Positions 1 to 64,000 of a stretch of DNA of 64,000 bases are shown piece after piece. A program made the translations under genes and the position numbers. Below the pieces are notes generated by a model. That model ran no database searches. It was not told the DNA's origin and saw nothing but the letters and a program-made list of their open reading frames with translations. The DNA comes from Solicola gregarius (GTDB lineage Bacteria; Actinomycetota; Actinomycetes; Propionibacteriales; Nocardioidaceae), in the NCBI RefSeq assembly GCF_025790165.1, contig NZ_CP094970.1, positions 992,001-1,056,000 on the forward strand. The letters run 5' to 3'. Each line of letters begins with the position of its first letter. Within the stretch, counting starts at the first letter, position 1.

Positions 1-511
1 GCCAGCTGACGGCATCGACCAGCCAACCACCGAAGATCGGCCCGATCGCGGTCGCGACACCGCCGATGCCCGCCCATGCCCCGATCGCCGAGCCACGGTC
101 GCGTTCGTCGATGGACGCCGAGATCAGCGCGAGGCTGCCCGGAGTGAGCAGTGCGCCCCCGACACCCTGCAGCACTCGCGCGGCGACGAGTAGCTCGACG
201 TTCGGCGCCAGGCCGCACAGCGCGGACGCCACCGCGAACCACACCACTCCGACTACGAAGATCCGACGGCGACCCCACCGGTCGCCCAGGGCGCCGCCGA
301 GCAGGATCAAAGAGGCGAGGGCGAGCGTGTACCCGTTGAGCGTCCATTGCAAGCCACCGACGCCGGCGTCGAGATCGGCGCCCAGCCTCGGTAGCGCGAC
401 GTTGACCACCGTCGCGTCGAGCATCGCGATGCTCGAGCCGAGGATCGTCGCGACGAGCAGCCAACGCCCGGTCGGCGTCGCCATCCGGACGGGCGTCGCG
501 ACGGCGGCCAT
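1..511 (-). CDS. MFS drug exporter, DHA2 (EmrB/QacA) type, N-terminal part
   Basis: Reading leftwards from an ATG at 511, 170 codons stay open to the window edge. The translation holds the first transmembrane helices of a major facilitator: a helix carrying MLDATVVNVALP (the DHA2 motif D1 region), then LGDRWGRRRIF (MFS motif A in the loop between helices 2 and 3), then LLVAARVLQGVGGALLTPGSLALI (helix 4). These signatures belong to the 14-helix proton-driven multidrug exporters, so the full gene should have about 450-500 codons and continue outside the window. Its ATG overlaps the TGA of the carbonic anhydrase gene (TGATG), so the two are probably co-translated. A second in-frame ATG lies nine codons in. 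The substrate cannot be read from this fragment. Confidence 0.85.
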   Translation of the reverse strand, partial: MAAVATPVRMATPTGRWLLVATILGSSIAMLDATVVNVALPRLGADLDAGVGGLQWTLNGYTLALASLILLGGALGDRWGRRRIFVVGVVWFAVASALCGLAPNVELLVAARVLQGVGGALLTPGSLALISASIDERDRGSAIGAWAGIGGVATAIGPIFGGWLVDAVSW

Positions 512-1014
512 CAGTCGACCCGTCTCAGCAGCCCTGTGTCGACGTCGTACAGGAAACCGCCGACGGAGGTCGAGTCGGCGATCAGCGGATGCGACCGCAC
601 CTTGGCGACGTCCTCCTTGACGCACGACTCCTGGTCGTCGATGACGCCGATCGACATCCACGACGCATCCGTCCCGCTGGCGGCGGTGATGCTCCGCCGC
701 ATGTCCTGCTCGCTCGCCGACGTCATCGCGCAGCGCGTGTGCTGCACGACCAATACCCGCGAGACGTTCAGCAGGTTGACGCCGAGCACGAGCGCGACGA
801 GGGCCTGGTCGGTGACCCGGCCGCCGGGGTTGCGCAGGATCTTGGCGTCGCCCGGTGCGAGGCCGATCATCCCGAGCGGGTCGATCCGCGAGTCCATGCA
901 GGTGACCATCGCGACGCCCGCTCGGGCGACGCCGTCGAACCCCGACAGCGCGAAGGTGTCGGCGAACGCGCGGTTCGCATCCAGCAGGTCGTCGAATGCT
1001 GCGTTATCGGCCAC
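511..1014 (-). CDS. beta-class carbonic anhydrase
   Basis: This 167-residue protein interconverts CO2 and bicarbonate with a catalytic zinc. It shows the beta-class signature CMDSR, with zinc ligand Cys39 and the Asp41/Arg43 dyad, and the second zinc motif HTRC (His92, Cys95). It is the short soluble form without a membrane or SulP domain. The length fits the roughly 165-residue actinobacterial group similar to mycobacterial Rv1284. It lies nine bases downstream of the catalase gene on the same strand and overlaps the MFS start, suggesting one transcript fur-catalase-carbonic anhydrase-MFS. No signal peptide is visible, so it is cytoplasmic. Confidence 0.9.
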   Translation of the reverse strand: MADNAAFDDLLDANRAFADTFALSGFDGVARAGVAMVTCMDSRIDPLGMIGLAPGDAKILRNPGGRVTDQALVALVLGVNLLNVSRVLVVQHTRCAMTSASEQDMRRSITAASGTDASWMSIGVIDDQESCVKEDVAKVRSHPLIADSTSVGGFLYDVDTGLLRRVD

Positions 1015-1023
1015 AGCGTCACA

Positions 1024-2481
1024 TTATCGCGGCCCTGCGCGTACGCCCGCCTCGATCCGGTCGCCGGTCTCCTTGTCGATGTTGCGCCAGTACTCGAAGG
1101 CGCGCTCGAGCACCGGCTCGCTCACCCCGTCGAGCAGGTGGCCGACGACGTTGCTCACCAGGCGCTCGCGAGCGGCATCGTCCAGCACGTCGCGGACGAG
1201 CGTCCCGGGTTGGCCCCAGTCGTCGTCCTCGGCATGCAGAGCCGCCGCCGCACGTACCATCTCGCCGTCGGTGTGCCATCCCGCGGGCTCCCCGAAGCGG
1301 TCGGTATCGGCCTGCGGTCCGCCCTTGGAGTTCGGCGCATACACCGGGTCGCCCGGGTTGTTGAACCGCATCGCGCCGTCCTTGGCGTACGAGCGGCGCT
1401 GCGCGTTCCTGGGAGCGTTCGGCGGCAGCTCCGCGTAGTTCACGCCGATGCGGTAACGGTGCGCGTCGGCGTACGAGAACAACCGTCCGAGCAGCATCCG
1501 GTCGGGGCTCGGGCCGATGCCGGGCACCAGGTTGTTCGGCTCGAACGCCGCCTGCTCCATCTCGACGTGGTAGTCGTCGACGTTGCGGTTGAGCGTCATC
1601 CGACCGACTTCGATCAGCGGATAGTCCTTGTGCGAGATGGACTTCGTGAGGTCGAACGGGTTGAAGCGGTACGTCTTCGCGTCCTCGAACGGCATGATCT
1701 GCATCTTCAGCGTCCAGCTCGGGTGCTCACCGCGCTCGATTGCCGAGTGCAGGTCGCGCTGGTGATAGTCGCCGTCCTTGCCCGCGAGTTCGTCCGCCTC
1801 CGCCTGGGTGAGGAACTCGATGCCCTGGTCGGTCTTGAAGTGGTAGCGAACCCAGAACCGCTGGCCGTCGGCGTTGACCCACATGTAGGTGTGGCTGGAG
1901 TAGCCGTTCATATGTCGCCAGGTGCGCGGGATTCCCCGGTCGCCCATCAGCCACGTGACCTGGTGTGCCGATTCCGGCGAGAGCGTCCAGAAGTCCCACT
2001 GCATGTCGTTGTCACGCAGGTTCGTGTCGGCGCGCCGCTTCTGGGAGCGGATGAACTGCTGGAACTTCAGCGGGTCGCGTACGAAGAAGACCGGCGTGTT
2101 GTTGCCGACCATGTCGTAGTTGCCTTGCTCGGTGTAGAACTTGAGCGCGAACCCGCGCGGGTCACGCCAGGTGTCGGGACTACCGCGCTCTCCCGCGACG
2201 GTCGAGAACCTCGCGAGCATCTCGGTCGACCTGCCCGGCTGGAACAGGTCGGCCTTCGTGTACGCGCTCACGTCGTTGGTCACTTCGAACACGCCGTACG
2301 CCCCGCCGCCCTTCGCGTGCGGTTGCCGCTCCGGCACACGCTCACGGTTGAACTGCGCCATCTGCTCGATCAGATAGTGGTCCTGCAGCAGGATCGGGCC
2401 GTCGGGGCCGACGGTGAGCGAGTGCTCGTCGCTCTCGACGGGTATCCCGGTGTTGGTCGTCGTGTAGTTCTCCACAGACAT
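1024..2481 (-). CDS. katA: monofunctional heme catalase (small-subunit, KatA/CatA type)
   Basis: The 485-residue protein dismutates hydrogen peroxide. Family signatures are complete: the distal His55 in [13 protein letters not shown], the region [21 protein letters not shown], catalytic Asn in GNNTPVFF (residue 127 or 128), and the heme-ligating Tyr337 in [12 protein letters not shown]. The size matches clade 3 small-subunit catalases, without the C-terminal flavodoxin-like domain of large catalases. It begins 21 bases after the stop of a Fur-family gene, the same arrangement as CatR-CatA in Streptomyces, so peroxide-responsive derepression is likely. The start has a purine-rich AGAGAGGACC tract just upstream. 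Confidence 0.96.
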
Positions 2482-2502
2482 GGTCCTCTCTCCGTTCGCG
2501 AT

Positions 2503-2919
2503 TCAAGGCTTTCGACAGCGGGCGCAGTACCCCCAGAAGACGACCTCTGCCTCGGTCACCTCGAACCCGGAGTCGGGCTCGGGCGTCAGGCACGGTTGGT
2601 CACCGACGACGCAGTCGACGTCGCTCACTCCGCCGCATGACCGGCAGATGAGGTGATGGTGGTTGTCACCGGTACGCGTCTCGTACAGCGCCGCCGAGCC
2701 GGCGGGTTCGATCCGGCGAACGAGACCGGCTCGTACACAGGCGGCAAGTACGTCGTAGATCGCCTGGGTCGACACGCGGCCGATCAGCGCCCTGGTGTGC
2801 TCCTCGACCGCGGCCGCGGTCGAGTGCGGGTGTCTGGCCAGTACGTCGAGCACCGTCCGCCTCGGGACGGTGACCCGCAGACCGGCTTCTCGAAGTCGGT
2901 CAACCGCTTCGGTCGACAT
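2503..2919 (-). CDS. Fur-family peroxide/metal-responsive repressor (CatR/FurA-like)
   Basis: I place the start at the ATG at 2919, which has GGAGCGGAG upstream, giving 138 residues; a GTG further out would add nine. The N-terminal winged helix (residues 1-75) includes STQAIYDVLAACVRAGLV. The C-terminal half holds the metal-binding HHHLICRSCGG motif and two CxxC pairs (CRSC and CARC) that bind structural zinc in Fur proteins. Position directly upstream of a catalase gene argues for a CatR/FurA/PerR-type peroxide sensor and not an iron-uptake or zinc regulator. No perfect operator was found in the 69 bases between its start and the gluconate permease gene. Confidence 0.9.
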   Translation of the reverse strand: MSTEAVDRLREAGLRVTVPRRTVLDVLARHPHSTAAAVEEHTRALIGRVSTQAIYDVLAACVRAGLVRRIEPAGSAALYETRTGDNHHHLICRSCGGVSDVDCVVGDQPCLTPEPDSGFEVTEAEVVFWGYCARCRKP

Positions 2920-2988
2920 CACATGCTCCGCTCCCCACTGCAACACCGAATCTGGAGTGGGTCAAGTGATGCGTATACCCGACGGGCG

Positions 2989-4395
2989 CTAGAAGACTCC
3001 CCAAAGCACCCAGGCGATCACGAAGGCAGACGTACCGAGGGTCGTCTCCATGACGGTCCAGGTCTTGAGCGTCGTGGCTTCGTCCATACCGAAGAAGCGG
3101 CTGACCAGCCAGAACCCGGAGTCGTTGACGTGCGAGAGCACCGTGGCACCCGCCGCGATCGCGACGACCAGCAAGGTCAGCTTGAAGTCGTTCAGCCCGG
3201 CTGCAGCGACCGGACCGGCGATCAGCCCGGCCGTCGTGGTCAACGCGACGGTCGCCGAGCCCTGCGCCACTCGGAGCAGCGTCGCGATGATGAACGCCTG
3301 CAGGATCAGCGAGATACCCATATCCGACAGCGAGTCGCTCAGGGCCGCGCCGATGCCGCTCAGCTCGAGCACGCCTCCGAACATGCCGCCCGCGCCGGTG
3401 ATCAGGATGATCGCGCACACCGGCCCGAGCGCCTCGTCGAGGATCCTGGTGACGGTCGCCATCGACGCGTTCGGCCGACCGAGTACGAAGATCGCCGCCA
3501 GCACCGTGATCAGCAGCGCGACCGGTGTGTTGCCGAGGAGCATCAGGAACTCGACCCAGGCCTCCCCCTCGTCGAGATCGCCTGCCTGGACGAGGGTGTC
3601 GAGGACCGTGTTGAGCCCGATGAGCACGAGCGGGATCAGCAGGATCGAGAGCACCGTGCCGAAGGACGGCGGGCGCTGACCCATCCGCTGCACCGCATCG
3701 GGATCCGACTCGTCCTGCTCTCGGACCTCGCCGAAGATGACGTCCGGCAGCGGAACATTGAACCGCGCACCGAGTACGCGAGAGACGAGGTACGAGCCGA
3801 CGTACCAGGAGAGGACCGCGATCGGCACGCCGACCAGCAGGGTCACTCCGATGCTCGCGTCGAGCGCCGTGGCGGCTGCGACCGGTCCGGGGTGCGGCGG
3901 CACGATCGCGTGCATGGCGGCGAAGGCGCCGGCGGCCGGAAGTGCGTAGTACAGCAGCGAGCCGCCGAAGCGGCGTGCGACGGTGAGGATGATCGGCAGG
4001 AACACCACGAGGCCGGCGTCGAAGAAGATCGGGAACCCGAAGATCAGCGCCGCGACGCCGAGTGCGAACGGGGCGCGGTCCTCGCCGAAGCGGTTGATCA
4101 GGGTGTCGGCGAGCACCTGTGCTCCGCCGGTCACCTCGAGCAATCGCCCGAGCATGACGCCGAATGCGACGAGTAACGCAACCGATCCGATCGTGTCGGC
4201 GAAGCCGAACATCAAGACGTCGGGGATGTCGCCGAAGTCGAAGCCGACGGCGATCGCCGTCAGGACGCTCACGAGCACCAACGCCACGAACGCATGCAGC
4301 TTGATGACGATGATCAGGACCAGCAGGACCGCAACGGCCGCCGCGGCAATGAGCAGCAGTGCCGCCGTCCCGTACTGCGGTTCGATGGCTTCCAT
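2989..4395 (-). CDS. gntP: GntP-family gluconate:H+ symporter
   Basis: The 468-residue protein has 12 or more strongly hydrophobic segments and the GntP/GntT layout. Visible family features include the conserved first-third region GVMLGRLLEVTGGAQVLADT, the FGFPIFFDAGLVVFLPII segment, and a HAIVPPHPGP motif. Members import gluconate or related sugar acids by proton symport across the inner membrane. No gluconate kinase is adjacent, so the exact substrate is inferred from family only. It is transcribed toward the fur gene with a 69-base gap. Its promoter should lie in 4396-4517, next to the DUF559 element. Confidence 0.92.
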   Translation of the reverse strand: MEAIEPQYGTAALLLIAAAAVAVLLVLIIVIKLHAFVALVLVSVLTAIAVGFDFGDIPDVLMFGFADTIGSVALLVAFGVMLGRLLEVTGGAQVLADTLINRFGEDRAPFALGVAALIFGFPIFFDAGLVVFLPIILTVARRFGGSLLYYALPAAGAFAAMHAIVPPHPGPVAAATALDASIGVTLLVGVPIAVLSWYVGSYLVSRVLGARFNVPLPDVIFGEVREQDESDPDAVQRMGQRPPSFGTVLSILLIPLVLIGLNTVLDTLVQAGDLDEGEAWVEFLMLLGNTPVALLITVLAAIFVLGRPNASMATVTRILDEALGPVCAIILITGAGGMFGGVLELSGIGAALSDSLSDMGISLILQAFIIATLLRVAQGSATVALTTTAGLIAGPVAAAGLNDFKLTLLVVAIAAGATVLSHVNDSGFWLVSRFFGMDEATTLKTWTVMETTLGTSAFVIAWVLWGVF

Positions 4396-4517
4396 GCATC
4401 CGCCCTTCTGTCGAGTCGACCCCGAGCAGAACGGGCCTCACCTTGCCGTACGCGAGGTGTGCCTGGCAACCACCGATGCGTCTACCGGGCGAGCGGTCGT
4501 AGCGGTCTTGCTCGATC

Positions 4518-4576
4518 GAGTGGTCACGAACGCACCACAGAGCCCACCACGAGTGGTGCAACTACGACCACTCGAC
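4518..4576. repeat. 59-nt spaced palindrome, copy A (upstream flank of DUF559 gene)
   Basis: The block starts with GTGGTCACGAACGCACCA and ends with TGGTGCAACTACGACCAC, which are inverted copies of each other at the six outer and six inner bases (GTGGTC...GCACCA / TGGTGC...GACCAC). A block of exactly the same length with matching ends lies at 5616-5674, just past the other end of the same gene. The first 20 bases agree at 18 positions and the last nine at eight, while the centre has diverged. Confidence 0.75.
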
Positions 4577-4596
4577 GGCCGGTCGACGGATTGCCC

Positions 4597-4605
4597 TGTG
4601 GATAA
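4597..4605 (+). promoter_or_regulatory. DnaA-box-like nonamer TGTGGATAA
   Basis: A perfect complement of TTATCCACA lies 37 bases before the DUF559 start codon. The same nonamer, in the same orientation relative to the gene, precedes both DUF222-HNH genes in this window by 49 bases. It is isolated, so it is not an origin. Whether DnaA binds it is inference. Confidence 0.5.
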
Positions 4606-4642
4606 CGCCCGATCGCGTCTGCTCACCAGCCAAAGTACGGGC

Positions 4643-5602
4643 ATGCCGAAGCCACGCCCGATCCCCGCCGCGCTTCGCGCGCGCCCGTTCACGCTCGCGC
4701 AGGCCCGCGAGTGCGGCATCGGGCGTCGCGTCCTCGCGGGCAGCCGGTTCCGACGGCTGTTCTCGGGCGTGTACATCAGCACCGATTGGCCACTCGACCT
4801 GAACACCTGGCTCGAAGCCGCGCTTCTGATCGCGCCGCCGGGCACGATCGTCACCGGTCTGACTGGACTACGATGCCGGGGCATCGATATCGGTCCCCGC
4901 TGGCCACTGCATCTGGCGACCAGGGCCGAAACGCGCGTACGCCGGCCGCACCTTCGCATCACGCGGGTGACCACGTTGCCGCCGCACGACGGTCGGCTCG
5001 CGGAACCCGCAGATTGCTTCGTCACCGCATGCGCCGACGTCGATCTCGTGGACACCGTGACGATCGGCGACTGGCTCCTCCATCGCGGCATTCCGCGGGC
5101 CGCGCTCGACCAGGCGGTCGCAGCGTCACATGGGCGTGGCGTCGCGCTTGCCCGGCGTGCCATGACGCTGGTACGCGATCGCGTGGAGTCACCACGCGAG
5201 ACCTACGTCCGGCTGATGCTCGTACTCGCCGGACTGCCCGAACCCAAGTGCAACCCCAATCTCGGCAGCAGCATCGCGTTCATCGGCCGCGCCGACCTCG
5301 CCTATATGGTGTACCGCCTCATCGTGGAGTACGACGGACGTTTCCACGCCGAGGATGCGGACAACTGGGACGACGATCTGGATCGAATCGACGACTTCGC
5401 CGATGCGGAATGGGCCCACATCCGAGTGACGGCACGGCGGCTACGCCGGCCACGCGCCCTGGTCATGCGCGTCTACCGGCGACTCGTTCAGCGCGGCTAC
5501 CAGGGCCCGCCACCGGTGTTCACCGACGAGTGGGTCACCCTGTTCGAGACTCGCACCGCCGCAGAGCGAGCCCGCGAGAGCCTCGCCGGCTCGTGGAACT
5601 GA
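4643..5602 (+). CDS. DUF559-type (AbiEi-like) putative nuclease-fold protein
   Basis: The ATG at 4643 gives 319 residues. The N-terminal third (PFTLAQARECGIGRRVLAGSRFRRLFSGVYI) resembles the winged-helix start of AbiEi-like actinobacterial proteins. The C-terminal part (LIVEYDGRFHAEDADNWDDDLDRIDDF) resembles the Vsr/DUF559 restriction-endonuclease-like fold, with Glu and Asp residues that could form a metal site. Such proteins are abundant and mostly uncharacterised in actinomycetes. No partner toxin is adjacent. The gene stands alone and is bracketed by two 59-nt palindromic blocks, with a DnaA-box-like nonamer upstream. Biochemical role unknown; a nuclease or a mobile-element function are both possible. 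Confidence 0.75.
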   Translation: MPKPRPIPAALRARPFTLAQARECGIGRRVLAGSRFRRLFSGVYISTDWPLDLNTWLEAALLIAPPGTIVTGLTGLRCRGIDIGPRWPLHLATRAETRVRRPHLRITRVTTLPPHDGRLAEPADCFVTACADVDLVDTVTIGDWLLHRGIPRAALDQAVAASHGRGVALARRAMTLVRDRVESPRETYVRLMLVLAGLPEPKCNPNLGSSIAFIGRADLAYMVYRLIVEYDGRFHAEDADNWDDDLDRIDDFADAEWAHIRVTARRLRRPRALVMRVYRRLVQRGYQGPPPVFTDEWVTLFETRTAAERARESLAGSWN

Positions 5603-5615
5603 CGACTGCCGGACC

Positions 5616-5674
5616 GCGTGGTCACAAACGCACCAGGACAGGCCACGTACGTCGTGCGTTATCGACCACTCGCC
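5616..5674. repeat. 59-nt spaced palindrome, copy B (downstream flank of DUF559 gene)
   Basis: This is the partner of the block at 4518-4576. It begins GTGGTCACAAACGCACCA and ends ATCGACCACTCG. Inverted arms GTGGTC / GACCAC are retained and the inner arms are GCAC / GTGC. It starts 14 bases after the DUF559 stop codon and could also serve as a transcription terminator between the convergent genes. Confidence 0.75.
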
Positions 5675-5723
5675 GAGATGGAGCTGAGGTTCGCGAACGA
5701 CAACGGCTCGGCGACGACCCCCG

Positions 5724-6821
5724 TCAGTCGTCGCCGAGCCGCTCCCCCGTACCCGGGTCGAATACGTGGACGGTCTCTCCGGTCATCCGAAGGCCGACCG
5801 TCTCACCGATCCTCCCGGGCCGACGCTGGGCCGAGCGGGCGACCAGCTCCACGGGCGAGCCGGCCTCCCGCTCGACGTGGGCGTAGACGTACGACTCGCT
5901 GCCGAGCTCCTCGACGAGGTCGATCTGCACGGCGATGCCCTCGCCCTCAGAGTTGACCTCGAGCGTCTCCGGTCGCAGTCCGATGGTGACGTCCGTGAGG
6001 CCACGCTGCTTCGCGGCCGCGGCCTGGGCGGGCGCGATCGGCAGCGTCACCGCGCCGACCTGCACGCCGCCGTCGGCCAGCGTCGCGTCGAGGAGGTTCA
6101 TCGCGGGAGAGCCGATGAAGCCCGCTACGAACAGGTTGGCCGGGCGGTCGTACAGCTCCGTCGGCGACGCGAACTGCTGGAGCCGGCCGTCCTTGAGCAC
6201 CGCGACCCGGTCGCCCATCGTCATCGCCTCGACCTGGTCATGCGTGACGTACACGGTCGTCGTGCCGAGCCGGCGCTGCAGAGCGGCGATCTGGGTACGG
6301 GTCTGTACGCGCAGCTTGGCGTCGAGGTTGGACAGCGGCTCGTCCATGCAGAACACCTGCGGCTCGCGTACGATCGCGCGCCCCATCGCCACTCGTTGTC
6401 GCTGCCCGCCGGACAGGTTCGCCGGCTTGCGATCCAGGAAGTCGGACAGGTCGAGCAGCCTGGCCGCATCCTCGACCTTGGCCCTCCGGTCGGCCGTCGA
6501 CAGACCGCGCATCTTCAGCGCGAACCCCATGTTCTCCGCGACGGTCATGTTCGGGTAGAGGGCGTAGTTCTGGAACACCATCGCGATATCGCGATCCTTC
6601 GACGGCACGCCGACCATGTCCTTGCCGCCGATCTCGATGTTGCCTTCGTCGATGTCCTCGAGGCCGGCGAGCATGCGTAGCGCGGTGCTCTTGCCCGATC
6701 CGGACGGTCCGACCAGTACGACGAACTCCCCGTCCTCGATGTCGAGCGTGAGCGAGTCGACGGCCAACCGGTCGGCGTTCTCGTAGATGCACGACGCCTG
6801 CTTGTACTTGATGTCAGCCAT
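5724..6821 (-). CDS. sugar/polyol ABC transporter ATPase (MalK/UgpC/SmoK type)
   Basis: The 365-residue ATPase has Walker A GPSGSGKST (about residues 38-46), a Q-loop in VFQNYALYPNMTVAEN, signature LSGGQRQRVAMGRA, Walker B VFCMDEPLSNLD and the H-loop in VTHDQVEAMTM. A C-terminal MalK-type regulatory/OB domain follows (about residues 235-365, including FIGSPAMNLL and the TIGLRPE motif). It energises import with the two permeases encoded upstream. Good ribosome site AGAAGGAG precedes the ATG. It is the last gene of the polyol operon, 21 bases after the inner permease gene. Confidence 0.95.
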   Translation of the reverse strand: MADIKYKQASCIYENADRLAVDSLTLDIEDGEFVVLVGPSGSGKSTALRMLAGLEDIDEGNIEIGGKDMVGVPSKDRDIAMVFQNYALYPNMTVAENMGFALKMRGLSTADRRAKVEDAARLLDLSDFLDRKPANLSGGQRQRVAMGRAIVREPQVFCMDEPLSNLDAKLRVQTRTQIAALQRRLGTTTVYVTHDQVEAMTMGDRVAVLKDGRLQQFASPTELYDRPANLFVAGFIGSPAMNLLDATLADGGVQVGAVTLPIAPAQAAAAKQRGLTDVTIGLRPETLEVNSEGEGIAVQIDLVEELGSESYVYAHVEREAGSPVELVARSAQRRPGRIGETVGLRMTGETVHVFDPGTGERLGDD

Positions 6822-6842
6822 GGTGGCTCCTTCTGGGGATGG

Positions 6843-7730
6843 TCACTTGATGGCGCCGAACGAAAGTCCGCGTACGAGCTTGTTCTGGGCGAGCCAGCCG
6901 GCGATCACCACGGGCAGTGCGGCGAGCGTCGCGGCGGCCGACAGCCGCGCCCAGTAGAGACCCTCGCCGGTGATGAAGCCGACGAGCGAGACCGGCACCG
7001 TCTGCGCCTGAACGGCGGTGAGGTTGACCGCGAAGAAGAACTCGTTCCACGAGAAGATCGCGCAGATCAGCGCGGTGGCGGCGATGCCGGGCGAGACGAT
7101 CGGCAGGATCACCTCGCGTACGGCGCGCCACGTACTCGCGCCGTCCAGCCCTGCCGCCTCGAGCAGCTCGCCCGGCACCTCGAGGAAGAACGACCGCATC
7201 ATCCACACTGCGATCGGCAGGTTCATCGCGGTGTAGAGGATGATCATCGCCCAGATGTTGTCGAGCAGGCCGATCTCGTTGACGATCACGTACAGCGGCA
7301 CGATCACCGCCACGACGGGCAGCATCTTCGTACTGATGAAGAAGAACAGCACGTCCTGGGTCTTCTGCACCGGCCGAAGGGAGAGCGCGAACGCTGCCGG
7401 TATTCCGAGCAGCAGCACGAGCAGTGTCGACACCACGGTCGCGAACAATGAGTTCAACAGGGCTGTACCGATGTCGCTGTCGAGCACCGCCGTGTACTGG
7501 TCGAGGGTCGGGGTGAAGAACAGCGTCGGCGGATCGGTGTACGCGTCGCCCTCCTGCTTGAACGACGTGAGGACCATCCAGAACACCGGGAAGAAGAAGC
7601 CGAGCGCGAGGACCCAGGCAACGACGGACCAGACGATGCCCGACTTGCCCTTGTCCTGACGCTTCTTGCGCGCCTGCTTCTTGATCGCGGCGACATCGCG
7701 CCGCTCAGGGGTACGTACGTCGACACTCAT
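6843..7730 (-). CDS. sugar/polyol ABC permease, MalG/SmoG type
   Basis: The start is the ATG at 7730, which overlaps the TGA of the preceding permease gene (TGATG); this gives 295 residues. After a basic N-terminal stretch (KKQARKKRQDKGKSG) there are six predicted membrane helices and the EAA loop EAAGLDGASTWRAVREVILPIVSPG, which docks the ATPase. A proline/leucine-rich first helix with FFPVFWMVLTSFK is typical of the MalG class. It pairs with the MalF-type subunit upstream to form the membrane channel for the lipoprotein-delivered sugar. Confidence 0.94.
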   Translation of the reverse strand: MSVDVRTPERRDVAAIKKQARKKRQDKGKSGIVWSVVAWVLALGFFFPVFWMVLTSFKQEGDAYTDPPTLFFTPTLDQYTAVLDSDIGTALLNSLFATVVSTLLVLLLGIPAAFALSLRPVQKTQDVLFFFISTKMLPVVAVIVPLYVIVNEIGLLDNIWAMIILYTAMNLPIAVWMMRSFFLEVPGELLEAAGLDGASTWRAVREVILPIVSPGIAATALICAIFSWNEFFFAVNLTAVQAQTVPVSLVGFITGEGLYWARLSAAATLAALPVVIAGWLAQNKLVRGLSFGAIK

Positions 7731-8665
7731 CACGCGGCCTCCTGGGTGGTGAAGCTCTTGAAGATCAGCCGTAGCGCGAGGGTCGCGAGAATGATCGTGA
7801 CGATCACGGTCACGACTCCCATGGCCGCCGCTTGCCCGACGTCGAAGCCGAGGAACGCCCGCTGGTAGATGTAGAACGGCAGGTTCGAGCTCTCGACGCC
7901 CGGGCCTCCCGACGTCATCATGTAGACCTGGTCGAAGGTGTTGATCAGGTAGATCGCGCCGAGCACGACCCCCAGCTCGATGAACCGGCGAAGGTGCGGG
8001 AGCGTCAGCTCCCGGAACAGGCTGAACGCTCCCGCGCCGTCGACGCGGGCCGCCTCCAGGATGTCGCGCGGCATGCTCTGCAGGCCGGCCAGGATCAGCA
8101 GCATCATGAACGGCGTCCACTGCCAGATCAGTGCGATCATCACGGATGCGAGCGGATACTTGCTGATCCAGTCGACGTTGCCGACGCCGAAGGGCGAGAG
8201 CACGAAGTTGATCATGCCGAAGACCGGGTCGAACATCGTCGTCTTCCACAGCAGCGCACCGGCAACGGGCGTCACCAGGAACGGGGTGATCAGCAACGTG
8301 CGCACGACTGCGCGGCCGTGGAACTTGCGGTCGAGTAGCAGCGCCAACCCGAGCCCGATCAACGCGGAGATCAGAACGGTGCCCACGATCAGGATCGCCG
8401 TGTTCAGTGCGACCTGACGGAACTGGCTGTCGCGGAAGACGTCGGCGTAGTTGGACAATCCGACGAACTCGCGCGAGCCGGGGCGTACGAGGTTCCACGA
8501 CTGGGTCGAGAAGTACAGCGTGAAGAGGAACGGCACCTGCGTCACCACGATGGTGAAGATCAGTGCGGGAAGCAGTGGTCCTCGCCGGCGCCAGCCCTCG
8601 GCCCTCGTCACGGCGGGCGTGCGCTTGGTGCGGACGTGCGCGGCGGTCGTCGCTGGAGCGCTCAT
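7730..8665 (-). CDS. sugar/polyol ABC permease, MalF/SmoF type
   Basis: I choose the ATG at 8665 (311 residues) because it has AGGAG a few bases upstream and overlaps the TGA of the binding-protein gene (TGATG). The protein has six predicted helices starting at LLPALIFTIVVTQVPFLFTLYFS, and the ATPase-docking EAA loop EAARVDGAGAFSLFRELTLPHL. It is the first permease of the pair. The four-gene import set plus regulator is one overlapping transcription unit, next to a mannitol-dehydrogenase-family gene, so a hexitol or pentitol is the likely cargo. Confidence 0.94.
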   Translation of the reverse strand: MSAPATTAAHVRTKRTPAVTRAEGWRRRGPLLPALIFTIVVTQVPFLFTLYFSTQSWNLVRPGSREFVGLSNYADVFRDSQFRQVALNTAILIVGTVLISALIGLGLALLLDRKFHGRAVVRTLLITPFLVTPVAGALLWKTTMFDPVFGMINFVLSPFGVGNVDWISKYPLASVMIALIWQWTPFMMLLILAGLQSMPRDILEAARVDGAGAFSLFRELTLPHLRRFIELGVVLGAIYLINTFDQVYMMTSGGPGVESSNLPFYIYQRAFLGFDVGQAAAMGVVTVIVTIILATLALRLIFKSFTTQEAA

Positions 8666-10011
8666 CACTTCTCCTGGTAGGTCTCGCCGACGGTCTCGGC
8701 GTACTGCTGAGACTGATCGAGCGCGTCGTCGACGGATGTCTTACCGGCGATCGCCGCACTGATCTGCTGGCTGACCCGGGTACCGAGATCCTGGAACTCG
8801 GGGATCGTCAGGAACTGCACCCCCGTGTACGGCACGGGCTTGGTCGTCGGGTTCTCCGGATCGGCATTCGCGATCGACTCGAGGGTGATGTCGCCGAACG
8901 CCTTACTGACATCGGCATACTGAGGAATCTCGTACGTCGAGTTCCGACTGCCCGGTGGCACCCGCGCCCAGCCGAGCTCGTTGCCGACGAGCTTCATGTA
9001 GTCCTTGTCGGTCATCCAGGCGACGAAGTCCCACGCGGCCTGCTTGTCTTCGGTGGTCTCGGGAATGCCGAGCGACCAGGTGTAGAGCCAGCCCGCATGA
9101 TCGGTGTCGATGACCGGCGCCGGTGCGTACCCGACCTTGCCGGCGACCTTGCTCGCCTCGGGATCCTCGACGGTCGACACGGCCGAGGTGGCGTCGTACC
9201 ACATGGCCGCGTTGCCCTGCGAGAACTGCGTCGCGCACTCACCGAAGCCGGCCGTGGCCGCACCTGGCTCGCCGTAGTCGCGGACGAGGTCGACGTACCC
9301 CGTGACCGCGTCTCGCACCTCGGGGCTGTCGAGCTCGGCGTTCCAGTCCTCGTCGAACCAGCGACCGCCGGCGGTGTTGATCACCGTGTCCAGTGGTGCG
9401 AGCACCTCACCCCAGCCCGGCTTGCCGCGCAGGCAGATGCCGGACATGTTCGCGTCGGGATCGTGCAGCGCCTTCGCGAACCCGCGTACGTCGTCCCAGG
9501 TCGGCTTCTCGGGCATCGTCAGTCCGGCCTGCTCGAACAGGTCCTTGCGGTACATCAGGAACGACGACTCGCCGTAGAACGGGACAGAGTACATATCGCC
9601 CTTGTACGACAACGACTTGCGTACCGACGGGATGAAGTCGTCGGAGTCGTATCCTTCGGTCTTGTCGATGTAGGGCTGGAGGTTGGTGAGCCATCCGTTC
9701 TCCGCCCACTGGGGCGTCTCGTAGTTACTGATCATCACGATGTCGAACTCTCCACCGCCCATGGCGGTCGAGACGGTGATCTTCGCGCGGGCCTCGTTCT
9801 CCGAGAGGGACACAAATCGCAGGTCGGTGTCCGGGTGGTCCTTCTCGAACTCCGCGGATAGGTCGATCGCGTCCTCCATCTGGGAGTTGGAGACGATGGC
9901 GACAGTGATGGTGTTGTCGCCGGAGCCGATCGCACCGGCGCCGGCGCACGAGGCGACCACGGCACAGCCGGTGAGTGCCGTTGCCACTTTGGCGAGTGTT
10001 CGTCGTTTCAC
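8665..10011 (-). CDS. extracellular sugar/polyol-binding lipoprotein (SmoE-like)
   Basis: The GTG at 10011 is chosen because it overlaps the regulator's TGA in a GTGA; it gives 448 residues. The N-terminus KRRTLAKVATALTGCAVVASC is a lipoprotein signal with lipobox VASC, so the mature protein would be anchored outside the membrane. The rest is a family-1 solute-binding protein (features such as FVSLSENEARAKITVSTAMGGGEFDIVMI, WAENGWL, and GYAPAPVIDTDHAGWLYTWSLGIP). It hands substrate to the two downstream permeases. The neighbouring dehydrogenase suggests mannitol, sorbitol or arabitol. Confidence 0.93.
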   Translation of the reverse strand: MKRRTLAKVATALTGCAVVASCAGAGAIGSGDNTITVAIVSNSQMEDAIDLSAEFEKDHPDTDLRFVSLSENEARAKITVSTAMGGGEFDIVMISNYETPQWAENGWLTNLQPYIDKTEGYDSDDFIPSVRKSLSYKGDMYSVPFYGESSFLMYRKDLFEQAGLTMPEKPTWDDVRGFAKALHDPDANMSGICLRGKPGWGEVLAPLDTVINTAGGRWFDEDWNAELDSPEVRDAVTGYVDLVRDYGEPGAATAGFGECATQFSQGNAAMWYDATSAVSTVEDPEASKVAGKVGYAPAPVIDTDHAGWLYTWSLGIPETTEDKQAAWDFVAWMTDKDYMKLVGNELGWARVPPGSRNSTYEIPQYADVSKAFGDITLESIANADPENPTTKPVPYTGVQFLTIPEFQDLGTRVSQQISAAIAGKTSVDDALDQSQQYAETVGETYQEK

Positions 10012-11013
10012 GACGCACCTGCTTTCGTTGGTTGCTCGGCCTGGTCGAGGAGCCAGCTCGCGGCGGCGTCGTCGGTGACGAGTACGTCGACGAGGCCACC
10101 GCGTACGGCGCCCAGGATGGCTTCGTGCTTGCGCTCTCCACCCGCGACCACTGCAGTGCACGGGCACTTACGAAGCTGGTCCAGCTCGACGGCGACCGTA
10201 CGTTTTGCGAGCGGGGTGTCGATCTCGGCGCCGTCGAGGTCGAAGTAGCGGCCACAGGCATCGCCGACCGCTCCCGCCGCGACGAGGCCGGCGAGTACGT
10301 CGGACTCGATGAAGCTGCCACGCAACAGCGTCGATGCGGTGGTGAGGTCGCCGACGCTGAACATCGCTATGTCGCAGGCGCGGCCGCGATCGATGGTCTG
10401 CGAGATGAGCGAGTCCTTGCGCAGCGAGCGTACGGTCGCCGCGTCGGCGAACAGCGGCGCCGACAACGGGTACGGCGTCGCCTTCAGCATCTCGGCGCAG
10501 TGGTTGACGATGTACTCGCCGCGCGTTCGGTACGCGACCGAGCTCGTCGAGCCGTCGAGCTGGACGACCTCGGCGCAATCCGCCGCACCGACCTGCACCG
10601 CGTCGGTCATCGCCGCCATGGTCGCGCCCCACGCGAGGCCCAACCGATCTCCGGACGACAGCCGGCGGGTCAGCAGACCGGCCGCCGCCGTACCGAGACG
10701 GGTGAGCGTCGCCTGCTCGCTGTCCGGCGCATCCGCGACGACGACCACCTCCCGCAGCCCGTACGCCGATTCGAGGCCCGACTCGAGATCGGCGAACACC
10801 GGCGACTCGGCGTCTTCGGGGATGCCGACGTCTATCCGTACGATCCCCTGCTCTCGCGCTCGAAGCGACGAGACGACCTGCGGTCGGTCGCGAAACCCCT
10901 AGCCGGCTTGCGACTTCGGCCTGCGTCAGGTCGTCGACGTAGTAGAGCATCGCGGCACGCAACAGCAGTCGGACGTCGTCCGACCCGCGTGAAGTGCCCG
11001 GCGCACGTACCAT
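10008..11013 (-). pseudogene. SorC/DeoR-type sugar-responsive regulator, frameshifted
   Basis: From the ATG at 11013 (AAGG upstream) the frame encodes a helix-turn-helix, LTQAEVASRLGVSRPTAGRLV, then runs off. From about 10860 leftward a second frame continues naturally as RAREQGIVRIDVGIPEDAESPVFADLES and on through a SorC sugar-phosphate-binding domain to a TGA at 10008. One surplus A at 10863-10864 (CTCGAAG in place of CTCGAG) explains the break; removing it restores about 334 residues in one frame. Both sides look conserved, so this may be a sequencing error. The gene is first in the polyol operon, overlapping the lipoprotein gene, and is divergent from the dehydrogenase. Confidence 0.85.
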
Positions 11014-11030
11014 CGTCCATCCTTAGCAGA

Positions 11031-11060
11031 TGCTCATGACTTGATCATTTGCTCAGCAAA
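11031..11060. promoter_or_regulatory. candidate SorC-type operator
   Basis: Between the divergent regulator and dehydrogenase lies TTTGCTCAGCAAA (11048-11060), a perfect 13-nt palindrome around one base. A second half site TGCTCA lies at 11031-11036, 19 bases away. Position in the only promoter gap of the polyol locus makes it the likely operator. Inference from symmetry and context. Confidence 0.55.
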
Positions 11061-11109
11061 GTAGCATCATGGCTGTGACCTGCACAACACCCGACGTCAG
11101 GAAGCTCCC

Positions 11110-12612
11110 GTGGAACAGCCGACCGCAATCGACCTGAACGCCACCACGCTCGACGCATTGCCCGACTCCGTCACCACGCCGACGTACGACCGGACCGCGG
11201 TGACCACCGGGATCGTGCACTTCGGTGTCGGCGGCTTCCATCGGGCCCACCAGGCGATGTACGTCGACCGGCTGCTCGAACGCGGCGACGGCGACGGCTG
11301 GGGCATCTGCGGCGTCGGCGTCATGTCGTCCGACCGTGCCATGCGCGACGTGATGGAGCGACAGAATGGCCTTTACACGTTGACGCTCGAGCATCCGGAC
11401 GGGTCTCGCGAAACCCGGGCCATCGGTTCGATCGTCGACTACTTGTACGCGCCGGACGACCCCGAAGCGGTGATCGAGCGGCTTGCCTCGGAGGCGACCC
11501 GGATCGTCTCCCTGACGATCACCGAGGGCGGCTACAACTTCTCCCACACCACCGGCGAGTTCCTACCCGAGACACCCGACGTCGCGCACGATCTCGAGGA
11601 GGGTTCGGCCCCGCGTACGGTGTTCGGCCTTGTCACGGCCGCGTTGCGGAGACGACTCGACCGGGACGTTCCACCGTTCACGATCATGTCGTGCGACAAC
11701 ATCCAGGCCAACGGCGAGGTCGCACGCGCGATGTTCACCGCGTACGCGAAGCTCAAGGACCCCGAAGTCGCAGCGATGCTCGAGTCCGACGTGTCGTTCC
11801 CGAACTCGATGGTCGACCGGATCACCCCCGAGACGACCGACGAACTACGCGCGAGCGTGCGGGAGCGCACGGGCGTCGCCGACGCGTGGCCGGTCGTCGC
11901 CGAGCCCTTCTGCCAGTGGGTGCTCGAGGACTCCTTCACCCTCGGCCGGCCGCCGTACGAGCATGCGGGCGTGCAGGTCGTCGACGACGTCGAGCCGTAC
12001 GAACTCATGAAGCTGCGGCTGCTCAATGCAAGCCATCAGGGGCTCTGCTACTTCGCCTACCTCGCGGGATACCGGCTGGTGCACGATGCGGCGCGCGACC
12101 CGCTGTTCGCCGACTTCCTGCTTGCGTACATGGACGACGAGGCGACTCCGACCCTGCAGGCCGTGCCGGGCGTCGACCTCGGCGAGTACAAGGCCACCCT
12201 CATCGAGCGCTTCTCCAACCCCGGTGTGCGCGACACCGTGCCACGACTGTGCGCGGAGTCGTCCGACCGGATCCCGAAGTGGTTGCTTCCCGTCGTACGC
12301 GACCAGCTCGACCAGGACCGTCCCGTACGCCTCTCCGCGGCGATCGTCGCCAGCTGGGCACGGTACGCCGAGGGCGTCGACGAGCAGGGGCAGCCGATCG
12401 AGGTGGTCGACCGCCTCGCCGACACCCTCGTACCGATCGCCCGCCACCAGCGCGAGGAGCCGACCGCGTTCCTGGCGAATCGCTCTGTCTTCGGCGATCT
12501 GGTCGACGATCCGCGATTCGTCGAGCCGTACGTGCAGACGCTCGCCGCGCTGCACTCGGTCGGTGCGCGCGCGACCCTCGAGGGCCTGATGGAGGCGCGC
12601 GGCGGCGCGTAG
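11110..12612 (+). CDS. mannitol-dehydrogenase-family polyol 2-dehydrogenase
   Basis: The 500-residue protein belongs to the long-chain mannitol/arabinitol dehydrogenase and fructuronate reductase family (NAD-dependent, zinc independent). Recognisable features are the N-terminal Rossmann segment GIVHFGVGGFHRAHQAMYVD, the SLTITEGGYN strand, and the catalytic region LKLRLLNASHQGLCYFAYLAGY, where Lys and Asn-x-x-His are the expected catalytic residues (the sequence reads LMKLRLLNASH). It would oxidise an imported hexitol or pentitol to a ketose. It is divergent from the transporter operon, with a shared palindromic operator region. Mannitol 2-dehydrogenase and arabinitol dehydrogenase cannot be told apart here. 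Confidence 0.92.
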   Translation: MEQPTAIDLNATTLDALPDSVTTPTYDRTAVTTGIVHFGVGGFHRAHQAMYVDRLLERGDGDGWGICGVGVMSSDRAMRDVMERQNGLYTLTLEHPDGSRETRAIGSIVDYLYAPDDPEAVIERLASEATRIVSLTITEGGYNFSHTTGEFLPETPDVAHDLEEGSAPRTVFGLVTAALRRRLDRDVPPFTIMSCDNIQANGEVARAMFTAYAKLKDPEVAAMLESDVSFPNSMVDRITPETTDELRASVRERTGVADAWPVVAEPFCQWVLEDSFTLGRPPYEHAGVQVVDDVEPYELMKLRLLNASHQGLCYFAYLAGYRLVHDAARDPLFADFLLAYMDDEATPTLQAVPGVDLGEYKATLIERFSNPGVRDTVPRLCAESSDRIPKWLLPVVRDQLDQDRPVRLSAAIVASWARYAEGVDEQGQPIEVVDRLADTLVPIARHQREEPTAFLANRSVFGDLVDDPRFVEPYVQTLAALHSVGARATLEGLMEARGGA

Positions 12613-12643
12613 ACGGCGTTCGTCTGTAGACGGCATGGCGGTG

Positions 12644-12673
12644 CCCCGCCGCGGTGGTGCTGTCGCGGCGGGG
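12644..12673. terminator. hairpin between dehydrogenase and DUF222-HNH copy 1
   Basis: CCCCGCCGC and GCGGCGGGG form a perfect 9-bp stem with a 12-base loop, lying between two convergent genes. The same hairpin, with one mismatch, sits at the same place beside HNH copy 2 (30082-30111). There is no T-run. Confidence 0.6.
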
Positions 12674-12676
12674 AAC

Positions 12677-14074
12677 CTAAGCGGCGTCGTGTTTTCGCCT
12701 GTCTTGGATGGTCTTGGCCACGCGGCCGGGGAGTTTGGTGGTGGTGCCGCCGGTGACGAGGTAGGACCGTCCGGCGGGTGATTGCCAGAGCCAGATGCCG
12801 GGTGCGGGTGATTGCACGGTCCAGGCGGTGAAGGTTTTCGCGCGGTGGTGATACCTACATAGTCGGTGGCCGTTTCTCGAGTCGGTCGGGCCGCCTTCTC
12901 GGTGGTTGATGATGTGGTCGTAGTCGCCGACCCTGGCGCGGCGGTTGCAGTGCGGGAAGGTGCAGGTGCCGGCGTTCATCAGCGCGAGCTGCTCTTTGAG
13001 CCGCGGTGGTGCGACGTAGCCGGTGGCCGAGATGGTGGTCTCGAGGTCGATGACGGGCTTCACGGTGATGTGGGAGTGGCCGAGGATCTCGGCGGCTTCG
13101 GAGCGGGTGATGGCGCCGACGTCTTCGAGGGACCAGGTGCCCCAGCACCGGTCGAAATGGACGTACAGAACGGTGTGCCGTGAACTGGAGCGGCGCCCTC
13201 GATGTGACCGTTCGGGTGACCCGCCGTCGCCGGGCTGGTCGGCCGGCTCCGGGTCCGGCTCCGGCTTCGGTTCGGTCTTGTCGGTCTGGTCGGCGCGGGC
13301 TGCCTGGACGTGGTGGTAGAGGTCGTCGAGGCTGTCGGGTTCGTCGAGCATGCCGAGTGCGACCGAGCGCAGGATGTCGTGAGGGCGGTTGTCGCCGAGG
13401 AACCGCAAGGATTCGACGATCTGGTCGAGGCGCTGATCGAGCCGTTTCCCGTCGTCGAGCGACAGGGTGCCGGAGATGCGGGCGAGTCCGTCTTCGGGCC
13501 AGATCGACACACTCCGCCGACGCCGGTTTTCGTTGCGTTGGTTTTCGGGGTCGTCGGGGTCTTCGACGATGCGGATCTGGTCCAGGATCTGGTTCACCCG
13601 CCCCATGCCGACCCGCGCGATCAACGGCGTCCCATCCACATTCGCAGCCGACAGACGTCGGTCGGCGTCGCCGGCCTGGGCCAAAGTGAATCGTCGGGTC
13701 TTGCGGGCGACTTTCCGGATCCGCCACGCATCCACCGAACCTTCGTGCAGACACGCGAACAGTTGCGGGAGACGGTAGACGAGGTCCAATGCGTCGGCGA
13801 TCAGGTCCCGGCCACCGGATGCACTCAAGCCCAGTGCGGGGCCGACCTCACACGCGGCGTACTCCGACACGCTCGGGGTGCCCGACCCGCCGTAACGGGT
13901 CCACTCATTGACACCACCGGCACGTGCGAGCGGCGTGTCTGCAGTGTCGGCGAGGTAGCCGAGCAGGGCGTCGTACTGGGCGGCCTCGGACTTGGCGATC
14001 CGACGCCGCGCATCCAGCGCAACATCGAGCCCGTCCTCGGACCCGGTGTCGGTGGTGAGTGTGGCCGCCCTCAT
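12677..14074 (-). CDS. DUF222 / HNH endonuclease-domain protein (13E12 family), copy 1
   Basis: The start is the ATG at 14074. An ATG three codons upstream is ATA in copy 2, so the shared one is preferred; this gives 465 residues. The N-terminal DUF222 domain covers roughly residues 15-260, followed by an acidic, proline-rich linker (KPEPDPEPAD). The C-terminal HNH module has CTFPHC, the DYDHIINHREGG core and NGHRLCRYHH, giving His/Asn metal ligands plus cysteines for a structural zinc. Family members are common in actinomycetes, often multicopy and of unknown role. Copy 2 at 30115-31524 is almost identical. Upstream sequence remains open in frame but its frame is not shared between copies, so it is not coding. 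Confidence 0.9.
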   Translation of the reverse strand: MRAATLTTDTGSEDGLDVALDARRRIAKSEAAQYDALLGYLADTADTPLARAGGVNEWTRYGGSGTPSVSEYAACEVGPALGLSASGGRDLIADALDLVYRLPQLFACLHEGSVDAWRIRKVARKTRRFTLAQAGDADRRLSAANVDGTPLIARVGMGRVNQILDQIRIVEDPDDPENQRNENRRRRSVSIWPEDGLARISGTLSLDDGKRLDQRLDQIVESLRFLGDNRPHDILRSVALGMLDEPDSLDDLYHHVQAARADQTDKTEPKPEPDPEPADQPGDGGSPERSHRGRRSSSRHTVLYVHFDRCWGTWSLEDVGAITRSEAAEILGHSHITVKPVIDLETTISATGYVAPPRLKEQLALMNAGTCTFPHCNRRARVGDYDHIINHREGGPTDSRNGHRLCRYHHRAKTFTAWTVQSPAPGIWLWQSPAGRSYLVTGGTTTKLPGRVAKTIQDRRKHDAA

Positions 14075-14123
14075 AGAACACATTCTGCCACCCACCACCG
14101 ACAGAACCGGATGCCCAGAAGGC

Positions 14124-14132
14124 TTATCCACA
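14124..14132 (-). promoter_or_regulatory. DnaA-box-like nonamer before HNH copy 1
   Basis: TTATCCACA on the plus strand reads TGTGGATAA toward the gene, 49 bases before the ATG at 14074. The identical nonamer lies at the same distance before HNH copy 2. Adjacent TCGAGA-AAG-TCTCGA symmetry (about 14149-14163) could be a second protein site. Confidence 0.5.
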
Positions 14133-14196
14133 AGGGAATATGAGAAAGTTCGAGAAAGTCTCGAGAAGTGTGCGAGGTGTGGTCGGCGGCGGAAGA

Positions 14197-14238
14197 GAAT
14201 CTGCGTTTGGGTGCGGATAGCGACCCAAACGCAGATTC
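14197..14238. repeat. 42-nt perfect hairpin in the HNH copy 1 leader
   Basis: GAATCTGCGTTTGGGT (14197-14212) is matched exactly by its inverse complement at 14223-14238 around a 10-base loop. A 16-bp perfect stem is much stronger than chance. It is conserved in copy 2 with one loop change. Its proximal end is 123 bases from the start codon. No T-run follows on either strand. Confidence 0.85.
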
Positions 14239-14510
14239 CTTCATCGGCAACGGCCGGGCCGGCATCGAAGGGCACGGAATCGATGAAGGTGGAAGCGAAA
14301 TGGTGGGAAAGCCGACCGGCGACCCGAGCCACCCGGATACGGATCTCGTCGCCGCCTATCGGTCTGCACCGCCGCGCACGGGAACGGTGAAGGCGGAAGC
14401 CCAGCGCACGGAATGGTGGAAGCCGGAAGCCCAGCGCACGGAAGGTGAAGGTCGGAAGCCCGGCGCACGGAGAGGCGGAGCCAGAAGCCCAGCGAACCGA
14501 ATGCAATGAA
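14239..14510. repeat. leader repeat tract of HNH copy 1 (30-nt period)
   Basis: This stretch holds no gene. Toward its far end, four tandem units begin GGAAGCCCAGCGCACGGA at 14395 and 14425, with variants at 14454 and 14483, a period of 29-30 bases. Between the units and the hairpin lies a conserved block containing GTCGGCTTTCCC on the minus strand (about 14310-14321). The same organisation recurs at 31.7-31.98 kb and 49.85-50.1 kb. Confidence 0.7.
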
Positions 14511-14521
14511 GGACGGCTGAC

Positions 14522-15679
14522 TCAGTCGCCGTAGTACCAGTCGCGGGCTTGGATCGCCGAGTCCGGCTGGTCGGCAAAGACGCCGTCGACACCCAGCTCG
14601 AAGAACGCGTCGTACATGCCGAACACGTCACCCTTGGCGTTCGGGTCGTCCCCGACCCGGAAGTCGGCGGGCAGGAACTGGTTCTCGTCGCGGAACGTCC
14701 AGACGAACACCTCGAGGTTGTTGCGGTGTGCGCGCTTGACGACTCGCGTCGGCTTGCCGAGGAAGCCGTTCTCGTCGCGTGGGATCAACACGTCGGTGTG
14801 CGCACCGATCGAGGTTGCGTACCGCGAGACCCACCGCAGTCCCTTGCCACTGACGAGATCCGCGTACGTGCGTGGATCGCCCGACTCGACGAAGTCGTAC
14901 GGCGCGCCCGACGGACTCACCAGCTGCGCCAGGTGGACGCGGGTTCGCCGAGCGAGGTAGCGCAGGTTCGAGGTCTCGAAGGACTGGACCACGACGGGGG
15001 CGTTGGGACGGTTGAGGCGGTTCGTGCGAAGCGTCTCGATGAGTGGCCTCTCCAGGCGGAGTCCGATGCTGCGGAAGTAGCTCGGGTGCTTCGTCTCCGG
15101 CGCGATCCCGATCGTGACGCCACGCTTGCGGCTCTCCTCCTGGGCGAGGTCGATCACCTCCTGCAGGGTGGGGATCTCGAACCGCCCGTCATAGCGGGTG
15201 TTCGCCGGTCGTACGTCGGGCAGGCGCTCCTTCGCGCGGAGCGTCTTGAGCTCGGCGAGCGTGAAGTCCTCGGTGAACCATCCGGTCACCTCCTGCCCGT
15301 CGATCACCTTCGTCGTCTTGCGGTCGGTGAACTCCGGATGGTCGGCGACGTCGGTCGTACCGCTGATCTCGTTCTCGTGCCGGGCGACGAGGACGCCGTC
15401 CAACGTGTTGACCAGGTCGGGTTCGATGTAGTCGGCGCCCATCTGGATCGCGAGCCTGTACGCGGCGAGGGTGTGCTCGGGTCGGTACCCGGACGCGCCG
15501 CGGTGGGCAATGACCACAGGCTCGTCGGATTCGGTGAAGCGGTTCGCGGCGTTCGCGAGCGAGGGCTCGCCCGGCCGATCGACGGCTGGCGCGGGCGCGG
15601 CGACGAGGGAGGCGGCCAAGGCGACACCTCCAACGGCGGCGGCAAATCGGTACGTACTACGAAGTCGCAGGATCGTCAT
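14522..15679 (-). CDS. glpQ: secreted glycerophosphodiester phosphodiesterase
   Basis: The ATG at 15679 gives 385 residues. An N-terminal signal peptide (LRSTYRFAAAVGGVALAASL, cleavage likely after APAPA) predicts export. The TIM-barrel GDPD domain has the catalytic HRGASG (His59, Arg60), the metal-binding EPD (Glu86, Asp88) and the general acid His101 in ARHENEISGTTD. It hydrolyses deacylated phospholipids (glycerophosphodiesters) to glycerol 3-phosphate and an alcohol outside the cell. The length and the roughly 20-residue insert after HENEISGTTD match periplasmic GlpQ-type enzymes. It is divergent from the small GlsB-type gene. No Pho-type direct repeats are evident upstream. Confidence 0.93.
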   Translation of the reverse strand: MTILRLRSTYRFAAAVGGVALAASLVAAPAPAVDRPGEPSLANAANRFTESDEPVVIAHRGASGYRPEHTLAAYRLAIQMGADYIEPDLVNTLDGVLVARHENEISGTTDVADHPEFTDRKTTKVIDGQEVTGWFTEDFTLAELKTLRAKERLPDVRPANTRYDGRFEIPTLQEVIDLAQEESRKRGVTIGIAPETKHPSYFRSIGLRLERPLIETLRTNRLNRPNAPVVVQSFETSNLRYLARRTRVHLAQLVSPSGAPYDFVESGDPRTYADLVSGKGLRWVSRYATSIGAHTDVLIPRDENGFLGKPTRVVKRAHRNNLEVFVWTFRDENQFLPADFRVGDDPNAKGDVFGMYDAFFELGVDGVFADQPDSAIQARDWYYGD

Positions 15680-15814
15680 GCCGCCAGCCTCGCGACGCGA
15701 GTGAACGTCGTCGGACCGCGCGGGCACAGCCGAGGTGAACACGCGGCGAACACGCAGTCTTGCGGCACCGTGACGTACGCTCGAAACCAGATCCGCTGAC
15801 GAACGGGAGATCCC

Positions 15815-16075
15815 ATGATCGGCTTCATCGTGTTCGGGCTCGTCGTGGGCGTCATTGCCCGCCTCATCAAGCCCGGCAAACAGAACCTCTCGCTGCTCGC
15901 GACCCTCGGGCTCGGCCTCGTCGGCTCGGTCATCGGCGGCACCATCGCGAGCCTGATCGGTACGGGTGACATCTTCGAGCTCGACTTCATCGGCACCGTC
16001 GTCGCCGTGGTCGCGGCCGTCGCGCTCGTCGGTACCGCGGAACAGCTCACCGGCGGGAAGCGCTCCTCCACCTGA
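15815..16075 (+). CDS. GlsB/YeaQ/YmgE-family small membrane stress protein
   Basis: The 86-residue protein is almost entirely hydrophobic, with three predicted helices: IGFIVFGLVVGVIARLI, LLATLGLGLVGSVIGGTIASLIG and IGTVVAVVAAVALVGT. The glycine-rich pattern and short KPGKQN loop are hallmarks of the transglycosylase-associated/GlsB family, inner-membrane proteins often induced by envelope or oxidative stress. Molecular function is not established for the family. Ribosome site GGGAG lies seven bases before the ATG. It is a stand-alone gene between divergent glpQ and the downstream secreted peptidase. Confidence 0.9.
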   Translation: MIGFIVFGLVVGVIARLIKPGKQNLSLLATLGLGLVGSVIGGTIASLIGTGDIFELDFIGTVVAVVAAVALVGTAEQLTGGKRSST

Positions 16076-16129
16076 CCTCCGCTCCGGTCAACGGCCCGCC
16101 CGATTTGGTGTTAAGTTGCGAGGCAACAT

Positions 16130-16167
16130 CCTCGGGGGCTGCGCCACCAGAGAGTGGCAGACCGAGG
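16130..16167 (+). ncRNA. structured 5' leader of the M28 peptidase gene
   Basis: CCTCGG (16130-16135) pairs with CCGAGG (16162-16167), enclosing a second stem CTGC(G)CCAC / GTGGCAG (16139-16160) with a CAGAGA loop. The outer stem ends exactly at the GGGAGG ribosome site (16166-16171), so folding could limit initiation. I do not recognise it as a known riboswitch class. A cis-regulatory role is inference. Confidence 0.45.
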
Positions 16168-16177
16168 GAGGAACACC

Positions 16178-17707
16178 ATGCGACGAGGTCGCACGCTGGT
16201 GGCCGGGATCGCCAGCGCACTAGCCGCAACAACCCTGACCGTTTCCGCCGAGCCGGCCGTAGCCGTCGACAACGTCAACACCAAGAACCTCCGCGAGGCC
16301 GTGACGGTGAGCGGCATCCTGCAGCACGAACGCGTACTCCAGCGGATCGCCAACGACAACGACGGCACCCGCGCATCCGGAACGCCGGGATACAAGGCGT
16401 CGGCCAAGTACGTGAAGCGCACGCTGCGCCGGGCCGGTTACAAGGTCTCCCAGCAGCGGTTCACCTTCCCGTTCTTCCAGGAGCTCGCGCCGGCGACGCT
16501 CGAGCAGACGGCACCGACGCCGACCGAGTACGAGACCGCCACCTTCTCGTTCTCGGGGTCCGGCGACGTCACGGGAACGGTCGTGCCCATCGATGTCATG
16601 ATCCCGCCGCCCACCGAACCCGGCTCGACCTCGGGCTGCGAGCCGGGCGACTTTCCCGCGGCACCGGCCGGTCCGGCGATCGCGTTGATTCAGCGCGGCA
16701 GCTGCGACTTCGGCGTCAAGGCGGCGAACGCCCAGGATGCCGGGTACGACGCCGCGATCATCTTCAACGAGGGGCAGGAGGGGCGTACCGAGCTCATCGT
16801 CGGCACGCTCGGCGCCCCGGTCGACATCCCGGTAGTCGGATTGTCCTTCGCCGACGGCGAGGCGCTGTACAACGCGACCCAGTCCGGCGACGTCGAGATG
16901 CAGGTGACGACCGAGACCGAGACCAGGCTCGGCGCGAAGACCACCAACGTCTTCGCCGAGTCCCGCGCGGGTGACCCGAAGAAGACGGTCGTCGTGGGAG
17001 CGCACCTCGACTCCGTCACGGAGGGGCCGGGCATCAACGACAACGGCAGCGGTACCGCCACGTTGCTGGAGATCGCCGAGCAGATGGCCGACCTCAAGCA
17101 GCAGCCACGCCAACGCGTCCGGTTCGCGTTCTGGGGCGCCGAGGAGCCCGGCCTGCTCGGCTCCGAGCACTACGTCGCGAACCTGCCCAACCGCGAGCTT
17201 CGCAAGATCGTTGCCAACCTGAACTTCGACATGCTCGGCTCGCCGAACTACGCGCGCTTCGTGTACGACGGTGACGGCTCGGACACCGACACCGCGGGTC
17301 CGCCCGGGTCGGCGCAGATCGAGGGGATCTTCAACAACTACTTCGCCGGACAGGGCATGGCCACCGATCCCACCGCGTTCGACGGTCGATCCGACTACGG
17401 GCCGTTCATCGCGGCCGGCATTCCTGCCGGTGGGCTGTTCAGCGGGGCCGAGGGCATCATGACGCCCGAGCAGGCGGAGGCGTACGGCGGCACTGCCGGC
17501 GAGCCGTACGACTCGTGCTACCACCAGGCGTGCGACGACATCACCAACCTGAGTACGGCGGCGCTGAACGAGCTGGGTGACGCGGCCGCGCACGCGACCT
17601 GGACGCTCGCACGTACCAAGAGCGGCTTCTTCGAGGACGGCAGCATGCGGCACGGCAAGTACCGCGCTCCGAAGGGGGCGTACGACGGTGATCTGCTGCG
17701 CCGCTGA
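16178..17707 (+). CDS. secreted M28-family metallo-aminopeptidase with PA domain
   Basis: The ATG at 16178 follows GGGAGGAACACC and encodes 509 residues. A signal peptide ends near AEPAVA (about residue 30). A PA (protease-associated) domain occupies roughly residues 130-245 (IALIQRGSCDFGVKAANAQDAGYDAAIIFN). The di-zinc M28 centre is complete: His276 (AHLDS), Asp288 (NDNGSGT), Glu322/Glu323 (GAEEPG), Asp351 (FDML) and His449 (CYHQACDD). Architecture resembles Streptomyces and mycobacterial LpqL-type secreted aminopeptidases, except that no lipobox is present. It should release N-terminal residues from peptides outside the cell. Confidence 0.94.
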   Translation: MRRGRTLVAGIASALAATTLTVSAEPAVAVDNVNTKNLREAVTVSGILQHERVLQRIANDNDGTRASGTPGYKASAKYVKRTLRRAGYKVSQQRFTFPFFQELAPATLEQTAPTPTEYETATFSFSGSGDVTGTVVPIDVMIPPPTEPGSTSGCEPGDFPAAPAGPAIALIQRGSCDFGVKAANAQDAGYDAAIIFNEGQEGRTELIVGTLGAPVDIPVVGLSFADGEALYNATQSGDVEMQVTTETETRLGAKTTNVFAESRAGDPKKTVVVGAHLDSVTEGPGINDNGSGTATLLEIAEQMADLKQQPRQRVRFAFWGAEEPGLLGSEHYVANLPNRELRKIVANLNFDMLGSPNYARFVYDGDGSDTDTAGPPGSAQIEGIFNNYFAGQGMATDPTAFDGRSDYGPFIAAGIPAGGLFSGAEGIMTPEQAEAYGGTAGEPYDSCYHQACDDITNLSTAALNELGDAAAHATWTLARTKSGFFEDGSMRHGKYRAPKGAYDGDLLRR

Positions 17708-17720
17708 CCCGCGGGTCAGC
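17703..17720. terminator. palindrome over the M28 stop codon
   Basis: GCTGACCCGCGGGTCAGC is a perfect 18-nt palindrome that includes the M28 TGA stop (17705-17707). It is a plausible 7-8 bp terminator stem ahead of lon, with no T-run. Confidence 0.45.
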
Positions 17721-17769
17721 GTGGGAGTTCGCTGAGGGAGAACACGGGAAGGCCGGGCGGCCGATCCGG

Positions 17770-17790
17770 GTTGAGTCAGACACGCTCAAC
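17770..17790. promoter_or_regulatory. HAIR-type operator (HspR) before lon
   Basis: GTTGAGT-N7-GCTCAAC matches the HspR-associated inverted repeat CTTGAGT-N7-ACTCAAG at 12 of 14 arm positions, with the exact 7-base spacing. It ends 17 bases before the lon ATG. HspR control of lon through HAIR is known in Streptomyces, so the same heat-shock control is likely here. Confidence 0.8.
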
Positions 17791-17807
17791 CCCGATGGAG
17801 GAACCCC

Positions 17808-20135
17808 ATGGCCGAGTCGTCCAGCCTTCCCGTCCTGTTCTCGACCGAGCTCGTCGTCCTGCCCGGCATGGTGGTGCCGATCGAGCTCGACGAGGCCGCT
17901 CGTGCTGCGGTCGACGCCGCCCGCGCGAGCAGCGACGGCGCCCTGATCGTCGCGCCGCGTCTCGACGACCGGTACGCGACGTTCGGTGTCGCGGCGCACA
18001 TCGTGCAGGTGGGGCGGCTGAGCTCCGGCGAGCCGGCCGCGGTCGTGCGCGCCGAGCGCCGTGTGCACATCGGCGGTGGCGTGTCCGGGCCCGGCGCCGC
18101 GCTGTGGGTCGAGTACGAGCCCGTCGACGCGCCCGAGGCGGGCGACGACGCCCGCGAGCTCGCCGCCGAATACAAGGCCCTGGTCGTCTCGACCCTCCAG
18201 CGGCGCGACGCCTGGCAGGTGATCGACGCAATCAGCCAGCTGTCCGACCCGTCGGCGATCGCCGACACGGCCGGGTACGCCGCGTACCTCTCCGACGAGC
18301 AGAAGCGGCTGCTGCTGGAGACGCCCGATGTCGAGGAACGCCTCGCGACCCTGATCGGCTGGGTCAAGGACCACATCGCCGAGGTCGATGTCGCCGACAA
18401 GATCGCCGACGACGTACGCGAGGGCGTGGACAAGACCCAGCGCGAGTTCCTGCTGAAGCAGCAGCTCGCCGCGATCCGCAAGGAGCTCGGCGAGGACGAG
18501 CCCGACGGCGCCGACGACTACCGCACGCGCGTCGAGGCGGCCGACCTGCCCGACGACATCCGCAAGGCGGCCGAGCGCGAGGTCGACCGGCTCGAGCGCT
18601 CGAGCGACCAGAGTCCCGAGACGAGCTGGATCCGCACCTGGCTCGACACCGTCCTCGAGCTGCCCTGGAAGACCAAGACGACCGACTCGACCGACGTCGA
18701 CGCCGCGCGAGCGGTGCTCGACGCAGACCACCACGGCCTCGACGACGTGAAGGACCGCATCGTCGAGTACCTCGCCGTCCGCGCCCGCCGCGCCGAGCGC
18801 GGGCTCGAGGTCGTCGGCGGCCGCGGGTCCGGCGCGGTGCTGGTGCTCGCCGGCCCGCCGGGAGTCGGCAAGACGTCACTCGGCGAGAGCGTCGCACGTA
18901 CGCTCGGCCGCACGTTCGTCCGCGTCGCCCTGGGTGGTGTGCACGACGAGGCCGAGATCCGCGGTCACCGGCGTACGTACGTCGGCGCGCTCCCGGGCCG
19001 GATCGTGCGGGCGATCAAGGAGGCCGGATCGATGAACCCGGTCGTGCTGCTCGACGAGATCGACAAGGTCGGCTCCGACTTCCGCGGCGACCCCGCTGCG
19101 GCACTGCTCGAGGTGCTCGACCCGGCGCAGAACCACACGTTCCGTGACCACTACCTCGATCTCGACCTCGACCTGTCCGATGTGCTGTTCCTCGCGACGG
19201 CGAACGTCGTCGAGCAGATCCCGCCGGCCCTGCTGGACCGGATGGAACTCGTCACGATCGACGGCTACACCGAGGACGACAAGGTCGCGATCGCACGCGA
19301 CTTCCTGCTCCCCCGCCAGCTCGAACGCGCCGCGCTCACGACCGACGAGATCACGCTCACCGACGACGCGCTGCACAAGATCGCGGCCGACTACACCCGC
19401 GAGCCGGGCGTACGTCAGCTGGAGCGGCTGCTCGCGAAGGCTCTGCGCAAGGCGGCGACGAAGCTCGCCCGCGTCGAGCGGCCCGAGCCGATCACTGTCG
19501 ACGAGCCGGATCTCAAGGACTTCATCGGCCGGCCGCGGTTCACGCCGGAGTCGAGCGAGCGTACGTCCGTACCCGGTGTCGCGACCGGACTCGCGGTCAC
19601 CGGGCTCGGCGGCGAGGTGCTGTTCATCGAGGCCAACGCCACCGATGGCGACGCCAGCCTCAAGCTGACCGGGCAGCTCGGCGACGTGATGAAGGAGTCG
19701 GCGCAGATCGCGCTGTCGTACGCGCGCTCGCACGCCGAGCAGCTCGGCATCGACGCCGCGCGCCTCGATGACGCGATCCACGTGCACATCCCGGCCGGCG
19801 CGGTCCCGAAGGACGGCCCGTCCGCCGGAGTCACGATGGTCACGGCGCTCGCGTCGCTCGCCTCCGGTCGGCCCGTGCGCTCCGACGTCGGCATGACCGG
19901 CGAGGTGACGCTGAACGGCCGTGTACTCCCGATCGGCGGGTTGAAGCAGAAGCTGCTCGCCGCCCAGCGGGCCGGTCTCACGACCGTGTTCGTTCCGCAG
20001 CGCAACGAGCCCGATCTCGACGACGTCCCGGCGGAGATCCTGGACGCGATCGAGGTCCGGCCGATGACCGACGTCGCCGAGCTGGTACGCGAGGCCCTCG
20101 AGCCGGCGGCGGTGCCCGCAGCCGCGGCGGCGTAG
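17808..20135 (+). CDS. lon: ATP-dependent protease Lon (La)
   Basis: The 775-residue protein has the standard LonA order: N-terminal substrate-binding domain (SSLPVLFSTELVVLPGMVVPIEL onward, about 1-300), AAA+ module with Walker A GPPGVGKTS, Walker B VVLLDEIDK and sensor region, then the protease domain with the Ser-Lys dyad Ser672 (PKDGPSAGV) and Lys713 (GGLKQKLLA). It degrades misfolded and regulatory proteins in the cytoplasm. Ribosome site GGAGGAA is strong. A HAIR operator sits just upstream, and a 14-bp terminator follows the gene, so it is a single-gene transcription unit. Confidence 0.97.
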   Translation: MAESSSLPVLFSTELVVLPGMVVPIELDEAARAAVDAARASSDGALIVAPRLDDRYATFGVAAHIVQVGRLSSGEPAAVVRAERRVHIGGGVSGPGAALWVEYEPVDAPEAGDDARELAAEYKALVVSTLQRRDAWQVIDAISQLSDPSAIADTAGYAAYLSDEQKRLLLETPDVEERLATLIGWVKDHIAEVDVADKIADDVREGVDKTQREFLLKQQLAAIRKELGEDEPDGADDYRTRVEAADLPDDIRKAAEREVDRLERSSDQSPETSWIRTWLDTVLELPWKTKTTDSTDVDAARAVLDADHHGLDDVKDRIVEYLAVRARRAERGLEVVGGRGSGAVLVLAGPPGVGKTSLGESVARTLGRTFVRVALGGVHDEAEIRGHRRTYVGALPGRIVRAIKEAGSMNPVVLLDEIDKVGSDFRGDPAAALLEVLDPAQNHTFRDHYLDLDLDLSDVLFLATANVVEQIPPALLDRMELVTIDGYTEDDKVAIARDFLLPRQLERAALTTDEITLTDDALHKIAADYTREPGVRQLERLLAKALRKAATKLARVERPEPITVDEPDLKDFIGRPRFTPESSERTSVPGVATGLAVTGLGGEVLFIEANATDGDASLKLTGQLGDVMKESAQIALSYARSHAEQLGIDAARLDDAIHVHIPAGAVPKDGPSAGVTMVTALASLASGRPVRSDVGMTGEVTLNGRVLPIGGLKQKLLAAQRAGLTTVFVPQRNEPDLDDVPAEILDAIEVRPMTDVAELVREALEPAAVPAAAAA

Positions 20136-20145
20136 GCCGACTGCC

Positions 20146-20209
20146 CGCTGGGCCGCACGATTCTGCCCTGCCGAACCGTTCCGGCGGGGCGGGAACGTGC
20201 GGCCCAGCG
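20146..20209. terminator. strong hairpin terminator after lon
   Basis: CGCTGGGCCGCACG (20146-20159) and CGTGCGGCCCAGCG (20196-20209) are perfect inverse complements, 14 bp. A second inner stem CCTGCCG / CGGCGGG lies within. It starts 10 bases after the lon stop. Confidence 0.85.
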
Positions 20210-20320
20210 TGGTTCTGTGGCGCGCTGCCCGGGTTGAAATCCGGGAGTCCCCCGACGCGGTCGCAGCCAGTGACCGACTATTCTCGACTGAACCTGCGCC
20301 ACTACTTGGGGGACTCGTCA

Positions 20321-21592
20321 ATGCTCAACATCACGAGCCGCGTACGCGCATGGGTCGGGAGACGGCTGCTGGCTCGCGCGACGAGGGACGGGTTCGACCT
20401 GTCCAAGGTCGCCATGGTTCCCGACCATCTGCTGATGCCGCTCAAGCGCGACGGGGTCGACCCGGTGCCCGAGCTGGGCGAGGTTCGCGACCGCGAGCCG
20501 ATCAGCAAGCTCAGCCTGCCGTTCGACCTGAACGCCTGGCTGGTCACCGGGCATGCCGAGGCGCGCGCGGTGCTCACCAAGTCGGCGAGCTACAGCACCG
20601 ACATCCGGCACCTGCTCGGCCAGGCCGCCAAGGACGAGACCGGCGGCTTGGGCTTCACCGATCCGCCCGACCACACCCGACTCCGCAAGATCCTCACCCC
20701 CGAGTTCACGATGCGCCGGATCTCGCGGCTACGGCCGACGATCCAGGGCATCGTCGACGACCGCCTCGACCTGCTGGAGAAGGCCGGTCCCGGTGCCGAC
20801 CTGGCGACGATCTTCGCGTTCCCGATCCCGTTCCTGGTGATCTGCGAGCTCCTCGGTATCGGCGAGGAAGGGCGCGACGAGTTCCAGCAGCTGGGCACCG
20901 CGCGCTTCGACGTCAGCAAGGGCGGCCCCGGCGCGTTCGGCGCGATCGCGGAGTCCCGGTCGTTCATCCGCACCGCCGTCAAGGAGCAGCGCGCGAACCC
21001 CGGCGACGGCCTGCTCGGCATGATCATCCGCGACCACGGTGACGCGATCGACGACGAGGAGCTCGCCGGACTCGCCGATGGGGTGTTCACCGGGGGGTAC
21101 GAGACGACGGCGGCGATGCTCGCGCTCGGCACGATGGTGCTGCTGCGCGATCGCGCCAACTACGAGGCGATGCGCACTGCCGACGACGACGCGGTGCACC
21201 GCACCGTCGAGGAGCTCCTTCGCTACCTGGCCGTCGTCCAGGTAGCGTTCCCGCGGTTCGCCAAGGAGGACCTCGAGGTCGGAGGCGAGTCGATCGCCGC
21301 GGGAGACGTCGTACTCGTCTCGCTGAGCGGCGCCAACCGCGACGGTACGCTCGGCACCGACATGGACGGGTTCGACCCGACCCGGCAGCCGACGCCGCAT
21401 TTCACGTTCGGGCACGGCATCCACCGCTGCATCGGCGCCGAGCTCGCCCGGATGGAGCTGCGCGCGGCGTATCCGTCGCTGTCGCGGCGCTTCCCCGACC
21501 TGCGGCTCGCCGTGCCGCCGGAAGAGCTCGAGTTCCGCAAGCACTCGCTGGTGTACGGCATCGAGTCGCTGCCGGTGACCTGGGGCGACTAG
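20321..21592 (+). CDS. cytochrome P450 monooxygenase
   Basis: The ATG at 20321 gives 423 residues. All P450 landmarks are present: I-helix GGYETT (Gly in place of the usual Ala before Gly), K-helix EELLRYL (ExxR), and the heme-binding loop FGHGIHRCIGAELAR with cysteine ligand Cys370. The short soluble form matches bacterial class I enzymes, so ferredoxin and ferredoxin reductase would come from elsewhere; none is adjacent. The substrate is not predictable from sequence. The TAG stop lies at the edge of a 162-bp inverted-repeat element. Upstream 112 bases include a small CCCGG...CCGGG hairpin. Confidence 0.95.
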   Translation: MLNITSRVRAWVGRRLLARATRDGFDLSKVAMVPDHLLMPLKRDGVDPVPELGEVRDREPISKLSLPFDLNAWLVTGHAEARAVLTKSASYSTDIRHLLGQAAKDETGGLGFTDPPDHTRLRKILTPEFTMRRISRLRPTIQGIVDDRLDLLEKAGPGADLATIFAFPIPFLVICELLGIGEEGRDEFQQLGTARFDVSKGGPGAFGAIAESRSFIRTAVKEQRANPGDGLLGMIIRDHGDAIDDEELAGLADGVFTGGYETTAAMLALGTMVLLRDRANYEAMRTADDDAVHRTVEELLRYLAVVQVAFPRFAKEDLEVGGESIAAGDVVLVSLSGANRDGTLGTDMDGFDPTRQPTPHFTFGHGIHRCIGAELARMELRAAYPSLSRRFPDLRLAVPPEELEFRKHSLVYGIESLPVTWGD

Positions 21593-21753
21593 GGTCCTGC
21601 GTTCGAAGTGGCTTTACGGAAGGCGTCGTCCAGGTGGATGCATCCGCAAGGCCGAGAAGGAAGGTCATAGTGGGCCCTATTTCCGACGACGAGAACGCCG
21701 CGGGGCGCCGCCTGGGCGGCGAAAGACGGCAAGGTACTTCGAACGCAGGGCCC
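21592..21753. mobile_element. MITE-like 162-bp element at the P450 stop codon
   Basis: GGGTCCTGCGTTCGAAGT at the left end is complemented at 17 of 18 positions by ACTTCGAACGCAGGGCCC at the right end. Weaker inverted similarity continues inward for about 20 more bases. There is no transposase gene inside. No clear target duplication is visible (left flank TA, right flank TG). A very large terminator cannot be excluded. Confidence 0.55.
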
Positions 21754-21757
21754 TGGT

Positions 21758-22306
21758 TCAGGGCTGGCGTCCGAGGAAGGCGAGCAGCTTGTCCTGGTCG
21801 CTGGCGTCCGGTTCGGCATCGATCGCGGGTCCGTACGTCTTGGGTCCGCGCATCGTGTCGTTCAGAGCCTCCGCGCGCGACCACACCCACGCGACATCGG
21901 CCGGGTCGATGTGCTCGTCGAGTCCGGCGGCACGGGCGAGATCCCAGCCGTGGACGACGAGATCCATCGACAGGAAGCCGTCGATCGACTCCTCGAACGT
22001 CGTCGGGCCGAAGTAGCCCGTGTAGCCGGCCTTTGCGGTCTCGGGATCGTCGAGGTGGGCCTGGACCTGGTCCGTCGCCGCGAGAAAGGCGCCGTTCGGG
22101 TCGTCGTCGACCGGCGGACCCGGCTCGAGCTCGCGATCGACGAGTCGCTCGAACGTCCGCTGCGTCTCGATGACGTGCCGCACCACGTCGAGTGCGGTCC
22201 AGTCCTCGCACGGCGAGCGGTTCTGCCAGCGCTCCACCGGCACTGCCGCGACCTTCGCTGCGAACGAGTGGCGGAGGCGGGCGTAACGCTGTGCTATCGA
22301 TTCCAT
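21758..22306 (-). CDS. TIGR03086-family DinB-like metal-binding protein
   Basis: The 182-residue protein matches the actinobacterial TIGR03086 family, related to the mycothiol-dependent maleylpyruvate isomerase N-terminal four-helix fold. Typical features are CEDWTALDVVRHVIETQ near the N-terminus and the MDLVVHGWDLARAAG motif in the C-terminal half; conserved histidines would bind a divalent metal. Function in the family is unknown; mycothiol-linked chemistry is a reasonable guess. It lies 48 bases downstream of the CrcB genes on the same strand and may be cotranscribed. The MITE-like element lies just beyond its stop. Confidence 0.85.
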   Translation of the reverse strand: MESIAQRYARLRHSFAAKVAAVPVERWQNRSPCEDWTALDVVRHVIETQRTFERLVDRELEPGPPVDDDPNGAFLAATDQVQAHLDDPETAKAGYTGYFGPTTFEESIDGFLSMDLVVHGWDLARAAGLDEHIDPADVAWVWSRAEALNDTMRGPKTYGPAIDAEPDASDQDKLLAFLGRQP

Positions 22307-22354
22307 GTGCTCGACGCTAGCGCGCGCTTTCGCAAGCGGCCTTGAACAATCGCG

Positions 22355-22717
22355 TCAACCTGCGGCCAGGGCGTACGCCCCTGCTGCCGCGAGCACGCAG
22401 ACGACCGGCTGGCCGAGCAGTGTGCACATGCTCGCGAGCACCCGGCGCTCCCGCAGCAAAGCCACCGTCTCGACCATAGCGGTGCTGAACGTCGTGTAGC
22501 CGCCGCAGAAGCCGATGCCCACGGCCGCACCGACCGACGTCGGCGCACCGGTCGCGACGTACCCGACGATCACCCCGAGCAGCGCGGATCCGGTGAGGTT
22601 GATCAGCACGGTCGCCACCGGGAACCGGATCGGCCAGACGCGGCGAATGCCGCTGTCGAGCAGGAAGCGCGCAAGCGCGCCCGCGCCCCCACACAGGCCG
22701 ACGATGATCGCGGTCAC
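22355..22717 (-). CDS. crcB2: fluoride exporter CrcB/Fluc, subunit 2
   Basis: The GTG at 22717 overlaps the preceding crcB stop (GTGA) and gives 120 residues. Four hydrophobic helices and the CrcB signatures are visible: GLCGGAGALARF, the pore Asn in INLTGSALLG, and the phenylalanine-box segment GGYTTFSTAMVE. Fluc channels are dual-topology dimers that let F- leave the cell. Two adjacent divergent crcB genes usually form a heterodimer, as in other Gram-positive bacteria. It is the third gene of the riboswitch-led fluoride operon. Confidence 0.93.
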   Translation of the reverse strand: MTAIIVGLCGGAGALARFLLDSGIRRVWPIRFPVATVLINLTGSALLGVIVGYVATGAPTSVGAAVGIGFCGGYTTFSTAMVETVALLRERRVLASMCTLLGQPVVCVLAAAGAYALAAG

Positions 22718-23148
22718 CGGGCCGCCCTCGCGTACCGGCGCGGCCGCGATGCGACCGCGACGCCTCCGAGACAGGCCACCAGCCCGAGGGCGAGGGTCGC
22801 CACGAGGTAGCCCACGCCGGTGCCGTACGCACCGTCGCCGATCAGTCGCTCGGTCTCCACCGCGAGCGAGCTGTACGTCGTGAAGCTGCCGAGGAAGCCC
22901 GTCCCCGCCAGCAGGCGTACGTGGCGAAGCCTGGCCGAGCCGGGACCGATGGCGGCGAGCCGCTCGATGAGCAGGCCGAGCGCGAACGCGCCGACAACAT
23001 TGACGAGCATCGTCGCGACCGGCCAACCGTGGAACGTCGGCAGGGCCTGCGCAGTGCCGTAGCGGCAGAGAGTCCCGGCGATGCCGCCGACCACGACGAG
23101 CACAGACGCGTACGCGAGGTCGCGGCCGTACGAAGCGGGCGCGGTCAC
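22714..23148 (-). CDS. crcB1: fluoride exporter CrcB/Fluc, subunit 1
   Basis: The GTG at 23148 overlaps the stop of the universal stress protein gene (GTGA); the product has 144 residues. Signatures are VVGGIAGTLCRYG, the pore Asn in LVNVVGAFALG, and the GSFTTYSSLAVE segment that lines the fluoride pathway. It is longer at both ends than its neighbour, with a basic tail (SRPRRYARAAR). It should pair with CrcB2 in opposite membrane orientation. Expression would follow fluoride through the riboswitch at 23601-23676. Confidence 0.93.
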   Translation of the reverse strand: MTAPASYGRDLAYASVLVVVGGIAGTLCRYGTAQALPTFHGWPVATMLVNVVGAFALGLLIERLAAIGPGSARLRHVRLLAGTGFLGSFTTYSSLAVETERLIGDGAYGTGVGYLVATLALGLVACLGGVAVASRPRRYARAAR

Positions 23149-23594
23149 CGGGTCTCCTCGCACGGGACCACGAGGACCGGACAGGCGGCCCGGTCGAACA
23201 GCTCGCGGGCGATCGATCGCGCGACGAGCCGATGCAAGCGACCGAGCCGTCCGTCGACGTGAGCTGCGACGACCACCATGGCCGCGCGCCGGCTCCGTGC
23301 GACATCGGCGAGCGCGTCTCCAGGATCTCCGTGCGCGACCTCGTACGACCACGACGACGCGTCGTCGTCACCCAGCAGGGTCTCGACCTCGGCACGGACG
23401 GTCGAGAGCCTGCGCTCGGCCTCGAGCTCCCAGTCGAGCTGGTCCGGATCGACCGGAAAATCGTCGAGCTCGGTGACGTGCACGACGTGTACGTGGCCGC
23501 CGAGCGCGTCGGCGAGCCAACGGGCGTACCGGAGAGCGGCCTTTCCGGTGGCGCCCTGCCGGTAGCCGACGACGAGAACGGGTGTTTCGGGCAC
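23145..23594 (-). CDS. universal stress protein (UspA family) in fluoride operon
   Basis: The GTG at 23594 has AGGAG seven bases upstream; 149 residues follow. The single Usp domain starts PVLVVGYRQGATGKAALRYARWLA and ends ACPVLVVP. The ATP-binding G-x2-G-x9-G pattern near the C-terminus is degenerate here (HVDGRLGRLHRLVARSIA), so nucleotide binding is uncertain. Being first in an operon with two fluoride channels and a fluoride riboswitch points to a role in fluoride or acid stress. UspA-like genes do occur beside crcB genes in other bacteria. Confidence 0.88.
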   Translation of the reverse strand: MPETPVLVVGYRQGATGKAALRYARWLADALGGHVHVVHVTELDDFPVDPDQLDWELEAERRLSTVRAEVETLLGDDDASSWSYEVAHGDPGDALADVARSRRAAMVVVAAHVDGRLGRLHRLVARSIARELFDRAACPVLVVPCEETR

Positions 23595-23600
23595 GGGCCT

Positions 23601-23676
23601 GCTCCTCTCATCGAGCAGGAGCCATCAGCCGGGTGGGCGGTTCGAGCATCCATCGCTCAGGCGGAGATCCATCGCC
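23601..23676 (-). ncRNA. fluoride riboswitch (crcB motif)
   Basis: Read on the minus strand, the leader contains GGCGATGGATCTCCGCC (23676-23660), then a second hairpin GAGCGATGGATGCTC (23658-23644), then AACCGCC and the diagnostic GGCTGATGGCTCCTGC ending near 23614. GGNGAUGG and GGCUGAUGGCUCC match the crcB aptamer consensus as I know it. The following CCTGCTC...GAGCAGG hairpin overlaps the AGGAG ribosome site, a translational off-switch. A TATATA/TATAGT -10 lies at about 23684-23692, so transcription would begin at the aptamer. Downstream genes are fluoride channels. Confidence 0.82.
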
Positions 23677-23740
23677 GCGCGCAACTATATATGGCGGCAC
23701 ACGGTACAAAGGGGGCAACCGCACTCGGAAGGACGTGGAC

Positions 23741-24871
23741 GTGGACGCGCAGGTAGCCGTTATCGGCACGGGAAGCATCGGCTCGATGACACTGTGGCAG
23801 CTGGCCCGAGCGGGTGTCAGCGCCATCGGGTTCGAGCAGTTCGGCATCGCGCACGACCGCGCCGCCGCGGGCGGCGAGTCGCGAATCTTTCGCACCGCGT
23901 ACCTCGAGGGTCCCGAGTACGTTCCGCTGCTCCGCCGGGCGCACGAGCTGTGGCGCGAGCTCGAGGCCGAGTCCGGGCGAGCCCTGCTCACGCTGAACGG
24001 CGGCCTGATGATCGGCGACCGTGACAGCGAGGCGATGCGCAACGTACAGGCCTCGATCGACGACTTCGGACTACGCCACGAGGTTCTCGACCACACAGCG
24101 ATGGCGTCGCGGTACCCGCAGCACGCGATCGATCCCGACGAGATCGCGATCCTCGATCTCGACGCGGGTGTCCTGCGACCCGAGTTCGCGGTCGCGGCGG
24201 CGACGTACCGTGCCCGGGAGCTCGCCGCCGCCATCCGCCCGCACGAGCAGGTGACGGCGATCGAACCGGCGGCCGACTCGGTACTGATCCGGACCGATCG
24301 CGGCGCGTACGCGGTCGAGCAGGCCGTCGTCACGACCGGACCGTGGACCGCGCGATTCGCGCCGGCGCTGGCCAGCCACATTCGCCCGCGGCGGCTCGTC
24401 ATGACCTGGTACCAGGCCGAGGACCCTGAACTGTGGCGGTCCGAGGCGTGCCCGATCTTCATCCGTGACAACGAGGACGCGCACATCTTCGGCATTCCGA
24501 CGCTGGACGGCGGATCGGTCAAGGTCGCACCGCACTCCGACGACGACGGGTACCTCGCCGATGCCGACGAGCTCGACCGCAATGTCGAGGTCGACCTGGT
24601 GGAGCCGGTCAATGCGGCGGTCGCTCGCTATCTGCCGGGGCTGATTCCCGAGCCGGTACGCGTGTCGGCGTACATGGACGCCTACACCTCCGACGGGCAC
24701 GGCGTTGTCGGCCGCGCGCCCGGAGCCGAGAACGTCTGGCTGCTCGGCGCATTCTCCGGCCACGGGTTCAAGATGGCGACCGCGTTCGGCCAGGTCGCGT
24801 CCGACCTGGTGCGGCACGGGACGACCGACCTGCCGATCGGCCACCTCGACCCGGCGAGATTCGGCGGCTGA
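23741..24871 (+). CDS. FAD-dependent amine oxidase, sarcosine oxidase/MTOX type
   Basis: I choose the GTG at 23741, seven bases after GGAAGGA; a GTG two codons earlier is too close. This gives 376 residues. The dinucleotide-binding start VAVIGTGSIGSMTLWQLARAGVSAIGFEQF is typical of monomeric sarcosine oxidase and N-methyltryptophan oxidase. Further hallmarks are GGESRIFRTAY, and the C-terminal GAFSGHGFKMA region near the active site. The expected flavin-linking cysteine region reads WRSEACPIFI. The enzyme should oxidise N-methyl amino acids to aldehyde or formaldehyde and peroxide. The substrate is not known, and no tetrahydrofolate enzyme is adjacent. Confidence 0.88.
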   Translation: MDAQVAVIGTGSIGSMTLWQLARAGVSAIGFEQFGIAHDRAAAGGESRIFRTAYLEGPEYVPLLRRAHELWRELEAESGRALLTLNGGLMIGDRDSEAMRNVQASIDDFGLRHEVLDHTAMASRYPQHAIDPDEIAILDLDAGVLRPEFAVAAATYRARELAAAIRPHEQVTAIEPAADSVLIRTDRGAYAVEQAVVTTGPWTARFAPALASHIRPRRLVMTWYQAEDPELWRSEACPIFIRDNEDAHIFGIPTLDGGSVKVAPHSDDDGYLADADELDRNVEVDLVEPVNAAVARYLPGLIPEPVRVSAYMDAYTSDGHGVVGRAPGAENVWLLGAFSGHGFKMATAFGQVASDLVRHGTTDLPIGHLDPARFGG

Positions 24872-24881
24872 CCTCCACCCC

Positions 24882-26030
24882 CTAGACGGATACGCCCTGA
24901 GCGAGCCGTACGAGGCGATCGGCCGCACCCTCAGGGCCGGGAGCGTCGGCGATCCGCGCTGCGATCGCACGGGCGGCCGAGGCGTACGAACGGCCCTCGA
25001 CCACCGCCCTGACGGCGTCGGCGATCTGAGCGGGGTCCGCGTCGTCTCCGTCGAGCGCGATGCCTGCCCCGAGACGGTCGAGGTGAGCGGCCAGTGCGGG
25101 CTGGTCGGCGGCGACATTCGGCAGCGCGACGATCGGTACGCCGTGCGCGAGGGATGCAGCGACGGTGCCGTGACCGGCATGGGTGACCATCACGGCGGCC
25201 GCCGGAAGTACCTGGTCGTGTGGCACATACGGTGCCAGCACGACTCCGGGTCGGTCGGCGAGATCGGATACGTCGAACGGGCCGGTGGTGACCAGGATCC
25301 GTCGCGTCCCGTCGGCGAGCGCGTCGACGGTCCGGCGGATCCGTGACCTCTGGTCCCACGCCATGCCAGTGGAGAAGCTGACCAGCACCAGCGGGCGATC
25401 GTCGTCAACTCGCCACGGCGACTCCCAGGTCGTACGGCTCGGCTCGAACAGCGGCCCGACGTACTCGAAGCTCTCCGGGAGACCGGGCGCGAGCGGATCG
25501 AGTTCCGGAACACTCGTGCAGAGCGTCGCAAAGTCGCGCCAGGTGTCCCATAGGCGAGCCACGGCCGGCAGGCCGATGTCGGTGCGGATCTCGTTGACGG
25601 CAGCCAGCGCAAGGTGGTCGAGTCCACCACCCGGTGGCAGCAGCGCGCCGGGAGCGCTGTGCACCAGAACGGCCGTGGGCAGCTCGTGCCGCGAAGCACC
25701 CGCCAGCGCACCGAACATCAGGCAGTCGACCACCATTGCGTCGTACGCCCCGGAGCCGAGCAGCTCCGCGACGTCGTCGACGTGGTCGCGACACGCCCAG
25801 ACGGCGTCGACCAGCGCGGGCATCCAGTCGGTCGGCGGTGTCGTCGGCCAGGCACGTTGCGCTCGCTCGAGCAGCCGGAAGTCGTGTCCATGCGCAGCGA
25901 AGCGATCGCGCTGGTCGGCGTAGCCCGCGAACGTGATGTCGTACCCGCGTTCGGTCAAGGTCGTGGCGAGCCCGCTCGCCGGCACCTGGTTGCCCGCGCC
26001 GGGCCAGCTGACGAACAGGATCCCGCCCAT
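24882..26030 (-). CDS. UGT/MGT-type glycosyltransferase (GT1 family)
   Basis: The 382-residue protein has the GT-B fold of the macrolide/UDP glycosyltransferase family. The N-terminal acceptor domain begins GGILFVSWPGAGNQVPASGLATTL. The C-terminal donor domain has the sugar-nucleotide motif MVTHAGHGTVAASLAHGVPIVALPNVAADQPALA, with the conserved HAGHGT and DQP. Members decorate natural products, antibiotics or lipids. It starts one base after the stop of a TetR gene, so the regulator likely controls it. No polyketide or peptide synthetase genes are nearby, suggesting a detoxifying or lipid-modifying role. It is convergent with the amine oxidase gene, 10 bases away. Confidence 0.9.
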   Translation of the reverse strand: MGGILFVSWPGAGNQVPASGLATTLTERGYDITFAGYADQRDRFAAHGHDFRLLERAQRAWPTTPPTDWMPALVDAVWACRDHVDDVAELLGSGAYDAMVVDCLMFGALAGASRHELPTAVLVHSAPGALLPPGGGLDHLALAAVNEIRTDIGLPAVARLWDTWRDFATLCTSVPELDPLAPGLPESFEYVGPLFEPSRTTWESPWRVDDDRPLVLVSFSTGMAWDQRSRIRRTVDALADGTRRILVTTGPFDVSDLADRPGVVLAPYVPHDQVLPAAAVMVTHAGHGTVAASLAHGVPIVALPNVAADQPALAAHLDRLGAGIALDGDDADPAQIADAVRAVVEGRSYASAARAIAARIADAPGPEGAADRLVRLAQGVSV

Positions 26031-26031
26031 G

Positions 26032-26595
26032 TCAGTCCTCCCCCAACAGTGCCTCGACCAGCCGCCGCATCGTGGCCTCCGCGACGTCACGCGGGCGTGC
26101 CATGTCACGACGCAGCAGCTTCCAGGTGTAGACATCGGTCGCACAGACCAGCGCGTCGATCAGCCGAGTCCGGTCTGGCGTACGCACTCCGGCCAATTGC
26201 GGGGCGAAGACGGTCTCGACCCAGTCGCGGTGCCGCTCCCGCCCGACGGCGACGATCGGCGCGACATCGGGCTCGTGCTCGTCGGCGAGGCTGTCGATGA
26301 CGACGCCGCCGTACTCCTCGTAATGGTCGAAGGACGCCCGAACGCCCGCGCCGATATCGCCCGGCGAGACCTGCCCGAAGGCATCCTTCATCTCCTCGAT
26401 CACGTCGCCGAACGCGAGCCGGAACAGCTCTGCCTTACTGCCGTGGATCCGAAGCACGGTTTGCACGGTCACCCCGGCCTGGGCCGCGATGTCGTCGAGC
26501 CGGATATCGGACCGCAACCGCTCCTTCAGCTGCAGCACGGCCGCGGCACGGATGCGCCGCCTGGTCTCCTCGGCGCTCTTCGCGCGGGCGCCCAT
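26032..26595 (-). CDS. TetR-family regulator of the glycosyltransferase gene
   Basis: The ATG at 26595 (GAGGA upstream) gives 187 residues; an alternative ATG at 26619 lies inside a palindromic operator and is less likely. The N-terminal helix-turn-helix is LDDIAAQAGVTVQTVLRIHGSKAELFRLAFGDV. The ligand domain is unremarkable. Its stop codon is one base from the glycosyltransferase start, so the two form an operon. The palindrome at 26619-26635 suggests autoregulation. Confidence 0.9.
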   Translation of the reverse strand: MGARAKSAEETRRRIRAAAVLQLKERLRSDIRLDDIAAQAGVTVQTVLRIHGSKAELFRLAFGDVIEEMKDAFGQVSPGDIGAGVRASFDHYEEYGGVVIDSLADEHEPDVAPIVAVGRERHRDWVETVFAPQLAGVRTPDRTRLIDALVCATDVYTWKLLRRDMARPRDVAEATMRRLVEALLGED

Positions 26596-26618
26596 GGTGT
26601 ACGTCCTCGCCGCATTCA

Positions 26619-26635
26619 TGTTAATGAGACTAACA
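26619..26635. promoter_or_regulatory. candidate TetR operator TGTTA-N7-TAACA
   Basis: Perfect 5-bp arms separated by seven bases lie 23 bases upstream of the TetR ATG at 26595. This AT-rich island stands out from the surrounding GC-rich DNA. Role as the autoregulatory site is inferred. Confidence 0.55.
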
Positions 26636-26647
26636 CGAATATGAGCG

Positions 26648-27425
26648 TCAGGCGTCCGGCTTCGCCTCGCGGCCCTTGCGCGCCGCTTTCGCGACGATCG
26701 ACTGCGGAGCGTTTCGCGCCAGCACGGACAGCACCTTGTAGCGCTTCGACGGGGTCGAGAGTGCCTTGCCGGCATCGACGTCGGCCAGCGCCTCGCGTAC
26801 GAGCCGATCCGCCGAGAGCCACATCCAGCCGGGGATGTTGTCGGTCCGAGCGTCCATCCGCTGGTGGAACTCGGTGCGTACGAAACCGGCGACGACCGCC
26901 GTCGTCGTGACGCCGCGATGCGCGTACTCGAGGTTCGCCCAGCGGCTGAAGCTGATCAGCCAGGCCTTGTGGGCACCGTACGTACCACGGGGGGTGTAGC
27001 CGGCAACGCTTGCGATGTTGATGATCCGCCCACGTCGACGCTCGAGCATCGGGCCGATCGTCGCATGGGAGAGCCGCATGGGCGCACCCACCAGGATGTC
27101 GAGGTTGCCCTGCTCATCGTCGATGGTGCTGTCGGCGAACTTCGTCATCAGGCCGTATCCGGCGTTGTTGACGAGTACGTCGACGGGGTTCGCGGGGTCG
27201 GCCAGCCGCTCCGCCACGCGGTCGACGTCCGCGCGTATGGTCAGGTCGGCCTGCACGTACGACGCCTCGACCCCATGCTCCTTCGTCAACCGCCGACAAG
27301 CGTCCTCGAAGTCGGGCGACGTCACGCGCGACGAGGACGACGTCACAGCCACGGGCGGCGAGCTGGTCGGTGAACTCCGCTCCGATACCTGAGGTCGCAC
27401 CCGTGATCAGGGCAGTTTCGGGCAT
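26648..27425 (-). pseudogene. short-chain dehydrogenase/reductase, frameshifted
   Basis: From the ATG at 27425 (GGAG upstream) the frame encodes the Rossmann start MPETALITGATSGIGAEF and continues to VARDVARL. From 27305 leftward another frame continues EDACRRLTKEHGVEASYVQADL, then LVNNAGYG, the catalytic serine region IINIASVAGYTPRGTYGAHKAW (Ser, YxxxK), and on to the stop at 26648. One surplus base within CTCGAAG (27305-27311; CTCGAG expected) accounts for the break. Repaired length is about 258 residues. The coding potential on both sides is intact, so a sequence error is plausible. The substrate is unknown. Confidence 0.85.
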
Positions 27426-27477
27426 TCGCGCTCCATGTCTTCGGTCATCAACGTCGGTCGCAGTCAGCGTACGGGCA

Positions 27478-28269
27478 CTAGGTGACCGCGACCTCGGACC
27501 CACGCTGACGTACCACCCACGGCCAGGTCATCAACGCCCAGACGCCAAGTATGATTGCGATCTCGAACCCGAGATAGACCGGCCACGGACCCAGCAGATC
27601 GAGGAGCGACGGGTCATCCGGTTTGCCGTTGAGGAAGCCGTAGTTGCTCCCCACAAGCGCGTTGAAGGCGAGCATCGCGACGGCCCACGCCAGCGTGACC
27701 AATACACAGATCCGGTAGTCCCGCCAGGTAGGGCCGAGGCCGAGGCCGAACGTCAGGTACATCGCGGACCAGACGATCAGCAGATGCATCGCCCAGTACA
27801 TCAGGAAGCTGGGCTCGGGGAACGTCGAGCCGAGATCGGGGGTGGCGACGGCCTGCGTCGTCAGGGTGAGGCCCCAGAAGTACGTCAGCCCGATCGCCCA
27901 CGGTCGCAGCGTCCAGAGTGCGATTGCGGCGGAGATCCACGCGAGATCGCACAGCTGCAGCGGAAGTGACTTCTCGAGGTTCCACTGCCCGGGAAGCTGC
28001 TGATAGACCTGCAGCGGAACGGTCACCGCCGGCACCAGCACGGCCAGCACCTTGCTGAACGGCGGCACCTCACTCGTACCGCGCTGGGCACGACCGACGG
28101 CGACCAGAACGAACGCGCCGACGACGAACACGCCGAGCACCGCCAGATGGGCGCCGCCGAACGTGGCGAAGTCCTCGGCGGCCCAGACGTCCACGACGAT
28201 CCTCCAAGAGGCGGCAGGACCCGATCGCGACCACGCGGCGTAGTCCTGCAACAGTACGTTCATCCCCAT
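27478..28269 (-). CDS. TIGR02206/YwaF-family integral membrane protein
   Basis: The 263-residue product (261 if the ATG at 28263 is used) has about seven membrane helices. Family features are FATFGGAHLAVLGVFVVGAFVLVAVGR near the start, LPLQLCDLAWISAAIALWT, FWGLTLTTQAVATPDLG, HLLIVWSAMYLT and the LVGSNYGFLNGKP motif. TIGR02206 proteins are of unknown function. The start lies only 17 bases from the divergent flavoprotein start, so the two promoters must overlap. No ribosome site clearly separates the two start candidates. Confidence 0.87.
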   Translation of the reverse strand: MGMNVLLQDYAAWSRSGPAASWRIVVDVWAAEDFATFGGAHLAVLGVFVVGAFVLVAVGRAQRGTSEVPPFSKVLAVLVPAVTVPLQVYQQLPGQWNLEKSLPLQLCDLAWISAAIALWTLRPWAIGLTYFWGLTLTTQAVATPDLGSTFPEPSFLMYWAMHLLIVWSAMYLTFGLGLGPTWRDYRICVLVTLAWAVAMLAFNALVGSNYGFLNGKPDDPSLLDLLGPWPVYLGFEIAIILGVWALMTWPWVVRQRGSEVAVT

Positions 28270-28286
28270 TGTCCCCGGAGGTACCA

Positions 28287-29939
28287 GTGGATGCAGACGT
28301 CATCGTCGTCGGCGCGGGACTCGCCGGGCTCGTCGCGGCCGCCGAGCTGACCGAACGCGGACGCTCGGTCGTACTCGTCGATCAGGAGCCCGAGCAGAAC
28401 CTCGGTGGACAGGCGTTCTGGTCGTTCGGCGGGATCTTCCTCGTCGACTCCCCCGAGCAGCGCCGGATGGGCGTACGCGACAGCCGCGAACTCGCCCTGC
28501 AGGACTGGTTCGGGACGGCGGCATTCGACCGCGACACCGACGAGTGGCCGCGCCGCTGGGCGGAGGCGTACGTCGACTTCGCCGCCGGGGAGAAGCGGGC
28601 GTGGCTGCGTGAGCGCGGGGTCGGGTTCTTCCCGATCGTCGGGTGGGCCGAGCGCGGTGGATATGACGCGACCGGACACGGCAACTCGGTGCCCAGGTTC
28701 CATGTGACATGGGGAACCGGGCCCGCGGTCGTTGCGCCGTTCGAGCGGCGCGTACGTGCGGCCGCGGAGTCCGGGCGCCTCGCGCTGCGGTTCCGGCATC
28801 GGGTCGACGAGATCGTCACCGACGGCGGCACCGTGACGGGCGTACGCGGAGCGGTGCTGGAGCCGAGCGATGCGCCTCGTGGCGCCGCGACCTCGAGGGT
28901 TGCGGTCGGCGAGTTCGAGCTGTCCGGCCAGGCCGTGGTCGTGTCGTCGGGCGGCATCGGCGGCAACCATGACCTCGTCCGATCGGCGTGGCCGGACAGC
29001 CTCGGCACTCCCCGGACCAGATGCTGACCGGCGTACCCGCGTACGTCGACGGCCGGATGATCGGTATCACCGAACGCGCCGGGGGACAGGTCGTCAACCG
29101 GGACCGGATGTGGCATTACGTCGAGGGCATCCGCAACTACGCGCCCGTGTGGGAGAACCACGGCATCCGCATCCTGCCGGGGCCGTCGTCACTGTGGCTC
29201 GACGCAACCGGCCGGCGGCTGCCCGTGCCGCTGTTCCCGGGCTTCGACACACTCGGCACGCTCGCGCACCTGCGTACGACCGGCCACGACTACAGCTGGT
29301 TCGTGCTCAGCCAGAAGGTGATCGAGAAGGAGTTCGCGCTCTCCGGTTCGGAGCAGAACCCCGATCTCACCGGCAAGAGCATCCGCGAGGTCCTTCGGCA
29401 GCGGTTGCGCGCCGGCGCTCCCGAGCCGGTCGAGGCGTTCAAGCAGCAGGGTGCCGACTTCGTCGTGGCCGACGACATCCGCGAGCTGGTCGCCGGGATG
29501 AACCGCGTCGCCGGTAACGACCTCCTCGACGCGGCCGACGTGGAACGACAGGTCGTCGCCCGCGACCGCGAGATCGACAACGCCTTCACCAAGGACCTCC
29601 AGGTCACCGCGATTCGTGGTGCGCGCAACTACCGGGCCGACAAGCTCTTCCGGGTCGCGCCGCCGCACCGGTTCCTCGACCCCAAGGCCGGGCCGCTGAT
29701 CGCCGTACAGCTGCACGTCATCACCCGCAAGAGCCTCGGCGGCCTCAACACCGATCTGTCCGGCCGCGTCCTCGACGAGTCCGGGGCGCCCGTACCCGGC
29801 CCTGTACGCCGCGGGCGAGGCGAGCGGCTTCGGCGGCGGCGGCGTGCACGGCTATCGCTCGCTCGAGGGGACGTTCCTCGGAGGTTGCATCTTCTCGGGC
29901 AGGGCCGCCGGCAGAGGCGCAGCCGACGCGACCGGGTAG
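28287..29939 (+). pseudogene. FAD-binding dehydrogenase (KSTD/fumarate-reductase-like), two frameshifts
   Basis: The GTG at 28287 follows GGAGG and opens MDADVIVVGAGLAGLVAAAEL, a classic FAD fold, with GGQAFWSFGG soon after. The frame fails at a run of four C (29010-29013; five expected), where PDQMLTGVPAYVDGRMIGITE continues in another frame. It fails again at CCC (29800-29802; CC expected), where GLYAAGEASGFGGGGVHGYRSLEG resumes in the first frame to a TAG at 29937. Repaired length is about 550 residues, the usual size. The shifts compensate and flanking coding is intact. The enzyme resembles 3-ketosteroid dehydrogenase-type flavoproteins; the substrate is unknown. Confidence 0.85.
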
Positions 29940-29970
29940 GCGCCGGAACCGGCCGCTGTCGACGTACGTC

Positions 29971-30075
29971 CTAGACGGACTCGGCCATCAGGTTGGTAAC
30001 GGTCGGCTGGTCGGTGGGGACTGCTTCGCGGAGGAGAGTGGAGTCGCGCAGCGACAGCAGAGTCGGGCGGGCGGG
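29971..30075 (-). pseudogene. possible GNAT acetyltransferase N-terminal remnant
   Basis: Between the flavoprotein and HNH copy 2, the minus strand reads LREAVPTDQPTVTNLMAESV followed by a TAG. This resembles the first strand and helix of GNAT acetyltransferases (LREATPADxPAVxxLxAES). Nothing further of the family follows, so it would be a truncated relic, perhaps cut when the HNH unit or the neighbouring gene arrived. Similarity over 20 residues is weak evidence. Confidence 0.25.
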
Positions 30076-30081
30076 TGGGTG

Positions 30082-30111
30082 CCCCGCCGCGGTGGTGCTG
30101 TCGCGACGGGG
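30082..30111. terminator. hairpin beside DUF222-HNH copy 2
   Basis: CCCCGCCGC and GCGACGGGG form a 9-bp stem with one mismatch around a 12-base loop, directly after the stop of HNH copy 2. It matches the hairpin at 12644-12673 beside copy 1, showing that the duplicated unit includes its terminator. Confidence 0.6.
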
Positions 30112-30114
30112 AAC

Positions 30115-31524
30115 CTAAGCGGCGTCCCGTTTTCGGCGGTTGCGGATGGTCGCTGTGGTGCGGCCGGGGAGTTTGGTGGTGGTGCCGCCGGTGACGAGGT
30201 ACGACCGTCCGGCGGGTGATTGCCAGAGCCAAATCCCGGGTGCGGGGGTGGATACCTGCCAGGCGGTGAACGTCTTCGCGCGGTGGTGATACCTACATAG
30301 TCGGTGGCCGTTTCTCGAGTCGGTCGGGCCGCCTTCTCGGTGGTTGATGATGTGGTCGTAGTCGCCGACCCTGGCCGGACGCGTGCAGTGGGGAAAGGTG
30401 CAGGTGCCGGCGTTCGTCAGCGCGAGCTGTTCCCTGAGCCGTGGTGGTGCGACATAGCCGGTGGCGGAGATGGTGGTCTCGAGGTCGATGACGGGTTTGA
30501 CTGTGACGTGGGAGTGGCCGAGGATCTCGGCGGCTTCGGAGCGGGTGATGGCGCCGACGTCTTCGAGGGACCAGGTGCCCCAGCACCGGTCGAAATGGAC
30601 GTACAGGACGGTGTGCCGCGAGCCGGAGCGGCGGGCCCGATGTGCCCGTTCGGGTGACCTGCCGTCGCCGGGCAGGTCGGCCGACTGGTCGGCCGGCTCC
30701 GGGTCCGGCTCCGGCTTCGGTTCGGTCTTGTCGGTCTGGTCGGCGCGGGCTGCCTGGACGTGGTGGTAGAGGTCGTCGAGGCTGTCGGGTTCGTCGAGCA
30801 TGCCCAGGGCGACGGAGCGGAGGATGCCGTAGGGCCGGTTGTCGCCGAGGAACCGCAAGGATTCGACGATCTGGTCGAGGCGCTGATCGAGACGTTTCCC
30901 GTCGTCGAGGGACAGGGTGCCGGAGATGCGGGCAACACCCTCGTCGGGCCAGATCGACACACTCCGCCGAGCACTGTTTTCGTTGCGCTGGTTTTCGGGG
31001 TCGTCGGGGTCTTCGACGATCCGGATCTGGTCCAGGATCTGGTTCACCCGCCCCATGCCGACCCGCGCGATCAACGGCGTCCCATCCACGTTCGCAGCTG
31101 CGAGTCGCCGGTCGGCGTCGGCGGCCTGGGCGATCGTGAATCGTCGGGTCTTGCGGGCAACCTTGCGGAGCCGCCACGCATCCACCGACCCGGCGTGCAG
31201 GCACGCGAACAGTTGCGGGAGACGGTAGACGAGGTCCAATGCGTCGGCGATCAGGTCCCGCCCACCGGATGCACTCAAGCCCAGTGCGGGGCCGACCTCA
31301 CACGCGGCGTACTCCGACACGCTCGGGGTGCCCGACCCGCCGTAACGGGTCCACTCATTGACACCACCGGCACGTGCGAGCGGCGTGTCTGCAGTGTCGG
31401 CGAGGTAGCCGAGCAGGGCGTCGTACTGGGCGGCCTCGGACTTGGCGATCCGACGCCGCGCATCCAGCGCAACATCGAGCCCGTCGCCGGACCCGAGATC
31501 GTCGGTGAGTGTGGCCGCCCTCAT
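30115..31524 (-). CDS. DUF222 / HNH endonuclease-domain protein (13E12 family), copy 2
   Basis: From the ATG at 31524 the product has 469 residues, four more than copy 1 because of a SADL insertion in the linker. Domain order is the same: DUF222, acidic linker, then HNH with CTFPHC, DYDHIINHREGG and NGHRLCRYHH. Differences from copy 1 are scattered substitutions, many in the linker and the last 60 residues (TPAPGIWLWQ against SPAPGIWLWQ). The leader, DnaA-box-like nonamer, 42-nt hairpin and terminator are duplicated too. Both copies are intact, so both may be expressed, or one may be a recent duplicate. Confidence 0.9.
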   Translation of the reverse strand: MRAATLTDDLGSGDGLDVALDARRRIAKSEAAQYDALLGYLADTADTPLARAGGVNEWTRYGGSGTPSVSEYAACEVGPALGLSASGGRDLIADALDLVYRLPQLFACLHAGSVDAWRLRKVARKTRRFTIAQAADADRRLAAANVDGTPLIARVGMGRVNQILDQIRIVEDPDDPENQRNENSARRSVSIWPDEGVARISGTLSLDDGKRLDQRLDQIVESLRFLGDNRPYGILRSVALGMLDEPDSLDDLYHHVQAARADQTDKTEPKPEPDPEPADQSADLPGDGRSPERAHRARRSGSRHTVLYVHFDRCWGTWSLEDVGAITRSEAAEILGHSHVTVKPVIDLETTISATGYVAPPRLREQLALTNAGTCTFPHCTRPARVGDYDHIINHREGGPTDSRNGHRLCRYHHRAKTFTAWQVSTPAPGIWLWQSPAGRSYLVTGGTTTKLPGRTTATIRNRRKRDAA

Positions 31525-31573
31525 AGAACATATTCTGCCACCCGCCACCGACAAGACAGGGTGCTCAGAGGCC

Positions 31574-31582
31574 TTATCCACA
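31574..31582 (-). promoter_or_regulatory. DnaA-box-like nonamer before HNH copy 2
   Basis: TTATCCACA on the plus strand, TGTGGATAA toward the gene, 49 bases before the ATG at 31524, exactly as in copy 1. Beside it, the segment ATCCACAAGGGAATTCGAGA occurs twice in tandem (about 31577-31616), a local duplication absent from copy 1. Confidence 0.5.
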
Positions 31583-31666
31583 AGGGAATTCGAGATCCAC
31601 AAGGGAATTCGAGAAAAGTTCGAGAAAGTTTCGAGAAGTGTGCGAGGTGTGGTCGGCGGCGGGAGA

Positions 31667-31708
31667 GAATCTGCGTTTGGGTGCGCATAGCGACCCAAAC
31701 GCAGATTC
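31667..31708. repeat. 42-nt perfect hairpin in the HNH copy 2 leader
   Basis: The arms at 31667-31682 and 31693-31708 are identical to those in copy 1 (GAATCTGCGTTTGGGT and its complement). The loop is GCGCATAGCG, one base different. Retention of a perfect 16-bp stem while neighbouring sequence has drifted argues for selection on structure. Confidence 0.85.
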
Positions 31709-31977
31709 CTTCCTCGCCACCGGGCCGGGCCGGCACCGAAGCGCACGGCAACGATGAAAGCGGAAGTGAAATGGTCGGGGAGAGCCGACCGGCAACCCGA
31801 GCCCACCGGGTACGGATCTCGTCGCCGCCATGCGGTCTGCACCGCCGCAAACGGGAAACGATGAAGGCCGGAAGCGAATCGAACGGGAAACGATGAAGGC
31901 GGGTAGCGAGGCGCACGGAAAGGTGAAGGCCAGAAGCCCAGCGCACGGAAAGGGTGAAGGCGGAAGCCAAGGCGCCC
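31709..31977. repeat. leader repeat tract of HNH copy 2
   Basis: There is no gene here. Repeated words include GGGAAACGATGAAGG (twice, near 31854 and 31886), and GAAGCCCAGCGCACGGAAA near 31934 with variants. The minus strand again carries the conserved block GTCGGCTCTCCCC, as at copy 1. The tract ends at the stop of the next operon's last gene (31978). Confidence 0.65.
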
Positions 31978-32493
31978 CTACGCGCTCAGCACCCGTGCGC
32001 GCATCAGCCATACGCCTCCGCCTACCAGAAGCCCAATGCCCAGCACCAGAACGATGTTCGACGTGTGGTCGATGTTCGCTGCTGCCAGGGCGGCGAGCCA
32101 GGTCCCGATCGCCGCGGCGGCGACGATGGCCCACCGGATGGCCCAGCGGCGGTAGGTCGACGGCGCAAGGTGGATGCCGGCCGGGGTGACCGACTCGAGG
32201 CTCGCGGCGGTGTGCAGGACGAGTACCAGGACAGCGCCGACGGGCGTGAGGAGGCTGAGCTCGTCGTCGACCACCATCAGCCAGTTGACGAGCAGCAGTG
32301 CGATGGCGACCCCCGCCGCGGGTCCGTCGGGTTGGACGGCGGCACCCACTGCGCATGCCAGGGCGACGAGGGCGATCGTCCAGGAACCGGCCGACGGAGA
32401 GGCATCCTCGGTCGCTGCCGCGACCAACACGATGAGCATGGCGGATACGACGATCGCCGATCGAAGCGCCACGGACTGCAGGGTGATGGTCAT
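31978..32493 (-). CDS. hypothetical membrane protein of the MoxR/DUF58 operon
   Basis: The ATG at 32493 overlaps the DUF58 stop (TGATG) and gives 171 residues. About five hydrophobic segments are visible: ALRSAIVVSAMLIVLVAAAT, SWTIALVALACAVGAAV, GVAIALLLVNWLMVVDD, a short helix at LTPVGAVLVLVLHTAASL, WAIVAAAAIGTWLAALAAA and IVLVLGIGLLVGGGVWLM. I do not recognise a named family. Position as the last gene of a MoxR-DUF58-DUF4129 cluster suggests it is part of the same membrane assembly. Confidence 0.75.
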   Translation of the reverse strand: MTITLQSVALRSAIVVSAMLIVLVAAATEDASPSAGSWTIALVALACAVGAAVQPDGPAAGVAIALLLVNWLMVVDDELSLLTPVGAVLVLVLHTAASLESVTPAGIHLAPSTYRRWAIRWAIVAAAAIGTWLAALAAANIDHTSNIVLVLGIGLLVGGGVWLMRARVLSA

Positions 32494-33794
32494 CGCCGCG
32501 CCAGTCTCGGTGCGGCCGCGCGGCGGTCCAGGTCGCGCAGAACCTCGTCGAGGCTGCCCGGTCCGCGCCACGGTACGACGGGCACGCCGACCTCCTGGAT
32601 GCGATGCACCTCGCGCTGGCGCTCGAGCAGCCGGATGCGCCATGCGAGGTCGGCGTACCGGTCGTCGTACAGGTGCGGCTCGACGTCGCTGGGCAGTGTG
32701 TCGACCACGACGATGCTCAAGCCCGAACGGGCGAGGCTCGCGGCGGCAGCCAACGGGCCCTTCGCGATCAGCGGCGACAGCATCACGACGGTCGCGCCCG
32801 CACTGAGGCGCTGTTGGCCCTGGAGTGGATCGAACCGCGCGTCGACGCCCGGCCTGATGACGGTCAGCTGTTCGAGTACGCGCCGAAGCTGGGTCGTGCC
32901 CGACGACGGAGGTACGCGCCGCATTCCCCGCGAGTCGAGCAGCCGCACCTCAACGCGATCGCCGGCCCGCAGGAACTGCTCGGCGACGGCTGCCGCCGCC
33001 CGAACCGTCACGTCGAGCGAGCTCGCGACACCGTCGACACCACCGCTGATGCCGATGTCATCGGTGCCGTCGACCATCAGCACAACGTGTGCGTCCTGAT
33101 CAGCCCAGGTCGTGATCGAGTGCAGCTCACCCGTACGCAACGAAACCGGCCAATGGATGCGGCGGAGCCGGTCGCCGACCTCGAAGGGCCTGATGCTGTT
33201 GAACTCCGCACCGTCGCCGCGCCGCGCCGACCGGTGCCGGCCGACAAGACCCACTGGGTGCGGCATCGGTGCGGACGAGTCGAAGGTCGCCGGGATCGGC
33301 GACGTGATGAGCTCGTGCAGCGCGAACGGCCCGGACCGGGCCCGGAACCCGTCCCACACACTGCTCGCGGTGATGTCTGCCGGCCCGACCGTACGACTCC
33401 CCCATCGGGCCGACCGCAGGCGCACGTCGGCGGTGAGAGCCGACCCGTCCGGCGTCATCGGAATCGATGCTGGTGTGGGCGCGACCGACACGAACGACGG
33501 CACGGTGAGTTCGACGATCGCGTCATCCAGGTGGTCGACCGAATCGAGTCGGAACGCACATCGCGTCGTCTCACCCTCGCGGATCGACAGCGACGCCCAT
33601 CGAGAGTCGTACGCCGGCCGGTCGGTCGGCCGGCACCACGCGGCCCACACCGCGACGACCAGCAGGGGACCCGCTAGTACCACCAGGTCGATGCGCCCGA
33701 AGGCGGCGGCCACCAGCACGCCGCCGAACCCGATCGCGGTCACCCGGACGATCGCGTGCGTTGGCCGCCACGGCGCGAGCCTGGAATCGCTCAT
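32490..33794 (-). CDS. DUF58 domain protein
   Basis: The 434-residue protein has two N-terminal membrane helices (VTAIGFGGVLVAAAF, LVVLAGPLLVVAVWAAW), a beta-rich middle and a C-terminal DUF58 domain. The signature IRPFEVGDRLRRIHWPVSLRTGEL is clear, followed by a von Willebrand A-like segment DAHVVLMVDGTDD. DUF58 proteins are almost always encoded beside MoxR AAA+ ATPases and may act as their targets or partners in assembling envelope or metal-containing proteins. Start overlaps the MoxR stop (ATGA). Function is inferred from the cluster. Confidence 0.92.
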   Translation of the reverse strand: MSDSRLAPWRPTHAIVRVTAIGFGGVLVAAAFGRIDLVVLAGPLLVVAVWAAWCRPTDRPAYDSRWASLSIREGETTRCAFRLDSVDHLDDAIVELTVPSFVSVAPTPASIPMTPDGSALTADVRLRSARWGSRTVGPADITASSVWDGFRARSGPFALHELITSPIPATFDSSAPMPHPVGLVGRHRSARRGDGAEFNSIRPFEVGDRLRRIHWPVSLRTGELHSITTWADQDAHVVLMVDGTDDIGISGGVDGVASSLDVTVRAAAAVAEQFLRAGDRVEVRLLDSRGMRRVPPSSGTTQLRRVLEQLTVIRPGVDARFDPLQGQQRLSAGATVVMLSPLIAKGPLAAAASLARSGLSIVVVDTLPSDVEPHLYDDRYADLAWRIRLLERQREVHRIQEVGVPVVPWRGPGSLDEVLRDLDRRAAAPRLARR

Positions 33795-34777
33795 GACGCC
33801 GGAGTCGCCGGCTGCGGCTCACGGGCGGACGGCACCGGCGTACGCGACAGCACATCGCTGACGACCGAGTCGGCGGTCACGTTGGAGGACCACAGCTCGG
33901 GTTTGACCGTGATCCGGTGGGTGAGCACGGCTGGGGCGACGGCCTTCACGTCGTCCGGCGCGACGAAGTCACGTCCGGAGACGACCGCGTACGCGCGCGA
34001 CGTGAGCATCAAGGCGAGCGCACCGCGCGGCGACGATCCGAGCAGCACATGCCGGTGCTCGCGCGTCGCTCCGGCAAGCGCGACGCAGTACTGGCCGACG
34101 CTGTCGTCGACCGTGACCATCTCGACGGCCGCCTGCATCGCCATCAGGCCCGCGGCATCGGTGACCGGTTCGAGTGACTGGTCTTCGTGTCGCCGTTCCA
34201 CGCGGCGGCGCAGCACCTCCCACTCGTCGCTCGGCGACGGATACCCGAAGCCGATCCGCATCAGGAACCGGTCGAGCTGCGCCTCCGGAAGCGGGTACGT
34301 GCCCTCGTACTCGACCGGGTTGGCGGTCGCGAGTACGTGGAACGGCAGCTCGAGCTCGAACGTGCACCCCTCGACCGTCACCTGATGCTCCTGCATCGCC
34401 TCCAGCAGTGCGGCCTGCGTCTTCGGCGGTGTCCGGTTGATCTCGTCGGCCAGCAGCAGGCCGGTGAACAACGGCCCGGGGCGGAAGGCGAACTCGCGGA
34501 CGCCCTGGTCGTACACGAACGACCCGGTGATGTCGCCGGGAAGCAGGTCGGGCGTGAACTGGGCGCGTTTGAAGTCCAGCCCGAGGACCTGCGCGAAGGA
34601 TCGAGCGGCGAGGGTCTTGCCGAGCCCGGGGAAGTCTTCGAGCAGCACGTGGCCGCCGGCCAGGATGCCGCTCAGCACGAGCGAGAGCGGATGCCGCTTG
34701 CCCACGACGGCACGTTCGACGGCGTCGAGTATCTGCGCCGCCTGGACGGAGACGGTGGCCGGCGGGGGTGCGTTCAT
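33791..34777 (-). CDS. moxR: MoxR-family AAA+ ATPase
   Basis: The ATG at 34777 overlaps the upstream stop (ATGA), giving 328 residues. Walker A is EDFPGLGKT, Walker B LLLADEINRTPPKTQAALLEAMQE, with sensor ATANPVEYEGTYPLPEAQLDRF and the C-terminal lid region LGSSPRGALALMLTSRAYAV. MoxR proteins act as chaperone-like ATPases that mature or insert cofactors into partner proteins. Here the partners would be the DUF58 and DUF4129 products in the same operon. The substrate is unknown. Confidence 0.94.
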   Translation of the reverse strand: MNAPPPATVSVQAAQILDAVERAVVGKRHPLSLVLSGILAGGHVLLEDFPGLGKTLAARSFAQVLGLDFKRAQFTPDLLPGDITGSFVYDQGVREFAFRPGPLFTGLLLADEINRTPPKTQAALLEAMQEHQVTVEGCTFELELPFHVLATANPVEYEGTYPLPEAQLDRFLMRIGFGYPSPSDEWEVLRRRVERRHEDQSLEPVTDAAGLMAMQAAVEMVTVDDSVGQYCVALAGATREHRHVLLGSSPRGALALMLTSRAYAVVSGRDFVAPDDVKAVAPAVLTHRITVKPELWSSNVTADSVVSDVLSRTPVPSAREPQPATPAS

Positions 34778-35265
34778 AGGTCCTCGATCTCGGTCACGAT
34801 CGCGTCGAGGTAGTCCCGACGCGCGAACTGGCGTGTTGGCGGAGGCTCCCGGACGAACGTGGCGAGCCGCGGCCCGAGGACGTTCGCTGCGGCGGCGGGA
34901 TCGGCCGCCCGGTCGATGTCGTGGAAGCGGAGCAGTCGGTCGTCGACGAGTTGGACGAGGTCCCGCCAGAGCCAGCTGTCGTCGAATCCCGCCCGGCCGA
35001 TCTCGCCGAGGCGCCGGCTCCACCGGGTCGTACGCATGTCGCCACCGCGACGCGGGCCGGCGGCCGGCGCATCGGCGATGCCGCGCATACGCGAGTCGAC
35101 GACCGCGAAGACGTCGGTGGCGAGCCACCCGACCGAGAAGCCGCAGAACGCGAGAACGGCAAGCGCGATGGGATCGATGCCGTCGCCGATGACTACCAGC
35201 CCGCCGAGCGCGACCGCCGTGACGAGCACGGCGGCTGCCGCGCGCCGTCGCCAGTCGACGTTCAT
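34774..35265 (-). CDS. hypothetical membrane-anchored protein in MoxR operon
   Basis: From the ATG at 35265 (overlapping the DUF4129 stop, ATGA) the product has 163 residues. Two N-terminal helices (AAAAVLVTAVALGGLVVIGD and ALAVLAFCGFSVGWLATDVFAVVD) are followed by a soluble, charged C-terminal region with FDDSWLWRDLVQLVDDRLLRFH. Similar small proteins occur between DUF4129 and moxR in actinobacteria, but the family has no named function. The gene-end overlaps show tight translational coupling. Confidence 0.8.
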   Translation of the reverse strand: MNVDWRRRAAAAVLVTAVALGGLVVIGDGIDPIALAVLAFCGFSVGWLATDVFAVVDSRMRGIADAPAAGPRRGGDMRTTRWSRRLGEIGRAGFDDSWLWRDLVQLVDDRLLRFHDIDRAADPAAAANVLGPRLATFVREPPPTRQFARRDYLDAIVTEIEDL

Positions 35266-35984
35266 CGCGGCACCCCCGAGCCGCTCGCCGGGCGACGCTC
35301 GAGACTGGCGTGCACGCGATCGAGGGCGTCGATCGCCGCCGTGCGCATCGACTCCGTCACCTCGTGTCGCGAGAACCTCGCCTCCCGGTAAAGCGCCCCG
35401 AGCCGAGTGATCGCCGCGTCGTCGACGCCATATTTCGCCAGGATGCGATGGGTCAGCTCGGACGAGGTCTCGGATCCGCGTACGGTCAGGCCCGCCGACA
35501 TCACGGAGTCCTCCAGTCGCACCCAGCACGCCACGATCGCGTTCCGCGGCGATCCCGTACGTAGTGCCGCGTACTGTCCGGCCGCGTCCTCGCGAACCGC
35601 CGCTGCGACATCGGGGAGCGCTTCGCCCGGCGGCGCGATGCCTCCTCGGCGGCGGCGCGCGAGGAATCCTGCCCGTCCCGCACGTAACAGTGCGATGACG
35701 GCAGCGAGCAGCGTCAGTCCGATCAGCACGAGGATGATCGTCGCGATGACGCCGAACACGCCGCTGTCATCGCGTTCCGGAGCCTCGCACCGACCATCGC
35801 GGCACGCATCGGTCGCGGTCTCGGGCTGCTCGGTGCGTTGGACCGTGGACTCGTCATCGCCCGAGCTCGGCGACCAGTCCAGCGATGGTCCGGCAGACGC
35901 GGCCCACACGGCGAGCAGCAGGCCGACCGCGACGAGGCCGCCCACGAGCACACCGGCGAGCCGCCGCCGTGCTCCCTCGTCCAT
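35262..35984 (-). CDS. DUF4129 domain membrane protein
   Basis: The ATG at 35984 gives 240 residues. There is one N-terminal helix (LAGVLVGGLVAVGLLLAVWAAS), an extracytoplasmic Asp/Glu-rich loop with two cysteines (CRDGRCEAPE), a second helix (VIATIILVLIGLTLLAAVIALL), and a cytoplasmic DUF4129 domain with RNAIVACWVRLEDSVMSAGL and RFSRHEVTESMRTAA. It is the first gene of the five-gene MoxR operon. DUF4129 is often fused to transglutaminase proteins in such clusters; here it is stand-alone and no transglutaminase gene is present. Confidence 0.9.
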   Translation of the reverse strand: MDEGARRRLAGVLVGGLVAVGLLLAVWAASAGPSLDWSPSSGDDESTVQRTEQPETATDACRDGRCEAPERDDSGVFGVIATIILVLIGLTLLAAVIALLRAGRAGFLARRRRGGIAPPGEALPDVAAAVREDAAGQYAALRTGSPRNAIVACWVRLEDSVMSAGLTVRGSETSSELTHRILAKYGVDDAAITRLGALYREARFSRHEVTESMRTAAIDALDRVHASLERRPASGSGVPR

Positions 35985-36137
35985 CCATCCCCGCTCTCGT
36001 GACCGTGCCAGGTGGAGTTTTCCGCACCTCACCCGACAACTCAACACCATCGCCGGGGCACGTCGACGCACCGAGCGTTCGAGATACCTCGCGCATCGCC
36101 GCAAGGGACGCTCGATCGCCTGATATGTTCCGTTTCG

Positions 36138-36740
36138 ATGTACGTACGTCCGCGACCGACTCGCGCCGGCTGGGCAGCCGCCGCCGGGCTCACCCTTGCC
36201 CTGCTGCTTTCCGCGTGTGGCGGCATCGAGGTGAGCGCCGGTACGGACGACCTGTCCGCCGACGATGTCGCGTCGAAGGCAGCGGAAGCCCTGACACCGA
36301 AGGTCGGCAGCGAGCCCACCGTCACCTGCGACGATGGCCTGACGGCCGAGGAGGGCGAGAGCACGACATGCTCGATGCAGGTCGGCGGCGACCCCAAGGA
36401 GTACGCGGTCGAGGCGACGGTGTCGTCGGTCGACGGTGACGACGTGAGCCTCGACTTCCGCAGCGACGACTACCGCCCGACCGACGGCAAGGGCACGATC
36501 TTCGCCGACGAGGTTGCCCGGCAGGCAGCGGATGCACTGGAGAAGCAGTACGGAACGCGCCCGAAGATCACCTGCCCCGACGATCTTCCCGGAAAGGCCG
36601 GAGCGACGACCCGATGCGTGCTGGGCGTCGAGGGCGACGACACCGAGTACGGCATGACCGCCGAGGTGTCCGAGATGGACGGCACGAGGTATCACCTCGA
36701 CTTCACCGTCGACGACGAGCCGCTCGACGAGACGAGCTGA
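36138..36740 (+). CDS. lipoprotein with two DUF4333 domains
   Basis: The ATG at 36138 gives 200 residues. A lipoprotein signal (TLALLLSACGG, lipobox LSAC) precedes two tandem DUF4333-like units, each with an alpha-helical start (AADDVASKAAEALTPKVG type; EVARQAADALEKQYGTRP), a VTC/ITC cysteine and a second cysteine about 18-20 residues on, likely forming one disulfide per unit. DUF4333 proteins are exported and common in actinobacteria, without known function. No strong ribosome site is present; a -10-like TATGTT about ten bases before the ATG would allow a leaderless or near-leaderless message. Confidence 0.83.
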   Translation: MYVRPRPTRAGWAAAAGLTLALLLSACGGIEVSAGTDDLSADDVASKAAEALTPKVGSEPTVTCDDGLTAEEGESTTCSMQVGGDPKEYAVEATVSSVDGDDVSLDFRSDDYRPTDGKGTIFADEVARQAADALEKQYGTRPKITCPDDLPGKAGATTRCVLGVEGDDTEYGMTAEVSEMDGTRYHLDFTVDDEPLDETS

Positions 36741-36845
36741 GTTCAAGCGCGTCGCGTACCGCAGGTGCACCACACCGCTGTCGACGCCCGTCGACTCATC
36801 CGCACGGACGCGCGTGAGGCGGGCCACGTTGTCGATGACGCGCGT

Positions 36846-36862
36846 CGATGTTACATTCATCG
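36846..36862. promoter_or_regulatory. CGATG-N7-CATCG palindrome before monooxygenase gene
   Basis: A short inverted repeat around TTACATT lies 22 bases upstream of the monooxygenase ATG and next to an AT-rich CATATAG that could be a -10. It may be a regulator site; no regulator gene is adjacent. Confidence 0.3.
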
Positions 36863-36884
36863 TGTCATATAGCGAGGAGGCTCG

Positions 36885-38357
36885 ATGAGCGAGGTCACCC
36901 ACCGAGTAGTCATCGTCGGCACCGGGTTCGCCGGCGTCGGCGCCGCGATCCGGCTCAAGCGGGCCGGCATCACCGACTTCGTCATCCTGGAGAAGGACGA
37001 CGACCTCGGCGGCACCTGGCGCGACAACACCTACCCGGGTTGCGCGTGCGACGTGCCGTCGTACCTCTACTCGTACTCCTTCGAGCAGAACCCGGACTGG
37101 ACCCGGATGTTCGCCCGGCAGGACGAGATCTGGGCATACATCCGAGGCTGCATCGACAAGTACGACCTCGGCTCGCACATCCGGTACGGACAACAGCTCA
37201 CCAGTGCCGCATGGGACGACGACAACGCGACCTGGGAGGTCCTCACCGCGCAGGGCACCAGCTACACCGCGCGTGCGGTCATCGCCGGGTTCGGGCCCCT
37301 GCACAGCCCGCGCTACCCCGACGTCGAGGGCCTCGACACCTTCGAGGGCACGACGTTCCACTCCGCCGAGTGGAACCACGACCACGACCTCGCCGGTAAG
37401 CGGATCGCCGTCATCGGCACCGGCGCGAGCGCGGTGCAGTTCATCCCGCAGATCCGCGAGACGGCCGCGCACGTCGATGTGTACCAGCGCACTCCGTCGT
37501 GGATCGTCGGCAAGCCGGACCGCCCGATCGGGGCGTTCGAACGAGCCTTGTACCGACGCGTCCCGTTCGCGCAGCGGGTCGTACGCAACACGATCTACTG
37601 GGCGCTGGAGATGCGTGCCCTCGGATTCGCGCTGCACCCGCGCTTCATGAAGCCGCTCGACCTGCAGGCGCGACGTCACATCGCCAAGCAGATAGCCGAT
37701 CCCGAGCTTCGCGAGAAGGTGACCCCGTCGTACGAGATCGGGTGCAAGCGGCTGCTGATCAGCAACGACTTCTACCCGGCGCTCGCCGCCGACGACGTCG
37801 AGCTCGTCACCGATGGCATTGCCCGCGTGACTCCGGACGGTGTCGTGGACAGCAACGGCGTGGAACGCAAGGTCGACACGATCATCTACGGCACGGGCTT
37901 CGACGTGGTGGGCAACCTGACCCGCGCCAAGATCGTCGGTCGTGGCGGCGCGGAGCTCGCCGAGACGTGGGAGGAGGACGGAGCTTCGGCTCACCTCGGC
38001 ATCAGCGTGTCGGGCTTCCCCAACTTTTTCCTCATCATCGGCCCGAACACCGGCCTCGGCCACACGTCGATGATCTTCATGATCGAGCGGCAGGTCGAGT
38101 ACATCGTCAAGACACTGCAGGCACTCGACGAGCGCGGCGACGACTTCGCCGACGTACGCCCGGAAGCCGAGCGCGCGTTCACCACCAAGGTGCGTGCGAA
38201 GCTGTCCGGCAGCGTGTGGGAGTCCGGCTGCTCCAGCTGGTACCTCGACGACAAGGGGCGGCCGGTGACCGTTTGGCCGTACTTCACCTTCAAGTACTGG
38301 GCGGACACCCGGAGGTTCCGTACCGCGGAGTACGAGTTCGGTCGCGTACGAAGCTGA
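36885..38357 (+). CDS. Baeyer-Villiger-type flavin monooxygenase
   Basis: The 490-residue protein has an FAD-binding GTGFAG (residues 12-17), the motif DLGGTWRDNTYPGCACDVPSYLYS, the Baeyer-Villiger fingerprint FxGxxxHxxxW as FEGTTFHSAEW (Phe153 to Trp163), and the NADPH-binding GTGASA. These enzymes insert oxygen beside ketones or oxidise sulfur and nitrogen, using NADPH and O2. The size fits class B/type I BVMOs. GAGGAGG precedes the ATG. Genes on either side give no pathway clue, so the substrate is open. Confidence 0.93.
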   Translation: MSEVTHRVVIVGTGFAGVGAAIRLKRAGITDFVILEKDDDLGGTWRDNTYPGCACDVPSYLYSYSFEQNPDWTRMFARQDEIWAYIRGCIDKYDLGSHIRYGQQLTSAAWDDDNATWEVLTAQGTSYTARAVIAGFGPLHSPRYPDVEGLDTFEGTTFHSAEWNHDHDLAGKRIAVIGTGASAVQFIPQIRETAAHVDVYQRTPSWIVGKPDRPIGAFERALYRRVPFAQRVVRNTIYWALEMRALGFALHPRFMKPLDLQARRHIAKQIADPELREKVTPSYEIGCKRLLISNDFYPALAADDVELVTDGIARVTPDGVVDSNGVERKVDTIIYGTGFDVVGNLTRAKIVGRGGAELAETWEEDGASAHLGISVSGFPNFFLIIGPNTGLGHTSMIFMIERQVEYIVKTLQALDERGDDFADVRPEAERAFTTKVRAKLSGSVWESGCSSWYLDDKGRPVTVWPYFTFKYWADTRRFRTAEYEFGRVRS

Positions 38358-38438
38358 TGCTGTGCCGGCCGGTGTTTGACGACCGTCGCCTCGGGGTAGG
38401 CGTGTGGGCAAGGAAGTCACGACGATGATCGGACCACC

Positions 38439-39803
38439 ATGCACAGACGCCTCACTCTCGCCGGCGCGGCGGCCGTGGTCGGCTGCTCGGCACTGATCGC
38501 CAGCGGGCTGGCGAACGCCGATACCGACGACGCATCCGCCCCTGACTCGCTGAAGGGGGCCTTCGCCGACGCCGCCTCGACGTACGACGTACCGCGCGAC
38601 GTGCTCGCGTCCCTGGCGTATACCGAGAGCCGGTTCGTGCAGCACGACGGGCCCAGCCAGGACAACGGCTACGGCCTCATGCACCTCGAGTCGAACGCAG
38701 ACAACCACAACCTCGAGCGCGCGTCTCGGCTGACCGACCACAGCGTCGACGAGCTGCAGAGCGACGCGACCGCGAACATCGACGGTGCGGCAGCCGTGCT
38801 TCGCAAGCTCGCCGACCGGTCCGGTCTCGACGGGTCTGACCGGTCCGACCTGGCACAGTGGTACGTGCCGCTCGCCAAGTACGCGCGCGGCCAGACGAAG
38901 TACGGCGCGAAGCTCGAGGCCGACGCGGTGTTCGACAACGTACGTAACGGATTCACCCACCGCGCCGACGGCGAGCGCCTTTCTGTCGCGGCCCACGACG
39001 TACGACCGGAGCGCGGGGCGTACGCGGGTCTGCGTACGGCGGCCGACGGGGTACAGACCCAGTCCGACGACTACCCGGCGGCCCTCTGGGTGCCCGCGAG
39101 CTCGTCGAACTACTCCGCAGGCCGTAGCTCGGCAATCAGTGCCGTCGTCATCCACGTGACGCAGGGCTCGTACGCCGGAACGATCTCGTGGTTCCAGAAT
39201 CCCGAGGCCCAGGTATCGGCGCACTACGTGGTCCGCTCGAGCGACGGCGAGATCACCCAGATGGTCCGCGAGGCCGACACGGCCTGGCATGCACGCGACG
39301 GAAACTCGTACGCGGTCGGCATCGAGCACGAGGGCTACGTCGACGATCCGGCCTGGTTCACCGACGTGATGTACCGCTCCTCGGCCGCACTCACCGCCAA
39401 TATCGCCGACGACAACGGCATCCCGAAGGACCGCGAGCACATCGTCGGCCACAGCGAGGTCCCCGGCAACGATCACACCGACCCGGGCGCGAACTGGGAC
39501 TGGGACCTCTACATGTCGTACGTGACCGGCGGCGAGGAGCCGGACCCCGAGGAGGGCGTGCCGTTCACGACCTGGGGAAGCGGCGTCAACGTACGCGCCG
39601 ACGCGACCACGCAGTCGGATGTCGTCGGCTCGTTGTCCGGTCCGACGAACGTGCGGGTGCTGTGCCAGAAGGAGGGCGAGAACGTGTCGTCCGGCGGATA
39701 CAGCGGCGCTTGGTGGTCGAAGCTGAAGGACCAGGGTGGGTTCATCGCGAACATCTTCGTGGATCATCCCGACAACAAGCTGCCCAACGTGCCGCTCTGT
39801 TAG
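38439..39803 (+). CDS. secreted cell-wall hydrolase: lytic-transglycosylase-like + amidase_2 + SH3
   Basis: The 454-residue product has a signal peptide (to about residue 27, SGLANA). Residues 35-170 look like a lysozyme/SLT-type domain: Glu63 in YTESRF would be catalytic and GYGLMHL (77-83) matches the GLMQL motif. Residues 230-362 are an Amidase_2 (N-acetylmuramoyl-L-alanine amidase) domain with zinc ligands His239 (VVIHVTQGS) and His346 (DHTDPG). Residues 376-454 form a bacterial SH3-like wall-binding domain. It would cut both glycan and stem-peptide linkages. The TAG stop lies at the edge of a MITE-like element. Confidence 0.9.
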   Translation: MHRRLTLAGAAAVVGCSALIASGLANADTDDASAPDSLKGAFADAASTYDVPRDVLASLAYTESRFVQHDGPSQDNGYGLMHLESNADNHNLERASRLTDHSVDELQSDATANIDGAAAVLRKLADRSGLDGSDRSDLAQWYVPLAKYARGQTKYGAKLEADAVFDNVRNGFTHRADGERLSVAAHDVRPERGAYAGLRTAADGVQTQSDDYPAALWVPASSSNYSAGRSSAISAVVIHVTQGSYAGTISWFQNPEAQVSAHYVVRSSDGEITQMVREADTAWHARDGNSYAVGIEHEGYVDDPAWFTDVMYRSSAALTANIADDNGIPKDREHIVGHSEVPGNDHTDPGANWDWDLYMSYVTGGEEPDPEEGVPFTTWGSGVNVRADATTQSDVVGSLSGPTNVRVLCQKEGENVSSGGYSGAWWSKLKDQGGFIANIFVDHPDNKLPNVPLC

Positions 39804-39967
39804 GTCGTGTCGGCTTATGCCGCGTCGATCAGGGAGCGGGTCTGCGCGCCCGGTCTGGCAAGGCGTGGGAGCGAAGTTGTAGTTGGTTTCTCCTGCGAGC
39901 GACCGCAACGCAGCCAGGCGGGATGCGAAGGCACGCGAGCCGGCGGGGTATAAGCAGACACGACCTA
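39801..39967. mobile_element. MITE-like 167-bp element at the amidase stop codon
   Basis: The ends TAGGTCGTGTC... and ...GACACGACCTA are inverted repeats matching at 19 of 21 positions. Each end carries TA, as expected for TA-target insertion of IS630/Tc1-type elements. There is no transposase gene inside. Its left TA-G makes the amidase TAG stop codon. The interior is GC-rich and without a convincing gene. Confidence 0.6.
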
Positions 39968-40005
39968 TAGACCTCCTGGGGCTCCCCCCGGCCTCAGGAA
40001 TGATT

Positions 40006-40036
40006 CGGCCCCGAACCCACACCGGGTTCGGGGCCG
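40006..40036. terminator. strong bidirectional terminator
   Basis: CGGCCCCGAACCC and GGGTTCGGGGCCG form a perfect 13-bp stem with an ACACC loop; GTTTC follows on the plus strand. It lies between the amidase gene and the convergent epoxide hydrolase gene. Confidence 0.85.
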
Positions 40037-40048
40037 TTTCGCGTCTCG

Positions 40049-41188
40049 TCAGCGGGCGTAGAACGCGCGCAGCTCTTCGGCGAGCACCTCCGGCACCTCC
40101 ATCGACGCGAAGTGCCCACCGCGCGGGCGGCTGGTCCACGACACGATGTTCGTGTTGTCGCGCTCGGCGAACGGCCGCATCGACTTGAAGTCGTCGGCGA
40201 ACACCGTGACGCCGATCGGTCCTTCGTTGACCCGCGCCTCGACGCCCTTCTCCGCGTAGTGGTACCGCACCGCGCCGGAAGCGGTGTTCGTCAACCAGTA
40301 CAGGCTGATCTGGGTCAGAACCTGGTCACGGCTGAGCAGGCTGGTGTCGTTGCCGAAGTTCTCGAACAGCTCGTTGTACGCGAGCTGGCCGACCGGCGAG
40401 TCGCTCAGGGCGGCGGCGATCGTCTGCGGCCGCGAGGCGTTCATCAGCGCGAATCCGTTGACGGTCTGGAACCAACCGGCGAACTCGAGCGCCGCGTAGT
40501 CCTCGGGAGTCATCTTCTCGAACTCGGCGGGGTCACCCGACGGGAACGAGAACAGCTGGAGTACGTGCGCGCCGAGGAATCCCTCCGGGTTCAACATCGC
40601 CAGCTCGCGCGAGACCATCGCACCACCGTCGGAGCCGTGCGCACCGTACGACTCGTAGCCGAGTCCTCGCATCAGGGTGTCCCACGTCCGCGCCACCCGC
40701 GCCATCGTCCAGGCGCCTTCGGCGACGGGCGTACTGAAGCCCATACCGGGCAGGCTCGGGACGACGACGTGGAACGCGTCCTCGGCGCGCCCACCGTGCG
40801 CCTCGGGATCGGTCAGCGGGCCGATCGCGTCGAGGAAGTCGACGAACGAGCCGGGGTAGGTGTGGGTCAGCACGATCGGCGTCGCGTCCTCGTGCGGCGA
40901 GCGCACGTGCACGAAGTGGATCTGCTGGCCGTCGATCTCGGTCAGGAAGTGCGGGAACTCGTTCATCCGCGCCTCTTGTGCTCGCCAGTCGAAGGCCGAC
41001 GTCCAGTGGTCGACCATGTCGCGCAGGTACGAGACGGGTGCACCCTGCGCCCAGTCGTCACCGGGGACCTCGGTCGCGAAGCGGGTGTTCTCGAGCCGGG
41101 CGCGAAGATCGTCCAACGCGGCTTGTGGAATCGCCACCTCGAACGGGCGGACGGCGAGGGTGCTCTGGGTGCTCGGTGTGTTCGTCAT
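40049..41188 (-). CDS. epoxide hydrolase-family alpha/beta hydrolase
   Basis: The ATG at 41188 (AGGGG upstream) gives 379 residues. The N-terminal EHN domain starts RPFEVAIPQAALDDLRARLENTRF, followed by an alpha/beta-hydrolase core with oxyanion motif HTYPGS (109-114; HGWPGS in most relatives), nucleophile Asp187 in HGSDGG, and the catalytic His in GGHFASMEVPE near the C-terminus. Such enzymes open epoxides with water; juvenile-hormone-type and limonene-type hydrolases share the layout. The Thr in HTYPG is a deviation from the usual Gly. It is divergent from a WYL regulator, which may control it. Confidence 0.88.
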   Translation of the reverse strand: MTNTPSTQSTLAVRPFEVAIPQAALDDLRARLENTRFATEVPGDDWAQGAPVSYLRDMVDHWTSAFDWRAQEARMNEFPHFLTEIDGQQIHFVHVRSPHEDATPIVLTHTYPGSFVDFLDAIGPLTDPEAHGGRAEDAFHVVVPSLPGMGFSTPVAEGAWTMARVARTWDTLMRGLGYESYGAHGSDGGAMVSRELAMLNPEGFLGAHVLQLFSFPSGDPAEFEKMTPEDYAALEFAGWFQTVNGFALMNASRPQTIAAALSDSPVGQLAYNELFENFGNDTSLLSRDQVLTQISLYWLTNTASGAVRYHYAEKGVEARVNEGPIGVTVFADDFKSMRPFAERDNTNIVSWTSRPRGGHFASMEVPEVLAEELRAFYAR

Positions 41189-41268
41189 GTCCCCTAAGGT
41201 AGGAACGGTTCCGGCACGGTTCGTTCCTGAATTCCCACGCCTTCCGAACTTTCTCAGAGGAGTCTCTG

Positions 41269-42222
41269 GTGCGCGAGACATCGGCGCGGCTGCTGGCCCT
41301 CCTCGGACTCCTGCAGACCCGGGGCACCTGGGCCGGGCCGGAGCTCGCCGCGAAGATCGACGTGGGCGAACGCACGCTACGCAAGGACATCGAGCGTCTA
41401 CGTGAGCTCGGCTACCCGATCGAGGCCGTCCGCGGTCCGTCCGGCGGTTACCGACTCGGCGACCACGGAAGGCTACCGCCGCTCCTGCTCGACGACGACG
41501 AGGCCGTCGCGGTTGCGATCGGGCTCGGTGCGGCACGCGGCGTACCCGGCGTCGAGGAGACGAGCACGCTCGCGCTGACCAAGCTCGAGGACGTGCTTCC
41601 CGACCGCCTGCGCCGGCGCGTACGCGCACTTCACGACAGCACCGACCTCGGGCCGGCAAACACGGGCACGAACGTCGAGGACCCGCCCGTCGACCCGATG
41701 CTGCTCTCCGAGCTGGCCACCGCGATCCGCGATCACGTCGGGATCCGGTTCTTCTACGGCGAGCCCGAGGAGCCGGTCGAGGCCGACCCGTATCGCCTCG
41801 TCAGCTGGCACCAGCGCTGGTACGTCGTGGCCCGCCGCAAGGACGCGGACTGGCAGGCGTTTCGGGCAGACTGGATGACGCTTCGCGTACCCGGCGGGCC
41901 GCGGTTCGCACCCGATCCGCTCGAGGGCGAGGACTACGCGTCTTTCGTCCTCCGCGAGGTCGCGTCGAGCGGCTGGAACGTCCACGCACGGATCGCCGTC
42001 GACGCGCCCGCCGACGAGGTGCTCTCCCGCGTCCATGCCGCGGTCGGCGTGGTCGAGGAGGTCGACCGAGAGCACTGCGTACTCGTGACCGGAGCCGACA
42101 GCCTCGAGACAGTCGCGGTCTGGATCGGCATGCTCGGCCTGGACTTCCATGTCACCGAGCCGCCCGCGCTGGTCGAGCACGTACGCGCGCTCGGCCGGCG
42201 ATACCGTCGTGCTCTGCCGTGA
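41269..42222 (+). CDS. HTH-WYL domain transcriptional regulator
   Basis: The GTG at 41269 follows GAGGAG and gives 317 residues. An N-terminal winged helix (RLLALLGLLQTRGTWAGPELAAKIDVGERTLRKDIERLRELGYPI) is followed by a WYL domain (about residues 135-220, including YRLVSWHQRWYVVARR) and the C-terminal WCX extension. WYL proteins sense nucleotides or oligonucleotides in several systems, including DNA damage and phage defence. Here it is divergent from the epoxide hydrolase with an 80-base gap, so local control is the simplest reading. Confidence 0.9.
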   Translation: MRETSARLLALLGLLQTRGTWAGPELAAKIDVGERTLRKDIERLRELGYPIEAVRGPSGGYRLGDHGRLPPLLLDDDEAVAVAIGLGAARGVPGVEETSTLALTKLEDVLPDRLRRRVRALHDSTDLGPANTGTNVEDPPVDPMLLSELATAIRDHVGIRFFYGEPEEPVEADPYRLVSWHQRWYVVARRKDADWQAFRADWMTLRVPGGPRFAPDPLEGEDYASFVLREVASSGWNVHARIAVDAPADEVLSRVHAAVGVVEEVDREHCVLVTGADSLETVAVWIGMLGLDFHVTEPPALVEHVRALGRRYRRALP

Positions 42223-42239
42223 GTTCAGTGTCTACCTCG

Positions 42240-43157
42240 TCAGTGCGCGAACGCGCTGTCCATGCTGTCGAGCACCTCGTTGGCGGCGAGGATGCCGATG
42301 CCGGTGATCAGGTCGTCGTCGATCTGGCCGGTCCGACCGTCCTCGACCGCGTCGAGGTTCGTCCACAAACCGCTCTTGGTGATCGCGGCCTGCTCGGTGT
42401 CCTCGGCGGCGCCGTACGTCGAGGTGAGAAGGTAGTCGGCGTCGGCGAGGCCCAGCTTCTCTGGTGAGAGCTCGACGAAGGTGTCCGCGCCCCTCGCGGG
42501 CTCCGGCACCTGCGCTCCGACATCGGCGGTGATGACGCCCGAGAACGACTTGTCGGAGTAGAGCCGGGTCTGGTCGGGCACGAACCGGACGAGGCTGATG
42601 ACGGTGTCGTCGGGGAGCGCCTTGTCCACCCGCGCCGCCTTCGCTTCGTACGCGGCCATCAGGTCCGCTGCCTTGCCCTCCAGGCCGAGGGCCTCCGCAT
42701 GGAGCCGGAAGTTCTGCTTCCACGGGTAGCCGACGTTCTCGGAGAAGACGGTCGGCGCGATATCCGACAGCTGGTCGTACAGCGCCTCGTGGCGCACCTT
42801 GCTGGACAGGATCACGTCCGGTTCGAGTGCGGCGATCTTCTCGAGGTTCGGTTCGGTGATCGTCCCGACCGGCTCGATTCCGTCGGTGCGATCGCCGAGA
42901 TAGCCGAGGAACTCGGAGTCGACATCGGTCGTCACGGCTCCGACGGGGGTCACGCCGAGCGCGAGCGCGTCGTCGAGCTCGCCCGTGTCGAGTACGACCA
43001 CCCGCTCAGGCCGCTCGGGCACCTCGACCGGACCGTTCGCGGTGTCGACGGTGCGGGTCCGCGCTGCGGAGTCCGAGGTGTCGTCCAAACCCCCGCAGGC
43101 GGCGATTCCGAGTAAGAGCAGGCAAGCGGCGATCGTCGCGCCGAGCCGATGGGTCAT
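42240..43157 (-). CDS. iron-siderophore-binding lipoprotein (FecB/FhuD-like)
   Basis: The ATG at 43157 lies eight bases after AAGGAG; the GTG six bases earlier is too near. The product has 305 residues with lipobox IAAC in AACLLLLGIAACGG. The rest is a class III (two-lobe, helical-linker) binding protein, with PERPERVVVLDTGELDDALALGVTPVG and the LEKIAALEPDVILSS segment. It should deliver a ferric siderophore to an ABC importer; no permease or ATPase is adjacent. A 19-bp iron box precedes it, so iron starvation should induce it. Confidence 0.93.
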   Translation of the reverse strand: MTHRLGATIAACLLLLGIAACGGLDDTSDSAARTRTVDTANGPVEVPERPERVVVLDTGELDDALALGVTPVGAVTTDVDSEFLGYLGDRTDGIEPVGTITEPNLEKIAALEPDVILSSKVRHEALYDQLSDIAPTVFSENVGYPWKQNFRLHAEALGLEGKAADLMAAYEAKAARVDKALPDDTVISLVRFVPDQTRLYSDKSFSGVITADVGAQVPEPARGADTFVELSPEKLGLADADYLLTSTYGAAEDTEQAAITKSGLWTNLDAVEDGRTGQIDDDLITGIGILAANEVLDSMDSAFAH

Positions 43158-43172
43158 GTTCACCTCTCCTTG

Positions 43173-43191
43173 TTAGGTGAGGCTTACTCAA
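43173..43191. promoter_or_regulatory. iron box (DmdR/IdeR type)
   Basis: TTAGGTGAGGCTTACTCAA matches the IdeR/DmdR1 consensus TTAGGTTAGGCTAACCTAA at 15 of 19 positions. It lies 15 bases upstream of the siderophore-binding lipoprotein start. Confidence 0.85.
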
Positions 43192-43209
43192 TCAGATCGC
43201 CGGTCGGCT

Positions 43210-44136
43210 TCAGAGTTGGGGCACGACCTTGTCCGCAACCAGCTCGAGGTGGTCGAGGTCGTCGAGGTCGAGGACCTGCAGGTACATCCGCTGCGAGTCG
43301 GCGGCAGCGAACTCGCCGATCCGGTCGACGATCTCGCCCGGCGTACCCGCGAGCCCGTCGCGTCGCAGCTCGCCGGCGTCGCGGCCGATCCGCTCCGCTC
43401 GGCGGCGTACCTCGGCATCGTCGGCGCCGCAGCACAGGACGAGCGCGTTCGAGTACGTGAGTGTGTCCGCGTCTCGGCCGGCCGCCGTACACGCCTCGCG
43501 TACCCGCCCGAACTGCGTCCGTGTCTCCTCGACAGAGACGAACGGAAGGTTGAACTCGTCGGCGTAGCGCGCCGCCAGCGCGGGCGTACGCCGGGCGCCC
43601 TTACCGCCGATCAGCACGGGTGGCCGCGGCGCCTGGACCGGCTTCGGCAGTGCAGGCGAGTCCTCGACCGGGTAGTGCTCTCCGTCGTAGGAGAAGCGCT
43701 CGCCGAGCGGCGTCTCCCACAGCCCGGTGACCACCGCGAGCGACTCCTCGAGCCGATCGAACCGTTCGCGTACGCCCGGGAACGGGATGGCGTACGCGCG
43801 GTGCTCCGCCTCGTACCAGCCGGCGCCGATGCCGAGCTCTACCCGGCCGCCGCTCATCTGGTCGACCTGGGCGACGGTGATCGCGAGCGGGCCCGGCAAC
43901 CGGAACGTCGCCGACGTCATCAGGGTGCCCAGGCGGATGGTGGAGGTCTCGCGTGCGAGCCCGGCGAGCGTCGTCCACGCGTCGGTCGGGCCCGGCAGCC
44001 CTTCGGTGCCCATGCCGAGGTAGTGGTCGGAGCGGAAGAACGCGCCGAAGCCGAACGACTCGGCGGCGCGGGCCACCCGAAGGAGGTCGTCGTACGTCGC
44101 GCCCTGCTGCGGCTCGGTGAAGATTCGTAGATCCAT
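43210..44136 (-). CDS. LLM-class F420-dependent oxidoreductase
   Basis: The 308-residue protein belongs to the luciferase-like monooxygenase fold. Typical features are MDLRIFTEPQQGATYDDLLRVARAAE at the start, SDHYLGMG, LARETSTIRLGTLMTSATFRLPGPLAI, and GRVELGIGAGWYEAEHRAYAIPFP. It best resembles the TIGR03560 group of F420-dependent actinobacterial enzymes. F420 use is inferred from the family. The substrate is unknown. It ends 19 bases from the iron box and may read through toward the lipoprotein gene. Confidence 0.9.
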   Translation of the reverse strand: MDLRIFTEPQQGATYDDLLRVARAAESFGFGAFFRSDHYLGMGTEGLPGPTDAWTTLAGLARETSTIRLGTLMTSATFRLPGPLAITVAQVDQMSGGRVELGIGAGWYEAEHRAYAIPFPGVRERFDRLEESLAVVTGLWETPLGERFSYDGEHYPVEDSPALPKPVQAPRPPVLIGGKGARRTPALAARYADEFNLPFVSVEETRTQFGRVREACTAAGRDADTLTYSNALVLCCGADDAEVRRRAERIGRDAGELRRDGLAGTPGEIVDRIGEFAAADSQRMYLQVLDLDDLDHLELVADKVVPQL

Positions 44137-44157
44137 GGCCCCACCTTGCCGTATGGG

Positions 44158-44772
44158 CTAAGCCGCAGGACCACCGGCGAGCATCCAGCCACCGAGGCCG
44201 AGCATCATCGCGGCGATCATCGCGTCCAGGATCCGCCAGGCGCGCGGCCGGGAGAACAGCGGGCCGAGCAGGCGTGCTCCCCAGCCGAGCGACACGAACC
44301 ACGTCAGGCTCGCGGCGACCGCGCCCGCACCGAACCACCACTGCTCGCCGGAACGATATTGGTTGGCGATCGAACCGAGCGTGAGCACCGTGTCCAGGTA
44401 GACGTGCGGGTTCAGGAACGTGAGCCCGAGGCAGGTCAGCACCACGACGCGTAAGGACGCTCGCTGTCCTCCGGACGCGACCAGCTCGGCCGGCCGCATC
44501 GCGCGACGAGCGGCGAGAACGCCGTAACACAACAGGAACGCCGCACCGGCGTACCGCACCGCCTCGAACGCCGTCGGGTACGCGCGCAGCGGCTCGCCGA
44601 GGCCGACGATGCCGACACTGATCAGCAGCATGTCGGCGCCGGCGCACACGACCACGACCGCCGCGACGTACTCGCGACGCAGCCCTTGGCGCAGGACGTA
44701 CGCGTTCTGCGCGCCGATGGCGATGATGAGTCCGGCCGACGTGGCGAAGCCGATCAGGAAAGCGAGGTTCAC
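44158..44772 (-). CDS. lysE: LysE/ArgO-family amino-acid exporter
   Basis: I place the start at the GTG at 44772 (NLAFLIGFATSAGLIIAIGAQNAYVLRQGL), 204 residues; GTG codons at 44790/44793 are alternatives. Six helices and the family signature IAIGAQNAYVLRQG and FLNPHVYLDT are present. The protein exports basic amino acids (lysine, arginine) under proton motive force. A divergent LysG/ArgP regulator and an intergenic palindrome complete the classic lysine/arginine-excess export module. Confidence 0.92.
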   Translation of the reverse strand: MNLAFLIGFATSAGLIIAIGAQNAYVLRQGLRREYVAAVVVVCAGADMLLISVGIVGLGEPLRAYPTAFEAVRYAGAAFLLCYGVLAARRAMRPAELVASGGQRASLRVVVLTCLGLTFLNPHVYLDTVLTLGSIANQYRSGEQWWFGAGAVAASLTWFVSLGWGARLLGPLFSRPRAWRILDAMIAAMMLGLGGWMLAGGPAA

Positions 44773-44807
44773 TCCCCGAGCATCGCCCACCACCCGCCTA
44801 CAGTCCA

Positions 44808-44833
44808 GCTAATGTTTCTTCACTGCCATTAGC
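44808..44833. promoter_or_regulatory. candidate LysG/ArgP operator
   Basis: GCTAATG-N12-CATTAGC has perfect 7-bp arms in the 69-base gap between lysE and lysG. LysR-type proteins bind such interrupted palindromes. It ends eight bases before the lysG ATG. Confidence 0.65.
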
Positions 44834-44841
44834 CTGGCTTC

Positions 44842-45724
44842 ATGCACTGGGACCGCCATCAGATCGCCGCGCTCGCGTCCGTCGTTCGTACCGGCAGCTT
44901 CGACGCCGCCGCGCGCGATCTGCACATCACGCCATCGGCCGTGAGCCAACGGGTCAAGGCGCTCGAGAACGCCGCCGGTCAGGTCCTCGTGCGCCGCGGA
45001 CGACCGGCGGTCGCGACGGAAGCCGGGCAGGTGCTGATCCGGCTCAGCGGCCAGACCGAGCTGCTCGAACGCGAGGCCGCCGCGGAGCTTCGCGGCAGCG
45101 ACGACGCGCCCGTACGCGTGGCCGTCGCCGTCAACGCCGACTCCCTTTCTGCATGGTTCCTCCCCGTGCTGCCCGCCGTGGCGGGGCGGCACGACGTCAC
45201 CTTCGATGTCCACAAGGAGGACGAGGGGGGCGTCCGCGGAGCTGCTGCGCGACGGTTCGGTGATGGCCGCCGTCACTGCCGAGCCCACGCCTGTGCAGGG
45301 TTGCGCCGCCGTACGCCTCGGCGCGATGAGGTACTTGCCGATGGCATCGCGCGACTTCTGCGACCGCTACCTCGGTGGCCCGCTCGGTGCGTCGCTGGCG
45401 AAGGCGCCGATGCTGAACTTCAACCGCAAGGACGCCTTGCAGACCAGCTACCTGCGGTCGGTCACCAGACGCTCCGCCTACCCGCCGACGCATTTCCTGC
45501 CATCGTCGGCGGCTTTCAGCGAGGCCGTCCGCATGGGACTCGGCTGGGGTCTCGTCCCCGAGCCGGACCTGCGACCCGACGACGACGCGCCCGGCGGCCT
45601 CGTACGCCTCGACGACCGGCACGTCGACGTACCGCTGTACTGGCAGCACTGGCGGGTCGAGTCGGCATTGCTGCGCACGCTCACCGAGGAGGTACGCGCG
45701 CACGCCGAGGCGGCGTTGCACTAG
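44842..45724 (+). pseudogene. lysG: LysR-type regulator LysG/ArgP, frameshifted
   Basis: From the ATG at 44842 the frame encodes the LysR helix-turn-helix (GSFDAAARDLHITPSAVSQRVKALE) and the effector-domain start through FDVHKEDEG. The sequence then continues in another frame as ASAELLRDGSVMAAVTAEPTPVQGC, the ArgP/LysG signature, to a stop at 45722-45724. A run of six G at 45225-45230, where five are needed, explains the shift. Repaired length is about 293 residues. Effector should be lysine or arginine. The break lies in a homopolymer, so a sequence error is likely. Confidence 0.87.
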
Positions 45725-45755
45725 TGCCCTGCAGGACACTAGCAGCGCTGAAGGC

Positions 45756-47126
<1,371 letters not shown>

Positions 47127-47215
47127 ACCGACACCTTACGGCTCCCGGATTTCGGTGCCGCAGCGCCGGAGTAATCTGCTCCCATTTCCTTGCCCGATCG
47201 GGCATCATCGAAGGT

Positions 47216-48178
47216 ATGGGGACATCTCGGGCGGCGGCGCGGAGGCTCGCGACGGCCGCTGCGTACGGTGGAGGAAGCGTCGGGCTGCTCGGTGGCGCGC
47301 TCTGGGGCGTGATGAAGACCGAGGCATCCCTGGCCCGCAAGACGATCGGCGACGCAACGGGCAAGCCGCCGTCGGGCGACGGAGTGTACGGGCGCGAGCT
47401 CATGGGCGACGTGATCGACTTCGCGATGCTCGGTGACTCCGCGGGCGCCGGGTACGGCGTCGCCAGCGGCCTCGACACACCGGCCGCACTGATCGGCGAG
47501 GCGCTCTCCAACATCACCGGTCACCCGGTACGCGCGGCGTGCCACGCATTCGTCGGCGCACAGACCTCGGACCTCGATGGCCAGATCGACCGCGCGCTCG
47601 CGTACGAGCCGAAGGTCGCCGCGATCGTCGTCGGCACGAACGACGTCACACACGCGGTACCCCCTGCCGAGTCGGTCCGCCGGCTCGGCGCCGCAGTCCG
47701 GCGACTGCGCGATGCCGGCTGCGAGGTGGTGGTGGGCACCTGCCCGGACCTCGGCACCATCGAGCCGTTGCGCCAGCCGCTGCGCTCGTTCGCCCGGGCG
47801 TGGAGCCGTCATCTCGCGGCCCGCCAGACCGTGGCGGTCGTCGAGGCCGGCGGGAGCTCGGTGTCGCTCGGCAGCCTGCTCGGGCACGACTTCGCGATCG
47901 CACCCGACGAGTTCTTCAGTGACGACAGGTTCCACCCGTCGGAGACGGGGTACGTCAGCATGGTCACGGCGATGCTGCCGGCGATCGCCCGCGCCGGCGG
48001 GGTCGACGACGAGGACGACGAGGCGCTCGCGTACACCCCGGGAACGGTCCTCCCGGTGTCGTTCGCCGCAAAGCGAGCCGCCCACCAGTCGGGCACCGAG
48101 GTGTCGGGCGCGATGGTGGGCGGCAGGAGTCGCGGGCCACGTGGACGGTGGGCCGCGATCCGTCGGCTGCGGGGCTGA
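47216..48178 (+). CDS. SGNH/GDSL-family esterase or lipase
   Basis: The ATG at 47216 gives 320 residues. An N-terminal hydrophobic stretch (AAYGGGSVGLLGGALWGV) could be a signal anchor. SGNH blocks are visible: GDSAGAGYG (block I, nucleophile Ser), VGTNDVTHAV (block III, GxND), and the DRFHPSETGY motif with the catalytic Asp and His (block V). The Cbs-adjacent, divergent placement is similar to mycobacterial Rv1075c, an esterase. Natural substrate unknown; envelope lipids are plausible. Confidence 0.9.
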   Translation: MGTSRAAARRLATAAAYGGGSVGLLGGALWGVMKTEASLARKTIGDATGKPPSGDGVYGRELMGDVIDFAMLGDSAGAGYGVASGLDTPAALIGEALSNITGHPVRAACHAFVGAQTSDLDGQIDRALAYEPKVAAIVVGTNDVTHAVPPAESVRRLGAAVRRLRDAGCEVVVGTCPDLGTIEPLRQPLRSFARAWSRHLAARQTVAVVEAGGSSVSLGSLLGHDFAIAPDEFFSDDRFHPSETGYVSMVTAMLPAIARAGGVDDEDDEALAYTPGTVLPVSFAAKRAAHQSGTEVSGAMVGGRSRGPRGRWAAIRRLRG

Positions 48179-48181
48179 CGG

Positions 48182-49021
48182 TCAGTCGTTGCCGGCGAAG
48201 ATCGCCGCGATGCGCAACATCTCGATGTAGATCCAGACCAACGTGACGGTCAGTCCGAACGCGGCCCGCCACGACTCGCTCTCCGGCAGGCCCGCGGCGA
48301 CACCGCGCTCGACGAAGTCGAAGTCGAGGATCAGGCACAGCACGCCGATCACGACCGCGGCGCAGCTCACCAGGAGTCCGAACGTGTCGAAGTCACGGAA
48401 CCCGAAGTCGGCGCCGAACAGGCTCATCACGAAGTTCAGCAGCGCAAGGGCGACGAAGCCGAACAGGGCCGCCATGACGCCGCGACGGAACTTCTCGGTG
48501 ACCTTGATGTTGAAGACCTTGTAGACCGTGAGCGTCCCGGCGAAGGCCGCGATCGTGCCGAGTACCGCCTGCAGCACGATCGAGGAGTCGCCGCCGATGA
48601 ACGAGACGATCATCTTCGAGAACGCGCCGATGAACACGCCTTCGACGACCGCGTACGCGATCACCAGCGGCGGGCTGATCACTCGCTTGAACGAGTTGAC
48701 CATCGCCAGGGCGAAACCGGCGATGGCGCCGCCCATGGCGAGCATGTACGTGAGGTTGACGGCGTCCTGGTCGACATCCGCGCCGTCGACGAGCGGCCCG
48801 ATGAACCACCAAGTCGCGAACGCGGCGAGCGCGGCAACGGTCAACGTGATCGCGGTCTTCTGCACGACCGTCTCGACCGTCATCGGCTGGATCTGGGGCG
48901 GGGCGCCGTGATCGCCGAGATCCAACGACCACGACGACGGATCGGTGTAGCCGGGCGTCGACTGGGCGCTTCGGCCGTTGAACCCGTCGCTTCGAGCGAA
49001 TACCGGGTTGTTGCTCTGCAT
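48182..49021 (-). CDS. Bax inhibitor-1/YccA-family membrane protein
   Basis: The ATG at 49021 follows GGAGGAATC and gives 279 residues. After a hydrophilic N-terminal region of about 60 residues come seven helices typical of the family: KTAITLTVAALAAFATWWFIGPLV, LTYMLAMGGAIAGFALAMVNS, ISPPLVIAYAVVEGVFIGAFSKM and onward to the C-terminal ILDFDFVERGV and WRAAFGLTVTLVWIYIEMLRI. The di-aspartate pH/calcium-sensing region is represented by DFDFVE. BI-1 relatives are pH-gated leak channels or stress proteins. Function in actinobacteria is unproven. Confidence 0.92.
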   Translation of the reverse strand: MQSNNPVFARSDGFNGRSAQSTPGYTDPSSWSLDLGDHGAPPQIQPMTVETVVQKTAITLTVAALAAFATWWFIGPLVDGADVDQDAVNLTYMLAMGGAIAGFALAMVNSFKRVISPPLVIAYAVVEGVFIGAFSKMIVSFIGGDSSIVLQAVLGTIAAFAGTLTVYKVFNIKVTEKFRRGVMAALFGFVALALLNFVMSLFGADFGFRDFDTFGLLVSCAAVVIGVLCLILDFDFVERGVAAGLPESESWRAAFGLTVTLVWIYIEMLRIAAIFAGND

Positions 49022-49143
49022 GATTCCTCCGTCAGGGAACGATCCCACGGTCGGGCGGGTCTCCACCCTATCCAACGCGCGACTCACCGCGATGAATCCC
49101 CGCAGCAACTAGGAGATGAACGCAACGAGTTTTCCGGTCTGGC

Positions 49144-49683
49144 CTACGAGATCGGGTTGTACGCCATCACCTGTGGGTTGTTCTTCGACCCTGCGATGTC
49201 GCAGACGATCGTGACCGTCTGGCCGCCCTTCATCTTCACGTCGGCAGTGGCGACGACATTGTGACCGCCGGAGTCGAAGGAGACCGCGTCGATCGCCGGC
49301 CAGGTGTCCTTGGGATCGACGTCTTCGCAGGTGTCGAGCACGACCTGTGCGTCGATCGGGAGGTCATCCGGGTCGTCGGGCTCATCGGACTCGAGGTCGT
49401 CGGGAATCGCGCCGTTGTCGTCGCTGTCGTCGTCGGACTGCCCGTCGTCGTCGCCCTCGTCGTGGTCTCCGTGGTCGCCGTGGTCCTTGTCCTTGCCGCG
49501 CCCGTCGTCATCAGCATCGTCGTCGGGGCTCTCGGCCGGCTCGGACGTGTCGTCGTCCGTCGTCGAGTCGGTCTGGGTGGTGGTCTCGTCGTTCGTCGGC
49601 TCGTCGTCGGAGTCGCCTCCACACGCTGTGGCGGTGAACGCCAACAGGGCGGCGGCGATGACGGCGGACAGGCGGCGTCCCAT
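49144..49683 (-). CDS. Asp-rich lipoprotein of unknown function
   Basis: The ATG at 49683 follows GAGAGG and gives 179 residues. A lipoprotein signal with lipobox TATACGG is followed by about 80 residues of extremely acidic low-complexity sequence (TTTQTDSTTDDDTSEPAESP and a His-Asp-Gly stretch, DHGDHGDHDEGDDDG). A folded C-terminal region of about 70 residues follows with two cysteines (VVLDTCEDV, VTIVCDIAG) that could form a disulfide. The tract may bind cations or act as a flexible spacer across the wall. The upstream region carries the 42-nt palindrome and repeat tract shared with the HNH genes. Confidence 0.8.
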   Translation of the reverse strand: MGRRLSAVIAAALLAFTATACGGDSDDEPTNDETTTQTDSTTDDDTSEPAESPDDDADDDGRGKDKDHGDHGDHDEGDDDGQSDDDSDDNGAIPDDLESDEPDDPDDLPIDAQVVLDTCEDVDPKDTWPAIDAVSFDSGGHNVVATADVKMKGGQTVTIVCDIAGSKNNPQVMAYNPIS

Positions 49684-49807
49684 GGGACCTCTCTTCGGGC
49701 GTACGGGCAACGGAAACGTCCACCAGCGTAGAGCAGAGCCCGAACCGCGGTCGATCCGTCCGCGGTGGCGGGCGGGTCCGGTCAGATGCCCAGTGGAATC
49801 GTGGCAA

Positions 49808-49849
49808 GAATGTTCTTTTGACCGGTCCTGGCCGGTCAAAGGAACATTC
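49808..49849. repeat. 42-nt hairpin upstream of the acidic lipoprotein gene
   Basis: GAATGTTCTTTTGACCGG and CCGGTCAAAGGAACATTC pair at 17 of 18 positions (the odd pair is a G-T wobble) around a 6-base loop. Total length is 42 bases, as for the HNH-leader hairpins. It ends 124 bases before the lipoprotein ATG, also close to the 122 bases at HNH copy 1. The stem sequence itself is different. Confidence 0.8.
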
Positions 49850-50110
49850 CCTCGTCGCGGCACGACGAGGCCGGCAGCCCAGCGCGCAGGAAGCCGATAG
49901 GTGGAACCGACGGTGCGGGAAAGCCGACAGACGACGGCCGCCACCCGCGTACCTCCGTCTGCGCAGCAACCGAAGGAGAGGGAAACCCGATAGGTGGAAC
50001 CGAAGGAGCGCGAAACCCGATAGGCGCCGGCCGGTAGGCCGGGAGAACCGACGGCGAACCCGAGCCGACTGCGCACCTGCGTCGTCGCCGCGGCCGACCC
50101 GCAGCACCAG
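49850..50110. repeat. repeat tract at the lipoprotein/paaN boundary
   Basis: There is no gene in 49684-50181. GAAACCCGATAGG occurs at 49982 and 50012 (period 30), with a related GAAGCCGATAGGTGGAACC at 49890. The minus strand also has GTCGGCTTTCCC (about 49916-49927) preceded by GCGGGTGGC and GCAGAC, the same order of words as the HNH leaders. Similarity is clear but imperfect. Confidence 0.65.
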
Positions 50111-50119
50111 CCACCTTGC

Positions 50120-50135
50120 CCGACCGATCGGTCGG
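50120..50135. promoter_or_regulatory. candidate PaaR (TetR) operator before paaN
   Basis: CCGACCGATCGGTCGG is a perfect 16-nt palindrome 46 bases upstream of the paaN ATG. A related palindrome with the same CCGACCGA core precedes paaA (61057-61080). Both fit TetR-type paa repressor sites. Confidence 0.7.
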
Positions 50136-50181
50136 TTCTATGCTGCGAGGCGACGGCAACTTTCCCGACCCGAAGGACCAC

Positions 50182-51873
50182 ATGACCTCCGCAGCAGCCG
50201 ACCTCGACGCCCTCGTCGCCAAGCATGCAGACCTGCTCGAGAACGCCCAGCGCGCGGCGCGTACGCGAGAGTACTGGTCGGCGTTCCCCGAGTCGCCGAG
50301 CCCGCGGGTGTACGGCGAGGATGCCGCAGCGGAGGGCGAGCAGGCGTTCCGCGCGCTGCTCGGGACCACCCTCGACCTCGGCCAGCCGACCGACGGCACG
50401 CAGGTCGGCAGCGAGTCCTCACCGTACGGTCTCGAAATTGGTGTGCGATACCCGCGCGCAAGCGCCGACCAGCTCGTCGAGGCCTCGCGGATCGCCAACC
50501 GGGCTTGGCGATCGGCAACGCCGATTGAGCGGGCCGCCGTATGCGCCGAGATCCTCGTACGGATCAACCGTCGCAGCTTCGAGCTCGCACACGCCGTGAT
50601 GCACACGTCGGGCCAGGCATTCGTGATGGCATTCCAGGCCGGCGGCCCGAACGCCCAGGACCGCGGGCTGGAGGCGACCGCGTACGCGCTCACCGAGCAG
50701 ACCCGGCACGCGTCGTCGGTGCTCTGGGAGAAGCCACAAGGCAAGCGTCCGCCGCTTCGGATGACGAAGGAGTTCACGCCCGTCGCCCGCGGAATCGGCC
50801 TCGTGGTCTGCTGCAACACGTTCCCGACGTGGAACGCGTACCCAGGGATCTTCGCCAGCCTCGCGACCGGCAACACTGTCATCGTCAAGCCCCACCCGCA
50901 CGCCGTACTTCCCCTGGCCGTCACGGTTTCGATCGCACGCGAAGTGCTGGCGGAGTTCGGGTTCGACCCCAACGTCGTGCTCCTCGCGCCCGAGGACGAC
51001 GGCGACCGCCTCGCCGCAGATCTCGCCCTCGACCCGCAGATCGGCATCGTCGACTTCACCGGCTCGACGGCGTTCGGCGAATGGCTCGAGCGCAATGCTC
51101 GTCAGGCTCTCGTGTACACCGAGAAAGCGGGCGTCAACTCGGTCATCTTCGAGTCGACTGACGCGTACCGCGCCGCACTCGGCAACCTGGCATTCACGCT
51201 CTCGCTCTATTCCGGGCAGATGTGTACGACGACACAGAACATCCTCATCCCGGCCGAGGGCGTGCAGACCGACGAGGGCGTCAAGACGCGCTCCGAGTTC
51301 GCGATCGACCTCGGCGAGGCCATGGACAAGCTGCTCGGCGACGACGAGAAGGCGGCCGCACTGCTCGGCGGCATCGTCAGCGACGACGTCGCCAAGCGAC
51401 TCAACGCGGCGTCCGCGAGTCCCGACCTCGCGGTCTCGAACCGTCAGGTCAACGTTGCCGAGTGGCCCGACGCGCGCATCTACACGCCCGTCGTACTGCT
51501 GGCCAAGACCAGCGACGACCACACGTACACCCAGGAGTGCTTCGGCCCAGTGTCGTTCCTCGTCGAGACGGCTACCCGCGACGAGGCGATCGATGCGTTC
51601 GCGGAGATGACCAAGGAGCAGGGCGCGCTCACCGCGGGGGTCTACTCGACCGACGAGGCCTACCTGGAGCGGGTACGCGAGGCCGCGCTCGATGCGGGTG
51701 TCTCGCTCTCGGAGAACCTCACCGGTGGCGTTTTCGTCAACCAAACTGCGGCATTCTCCGACTTCCATGCGACCGGCGCGAACCCCGCCGCCAACGCGAC
51801 GTACGTCGACGGCCACTTCGTCGCCGGCAGGTTCCGGTTCATCGGCACCCGACGGCACGCACCCGATGCCTAA
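50182..51873 (+). CDS. paaN: phenylacetate-degradation aldehyde dehydrogenase-like protein PaaN
   Basis: The 563-residue protein matches the PaaN family (an ALDH-fold protein without the fused hydratase of PaaZ). ALDH elements are visible: GLVVCCNTFPTWNAYPG (cofactor pocket), DFTGSTAFGEWLE, and the catalytic-cysteine region YSGQMCTTTQNILI. It probably oxidises the semialdehyde produced after ring cleavage of the epoxidised phenylacetyl-CoA. CGAAGGACC precedes the ATG. The next gene, a TetR regulator, overlaps its stop codon by eight bases, and a palindromic operator precedes it. Confidence 0.93.
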   Translation: MTSAAADLDALVAKHADLLENAQRAARTREYWSAFPESPSPRVYGEDAAAEGEQAFRALLGTTLDLGQPTDGTQVGSESSPYGLEIGVRYPRASADQLVEASRIANRAWRSATPIERAAVCAEILVRINRRSFELAHAVMHTSGQAFVMAFQAGGPNAQDRGLEATAYALTEQTRHASSVLWEKPQGKRPPLRMTKEFTPVARGIGLVVCCNTFPTWNAYPGIFASLATGNTVIVKPHPHAVLPLAVTVSIAREVLAEFGFDPNVVLLAPEDDGDRLAADLALDPQIGIVDFTGSTAFGEWLERNARQALVYTEKAGVNSVIFESTDAYRAALGNLAFTLSLYSGQMCTTTQNILIPAEGVQTDEGVKTRSEFAIDLGEAMDKLLGDDEKAAALLGGIVSDDVAKRLNAASASPDLAVSNRQVNVAEWPDARIYTPVVLLAKTSDDHTYTQECFGPVSFLVETATRDEAIDAFAEMTKEQGALTAGVYSTDEAYLERVREAALDAGVSLSENLTGGVFVNQTAAFSDFHATGANPAANATYVDGHFVAGRFRFIGTRRHAPDA

Positions 51874-52470
51874 GGTTCTGCCGTCGGGCGAGCCGAGGCC
51901 GCGCTACGACGCCGCGCTGCTGCTCGACGTCGCCGCCCGCGTCTTCACCGAGCGCGGGTACGACGGCACCAGCATGGAAGACCTGTCTCGGGCGTCCGGA
52001 CTCTCGAAGTCGTCGCTCTACCACCACGTCGCGAGCAAGGAGGAGCTCCTGCGGCGAGCGCTCGAGCACGCGGTCGACCCGTTGTTCGCCATCATCGACG
52101 AGGCCGGTGCCCGGGAGGGCCGTGCCGTCGACCGGCTCGAAAGTACGTCATCGACCGCGCCGTGCACGTGCTGGCCGAGCGGCTGCCCTATGTGACCCTG
52201 CTGCTGCGCGTCCACGGCAACACCGAGACGGAGCGTTGGGCGCTCGAGCGCCGGCGAGCGTTCGACAAGGTGATCGCCCGGCTCGTACGCGACTCGGTCG
52301 CCGACGGTGACGTACGCGCCGACATCGACGCCGCGACGACCGCGCGCCTGCTGCTCGGGATGGTGAACTCGCTGGTCGGGTGGTACCGGCCCACGACCCG
52401 CTCGGGCGACGTGGTCGACCGGCTGGCCGCCCAGGTGACCACCCTCGCGTTCGACGGGTTGCGAACCTAG
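51866..52470 (+). pseudogene. TetR-family regulator, PaaR-like, frameshifted
   Basis: The ATG at 51866 lies within the end of paaN. The frame encodes PRYDAALLLDVAARVFTERGYDGTSMEDLSRASGLSKSSLYHHVASKEELL, a clear TetR helix-turn-helix. At AAA (52140-52142; four A expected) the reading must shift to continue YVIDRAVHVLAERLPYVTLLLRVHGNTE and a C-terminal domain to the TAG at 52470. Repaired length is 201 residues. Coupling to paaN and the shared palindromes before paaN and paaA identify it as the likely phenylacetyl-CoA-responsive repressor. The loss may be a sequence error. Confidence 0.85.
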
Positions 52471-52494
52471 ACCCAACCGATCGATCATCTCGGA

Positions 52495-52508
52495 CTTTCG
52501 TACGAAAG
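52495..52508. promoter_or_regulatory. palindrome CTTTCGTACGAAAG before DeoR gene
   Basis: A perfect 14-nt palindrome, AT-richer than its surroundings, ends 22 bases before the DeoR-family ATG. It is the best candidate for an autoregulatory operator of that gene and its MFS partner. Confidence 0.6.
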
Positions 52509-52530
52509 CACGTCATGTACGATCTCTCCC

Positions 52531-53286
52531 ATGAGTCACGGCCGCCACGCACAGATCCTGGAGCGCCTGCGGACGACCGACCGGGTCGAGGTACGCGAGC
52601 TCGCGGATGCGCTGGCGACGTCCGAGGTGACCATCCGCCGCGACCTCGACGAGCTGGCGTCCGCCGGTGTCCTGCGGCGCGTCCGCGGCGGCGCGGTCAG
52701 CACCCTGATGCGCAGCGACGAACTCCCGTTCGGCGTCCGAGAAGGCGAAGCCGCGGACGCGAAGCAACGCATCGGCGCTGCCGCGACGGAGCTGCTGCGC
52801 GACGGTGAGTCCGTCATCGTGGACAGCGGTACGACCGGAGTCGCAGCCGCTCGCGCACTCGTCGCCCGTCGGCTCACGGTGATGCCGATGTCGCTGCATG
52901 CGGTCGGCATCCTGTCCGGCTCTGCGTCGATCACGCTGCTGCTCGCGGGCGGCGAGGTACGCCCGGGCGAGATGTCCGTCGTCGGTCCGCTCGCCGAGCG
53001 GGGCATCGCGGCCTTCCGCTTCGATACTGCCCTACTGACCTGTTGCGGATTCTCCACCGAGTCCGGGGCCACGGCGCCAGACATCCGTGACGCATCCGTC
53101 AAGCGCGCGGCCATCGAGTCCTCCGCTCGTACCATCGCCCTCGTCGACGGCACGAAGTTCACCCGCACCACACTGCACGTGATCTGCGAGGCGACCGACG
53201 TCGACATCGTCGTCACCGACACGACCGCCCCCGGTGCGGAGGTCGAGCGCCTCCGCGCCGCGGGCGTCGAGGTCCACTGTGTCTGA
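52531..53286 (+). CDS. DeoR/GlpR-family transcriptional regulator
   Basis: The 251-residue protein has the DeoR N-terminal winged helix (ILERLRTTDRVEVRELADALATSEVTIRRDLDELASAGVL followed by RVRGGAV) and a C-terminal DeoRC sugar-phosphate sensor with DSGTTGVAAARAL and VDGTKFTRTTLHVIC. Effectors are usually phosphorylated sugars or glycerol. It overlaps the downstream MFS gene by eight bases, so it probably regulates that transporter. A perfect palindrome lies just upstream. Confidence 0.93.
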   Translation: MSHGRHAQILERLRTTDRVEVRELADALATSEVTIRRDLDELASAGVLRRVRGGAVSTLMRSDELPFGVREGEAADAKQRIGAAATELLRDGESVIVDSGTTGVAAARALVARRLTVMPMSLHAVGILSGSASITLLLAGGEVRPGEMSVVGPLAERGIAAFRFDTALLTCCGFSTESGATAPDIRDASVKRAAIESSARTIALVDGTKFTRTTLHVICEATDVDIVVTDTTAPGAEVERLRAAGVEVHCV

Positions 53287-54466
53287 GCCCCGCGCCCAAG
53301 CCGCGCAGGCGATCGGCAGGCTGCCACGCGTCGCCGTGACCGCGACCTTCGCGGTGCACGCCTTGCTGTTCGCCTCCTGGACGGCGCACATCCCACAGGT
53401 GAAGTCCGACCTCGGCCTCACCGATGCCTCCCTCGGCACGGCACTGCTCGGTGCCCCGGTCGGCTCGATCCTCGCGACGATCGGCGTCGGCTGGCTCCTA
53501 CCGCGCCTCGGCAGCGCGACCGTCGTCCGCGCCACGTTGGTCGGCTACACCCTCGCCGGCATGACGGTCGGGATGGCAGGCTCGGGGCTCACCCTGTTCG
53601 CTGCGCTGCTGCTGTGGGGCGCGTTCCAGGGCTCGCTCGACGTGGCGATGAACACCCAGGGCGTGACCGTCGAGCGTACGATCGGCCGCCCGATCATGGC
53701 CGGACTGCACGGCGCCTGGAGCATCGGCGGTTTCGTGGGCGCAGGCATCGGTACGGTCGGCGTCTCCGTCGGGATCGCACTCACCCCTCAGCTCGCGGTC
53801 GAAGGTCTCGTCGTCCTGGCGGTCGTCGGCACCCTGACGATGCGGATGCTCCCCGACCCCGAATCCCCCGACGAGCCTCGTGGCGACCGGAAGCGTCGTA
53901 CGTTCACCCCGACCGTGCTCGTACTCGGTGCCGTCGCGTTCGCCTGCATGATCGGCGAGGGTGCCGCCGCCGACTGGTCGGCCGTCTACCTGCACGACGT
54001 GATCGACGCGTCCCCGACGTACGCCGGTCTCGGATTCGCGGTGTTCTCCCTCGCGATGCTTACCCTCAGGCTGGCGGGCAACCGGCTGATGCTGCGGTTC
54101 GCACCGCGCGACCTGCTGCCGACGTGTGCCGGCGTCGCGACTATCGGCATGCTGGTCGCGCTGCTCGTCGACAATCAGTACGTCGCGCTACTCGGCTTCG
54201 GCACCCTGGGCGTCGGCCTCGCACTGGTCGTGCCGACGGCGTTCAGCGCGGCCGGCAAGCTCGGCGGCGACTCGGCGGGATCCTCGATCGCCACCGTCGC
54301 CGCCATCGGCTGGACCGGCTTCATGTGCGGCCCCCCACTGATCGGCCATCTCGCGAACGCCGTGGGCCTGTCCGGCGCCCTGTTGCTCCTGCCCGTTCTG
54401 ACCGCGGCGATCGCCATCGCCATCCGGTCCAGCAGCGCGTTCGACGGGGGCGTCGACACCCGCTGA
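53279..54466 (+). CDS. MFS transporter (12-helix)
   Basis: The GTG at 53279 overlaps the DeoR gene and gives 395 residues with 12 predicted helices. Features include AVHALLFASWTAHIPQVKSDLGLTDASLGTALLG at the start and GAWSIGGFVGAGIGT in helix 5. Similarity of pattern is to the YbjJ/inner-membrane MFS group, some of which are fucose-permease relatives, others drug exporters. The coupling to a DeoR-type sugar-phosphate sensor favours a carbohydrate-related cargo, but this is inference. Confidence 0.87.
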   Translation: MSEPRAQAAQAIGRLPRVAVTATFAVHALLFASWTAHIPQVKSDLGLTDASLGTALLGAPVGSILATIGVGWLLPRLGSATVVRATLVGYTLAGMTVGMAGSGLTLFAALLLWGAFQGSLDVAMNTQGVTVERTIGRPIMAGLHGAWSIGGFVGAGIGTVGVSVGIALTPQLAVEGLVVLAVVGTLTMRMLPDPESPDEPRGDRKRRTFTPTVLVLGAVAFACMIGEGAAADWSAVYLHDVIDASPTYAGLGFAVFSLAMLTLRLAGNRLMLRFAPRDLLPTCAGVATIGMLVALLVDNQYVALLGFGTLGVGLALVVPTAFSAAGKLGGDSAGSSIATVAAIGWTGFMCGPPLIGHLANAVGLSGALLLLPVLTAAIAIAIRSSSAFDGGVDTR

Positions 54467-54516
54467 GCCCGCCGACCAGGTCGGGACATTTGTCCCTGCT
54501 CGAACGCCCGGCGGGC
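54467..54516. terminator. nested hairpin after MFS gene
   Basis: Outer arms GCCCGCCG / CGGCGGGC (54467-54474 and 54509-54516) enclose an inner perfect hairpin GGGACA-TT-TGTCCC (54483-54496). It follows the MFS stop codon immediately. Confidence 0.65.
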
Positions 54517-54572
54517 ACCTAACGTCGTGCCTCGACGCCGGAACGGCCGGCAAACGATCACGGAGGAATCCC

Positions 54573-55010
54573 ATGACGATCTACCAACCCGCCACCGAGT
54601 CGACCTGCTCCTGCGCCGAGGTACGGTCCCGCGGCCCGCGCTGGTGGACGGTGCTCGCCGCCCAGGTGGCCGCGGTCGCCGTCTACACGGTCGCGGTCCC
54701 GATCGCCGGCGTCGACCTGTCCGCGCGTACGGGTGATTCGACGACGACGGTCGATCTGGGCCTGGTCCTGACCGCGACCCTGGTCGTCGGCCTCGCGGCG
54801 ATCGGATGGCTGCTCGCGCTACGCCACTTGTCGCGGCGGCCCGAACGCGCATGGGCGATCACCGCGGGCGCGGTCCTCGTACTGTCCCTCGCAGGACCCG
54901 CTGGTGCGACGGGCCTCGCCGCCGGGATTACGCTCGCGTGCATGCACCTCGCCGTCGCCGGCGCGCTCGCCGTCGGCTGCCTACCGTGGCAACGTGGCCG
55001 GCATGGATGA
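54573..55010 (+). CDS. DUF6069-type small membrane protein
   Basis: The ATG at 54573 follows GGAGGAATCCC and gives 145 residues. Four hydrophobic segments are visible: WWTVLAAQVAAVAVYTVAVPIAGV, VDLGLVLTATLVVGLAAIGWLLAL, RAWAITAGAVLVLSLAGPAGA and the C-terminal ACMHLAVAGALAVGC. The pattern fits the DUF6069 family. Function unknown. It overlaps the start of a sensor kinase gene and so may be monitored by, or form part of, that two-component system. Confidence 0.8.
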   Translation: MTIYQPATESTCSCAEVRSRGPRWWTVLAAQVAAVAVYTVAVPIAGVDLSARTGDSTTTVDLGLVLTATLVVGLAAIGWLLALRHLSRRPERAWAITAGAVLVLSLAGPAGATGLAAGITLACMHLAVAGALAVGCLPWQRGRHG

Positions 55011-56115
55011 GTGTCGCCGCGGCCCGAACCTGCGCTGGGCAACCCGTGGACAGCCGCTCGTCGGGATCGCGATCTGGAGCCCGATCGTGCTGCTCGGCGC
55101 CGCCCAGCACGCGTACGAGAGTGACGCTGGTTTGGCGACCTGGGCCGGGCTCGTCACGATCGCGGCGGCCAACATCGCCGCACTCGTCGCAGGTATGCGT
55201 CGCCGCCGCGCGACCGTGCTCTTCCTCGTGCAGGCGGCGGCGACGATCGCCGTCACGGTCGGCGATGCGAGCGACTGGTACACGCTGTACTGCCTGCAAG
55301 CGATCGCCGCCAGCGCGGCGCTTGCCGCGCGCTGGGTGCCGGTCGCCGTCCTCGCGACCACCGCGGCCTGGGCGGCGGTCGACTCGTACGCCGACTCACC
55401 CTGGTCCGAGCTGTGGGTGACGACCCTCTGTCTCGCCCTGGCGGGTTTCGGCACGTTCGTCTTCTGCCAGCTGTTCGCGACCATCGCGGAGCTGAACGCG
55501 ACCCGCGACGCGTTGGCACGCACCGCCGTCTCCGCCGAGCGTGACCGGTTCTCGCGCGATCTGCACGACGTGCTCGGCCACACCCTGTCCCTGATGGTGG
55601 TCAAGGCGCAGGCAGTACGCCGGCTGCTGCCCGACCAGGCCGAAGCGGCGGCCGAACACGCTGCCGACATCGAGTCGATCGGCCGGCAGGCGCTCGACGA
55701 CGTACGCGAGACCGTCCGGGGATACCGCGAGACGACCTTCGAGACCGAGGTCGCGCGAGCCAGAGACGCCTTGCACACCAGCGAGATCGAGCTCGCGGTC
55801 GATGCCACCGGCCTGCCCGTCGCAACCGGCCAGGACGCGCTGCTCGGCTGGGCAGTACGCGAGGCGACGACCAACGTGCTGCGGCACTCCGACGGGAACC
55901 GCTGCACCGTCGAGCTGCGCCGCGTCAGTGACCGCATCGAGCTACGCATCGGCGACAACGGCACGTCCGCCGCGGCATCGACGAACGGCGGCAGCGGTCT
56001 CGCCGGACTGCACGACCGGTTCGCCGAGGCGGGCGGTGACCTTGCGGCCAGCCCCGGCCCGAACGGCTTCACCGTGTCGGCAACGCTGCCCGCGACGACC
56101 AGGATGCACGCATGA
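55003..56115 (+). CDS. sensor histidine kinase, HisKA_3 type
   Basis: The ATG at 55003 overlaps the preceding gene by eight bases and gives 370 residues. About five N-terminal helices (from PLVGIAIWSPIVLLGAAQHAY) precede a HisKA_3 dimerisation domain with phospho-acceptor His188 in SRDLHDVLGHTLSLMVVKAQ. The ATPase domain has REATTNVLRHS (N box) and GGSGLAGLHDRFAEAGG (G box). The layout matches DesK/LiaS/NarX-like kinases sensing membrane or envelope state. The response regulator follows with an ATGA overlap. Confidence 0.94.
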   Translation: MDECRRGPNLRWATRGQPLVGIAIWSPIVLLGAAQHAYESDAGLATWAGLVTIAAANIAALVAGMRRRRATVLFLVQAAATIAVTVGDASDWYTLYCLQAIAASAALAARWVPVAVLATTAAWAAVDSYADSPWSELWVTTLCLALAGFGTFVFCQLFATIAELNATRDALARTAVSAERDRFSRDLHDVLGHTLSLMVVKAQAVRRLLPDQAEAAAEHAADIESIGRQALDDVRETVRGYRETTFETEVARARDALHTSEIELAVDATGLPVATGQDALLGWAVREATTNVLRHSDGNRCTVELRRVSDRIELRIGDNGTSAAASTNGGSGLAGLHDRFAEAGGDLAASPGPNGFTVSATLPATTRMHA

Positions 56116-56717
56116 TCCGGGCACTGATCGCCGAAGACCAGGCAATGATGCGCGGCGCGCTCGCGTTGCTGCTCGACATGGAGCACGACATCTCGGTGGT
56201 CGCGCAGGTCGGCCGCGGCGACGAGGTCGTCGCCGGCGTACGGGAGCACCGGCCCGACATCGCCCTCCTCGACATCGAGATGCCCGGCATCAGCGGCATC
56301 GATGCGGCGGCGGCACTGCATACCGAGGCGCCCGAGTGCGCGGTCATGATCGTGACGACGTTCGCCCGAGCCGGATACCTCCGCCGCGCCCTCGACGCAG
56401 GCGCACGCGGGTTCGTGGTCAAGGACGACCCGGTCGAGGACCTCGCGCAGGCCGTCCGCAAGGTGGTCGCCGGCTCGACGGTGATCGACCCTGGGCTCGC
56501 GGAAGAGGCCCGGCTCGCGCCGGCGAACCCGCTCACCGATGGCGAGCGCCGGGTGCTCGCGGCAGCAGCCGACGGCTCGCCGGTCAACGACCTCGCCGCG
56601 CGTCTGCACCTCTCGGATCGCACCGTGCGCAACTACCTGTCGGCCGCGATCGGGAAGACCGGCAGCCGCACCCGAGCCGAGGCGGCCATCCATGCACGTG
56701 ATCAGGGCTGGCTGTAG
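56112..56717 (+). CDS. NarL/FixJ-family response regulator
   Basis: The 201-residue protein has a receiver domain with acidic pocket AEDQ, phospho-acceptor Asp54 (LLDIEMPG), Thr in IVTTFAR and Lys106 in VVKDD, then a LuxR/GerE helix-turn-helix (LTDGERRVLAAAADGSPVNDLAARLHLSDRTVRNYLSAAIGKTG). It is close to DesR-type regulators. The start overlaps the kinase stop. Its 3' end overlaps the convergent P1 peptidase gene by 16 bases. Confidence 0.95.
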   Translation: MIRALIAEDQAMMRGALALLLDMEHDISVVAQVGRGDEVVAGVREHRPDIALLDIEMPGISGIDAAAALHTEAPECAVMIVTTFARAGYLRRALDAGARGFVVKDDPVEDLAQAVRKVVAGSTVIDPGLAEEARLAPANPLTDGERRVLAAAADGSPVNDLAARLHLSDRTVRNYLSAAIGKTGSRTRAEAAIHARDQGWL

Positions 56718-57685
56718 CGGCTCGTCGGCACGGCATGCGCCGCCCGGCCGCGATAGCCGTACGTGGTCTCGGCCGTGAACAACGAGTTGAGCAAGGCCTC
56801 CTCGACAGCATCCATCGTGCCCTCGAAGATCTCGTTGAGCGCCGAGTCGGCAGGCGGCGCGCCGTGCGAGCCGAACGCGATCGCGTAGTCGCCACTGGAG
56901 TTCGAGTAGCGCGCACCGACGCGTGCCATCGCGTACACGGCGCGGCGTGCGACCCGCTGTAGCTGCCGCGCATCGAGCGGTGCGTCTGTCGCGACGACGA
57001 TCATGCAGGAGTTGCCGTCCGGCTCGGGTGGCGTGGTCGCCAGCAGCTCCTGGGCAGGCATCCGGACACCGGCAGCGGTGAGGGTGCCGCCGAAGTTGGA
57101 CTGCACCAACGCGCCGACCGTACGCGTTTCGCCGGCCACGTCGACCACGCGCGAAGCGGTGCCGATACCGCCCTTGTATCCGAGGGCGACCGTGCCCGTG
57201 CCGGCGCCGACGCATCCCTCGACGACCTCGCGGCCGGCCGACTCGATCGCCGCGACCACGTGCTCCTCGCGAATCGGGCGCGATCGGATGTCCGAGAGGA
57301 ACCCGTCGTTCGTCTCCCCGACGACCGGGTTGAGGGTGATGGTGTCGTGATGCTCGGGCAGGTTCAGCATGTACGTCACCAGCGCGTCGGCGACCCGGTA
57401 CGCCGAGAGTGTGCTCGTCAGCAGGATCGGTGTCTCGATCGCACCCATCTCGTCGATCTGGGTCGCACCGATGAGCTTCCCGTGCCCGTTGCCGACCGCG
57501 AGGCCGGCGGGCAGCGTCGTCCGCCACGTGGTGAGCGCTTCCGGCACGACCGCAGTGACCCCGCTGCGTACGTCATCGGCGACCACGGTGGTGTGACCGA
57601 CCAACACGCCCTCGACATCGGTGATCGCATTGCGCGGGCCTGTATCGAAGCGGCCGATGGTGATGCCCAGATCGGTTGCTCGCAT
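56702..57685 (-). CDS. P1-family (DmpA/S58-like) peptidase
   Basis: The 327-residue protein matches the DmpA/endo-type aminopeptidase family, which self-cleaves into two chains. Family features are GITIGRFDTGPRNAITDVEGVLVGHTT at the start, NPVVGETNDGFL, GYKGGIGTASR, and the autoprocessing/nucleophile region VQSNFGG, where Ser196 would become the new N-terminal nucleophile. Members release D- or beta-amino acids from peptides. Physiological substrate unknown. Confidence 0.9.
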   Translation of the reverse strand: MRATDLGITIGRFDTGPRNAITDVEGVLVGHTTVVADDVRSGVTAVVPEALTTWRTTLPAGLAVGNGHGKLIGATQIDEMGAIETPILLTSTLSAYRVADALVTYMLNLPEHHDTITLNPVVGETNDGFLSDIRSRPIREEHVVAAIESAGREVVEGCVGAGTGTVALGYKGGIGTASRVVDVAGETRTVGALVQSNFGGTLTAAGVRMPAQELLATTPPEPDGNSCMIVVATDAPLDARQLQRVARRAVYAMARVGARYSNSSGDYAIAFGSHGAPPADSALNEIFEGTMDAVEEALLNSLFTAETTYGYRGRAAHAVPTSRYSQP

Positions 57686-57768
57686 GGGCAGAACGGTAGC
57701 CCGTAGGGCGTACGCCGTTCACTCCGCCGAGGGATTCATGCCCGTTACGGCGCTGCAAGCCTCGTTGC

Positions 57769-58689
57769 ATGACCATCGTCGTGCCCGAGTCGGCCAGCCC
57801 CTCACGTACCCGCGTCGCACTGTGCGTCGCCGCGGTCATCGCGTGCATCCCGTACGCCGTTCTGAAGATCGCCTGGATCGCCGGCTCCGATCTCGGCACC
57901 GAGGACGCCGAAGCCGCCGAGCTGATGCACGAGACGTCGACCGTCATCGCCAACGTGATGACACTCGGACTCGAGCTCGGCGCGGTCGCGATCGTTGCCG
58001 GGCTGACGTTCGTCCGCCGCATTCCGCCGTTCCTGCTGGTCGGTCCGATCTGGGTCGGCACCGGGTTGCTCGCGCCGGTCGCCGTCGGGCTACCGATCGG
58101 GCTCGTCGCGCAAGGGATCGCCGGTGGTGCGCCCGCACCCGACGACGGCGGTCTGCACGGCTGGGTGTTCGCGCTCGTCTACGGCGGGTTCATCATCCAG
58201 ACACCGCTGCTGGTCGGGGCGTTCGCCTTGCACGTCACGCATCGCTGGCCATGGGTGTTCCGGCTGCGAGGCCGCGACATCACGCCCGGGTCGACGTACG
58301 CCTTGCAGCTGCTGATGGCCCGCACAGCCCTCGTCGTCACGGCGCTGCTTGCCGTCGTCAGCATCCTCTGGGCGATCGACGCCGAGGCGTTCGCCGGGCC
58401 GTCGGGGTTCGAGACCGTTGCGCAGCGTACGTTCGTCCTGACCGGAGGCGTGCTGCCGCTCGCGGGGGCGCTCGGGGCACACGCGCTCGTACGACGGCGC
58501 CGCGAAGGCCCGCTGCTCCGGCCGCTGGCGGCGACCTGGGTCGGTTCGGCCACGGCATTCGCGACGGTCGCGCTTCCGTCGGCGGGCCAGACCGGGTTCG
58601 AGTCGTTCGTCAGCGCGGTGAGTGGCATGACCGGCGTCGCCCTCGCCATCACCGGTCTGCTCGTACTCATCGACGCCCAGAGGCGCTAA
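57769..58689 (+). CDS. hypothetical multi-pass membrane protein
   Basis: The ATG at 57769 gives 306 residues, with about seven or eight hydrophobic helices (VALCVAAVIACIPYAVLKIAWI, VIANVMTLGLELGAVAIVAGLTFV, FLLVGPIWVGTGLLAPVAVGLPIGLVAQG, and more). The TGA/TAA end overlaps the convergent paaK stop by four bases. I do not recognise a family. No Shine-Dalgarno sequence precedes the start, so it may be leaderless, or the start may be wrong. Confidence 0.75.
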   Translation: MTIVVPESASPSRTRVALCVAAVIACIPYAVLKIAWIAGSDLGTEDAEAAELMHETSTVIANVMTLGLELGAVAIVAGLTFVRRIPPFLLVGPIWVGTGLLAPVAVGLPIGLVAQGIAGGAPAPDDGGLHGWVFALVYGGFIIQTPLLVGAFALHVTHRWPWVFRLRGRDITPGSTYALQLLMARTALVVTALLAVVSILWAIDAEAFAGPSGFETVAQRTFVLTGGVLPLAGALGAHALVRRRREGPLLRPLAATWVGSATAFATVALPSAGQTGFESFVSAVSGMTGVALAITGLLVLIDAQRR

Positions 58690-59990
58690 TCCTTGCGGTT
58701 GTCGACGATGCGGCGCATCTTGCCGACCGAGCGCTCGACCGTCTCGGGGTCGACGACATCGACCTCCACGCTGACGCCGATCTCGTTCTTGATCAACGTG
58801 CGCAGGTCTGCGCCGACCACCGTTGCCGCGTCGAGCGGCGCCTCCGCCCGCCGCTCTACCAGCACCGTCATCGAGTCCATCCGGCCCGCACGTGTCAACA
58901 CACATTGGAAATGCGGTGACAGCTGCTCGGTACGCAGGATCAGCTCCTCGATCTGCGTCGGGAAGAGATTCACCCCGCGCAGGATGATCATGTCGTCGGT
59001 ACGTCCCGTGATCTTCTCCATCCGGCGCATCGTGCGCGCCGTGCCGGGTAACAGGCGAGTGAGGTCGCGCGTACGGTAGCGGACGACCGGCATCGCCTGC
59101 TTGGTAAGGGATGTGAGCACCAACTCGCCGCGCTCGCCGTCGGGCAGCACCTCGCCGGTGATCGGGTCGAGGATCTCGGGGTAGAAGTGGTCCTCCCAGA
59201 GCGTCAGACCGTCCTTGGTCTCGACGCACTCGTTGGCGACGCCCGGGCCCATCACCTCCGACAGTCCGTAGATGTCGACGGCGTGCATGTCGAGCTGGGA
59301 CTCGGTCTCGCGGCGCATCTCGTCGGTCCACGGCTCGGCGCCGAAGATGCCGACCTTGAGCGAGGTGGCATGCGGATCGACGCCCTGGCGGCGCATCTCG
59401 TCGACGATGTTGAGCATGTACGACGGCGTCACCATGATGATGTCCGGCTCGAAGTCGACGATCAGCTTCACCTGCCGCTCCGTCATGCCGCCGGAGACGG
59501 GGACGACCGTGCAGCCGAGCTTCTCGGCGCCGTAGTGCGCACCGAGCCCTCCGGTGAAGAGTCCATAGCCGTACGCGACATGCACGATGTCGCCGGGACG
59601 GCCGCCCGAGGCTCGGATACTGCGTGCCATCAGGTGCGCCCAGGTGTCGATGTCCTCCGCGGTGTAGCCGACGACGGTCGGCTTGCCGGTCGTACCCGAC
59701 GACGCGTGCACGCGGGACACCTGCTCCCGCGGCACCGCGAACATGCCGAACGGGTAGTTCTCCCGCAGCTCGGCCTTACCGGTGAGCGGGAATCGCGCCA
59801 GGTCGGACAGGTCCTTGCAGTCGTCCGGGTGCACACCGAGCTCGTCGAACGCCCGCCGATAGTGCGGCACGTTCTCGTACGCGTGACGCAACGACCAGCC
59901 GAGCCGCTCGAGCTGCAGCGAGCGCAGCTCGTCGATCGACGCGGTCTCGATCGGCTCCAGGTCTCCAGGCTTCGGGCTCAGGTCCTGCAC
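58686..59990 (-). CDS. paaK: phenylacetate-CoA ligase
   Basis: The GTG at 59990 lies six bases after GAGGAG and gives 434 residues. The AMP-forming ligase family is shown by the P-loop HASSGTTGKPTVVGYT, FGAEPWTDEMRRE, YGLSEVMGPG, and the C-terminal hinge GRTDDMIILRGVNLFPTQIEE. It converts phenylacetate, CoA and ATP to phenylacetyl-CoA, the substrate of the epoxidase encoded from 61100. It is separated from the paaA operon by a divergent aldo/keto reductase gene. No CCGACCGA palindrome lies before it, so its control may differ. Confidence 0.95.
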   Translation of the reverse strand: MQDLSPKPGDLEPIETASIDELRSLQLERLGWSLRHAYENVPHYRRAFDELGVHPDDCKDLSDLARFPLTGKAELRENYPFGMFAVPREQVSRVHASSGTTGKPTVVGYTAEDIDTWAHLMARSIRASGGRPGDIVHVAYGYGLFTGGLGAHYGAEKLGCTVVPVSGGMTERQVKLIVDFEPDIIMVTPSYMLNIVDEMRRQGVDPHATSLKVGIFGAEPWTDEMRRETESQLDMHAVDIYGLSEVMGPGVANECVETKDGLTLWEDHFYPEILDPITGEVLPDGERGELVLTSLTKQAMPVVRYRTRDLTRLLPGTARTMRRMEKITGRTDDMIILRGVNLFPTQIEELILRTEQLSPHFQCVLTRAGRMDSMTVLVERRAEAPLDAATVVGADLRTLIKNEIGVSVEVDVVDPETVERSVGKMRRIVDNRKD

Positions 59991-60053
59991 AGGCACTCCT
60001 CGGTCGTCCGGCGTACGCAAATGGTACGGCGGCACACGTCGTACGCTGGCCCG

Positions 60054-60887
60054 ATGACTGACGTTGCCTCGATCGAGATGAACGACGGACGCACGATCCC
60101 CGCGATCGGCTTCGGTACGTGGCCGCTGAAGGGCGACGAGGGCTCGACGGCGGTACGCACTGCGATCGACTCGGGCTACCGGATGATCGACACGGCGGCG
60201 CGCTACGAGAACGAGGACGCGGTCGGCCGCGCGATCGCGGCGAGCGATGTGCCGCGCGAGCAGCTGTTCGTGACGACGAAGCTCCGCGGCGACGAGCACG
60301 GCTACGACTCGGCGCTGCGGGCTTGCGAGGAGTCGCTGAAGCGGCTCGGTCTCGACTACGTCGATCTCTATCTCATTCACTGGCCGCTGCCCCGGGTCGG
60401 TGCGTACGTCGCGTCCTGGCGGGCGTTCGTCGCGCTGCGCGAGCGCGGTCTCGTCCGGTCGATCGGGGTCTCGAACTTCACCGGCGCTCACATCGACCGG
60501 CTGATCGCCGAGACCGACGTCGTACCCGCGGTGAACCAGATCGAGCTCCATCCGCTGTTCCCGCAGGCGGCCCAGCGGTCGTACGACAGCGGCAAGGGCG
60601 TCGTGACGCAGAGCTGGAGCCCGCTCGGACGTGGTTCCGACCTGCTCGGCTCGCCCGTCGTCGCGAAGATCGCGGACGCACACGAGGCGACGCCCGGACA
60701 GGTCGTCCTCGCCTGGCATCTCGCCGTCGGCGCGGTTCCGATCCCGAAGTCGGCGGATCCCGAGCGGATGCGGCAGAATCTCGCAGCGGTCGACCTCTCG
60801 CTGACGACCGACGACCTCGAGGCGATCGCCGAGCTCGACCGCGACGGGCGGATCGGCGGCGACCCCGACACCCACGAGGAGTTCTGA
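60054..60887 (+). CDS. aldo/keto reductase
   Basis: The 277-residue (alpha/beta)8 protein has the AKR signatures GFGTWPLKGDEGSTAV, DTAARYENEDAVG (catalytic Tyr), VTTKL (catalytic Lys), YLIHWPLP (catalytic His), and the cofactor-binding IPKSADPERMRQN. It resembles actinobacterial AKR5/2,5-diketo-gluconate-reductase-type enzymes using NADPH. There is no evident ribosome site; a TACGCT about ten bases upstream would place transcription at or near the ATG (leaderless). Lying inside the paa region may be coincidental. Confidence 0.93.
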   Translation: MTDVASIEMNDGRTIPAIGFGTWPLKGDEGSTAVRTAIDSGYRMIDTAARYENEDAVGRAIAASDVPREQLFVTTKLRGDEHGYDSALRACEESLKRLGLDYVDLYLIHWPLPRVGAYVASWRAFVALRERGLVRSIGVSNFTGAHIDRLIAETDVVPAVNQIELHPLFPQAAQRSYDSGKGVVTQSWSPLGRGSDLLGSPVVAKIADAHEATPGQVVLAWHLAVGAVPIPKSADPERMRQNLAAVDLSLTTDDLEAIAELDRDGRIGGDPDTHEEF

Positions 60888-60916
60888 CCACGCCGACGAG
60901 AGAATTCCGGCCCTCT

Positions 60917-61004
60917 GAGGAGAGGATCCGGGCCCGCCCCGAGGCCGGAACTCTCTCGTCACGGGGCCGGAACTCTCTCGCGAGCGGGCCGGGATCCTCT
61001 CCTC
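60917..61004. repeat. compound inverted/direct repeat between AKR and paaA
   Basis: GAGGAGAGGATCCGGGCCCGC (21 bases at 60917-60937, written here only as its outline) is the inverse of 60984-61004 with one mismatch. Between them, GGCCGGAACTCTCTCG occurs twice in tandem (60943-60958 and 60965-60980), and an inverted relative of that word, GAGAGAATTCCGGCCC, lies just before (60899-60914). It may act as a terminator, but the nested design is unusual. Confidence 0.65.
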
Positions 61005-61056
61005 ACCGTGTGTGGGTTGTCTGAAGCGGGCCGACTGCGGCACAATCGTACGTAGA

Positions 61057-61080
61057 CAAACCGACCGAACGATCGGTTTG
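61057..61080. promoter_or_regulatory. candidate PaaR (TetR) operator before paaA
   Basis: CAAACCGA-N8-TCGGTTTG has perfect 8-bp arms and shares the CCGACCGA word with the palindrome before paaN. It ends 19 bases upstream of the paaA ATG, next to the GAAGGAGAGG ribosome site. Confidence 0.75.
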
Positions 61081-61099
61081 GCGCGAAGGAGAGGACGCC

Positions 61100-62038
61100 A
61101 TGACCGTCGCCGAGGCGGAGCTCGAGACCGGTTTCCACGAGACGATCGAGCACGAACAGCGCATCGAGCCGCGCGACTGGATGCCCGACGGCTACCGCAA
61201 GACGCTGGTCCGCCAGATCGCCCAGCATGCGCACTCCGAGATCATCGGGATGCAGCCCGAGGGCAACTGGCTCACCCGCGCGCCGTCGCTGCGTCGCAAG
61301 GCGATCCTGCTGGCGAAGGTTCAGGACGAAGCCGGCCACGGCCTCTACCTCTACTCCGCGGCCGAGACGCTCGGCGCCGACCGTGCCGACCTCACCGACA
61401 AGCTGATCACCGGCCGCCAGAAGTACTCCTCGATCTTCAACTACCCCACGCCGACGTTCGCCGACGTCGGCGTGATCGGCTGGCTCGTCGACGGTGCGGC
61501 GATCTGCAACCAGGTGCCACTGTGCCGCAGCTCGTACGGCCCGTACGCACGCGCGATGATCCGGATCTGCAAGGAGGAGTCGTTCCATCAGCGGCAGGGG
61601 TACGAGCTGCTGATGTGCATGATGCGTGGCACCGACGAGCAGCGAGCGATGGTGCAGGAGTCGGTCGACCGCTGGTGGTGGCCGTCACTGATGATGTTCG
61701 GGCCACCCGACGACGACTCCCCCAACACCGCCCAGTCGATGGCGTGGGGCATCAAGCGACATACCAACGACGAGCTTCGGCAGCGGTTCGTCGACATGAC
61801 GGTGCCCCAGGCCGATGCGCTCGGCGTGACGTTCCCCGACCCCGGCCTCGCCTGGAACGCCGAACGCAAGTCGTACGACTTCGGCGAACCCGACTGGTCG
61901 GAGCTGAAGGCGGTCATCACCGGTCACGGCCCGTGCAACGCGCAGCGCATCGAGCAGCGGAAGCAGGCGCACGACGACGGCGCCTGGGTACGCGAAGCCG
62001 CGACAGCCTTTGCGCACAAGCAGAAGGAGACCGCATGA
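61100..62038 (+). CDS. paaA: phenylacetyl-CoA epoxidase catalytic subunit PaaA
   Basis: The 312-residue subunit has the diiron ferritin-like four-helix fold; the iron ligands include DEAGHG (ExxH) and EESFHQ (ExxH). With PaaC it forms the core that inserts one oxygen atom of O2 into the ring of phenylacetyl-CoA. NADPH electrons arrive through PaaE. GAAGGAGAGG precedes the ATG and a TetR-type palindrome lies just upstream. It is the first gene of paaABCDE; paaB overlaps by an ATGA. Confidence 0.96.
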
Positions 62039-62322
62039 CCGACGCCAACTGGCCCCTGTACGAGGTGTTCGTACGCGGCAAGCGCGGCCTCAACCACGTC
62101 CATGTGGGTTCGGTGCACGCCGCCGACGACGAGATGGCATTGCGTCACGCCCGCGACGTGTTCACCCGCCGCAACGAGGGTTCGAGCATCTGGGTCGTAC
62201 GCGCCGACGCGATCGCGGCGTCGAGCCCGAGCGAGAAGGACCCGTACTTCGCGCCCGCCGCCGACAAGGTCTACCGCCACCCGACGTTCTACGACATCCC
62301 CGAGAACGTCCCCCACATGTGA
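62035..62322 (+). CDS. paaB: phenylacetyl-CoA epoxidase subunit PaaB
   Basis: The ATG at 62035 overlaps the paaA stop (ATGA) and gives 95 residues, the usual length. The start [24 protein letters not shown] and ending [16 protein letters not shown] are characteristic. PaaB bridges the PaaAC heterodimers in the epoxidase complex. Confidence 0.95.
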
Positions 62323-62329
62323 GGCTGCG

Positions 62330-63253
62330 ATGACCGATCCCTCAACGCACACTGACAATGCGTACGAGTCGCTCGCCGAGGCCGACGACGACGCACGCTG
62401 GGCGTACGGCACCGGCTTCGACGACCCGCTCGCGGGCGTCGACACCTCGCTGCCCGCCGGCGTCGACGGCACTGCGCTCGCGGCGTACTGCCTGATGCTC
62501 GCCGACGACGCACTGATCATGTCGCAGCGGCTGGCCGAGTGGAGTACGAACGCGCCCGAGCTCGAGGAGGAGGTCGCGCTCGCCAACATCGGGCTCGATC
62601 TGCTCGGGCAGGCCCGCCTGCTCCTTGCCCGCGCCGCGGCGGCCGACGCCCCCTGCGTACCGGCACTACCCGACGGCTCGCCCGTGCCTGCAGAGGACGC
62701 CCTGACGTACTTCCGCGACGAGCGCGAGTTCCGCAACGTACGACTGGTCGAGGCCGCGAACGGCGACTTCGCCGCCTCGACCGCACGGCTGTTCTGCTTC
62801 TCCGCTTGGCGTCTGGGCATCCTGCAGCGCCTCCGCGAGTCGTCGGACCCGGTGCTGGCGGCGGTCGCGGCCAAGGGAGTCAAGGAGCTCACGTACCACC
62901 GTGACTATGCCGCGCGCTGGTTGGTCACGCTCGCACAGGGCACCGACGAGTCACGCCGCCGGATGGTCGATGGCCTTGCACGAAGCTGGCCGTACGTCGG
63001 CGAGCTCTTCGACACCCACCCGGTGGAGTCGTCACTCGCAGGCACTGCAGTCGATCCCACCGACGTACGCGCAGAGTTCGACGACGCGCTCGCTACGGTG
63101 CTCGGTGCCGCGGCCCTCGAACGCCCGGATGCCCCGTTCGCTCAGTCGGTCGGCGGCAAGGCCGGCCGCGACGGCGTCCATACCGAGACGATGGGTCACC
63201 TGCTCGCGGAGATGCAGAGCGTTGCCCGCGCTCATCCGATGGGGACGTGGTAG
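62330..63253 (+). CDS. paaC: phenylacetyl-CoA epoxidase structural subunit PaaC
   Basis: The ATG at 62330 gives 307 residues. PaaC is a ferritin-like homologue of PaaA that has lost its metal site and props up the catalytic subunit. Recognisable elements are YCLMLADDALIMSQRLAEW, EEEVALANIGLDLLGQARLL, and VKELTYHRDYAARWLVTL. An N-terminal extension of about 40 residues rich in Asp and Ala precedes the core. It overlaps paaD by seven bases if the GTG at 63247 is used. Confidence 0.95.
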   Translation: MTDPSTHTDNAYESLAEADDDARWAYGTGFDDPLAGVDTSLPAGVDGTALAAYCLMLADDALIMSQRLAEWSTNAPELEEEVALANIGLDLLGQARLLLARAAAADAPCVPALPDGSPVPAEDALTYFRDEREFRNVRLVEAANGDFAASTARLFCFSAWRLGILQRLRESSDPVLAAVAAKGVKELTYHRDYAARWLVTLAQGTDESRRRMVDGLARSWPYVGELFDTHPVESSLAGTAVDPTDVRAEFDDALATVLGAAALERPDAPFAQSVGGKAGRDGVHTETMGHLLAEMQSVARAHPMGTW

Positions 63254-63771
63254 CAGTGCCGACGAATACCCTTACCCCGTTGGAATCCGCGCGTTCGGTT
63301 GCCGCGCAGGTTCCCGATCCCGAGCTGCCGATGGTCACCATCGATGACCTCGGCATCCTCCGCGATGTCTCGTACGACGGCGCGACCCTCGTCGTCACGA
63401 TCACGCCGACGTACTCCGGTTGCCCGGCGATCGGCGCGATCCGTGCCGACATCGACGCGGCACTTCGCGGTGCGGGCTTCGACGACGTCGACGTACGCAC
63501 CGCGCTGCATCCGGCATGGACGACCGACTGGGTCTCCGCCGAGGGCCGCCGCAAGCTCCATGAGCACGGCATCTCACCGCCGACGCACGGAGCGACTGCG
63601 ACAACCGGGCCAGTGCCGCTGACGCTGTCGCTGCCGACGCGGTTGCTGACCTGCCCGCGCTGCGGGTCGTCCGACACGCGGGAGACCTCGCACTTCGGCT
63701 CGACGGCATGCAAGTCGCTGCACCGCTGCCGCAGCTGCGGCGAGCCGTTCGAGCACGTCAAGGAGCTCTGA
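63247..63771 (+). CDS. paaD: PaaD, Fe-S/MIP18-like assembly factor for the epoxidase
   Basis: The GTG at 63247 gives 174 residues; a GTG three codons later is equally possible. The N-terminal DUF59/MIP18 domain (VPDPELPMVTIDDLGILRDV and PTYSGCPAIG) is followed by a zinc-ribbon-like tail with CPRCGSSDTRETSHFGSTAC and CRSCGEPFEH. PaaD is thought to help mature the iron centres of the complex. Its stop overlaps the paaE start (TGATG). Confidence 0.94.
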   Translation: MVAVPTNTLTPLESARSVAAQVPDPELPMVTIDDLGILRDVSYDGATLVVTITPTYSGCPAIGAIRADIDAALRGAGFDDVDVRTALHPAWTTDWVSAEGRRKLHEHGISPPTHGATATTGPVPLTLSLPTRLLTCPRCGSSDTRETSHFGSTACKSLHRCRSCGEPFEHVKEL

Positions 63772-64000
63772 TGTCACTCACCGACGCCCCGCCGCGCCGC
63801 AAACGCAGGCGCCTCGAGTTCCACGACCTGCGGGTCGCGGACATCGAGCGACTCTGCGATGACGCCGTCGCGGTGACGTTCGACGTGCCACCCGAGCTGG
63901 CCGACGCGTACGACTTCGCACCGGGCCAGTACCTCACGCTCTGCCGCACGGTCGACGGGCAGAAGGAGCGCCGTTCGTACTCGATCTGTGCCTCGGCGGG
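63771..64000 (+). CDS. paaE: phenylacetyl-CoA epoxidase reductase PaaE, N-terminal part
   Basis: The gene runs off the right edge after 76 codons. The fragment shows the start of an FAD-binding ferredoxin reductase domain: FHDLRVADIERLCDDAVAVTFDVP, FAPGQYLTLCRTVDGQKERRSYSIC, where RRSYSIC is the flavin-binding RxYS motif. The full protein should also carry an NADPH domain and a plant-type [2Fe-2S] domain. It passes electrons to the PaaA diiron centre. Confidence 0.94.
   Translation, partial: MSLTDAPPRRKRRRLEFHDLRVADIERLCDDAVAVTFDVPPELADAYDFAPGQYLTLCRTVDGQKERRSYSICASA

Follow-up and report, generated by a model that had tools for sequence, protein, structure and literature searches.

A hairpin-forming MITE-like element at the amidase stop codon of Solicola gregarius and its relatives with variable ends and a conserved tip

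Results

An inverted-repeat element overlaps the stop codon of an amidase gene

We analyzed a 64,000-nucleotide stretch of the Solicola gregarius genome (contig NZ_CP094970.1, positions 992,001 to 1,056,000; hereafter the window), in which an amidase gene ends in a TAG stop codon shared with a short inverted-repeat element and a cytochrome P450 gene carries a second such element at its own stop (Table 1). The left end of the amidase-linked element and the reverse complement of its right end (TAGGTCGTGTCGGCTTATGCC and TAGGTCGTGTCTGCTTATACC) agree at 19 of 21 positions with TA at both outer ends, as a first-pass annotation of this DNA had reported, and a repeat search of the window extended these terminal arms to 27 nt at 85% complementarity. 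Folded with 10 nt of flank per side, 39801–39967 reaches –95.2 kcal/mol, compared to –78.1 kcal/mol (sd 4.2) for shuffled sequences, none of which (0 of 200) equaled it. The amidase TAG (39801–39803) takes its G from the left end of the element and its TA from the left copy of the target. The right flank reads TATAGACC, with no clean single-TA junction.

The second element, which the first-pass annotation had also placed on a stop codon, is real and forms the TAG of the P450 gene (20234–21592). It matches covariance model R1 with E = 3.6e-8 in a search of the window and thus belongs to the same superfamily with other arms: the two elements share a similar apical motif, the CTAG target, and the stop-codon position, and they differ in their terminal arms. 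Counting the element itself, the host genome contains 23 matches to it and a congener 13; three of the host places were also found by model R1. The second element folds to –103 kcal/mol on the plus strand versus –76.7 kcal/mol on the minus strand. The window also holds 42-nt near-perfect palindromes at 14197–14238 and 31667–31708, within a duplicated region (pieces of 12640–14434 and 30078–31971) whose four longest two-copy families are 88 to 93% identical.

Table 1. Features of the amidase locus and of the second element, in window coordinates
Feature	Position	Strand	Basis
Host gene, encoding a 454-aa product (Amidase_2 and SLT domains; SH3_3 below threshold); element overlaps its TAG stop	38439..39803	+	
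Target TA, left copy; supplies the first two bases of the amidase TAG stop	39801..39802	.	TA at both ends; other copies compared to the congener
Element proper, 163 nt, GGTCGTGTC...GACACGACC	39803..39965	+ (better-folding strand)	Repeat, fold, BLAST, covariance model
Left terminal arm; IS5-type terminal inverted repeat and outer stem	39801..39827	+	
Conserved apical motif, 5' strand (GGC-AAG-GCG-NN-G-GA-GC-GA)	39857..39873	+	
Conserved apical motif, 3' strand (GA-GC-GAC-CGCAA-CGC-A-GCC)	39897..39915	+	
Right terminal arm, pairing with the left arm	39941..39967	+	
Right copy of the duplicated TA, followed by TAG (TATAG); untidy junction	39966..39967	.	
13-bp perfect inverted repeat followed by TTT; apparent terminator of the amidase gene	40006..40036	+	Similar one 3' of the element-free orthologue
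Second element, different subfamily (ends TAGGGTCCTGCGTTCGAA), similar apical motif, at the P450 TAG stop	21588..21757	+	

The element is dispersed in the host genome and duplicates TA on insertion

With the 167-base element as query, BLAST returned 38 host matches, the query's own among them; four are halves of two split copies. A covariance model built on 29 copies (27 from the host, 2 from the congener) gave 53 rows in the host. Once 12 rows that repeat a place on the opposite strand are merged, these represent at least 41 places, of which 39 are strong and 2 weak; the number is a lower bound, since 150 of 6939 first-look candidates were scored and the second element of the window is missing from that listing. 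We compared 36 host loci with 20 congener stretches at predicted places and three further congener loci. The full element is absent from the congener at all 11 orthologous sites with both flanks readable, a count that leaves out L044, for which a single flank is present in the congener stretches.

Insertion with duplication of TA is seen directly at other copies. At L026, the host reads CCCTATC-TA-element-TA-GAGCAGG and the congener CCCTATC-TC-GAGCAGG; at L005, the congener site also carries the TA; and at L012, the duplication is recognizable with the left TA decayed to CA. TA is present at both ends in 14 of 40 host copies at fixed coordinates, and 12 of those 14 lie in C-TA-G. Duplication of all four bases of CTAG would fit most copies and fails for L001, L012, and the IS copy L115, and we therefore prefer duplication of TA. 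With terminal inverted repeats at both ends, several dispersed copies too small to hold a transposase gene, and a target duplication relative to empty sites (clear at L005 and L026, with one TA decayed at L012 and an untidy junction in the window), the original description of a MITE-like, TA-duplicating mobile element holds.

Some copies have more complicated histories. At the L016 site, the congener (L097, near 18590) retains GGTCATGTCTCC, about 12 bases resembling the left end, abutting the right flank; this fragment looks like the deletion remnant of a shared older insertion. Five copies (L016, L017, L018, L030, and L128) contain a second palindrome (CCCCCAGCCGC..GCGGCCGGGAGGTGCCCCC), inserted once or twice at two places within the element, which is a nested repeat family. 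Seven divergent host copies (L118, L119, L120, L121, L126, L127, and L129) have other arms, for example TAGTACCTCG, TTAGAGGTTC, and CTAGATGAGT; several kinds of ends thus coexist in one host genome.

Target choice explains the position of copies on stop codons

To ask where copies lie relative to genes, we examined 40 host copies (the 41 covariance-model places minus 3157465) with a simple and rough gene caller, under which 10 called starts overlap a copy by 7 to 117 nt. All but one (39 of 40) lie outside called genes, the exception being L129, which is inside a called frame. The element end coincides with a stop codon in 10 of the 40, on one side in L001, L003, L004, L005, L021, and L024 and on the other in L016, L019, L020, and L119; L127 becomes an eleventh if its end is moved by one base. 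CTAG sites are few, with 116 in about 460 kb (the window plus the congener stretches, two of which overlap by 6.3 kb that is counted twice), and the TA falls within a called stop codon at 26 of the 116 (22%), versus 104 of 6944 TA sites in general. An element that seeks CTAG is therefore expected on stop codons about as often as observed, and target choice explains the position. Because the first base of the element is G, insertion at the TA of a TAG stop rebuilds the stop as TA + G. Such stop-preserving insertion is confirmed by the congener at L005, whereas L003, L004, L019, L020, and L119 fit it by reconstruction; the window copy deviates from the scheme by one extra TA.

The first-pass annotation had suggested that insertion may have redefined the end of the amidase. 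Removing the element and one TA does leave TGT-TAT-AGA, as it claimed. The closest orthologue, however, from the element-free site in the congener (82% identical), ends at the same Cys with a TGA stop. Among eight amidase orthologues with 52 to 82% identity, four end at the same residue, three end one residue later, and one (L066) has a longer frame and another repeat. The first-pass annotation had itself proposed this comparison of C-termini and had taken a shared end residue as grounds for giving up the idea, and for the amidase that is what the comparison returned. Past the amidase stop, the congener DNA aligns with the host DNA that lies 3' of the element, and the alignment takes in a terminator-like hairpin. 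For other genes, a change of protein end did occur: in L026, L029, L118, L124, and L128, the called frame ends 14 to 37 nt within the element, and therefore some copies do alter protein ends. This is confirmed by the congener for L026 (host, 1501–1668), where PYLEQAAK-stop in the congener (L091) has become PYLGRV-stop in the host.

The TATAG junction at the amidase could also mean that the ancestral gene had no stop at this place and that insertion restored one, as reconstruction with a single-TA duplication implies and as the altered end at L026 makes conceivable. We consider this improbable: seven of the eight orthologues terminate at, or one residue beyond, the place of insertion, the empty congener site for L005 is itself a TAG, and slippage of TA after insertion at TGT-TAG would yield the same letters. 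We infer that later TA slippage is more likely than a stop that was lost and regained.

One strand of the hairpin folds better

The RNAalifold consensus contains 55 pairs, 35 of them with changes on both sides. Overall, 96.9% of the cells are paired, and none of 500 shuffles reaches the observed pairing, double changes, or covariation score; sliding the partner strand drops pairing to 34 to 44%. The consensus fold has –84.3 kcal/mol on the plus strand compared to –41.3 kcal/mol for the reverse complement, and each of the 29 copies folds lower on the plus strand (means –104.1 versus –82.7). The same holds in other named genomes, in which 113 of 116 pattern loci (116 being usable of 120) fold lower on the plus strand. 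These are all 99 long hairpins, which were defined by a threshold on the plus-strand fold, and 14 of the other 17 loci. Departures in the plus-strand structure comprise 151 G-U and 10 A-C, a count biased by the fact that this structure itself favors G-U. In the 37 pairs common to the folds of both strands, there are 37 G-U and 6 A-C, and in the 40 minus-fold pairs with a Watson-Crick majority, 37 G-U and 7 A-C; taken over all 42 minus-fold pairs, the counts in plus-strand letters are 37 G-U and 65 A-C, with two pairs that are mostly wobble on the minus strand. We conclude from covariation and strand asymmetry that the hairpin is maintained by compensatory changes and G-U pairs, a strand preference not expected from neutral decay of a DNA palindrome.

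These observations bear on a simpler account, that of an ordinary DNA-only MITE whose arms match since one transposase reads both ends and whose remainder decays neutrally. The match of arms to a local IS (below), the TA duplication, and the many decayed ends all agree with it, and reading of the terminal repeats could by itself explain arms that stay complementary while their letters change. Neutral decay should be strand-symmetric, though, which is at odds with the plus-strand preference of all copies in the host genus and nearly all loci elsewhere and with the excess of G-U over A-C in both the common pairs and the (G-U-biased) plus structure; moreover, the apex is strongly conserved although it lies far from the ends. 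We regard this account as rather unlikely.

The strand preference fits RNA and single-stranded DNA alike, and the plus-strand hairpin might then act as single-stranded DNA, as a recombination or transposition substrate comparable to HUH/REP or attC systems. Asymmetry and pairing would suit either nucleic acid. TA duplication and IS5-type terminal repeats, in contrast, point to a DDE transposase, an enzyme that acts on double strands, and HUH elements are not known to make a target duplication of this kind. We therefore think a single-stranded DNA role unlikely.

A third account treats the copies as domesticated 3'-end regulators, kept for stabilizing or ending host mRNA. The location of nearly all copies outside called genes, many of them at gene ends, is consistent with it, and altered mRNA decay has been reported for ERIC and Correia elements (PMC10969869, PMC2229807). 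Against it, of the 37 gene 3' ends directed at a copy (L129 left out), 13 meet the element in the folding sense and 24 in the opposite sense, the congener is without full copies at all 11 comparable sites, and the stop-codon position is about as CTAG choice predicts. Copies thus occur in both orientations relative to genes, which argues for a benefit to the element and against a role fixed by host 3' UTRs; we judge the regulator account quite improbable.

The ends resemble those of IS5-type elements

The first-pass annotation had attributed the ends to an IS630/Tc1-type element. Profile searches with PF13358 (DDE_3), PF13340, and PF01609 found no match in the host or congener genome, whereas the same searches matched in 3, 5, and 9 of 14 control genomes, respectively. 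A DDE_3 partner as expected for IS630/Tc1 is thus missing from the genome; a TA duplication is present, but it is common to PF13340 elements and so is indecisive, and IS630 elements too use TA. We found 14 PF13340 loci in three genomes of the same order, and 12 of the 14 have TA-flanked terminal repeats starting GGGCGTGT (TA being required by the search). CTAG is present on both sides in 11 of these 12 elements, with C left of TA in 11 and G right of TA in 12. We take these elements to be the IS427 subgroup of IS5.

In Actinopolymorpha, the MITE arm GGGTCTGTCCTGCGGATC equals the arm of the local IS, GGGCGTGTCCTGCGGATC, at 16 of 18 positions, well beyond the shared first bases, a match shown in this one genus. 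The Actinopolymorpha IS therefore resembles our family in its TA flanks within CTAG, the start of its repeat, and its arm, and differs in that the element has no transposase gene and its host no PF13340 or PF01609 match. At 30 PF01609 loci in other element-bearing genomes, we found no TA-flanked terminal repeat equal to the arm of the element. In summary, terminal repeat and target are like those of autonomous PF13340-type IS5 members, and an autonomous partner in the same genome is missing from host and congener alike. IS5-type parentage is better supported than IS630, and the element looks like an IS5 derivative by its ends and target.

Two further candidates for a mobile partner in the host were rejected. 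The end pattern with one mismatch has 138 host matches, 100 of them listed; at the 12 stretches examined around matches other than known copies (5 exact matches), there was no partner end that would indicate an autonomous full-length copy. Two copies near 2795371 and 2796768 might have formed a composite transposon, but the pair flanks coding frames that are presumably phosphate-transport genes.

The apical motif recurs in distant taxa

BLAST found matches in 9 of the 39 genomes of the relatives search, the host among the nine. With the covariance model at E ≤ 1e-6, 50 of 245 genomes of the same order (host included) had matches, in 11 of 38 genera and nearly all full length among those listed; across the phylum, 19 of 296 genomes (host included) and 17 of 199 genera had matches. 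A pattern scan of named genomes gave at least 120 stretches, including Nocardioides, Kribbella, Gordonia, Micromonospora, Pseudonocardia, Streptomyces, and Actinomadura. When 80 pattern loci were tested, 70 matched covariance model R1 at E ≤ 0.01 (75 rows). L180, L203, L214, and L219 are among the ten unmatched loci, although the folds of L214 and L219 resemble those of members; the model has no match anywhere in the L214 genome. Six pattern hits in other taxa (L173, L189, L191, L228, L229, and L236) were judged non-members by their folds. We searched plasmid and phage collections with the window copy and found no match, nor did plasmids match two distant copies.

Of 17 genomes reached through pattern loci, 11 have matches at E ≤ 0.001. 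Beyond Actinomycetota, these are the isolate Noviherbaspirillum sp. Root189 (8 matches, best E 3.2e-7), two Selenomonas assemblies (1 and 5 matches, E about 1e-5), a termite-gut clostridial assembly (9 matches, best E 3.8e-9), and a Thiohalomonas assembly (5 matches, best E 1.4e-5, the best one being partial only). Members outside the phylum derive mostly from metagenome assemblies, score weakly (best E per genome 3.8e-9 to 1.4e-5), and were picked by a pattern that imposes part of the apical motif. Outside the search pattern, 85 distinct copies strongly conserve CGACGAC before AACGC, U before the core, and AG after it. The apical motif occurs throughout Actinomycetota, combined with ends that are unrelated yet self-complementary, and apparently also in Selenomonas, Noviherbaspirillum, and the clostridial assembly.

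The arms behave differently from the center. We compared 50 distant copies from a 52-row alignment, leaving out the second L150 copy and the L288 row for the opposite strand. Average pairing of the outer 22 nt is 93% (shuffled 43%) and reaches at least 80% in 48 of the 50; identity of these nucleotides to the window arm is 44% (shuffled 27%). For the central 68 nt, identity is 71% compared to 58% for shuffled, gapped sequence, a modest gain over that baseline, and the conserved motif is the stronger evidence. The Selenomonas copies (L193, L202, L211, L296, L297, and L306) are 157 nt long, look alike, and have apparent 3-base TAA/TTA duplications, which sets them apart from the TA duplications of Actinomycetota. 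In the clostridial assembly, the flanks suggest a TTAA duplication. Duplications of both kinds are associated with other IS5 subgroups.

Discussion

The element belongs to a family that is apparently undescribed. Against Rfam 15 (4227 models), the window region 39600–40200 and the loci of six relatives gave matches below the gathering score only. A literature search, with subscription papers, supplements, and ISfinder outside its scope, turned up no description of the family, and the sole match to its motif strings was an unrelated human promoter paper. The closest known kinds are ERIC/IRU, Correia/NEMIS, and RUP, which are described as TA-ended bacterial MITEs of about 100 to 170 nt with many copies mostly between genes and, for ERIC and Correia, a predicted stem-loop RNA (PMC2229807, PMC10969869). 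By those descriptions, our element is like them in size, TA termini, and mostly intergenic copies and unlike them in hosts and sequences, with RUP being tied to IS630-Spn1; its ends are, in addition, IS5-like and variable, and its apical motif recurs in distant taxa. A 2024 survey describes a candidate mobile or repeat motif, MRSC-65-2, as a single long stem with covariation in diverse phyla, often with dozens of copies per genome and sometimes near a transposase gene (PMC11109978). So described, it shares with our element the single covarying stem, the many copies, and the diverse phyla. We found its conserved UYCCGG in no copy of the 29-copy host-genus alignment, whichever strand was read, and in 3 rows per strand of the 52-row alignment of distant copies. 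As judged from its text description, we thus do not identify our element with MRSC-65-2.

Together, these results make it likely, in our view, that the element represents a widespread family of structured MITEs moved by the IS5 family, targeted to CTAG, with a tip conserved as RNA and ends that follow local transposases. In this model, an IS5-family transposase of the PF13340 type would insert a non-autonomous element of about 163 nt at the TA of CTAG and duplicate the TA. The comparison at other copies shows insertion and duplication; the PF13340-type enzyme is the putative driver, as suggested by the ends, the target, and the relatives. Landing in the TA of a TAG stop would rebuild TAG from TA and the G of the element and leave the protein unchanged. 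In its plus sense, the element is predicted to fold into one long hairpin with the apical motif GGC-AAG-GCG-NN-GGAG ... CGACGACAA-CGC-A-GCC. The outer arms, which are specific to host and subfamily and yet self-matching within each copy, would follow the terminal inverted repeats of whichever IS5-family transposase is available; this tracking of local repeats is shown for one genus and may extend to the others. The conserved tip would work for the element as RNA, probably by binding a host or transposase factor.

We put forward more tentatively, as a possibility short of our main proposal, that the members from different phyla form a single mobile structured-RNA family whose outer stem has been re-matched to local IS5-family terminal repeats while the tip acts on a component shared by the hosts or the transposases. 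On that reading, the duplicated target would be TA in Actinomycetota; the Selenomonas copies would apparently duplicate TAA/TTA and those of the clostridial assembly TTAA. The cross-phylum RNA tip is possibly the larger story.

The common view of bacterial MITEs is that they are remnants of a single insertion sequence and do not persist for long. Here, the folded tip looks like the part that endures and the ends look exchangeable, which would invert this view: the element would be a long-lived parasite that carries an RNA and draws on different transposases over time. The model also offers a simple reason for mobile elements on stop codons in such genomes, since the target, CTAG, is sparse, frequently coincides with a stop, and is restored when the element inserts. 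Finally, the conserved tip opens a direct search for its binding partner.
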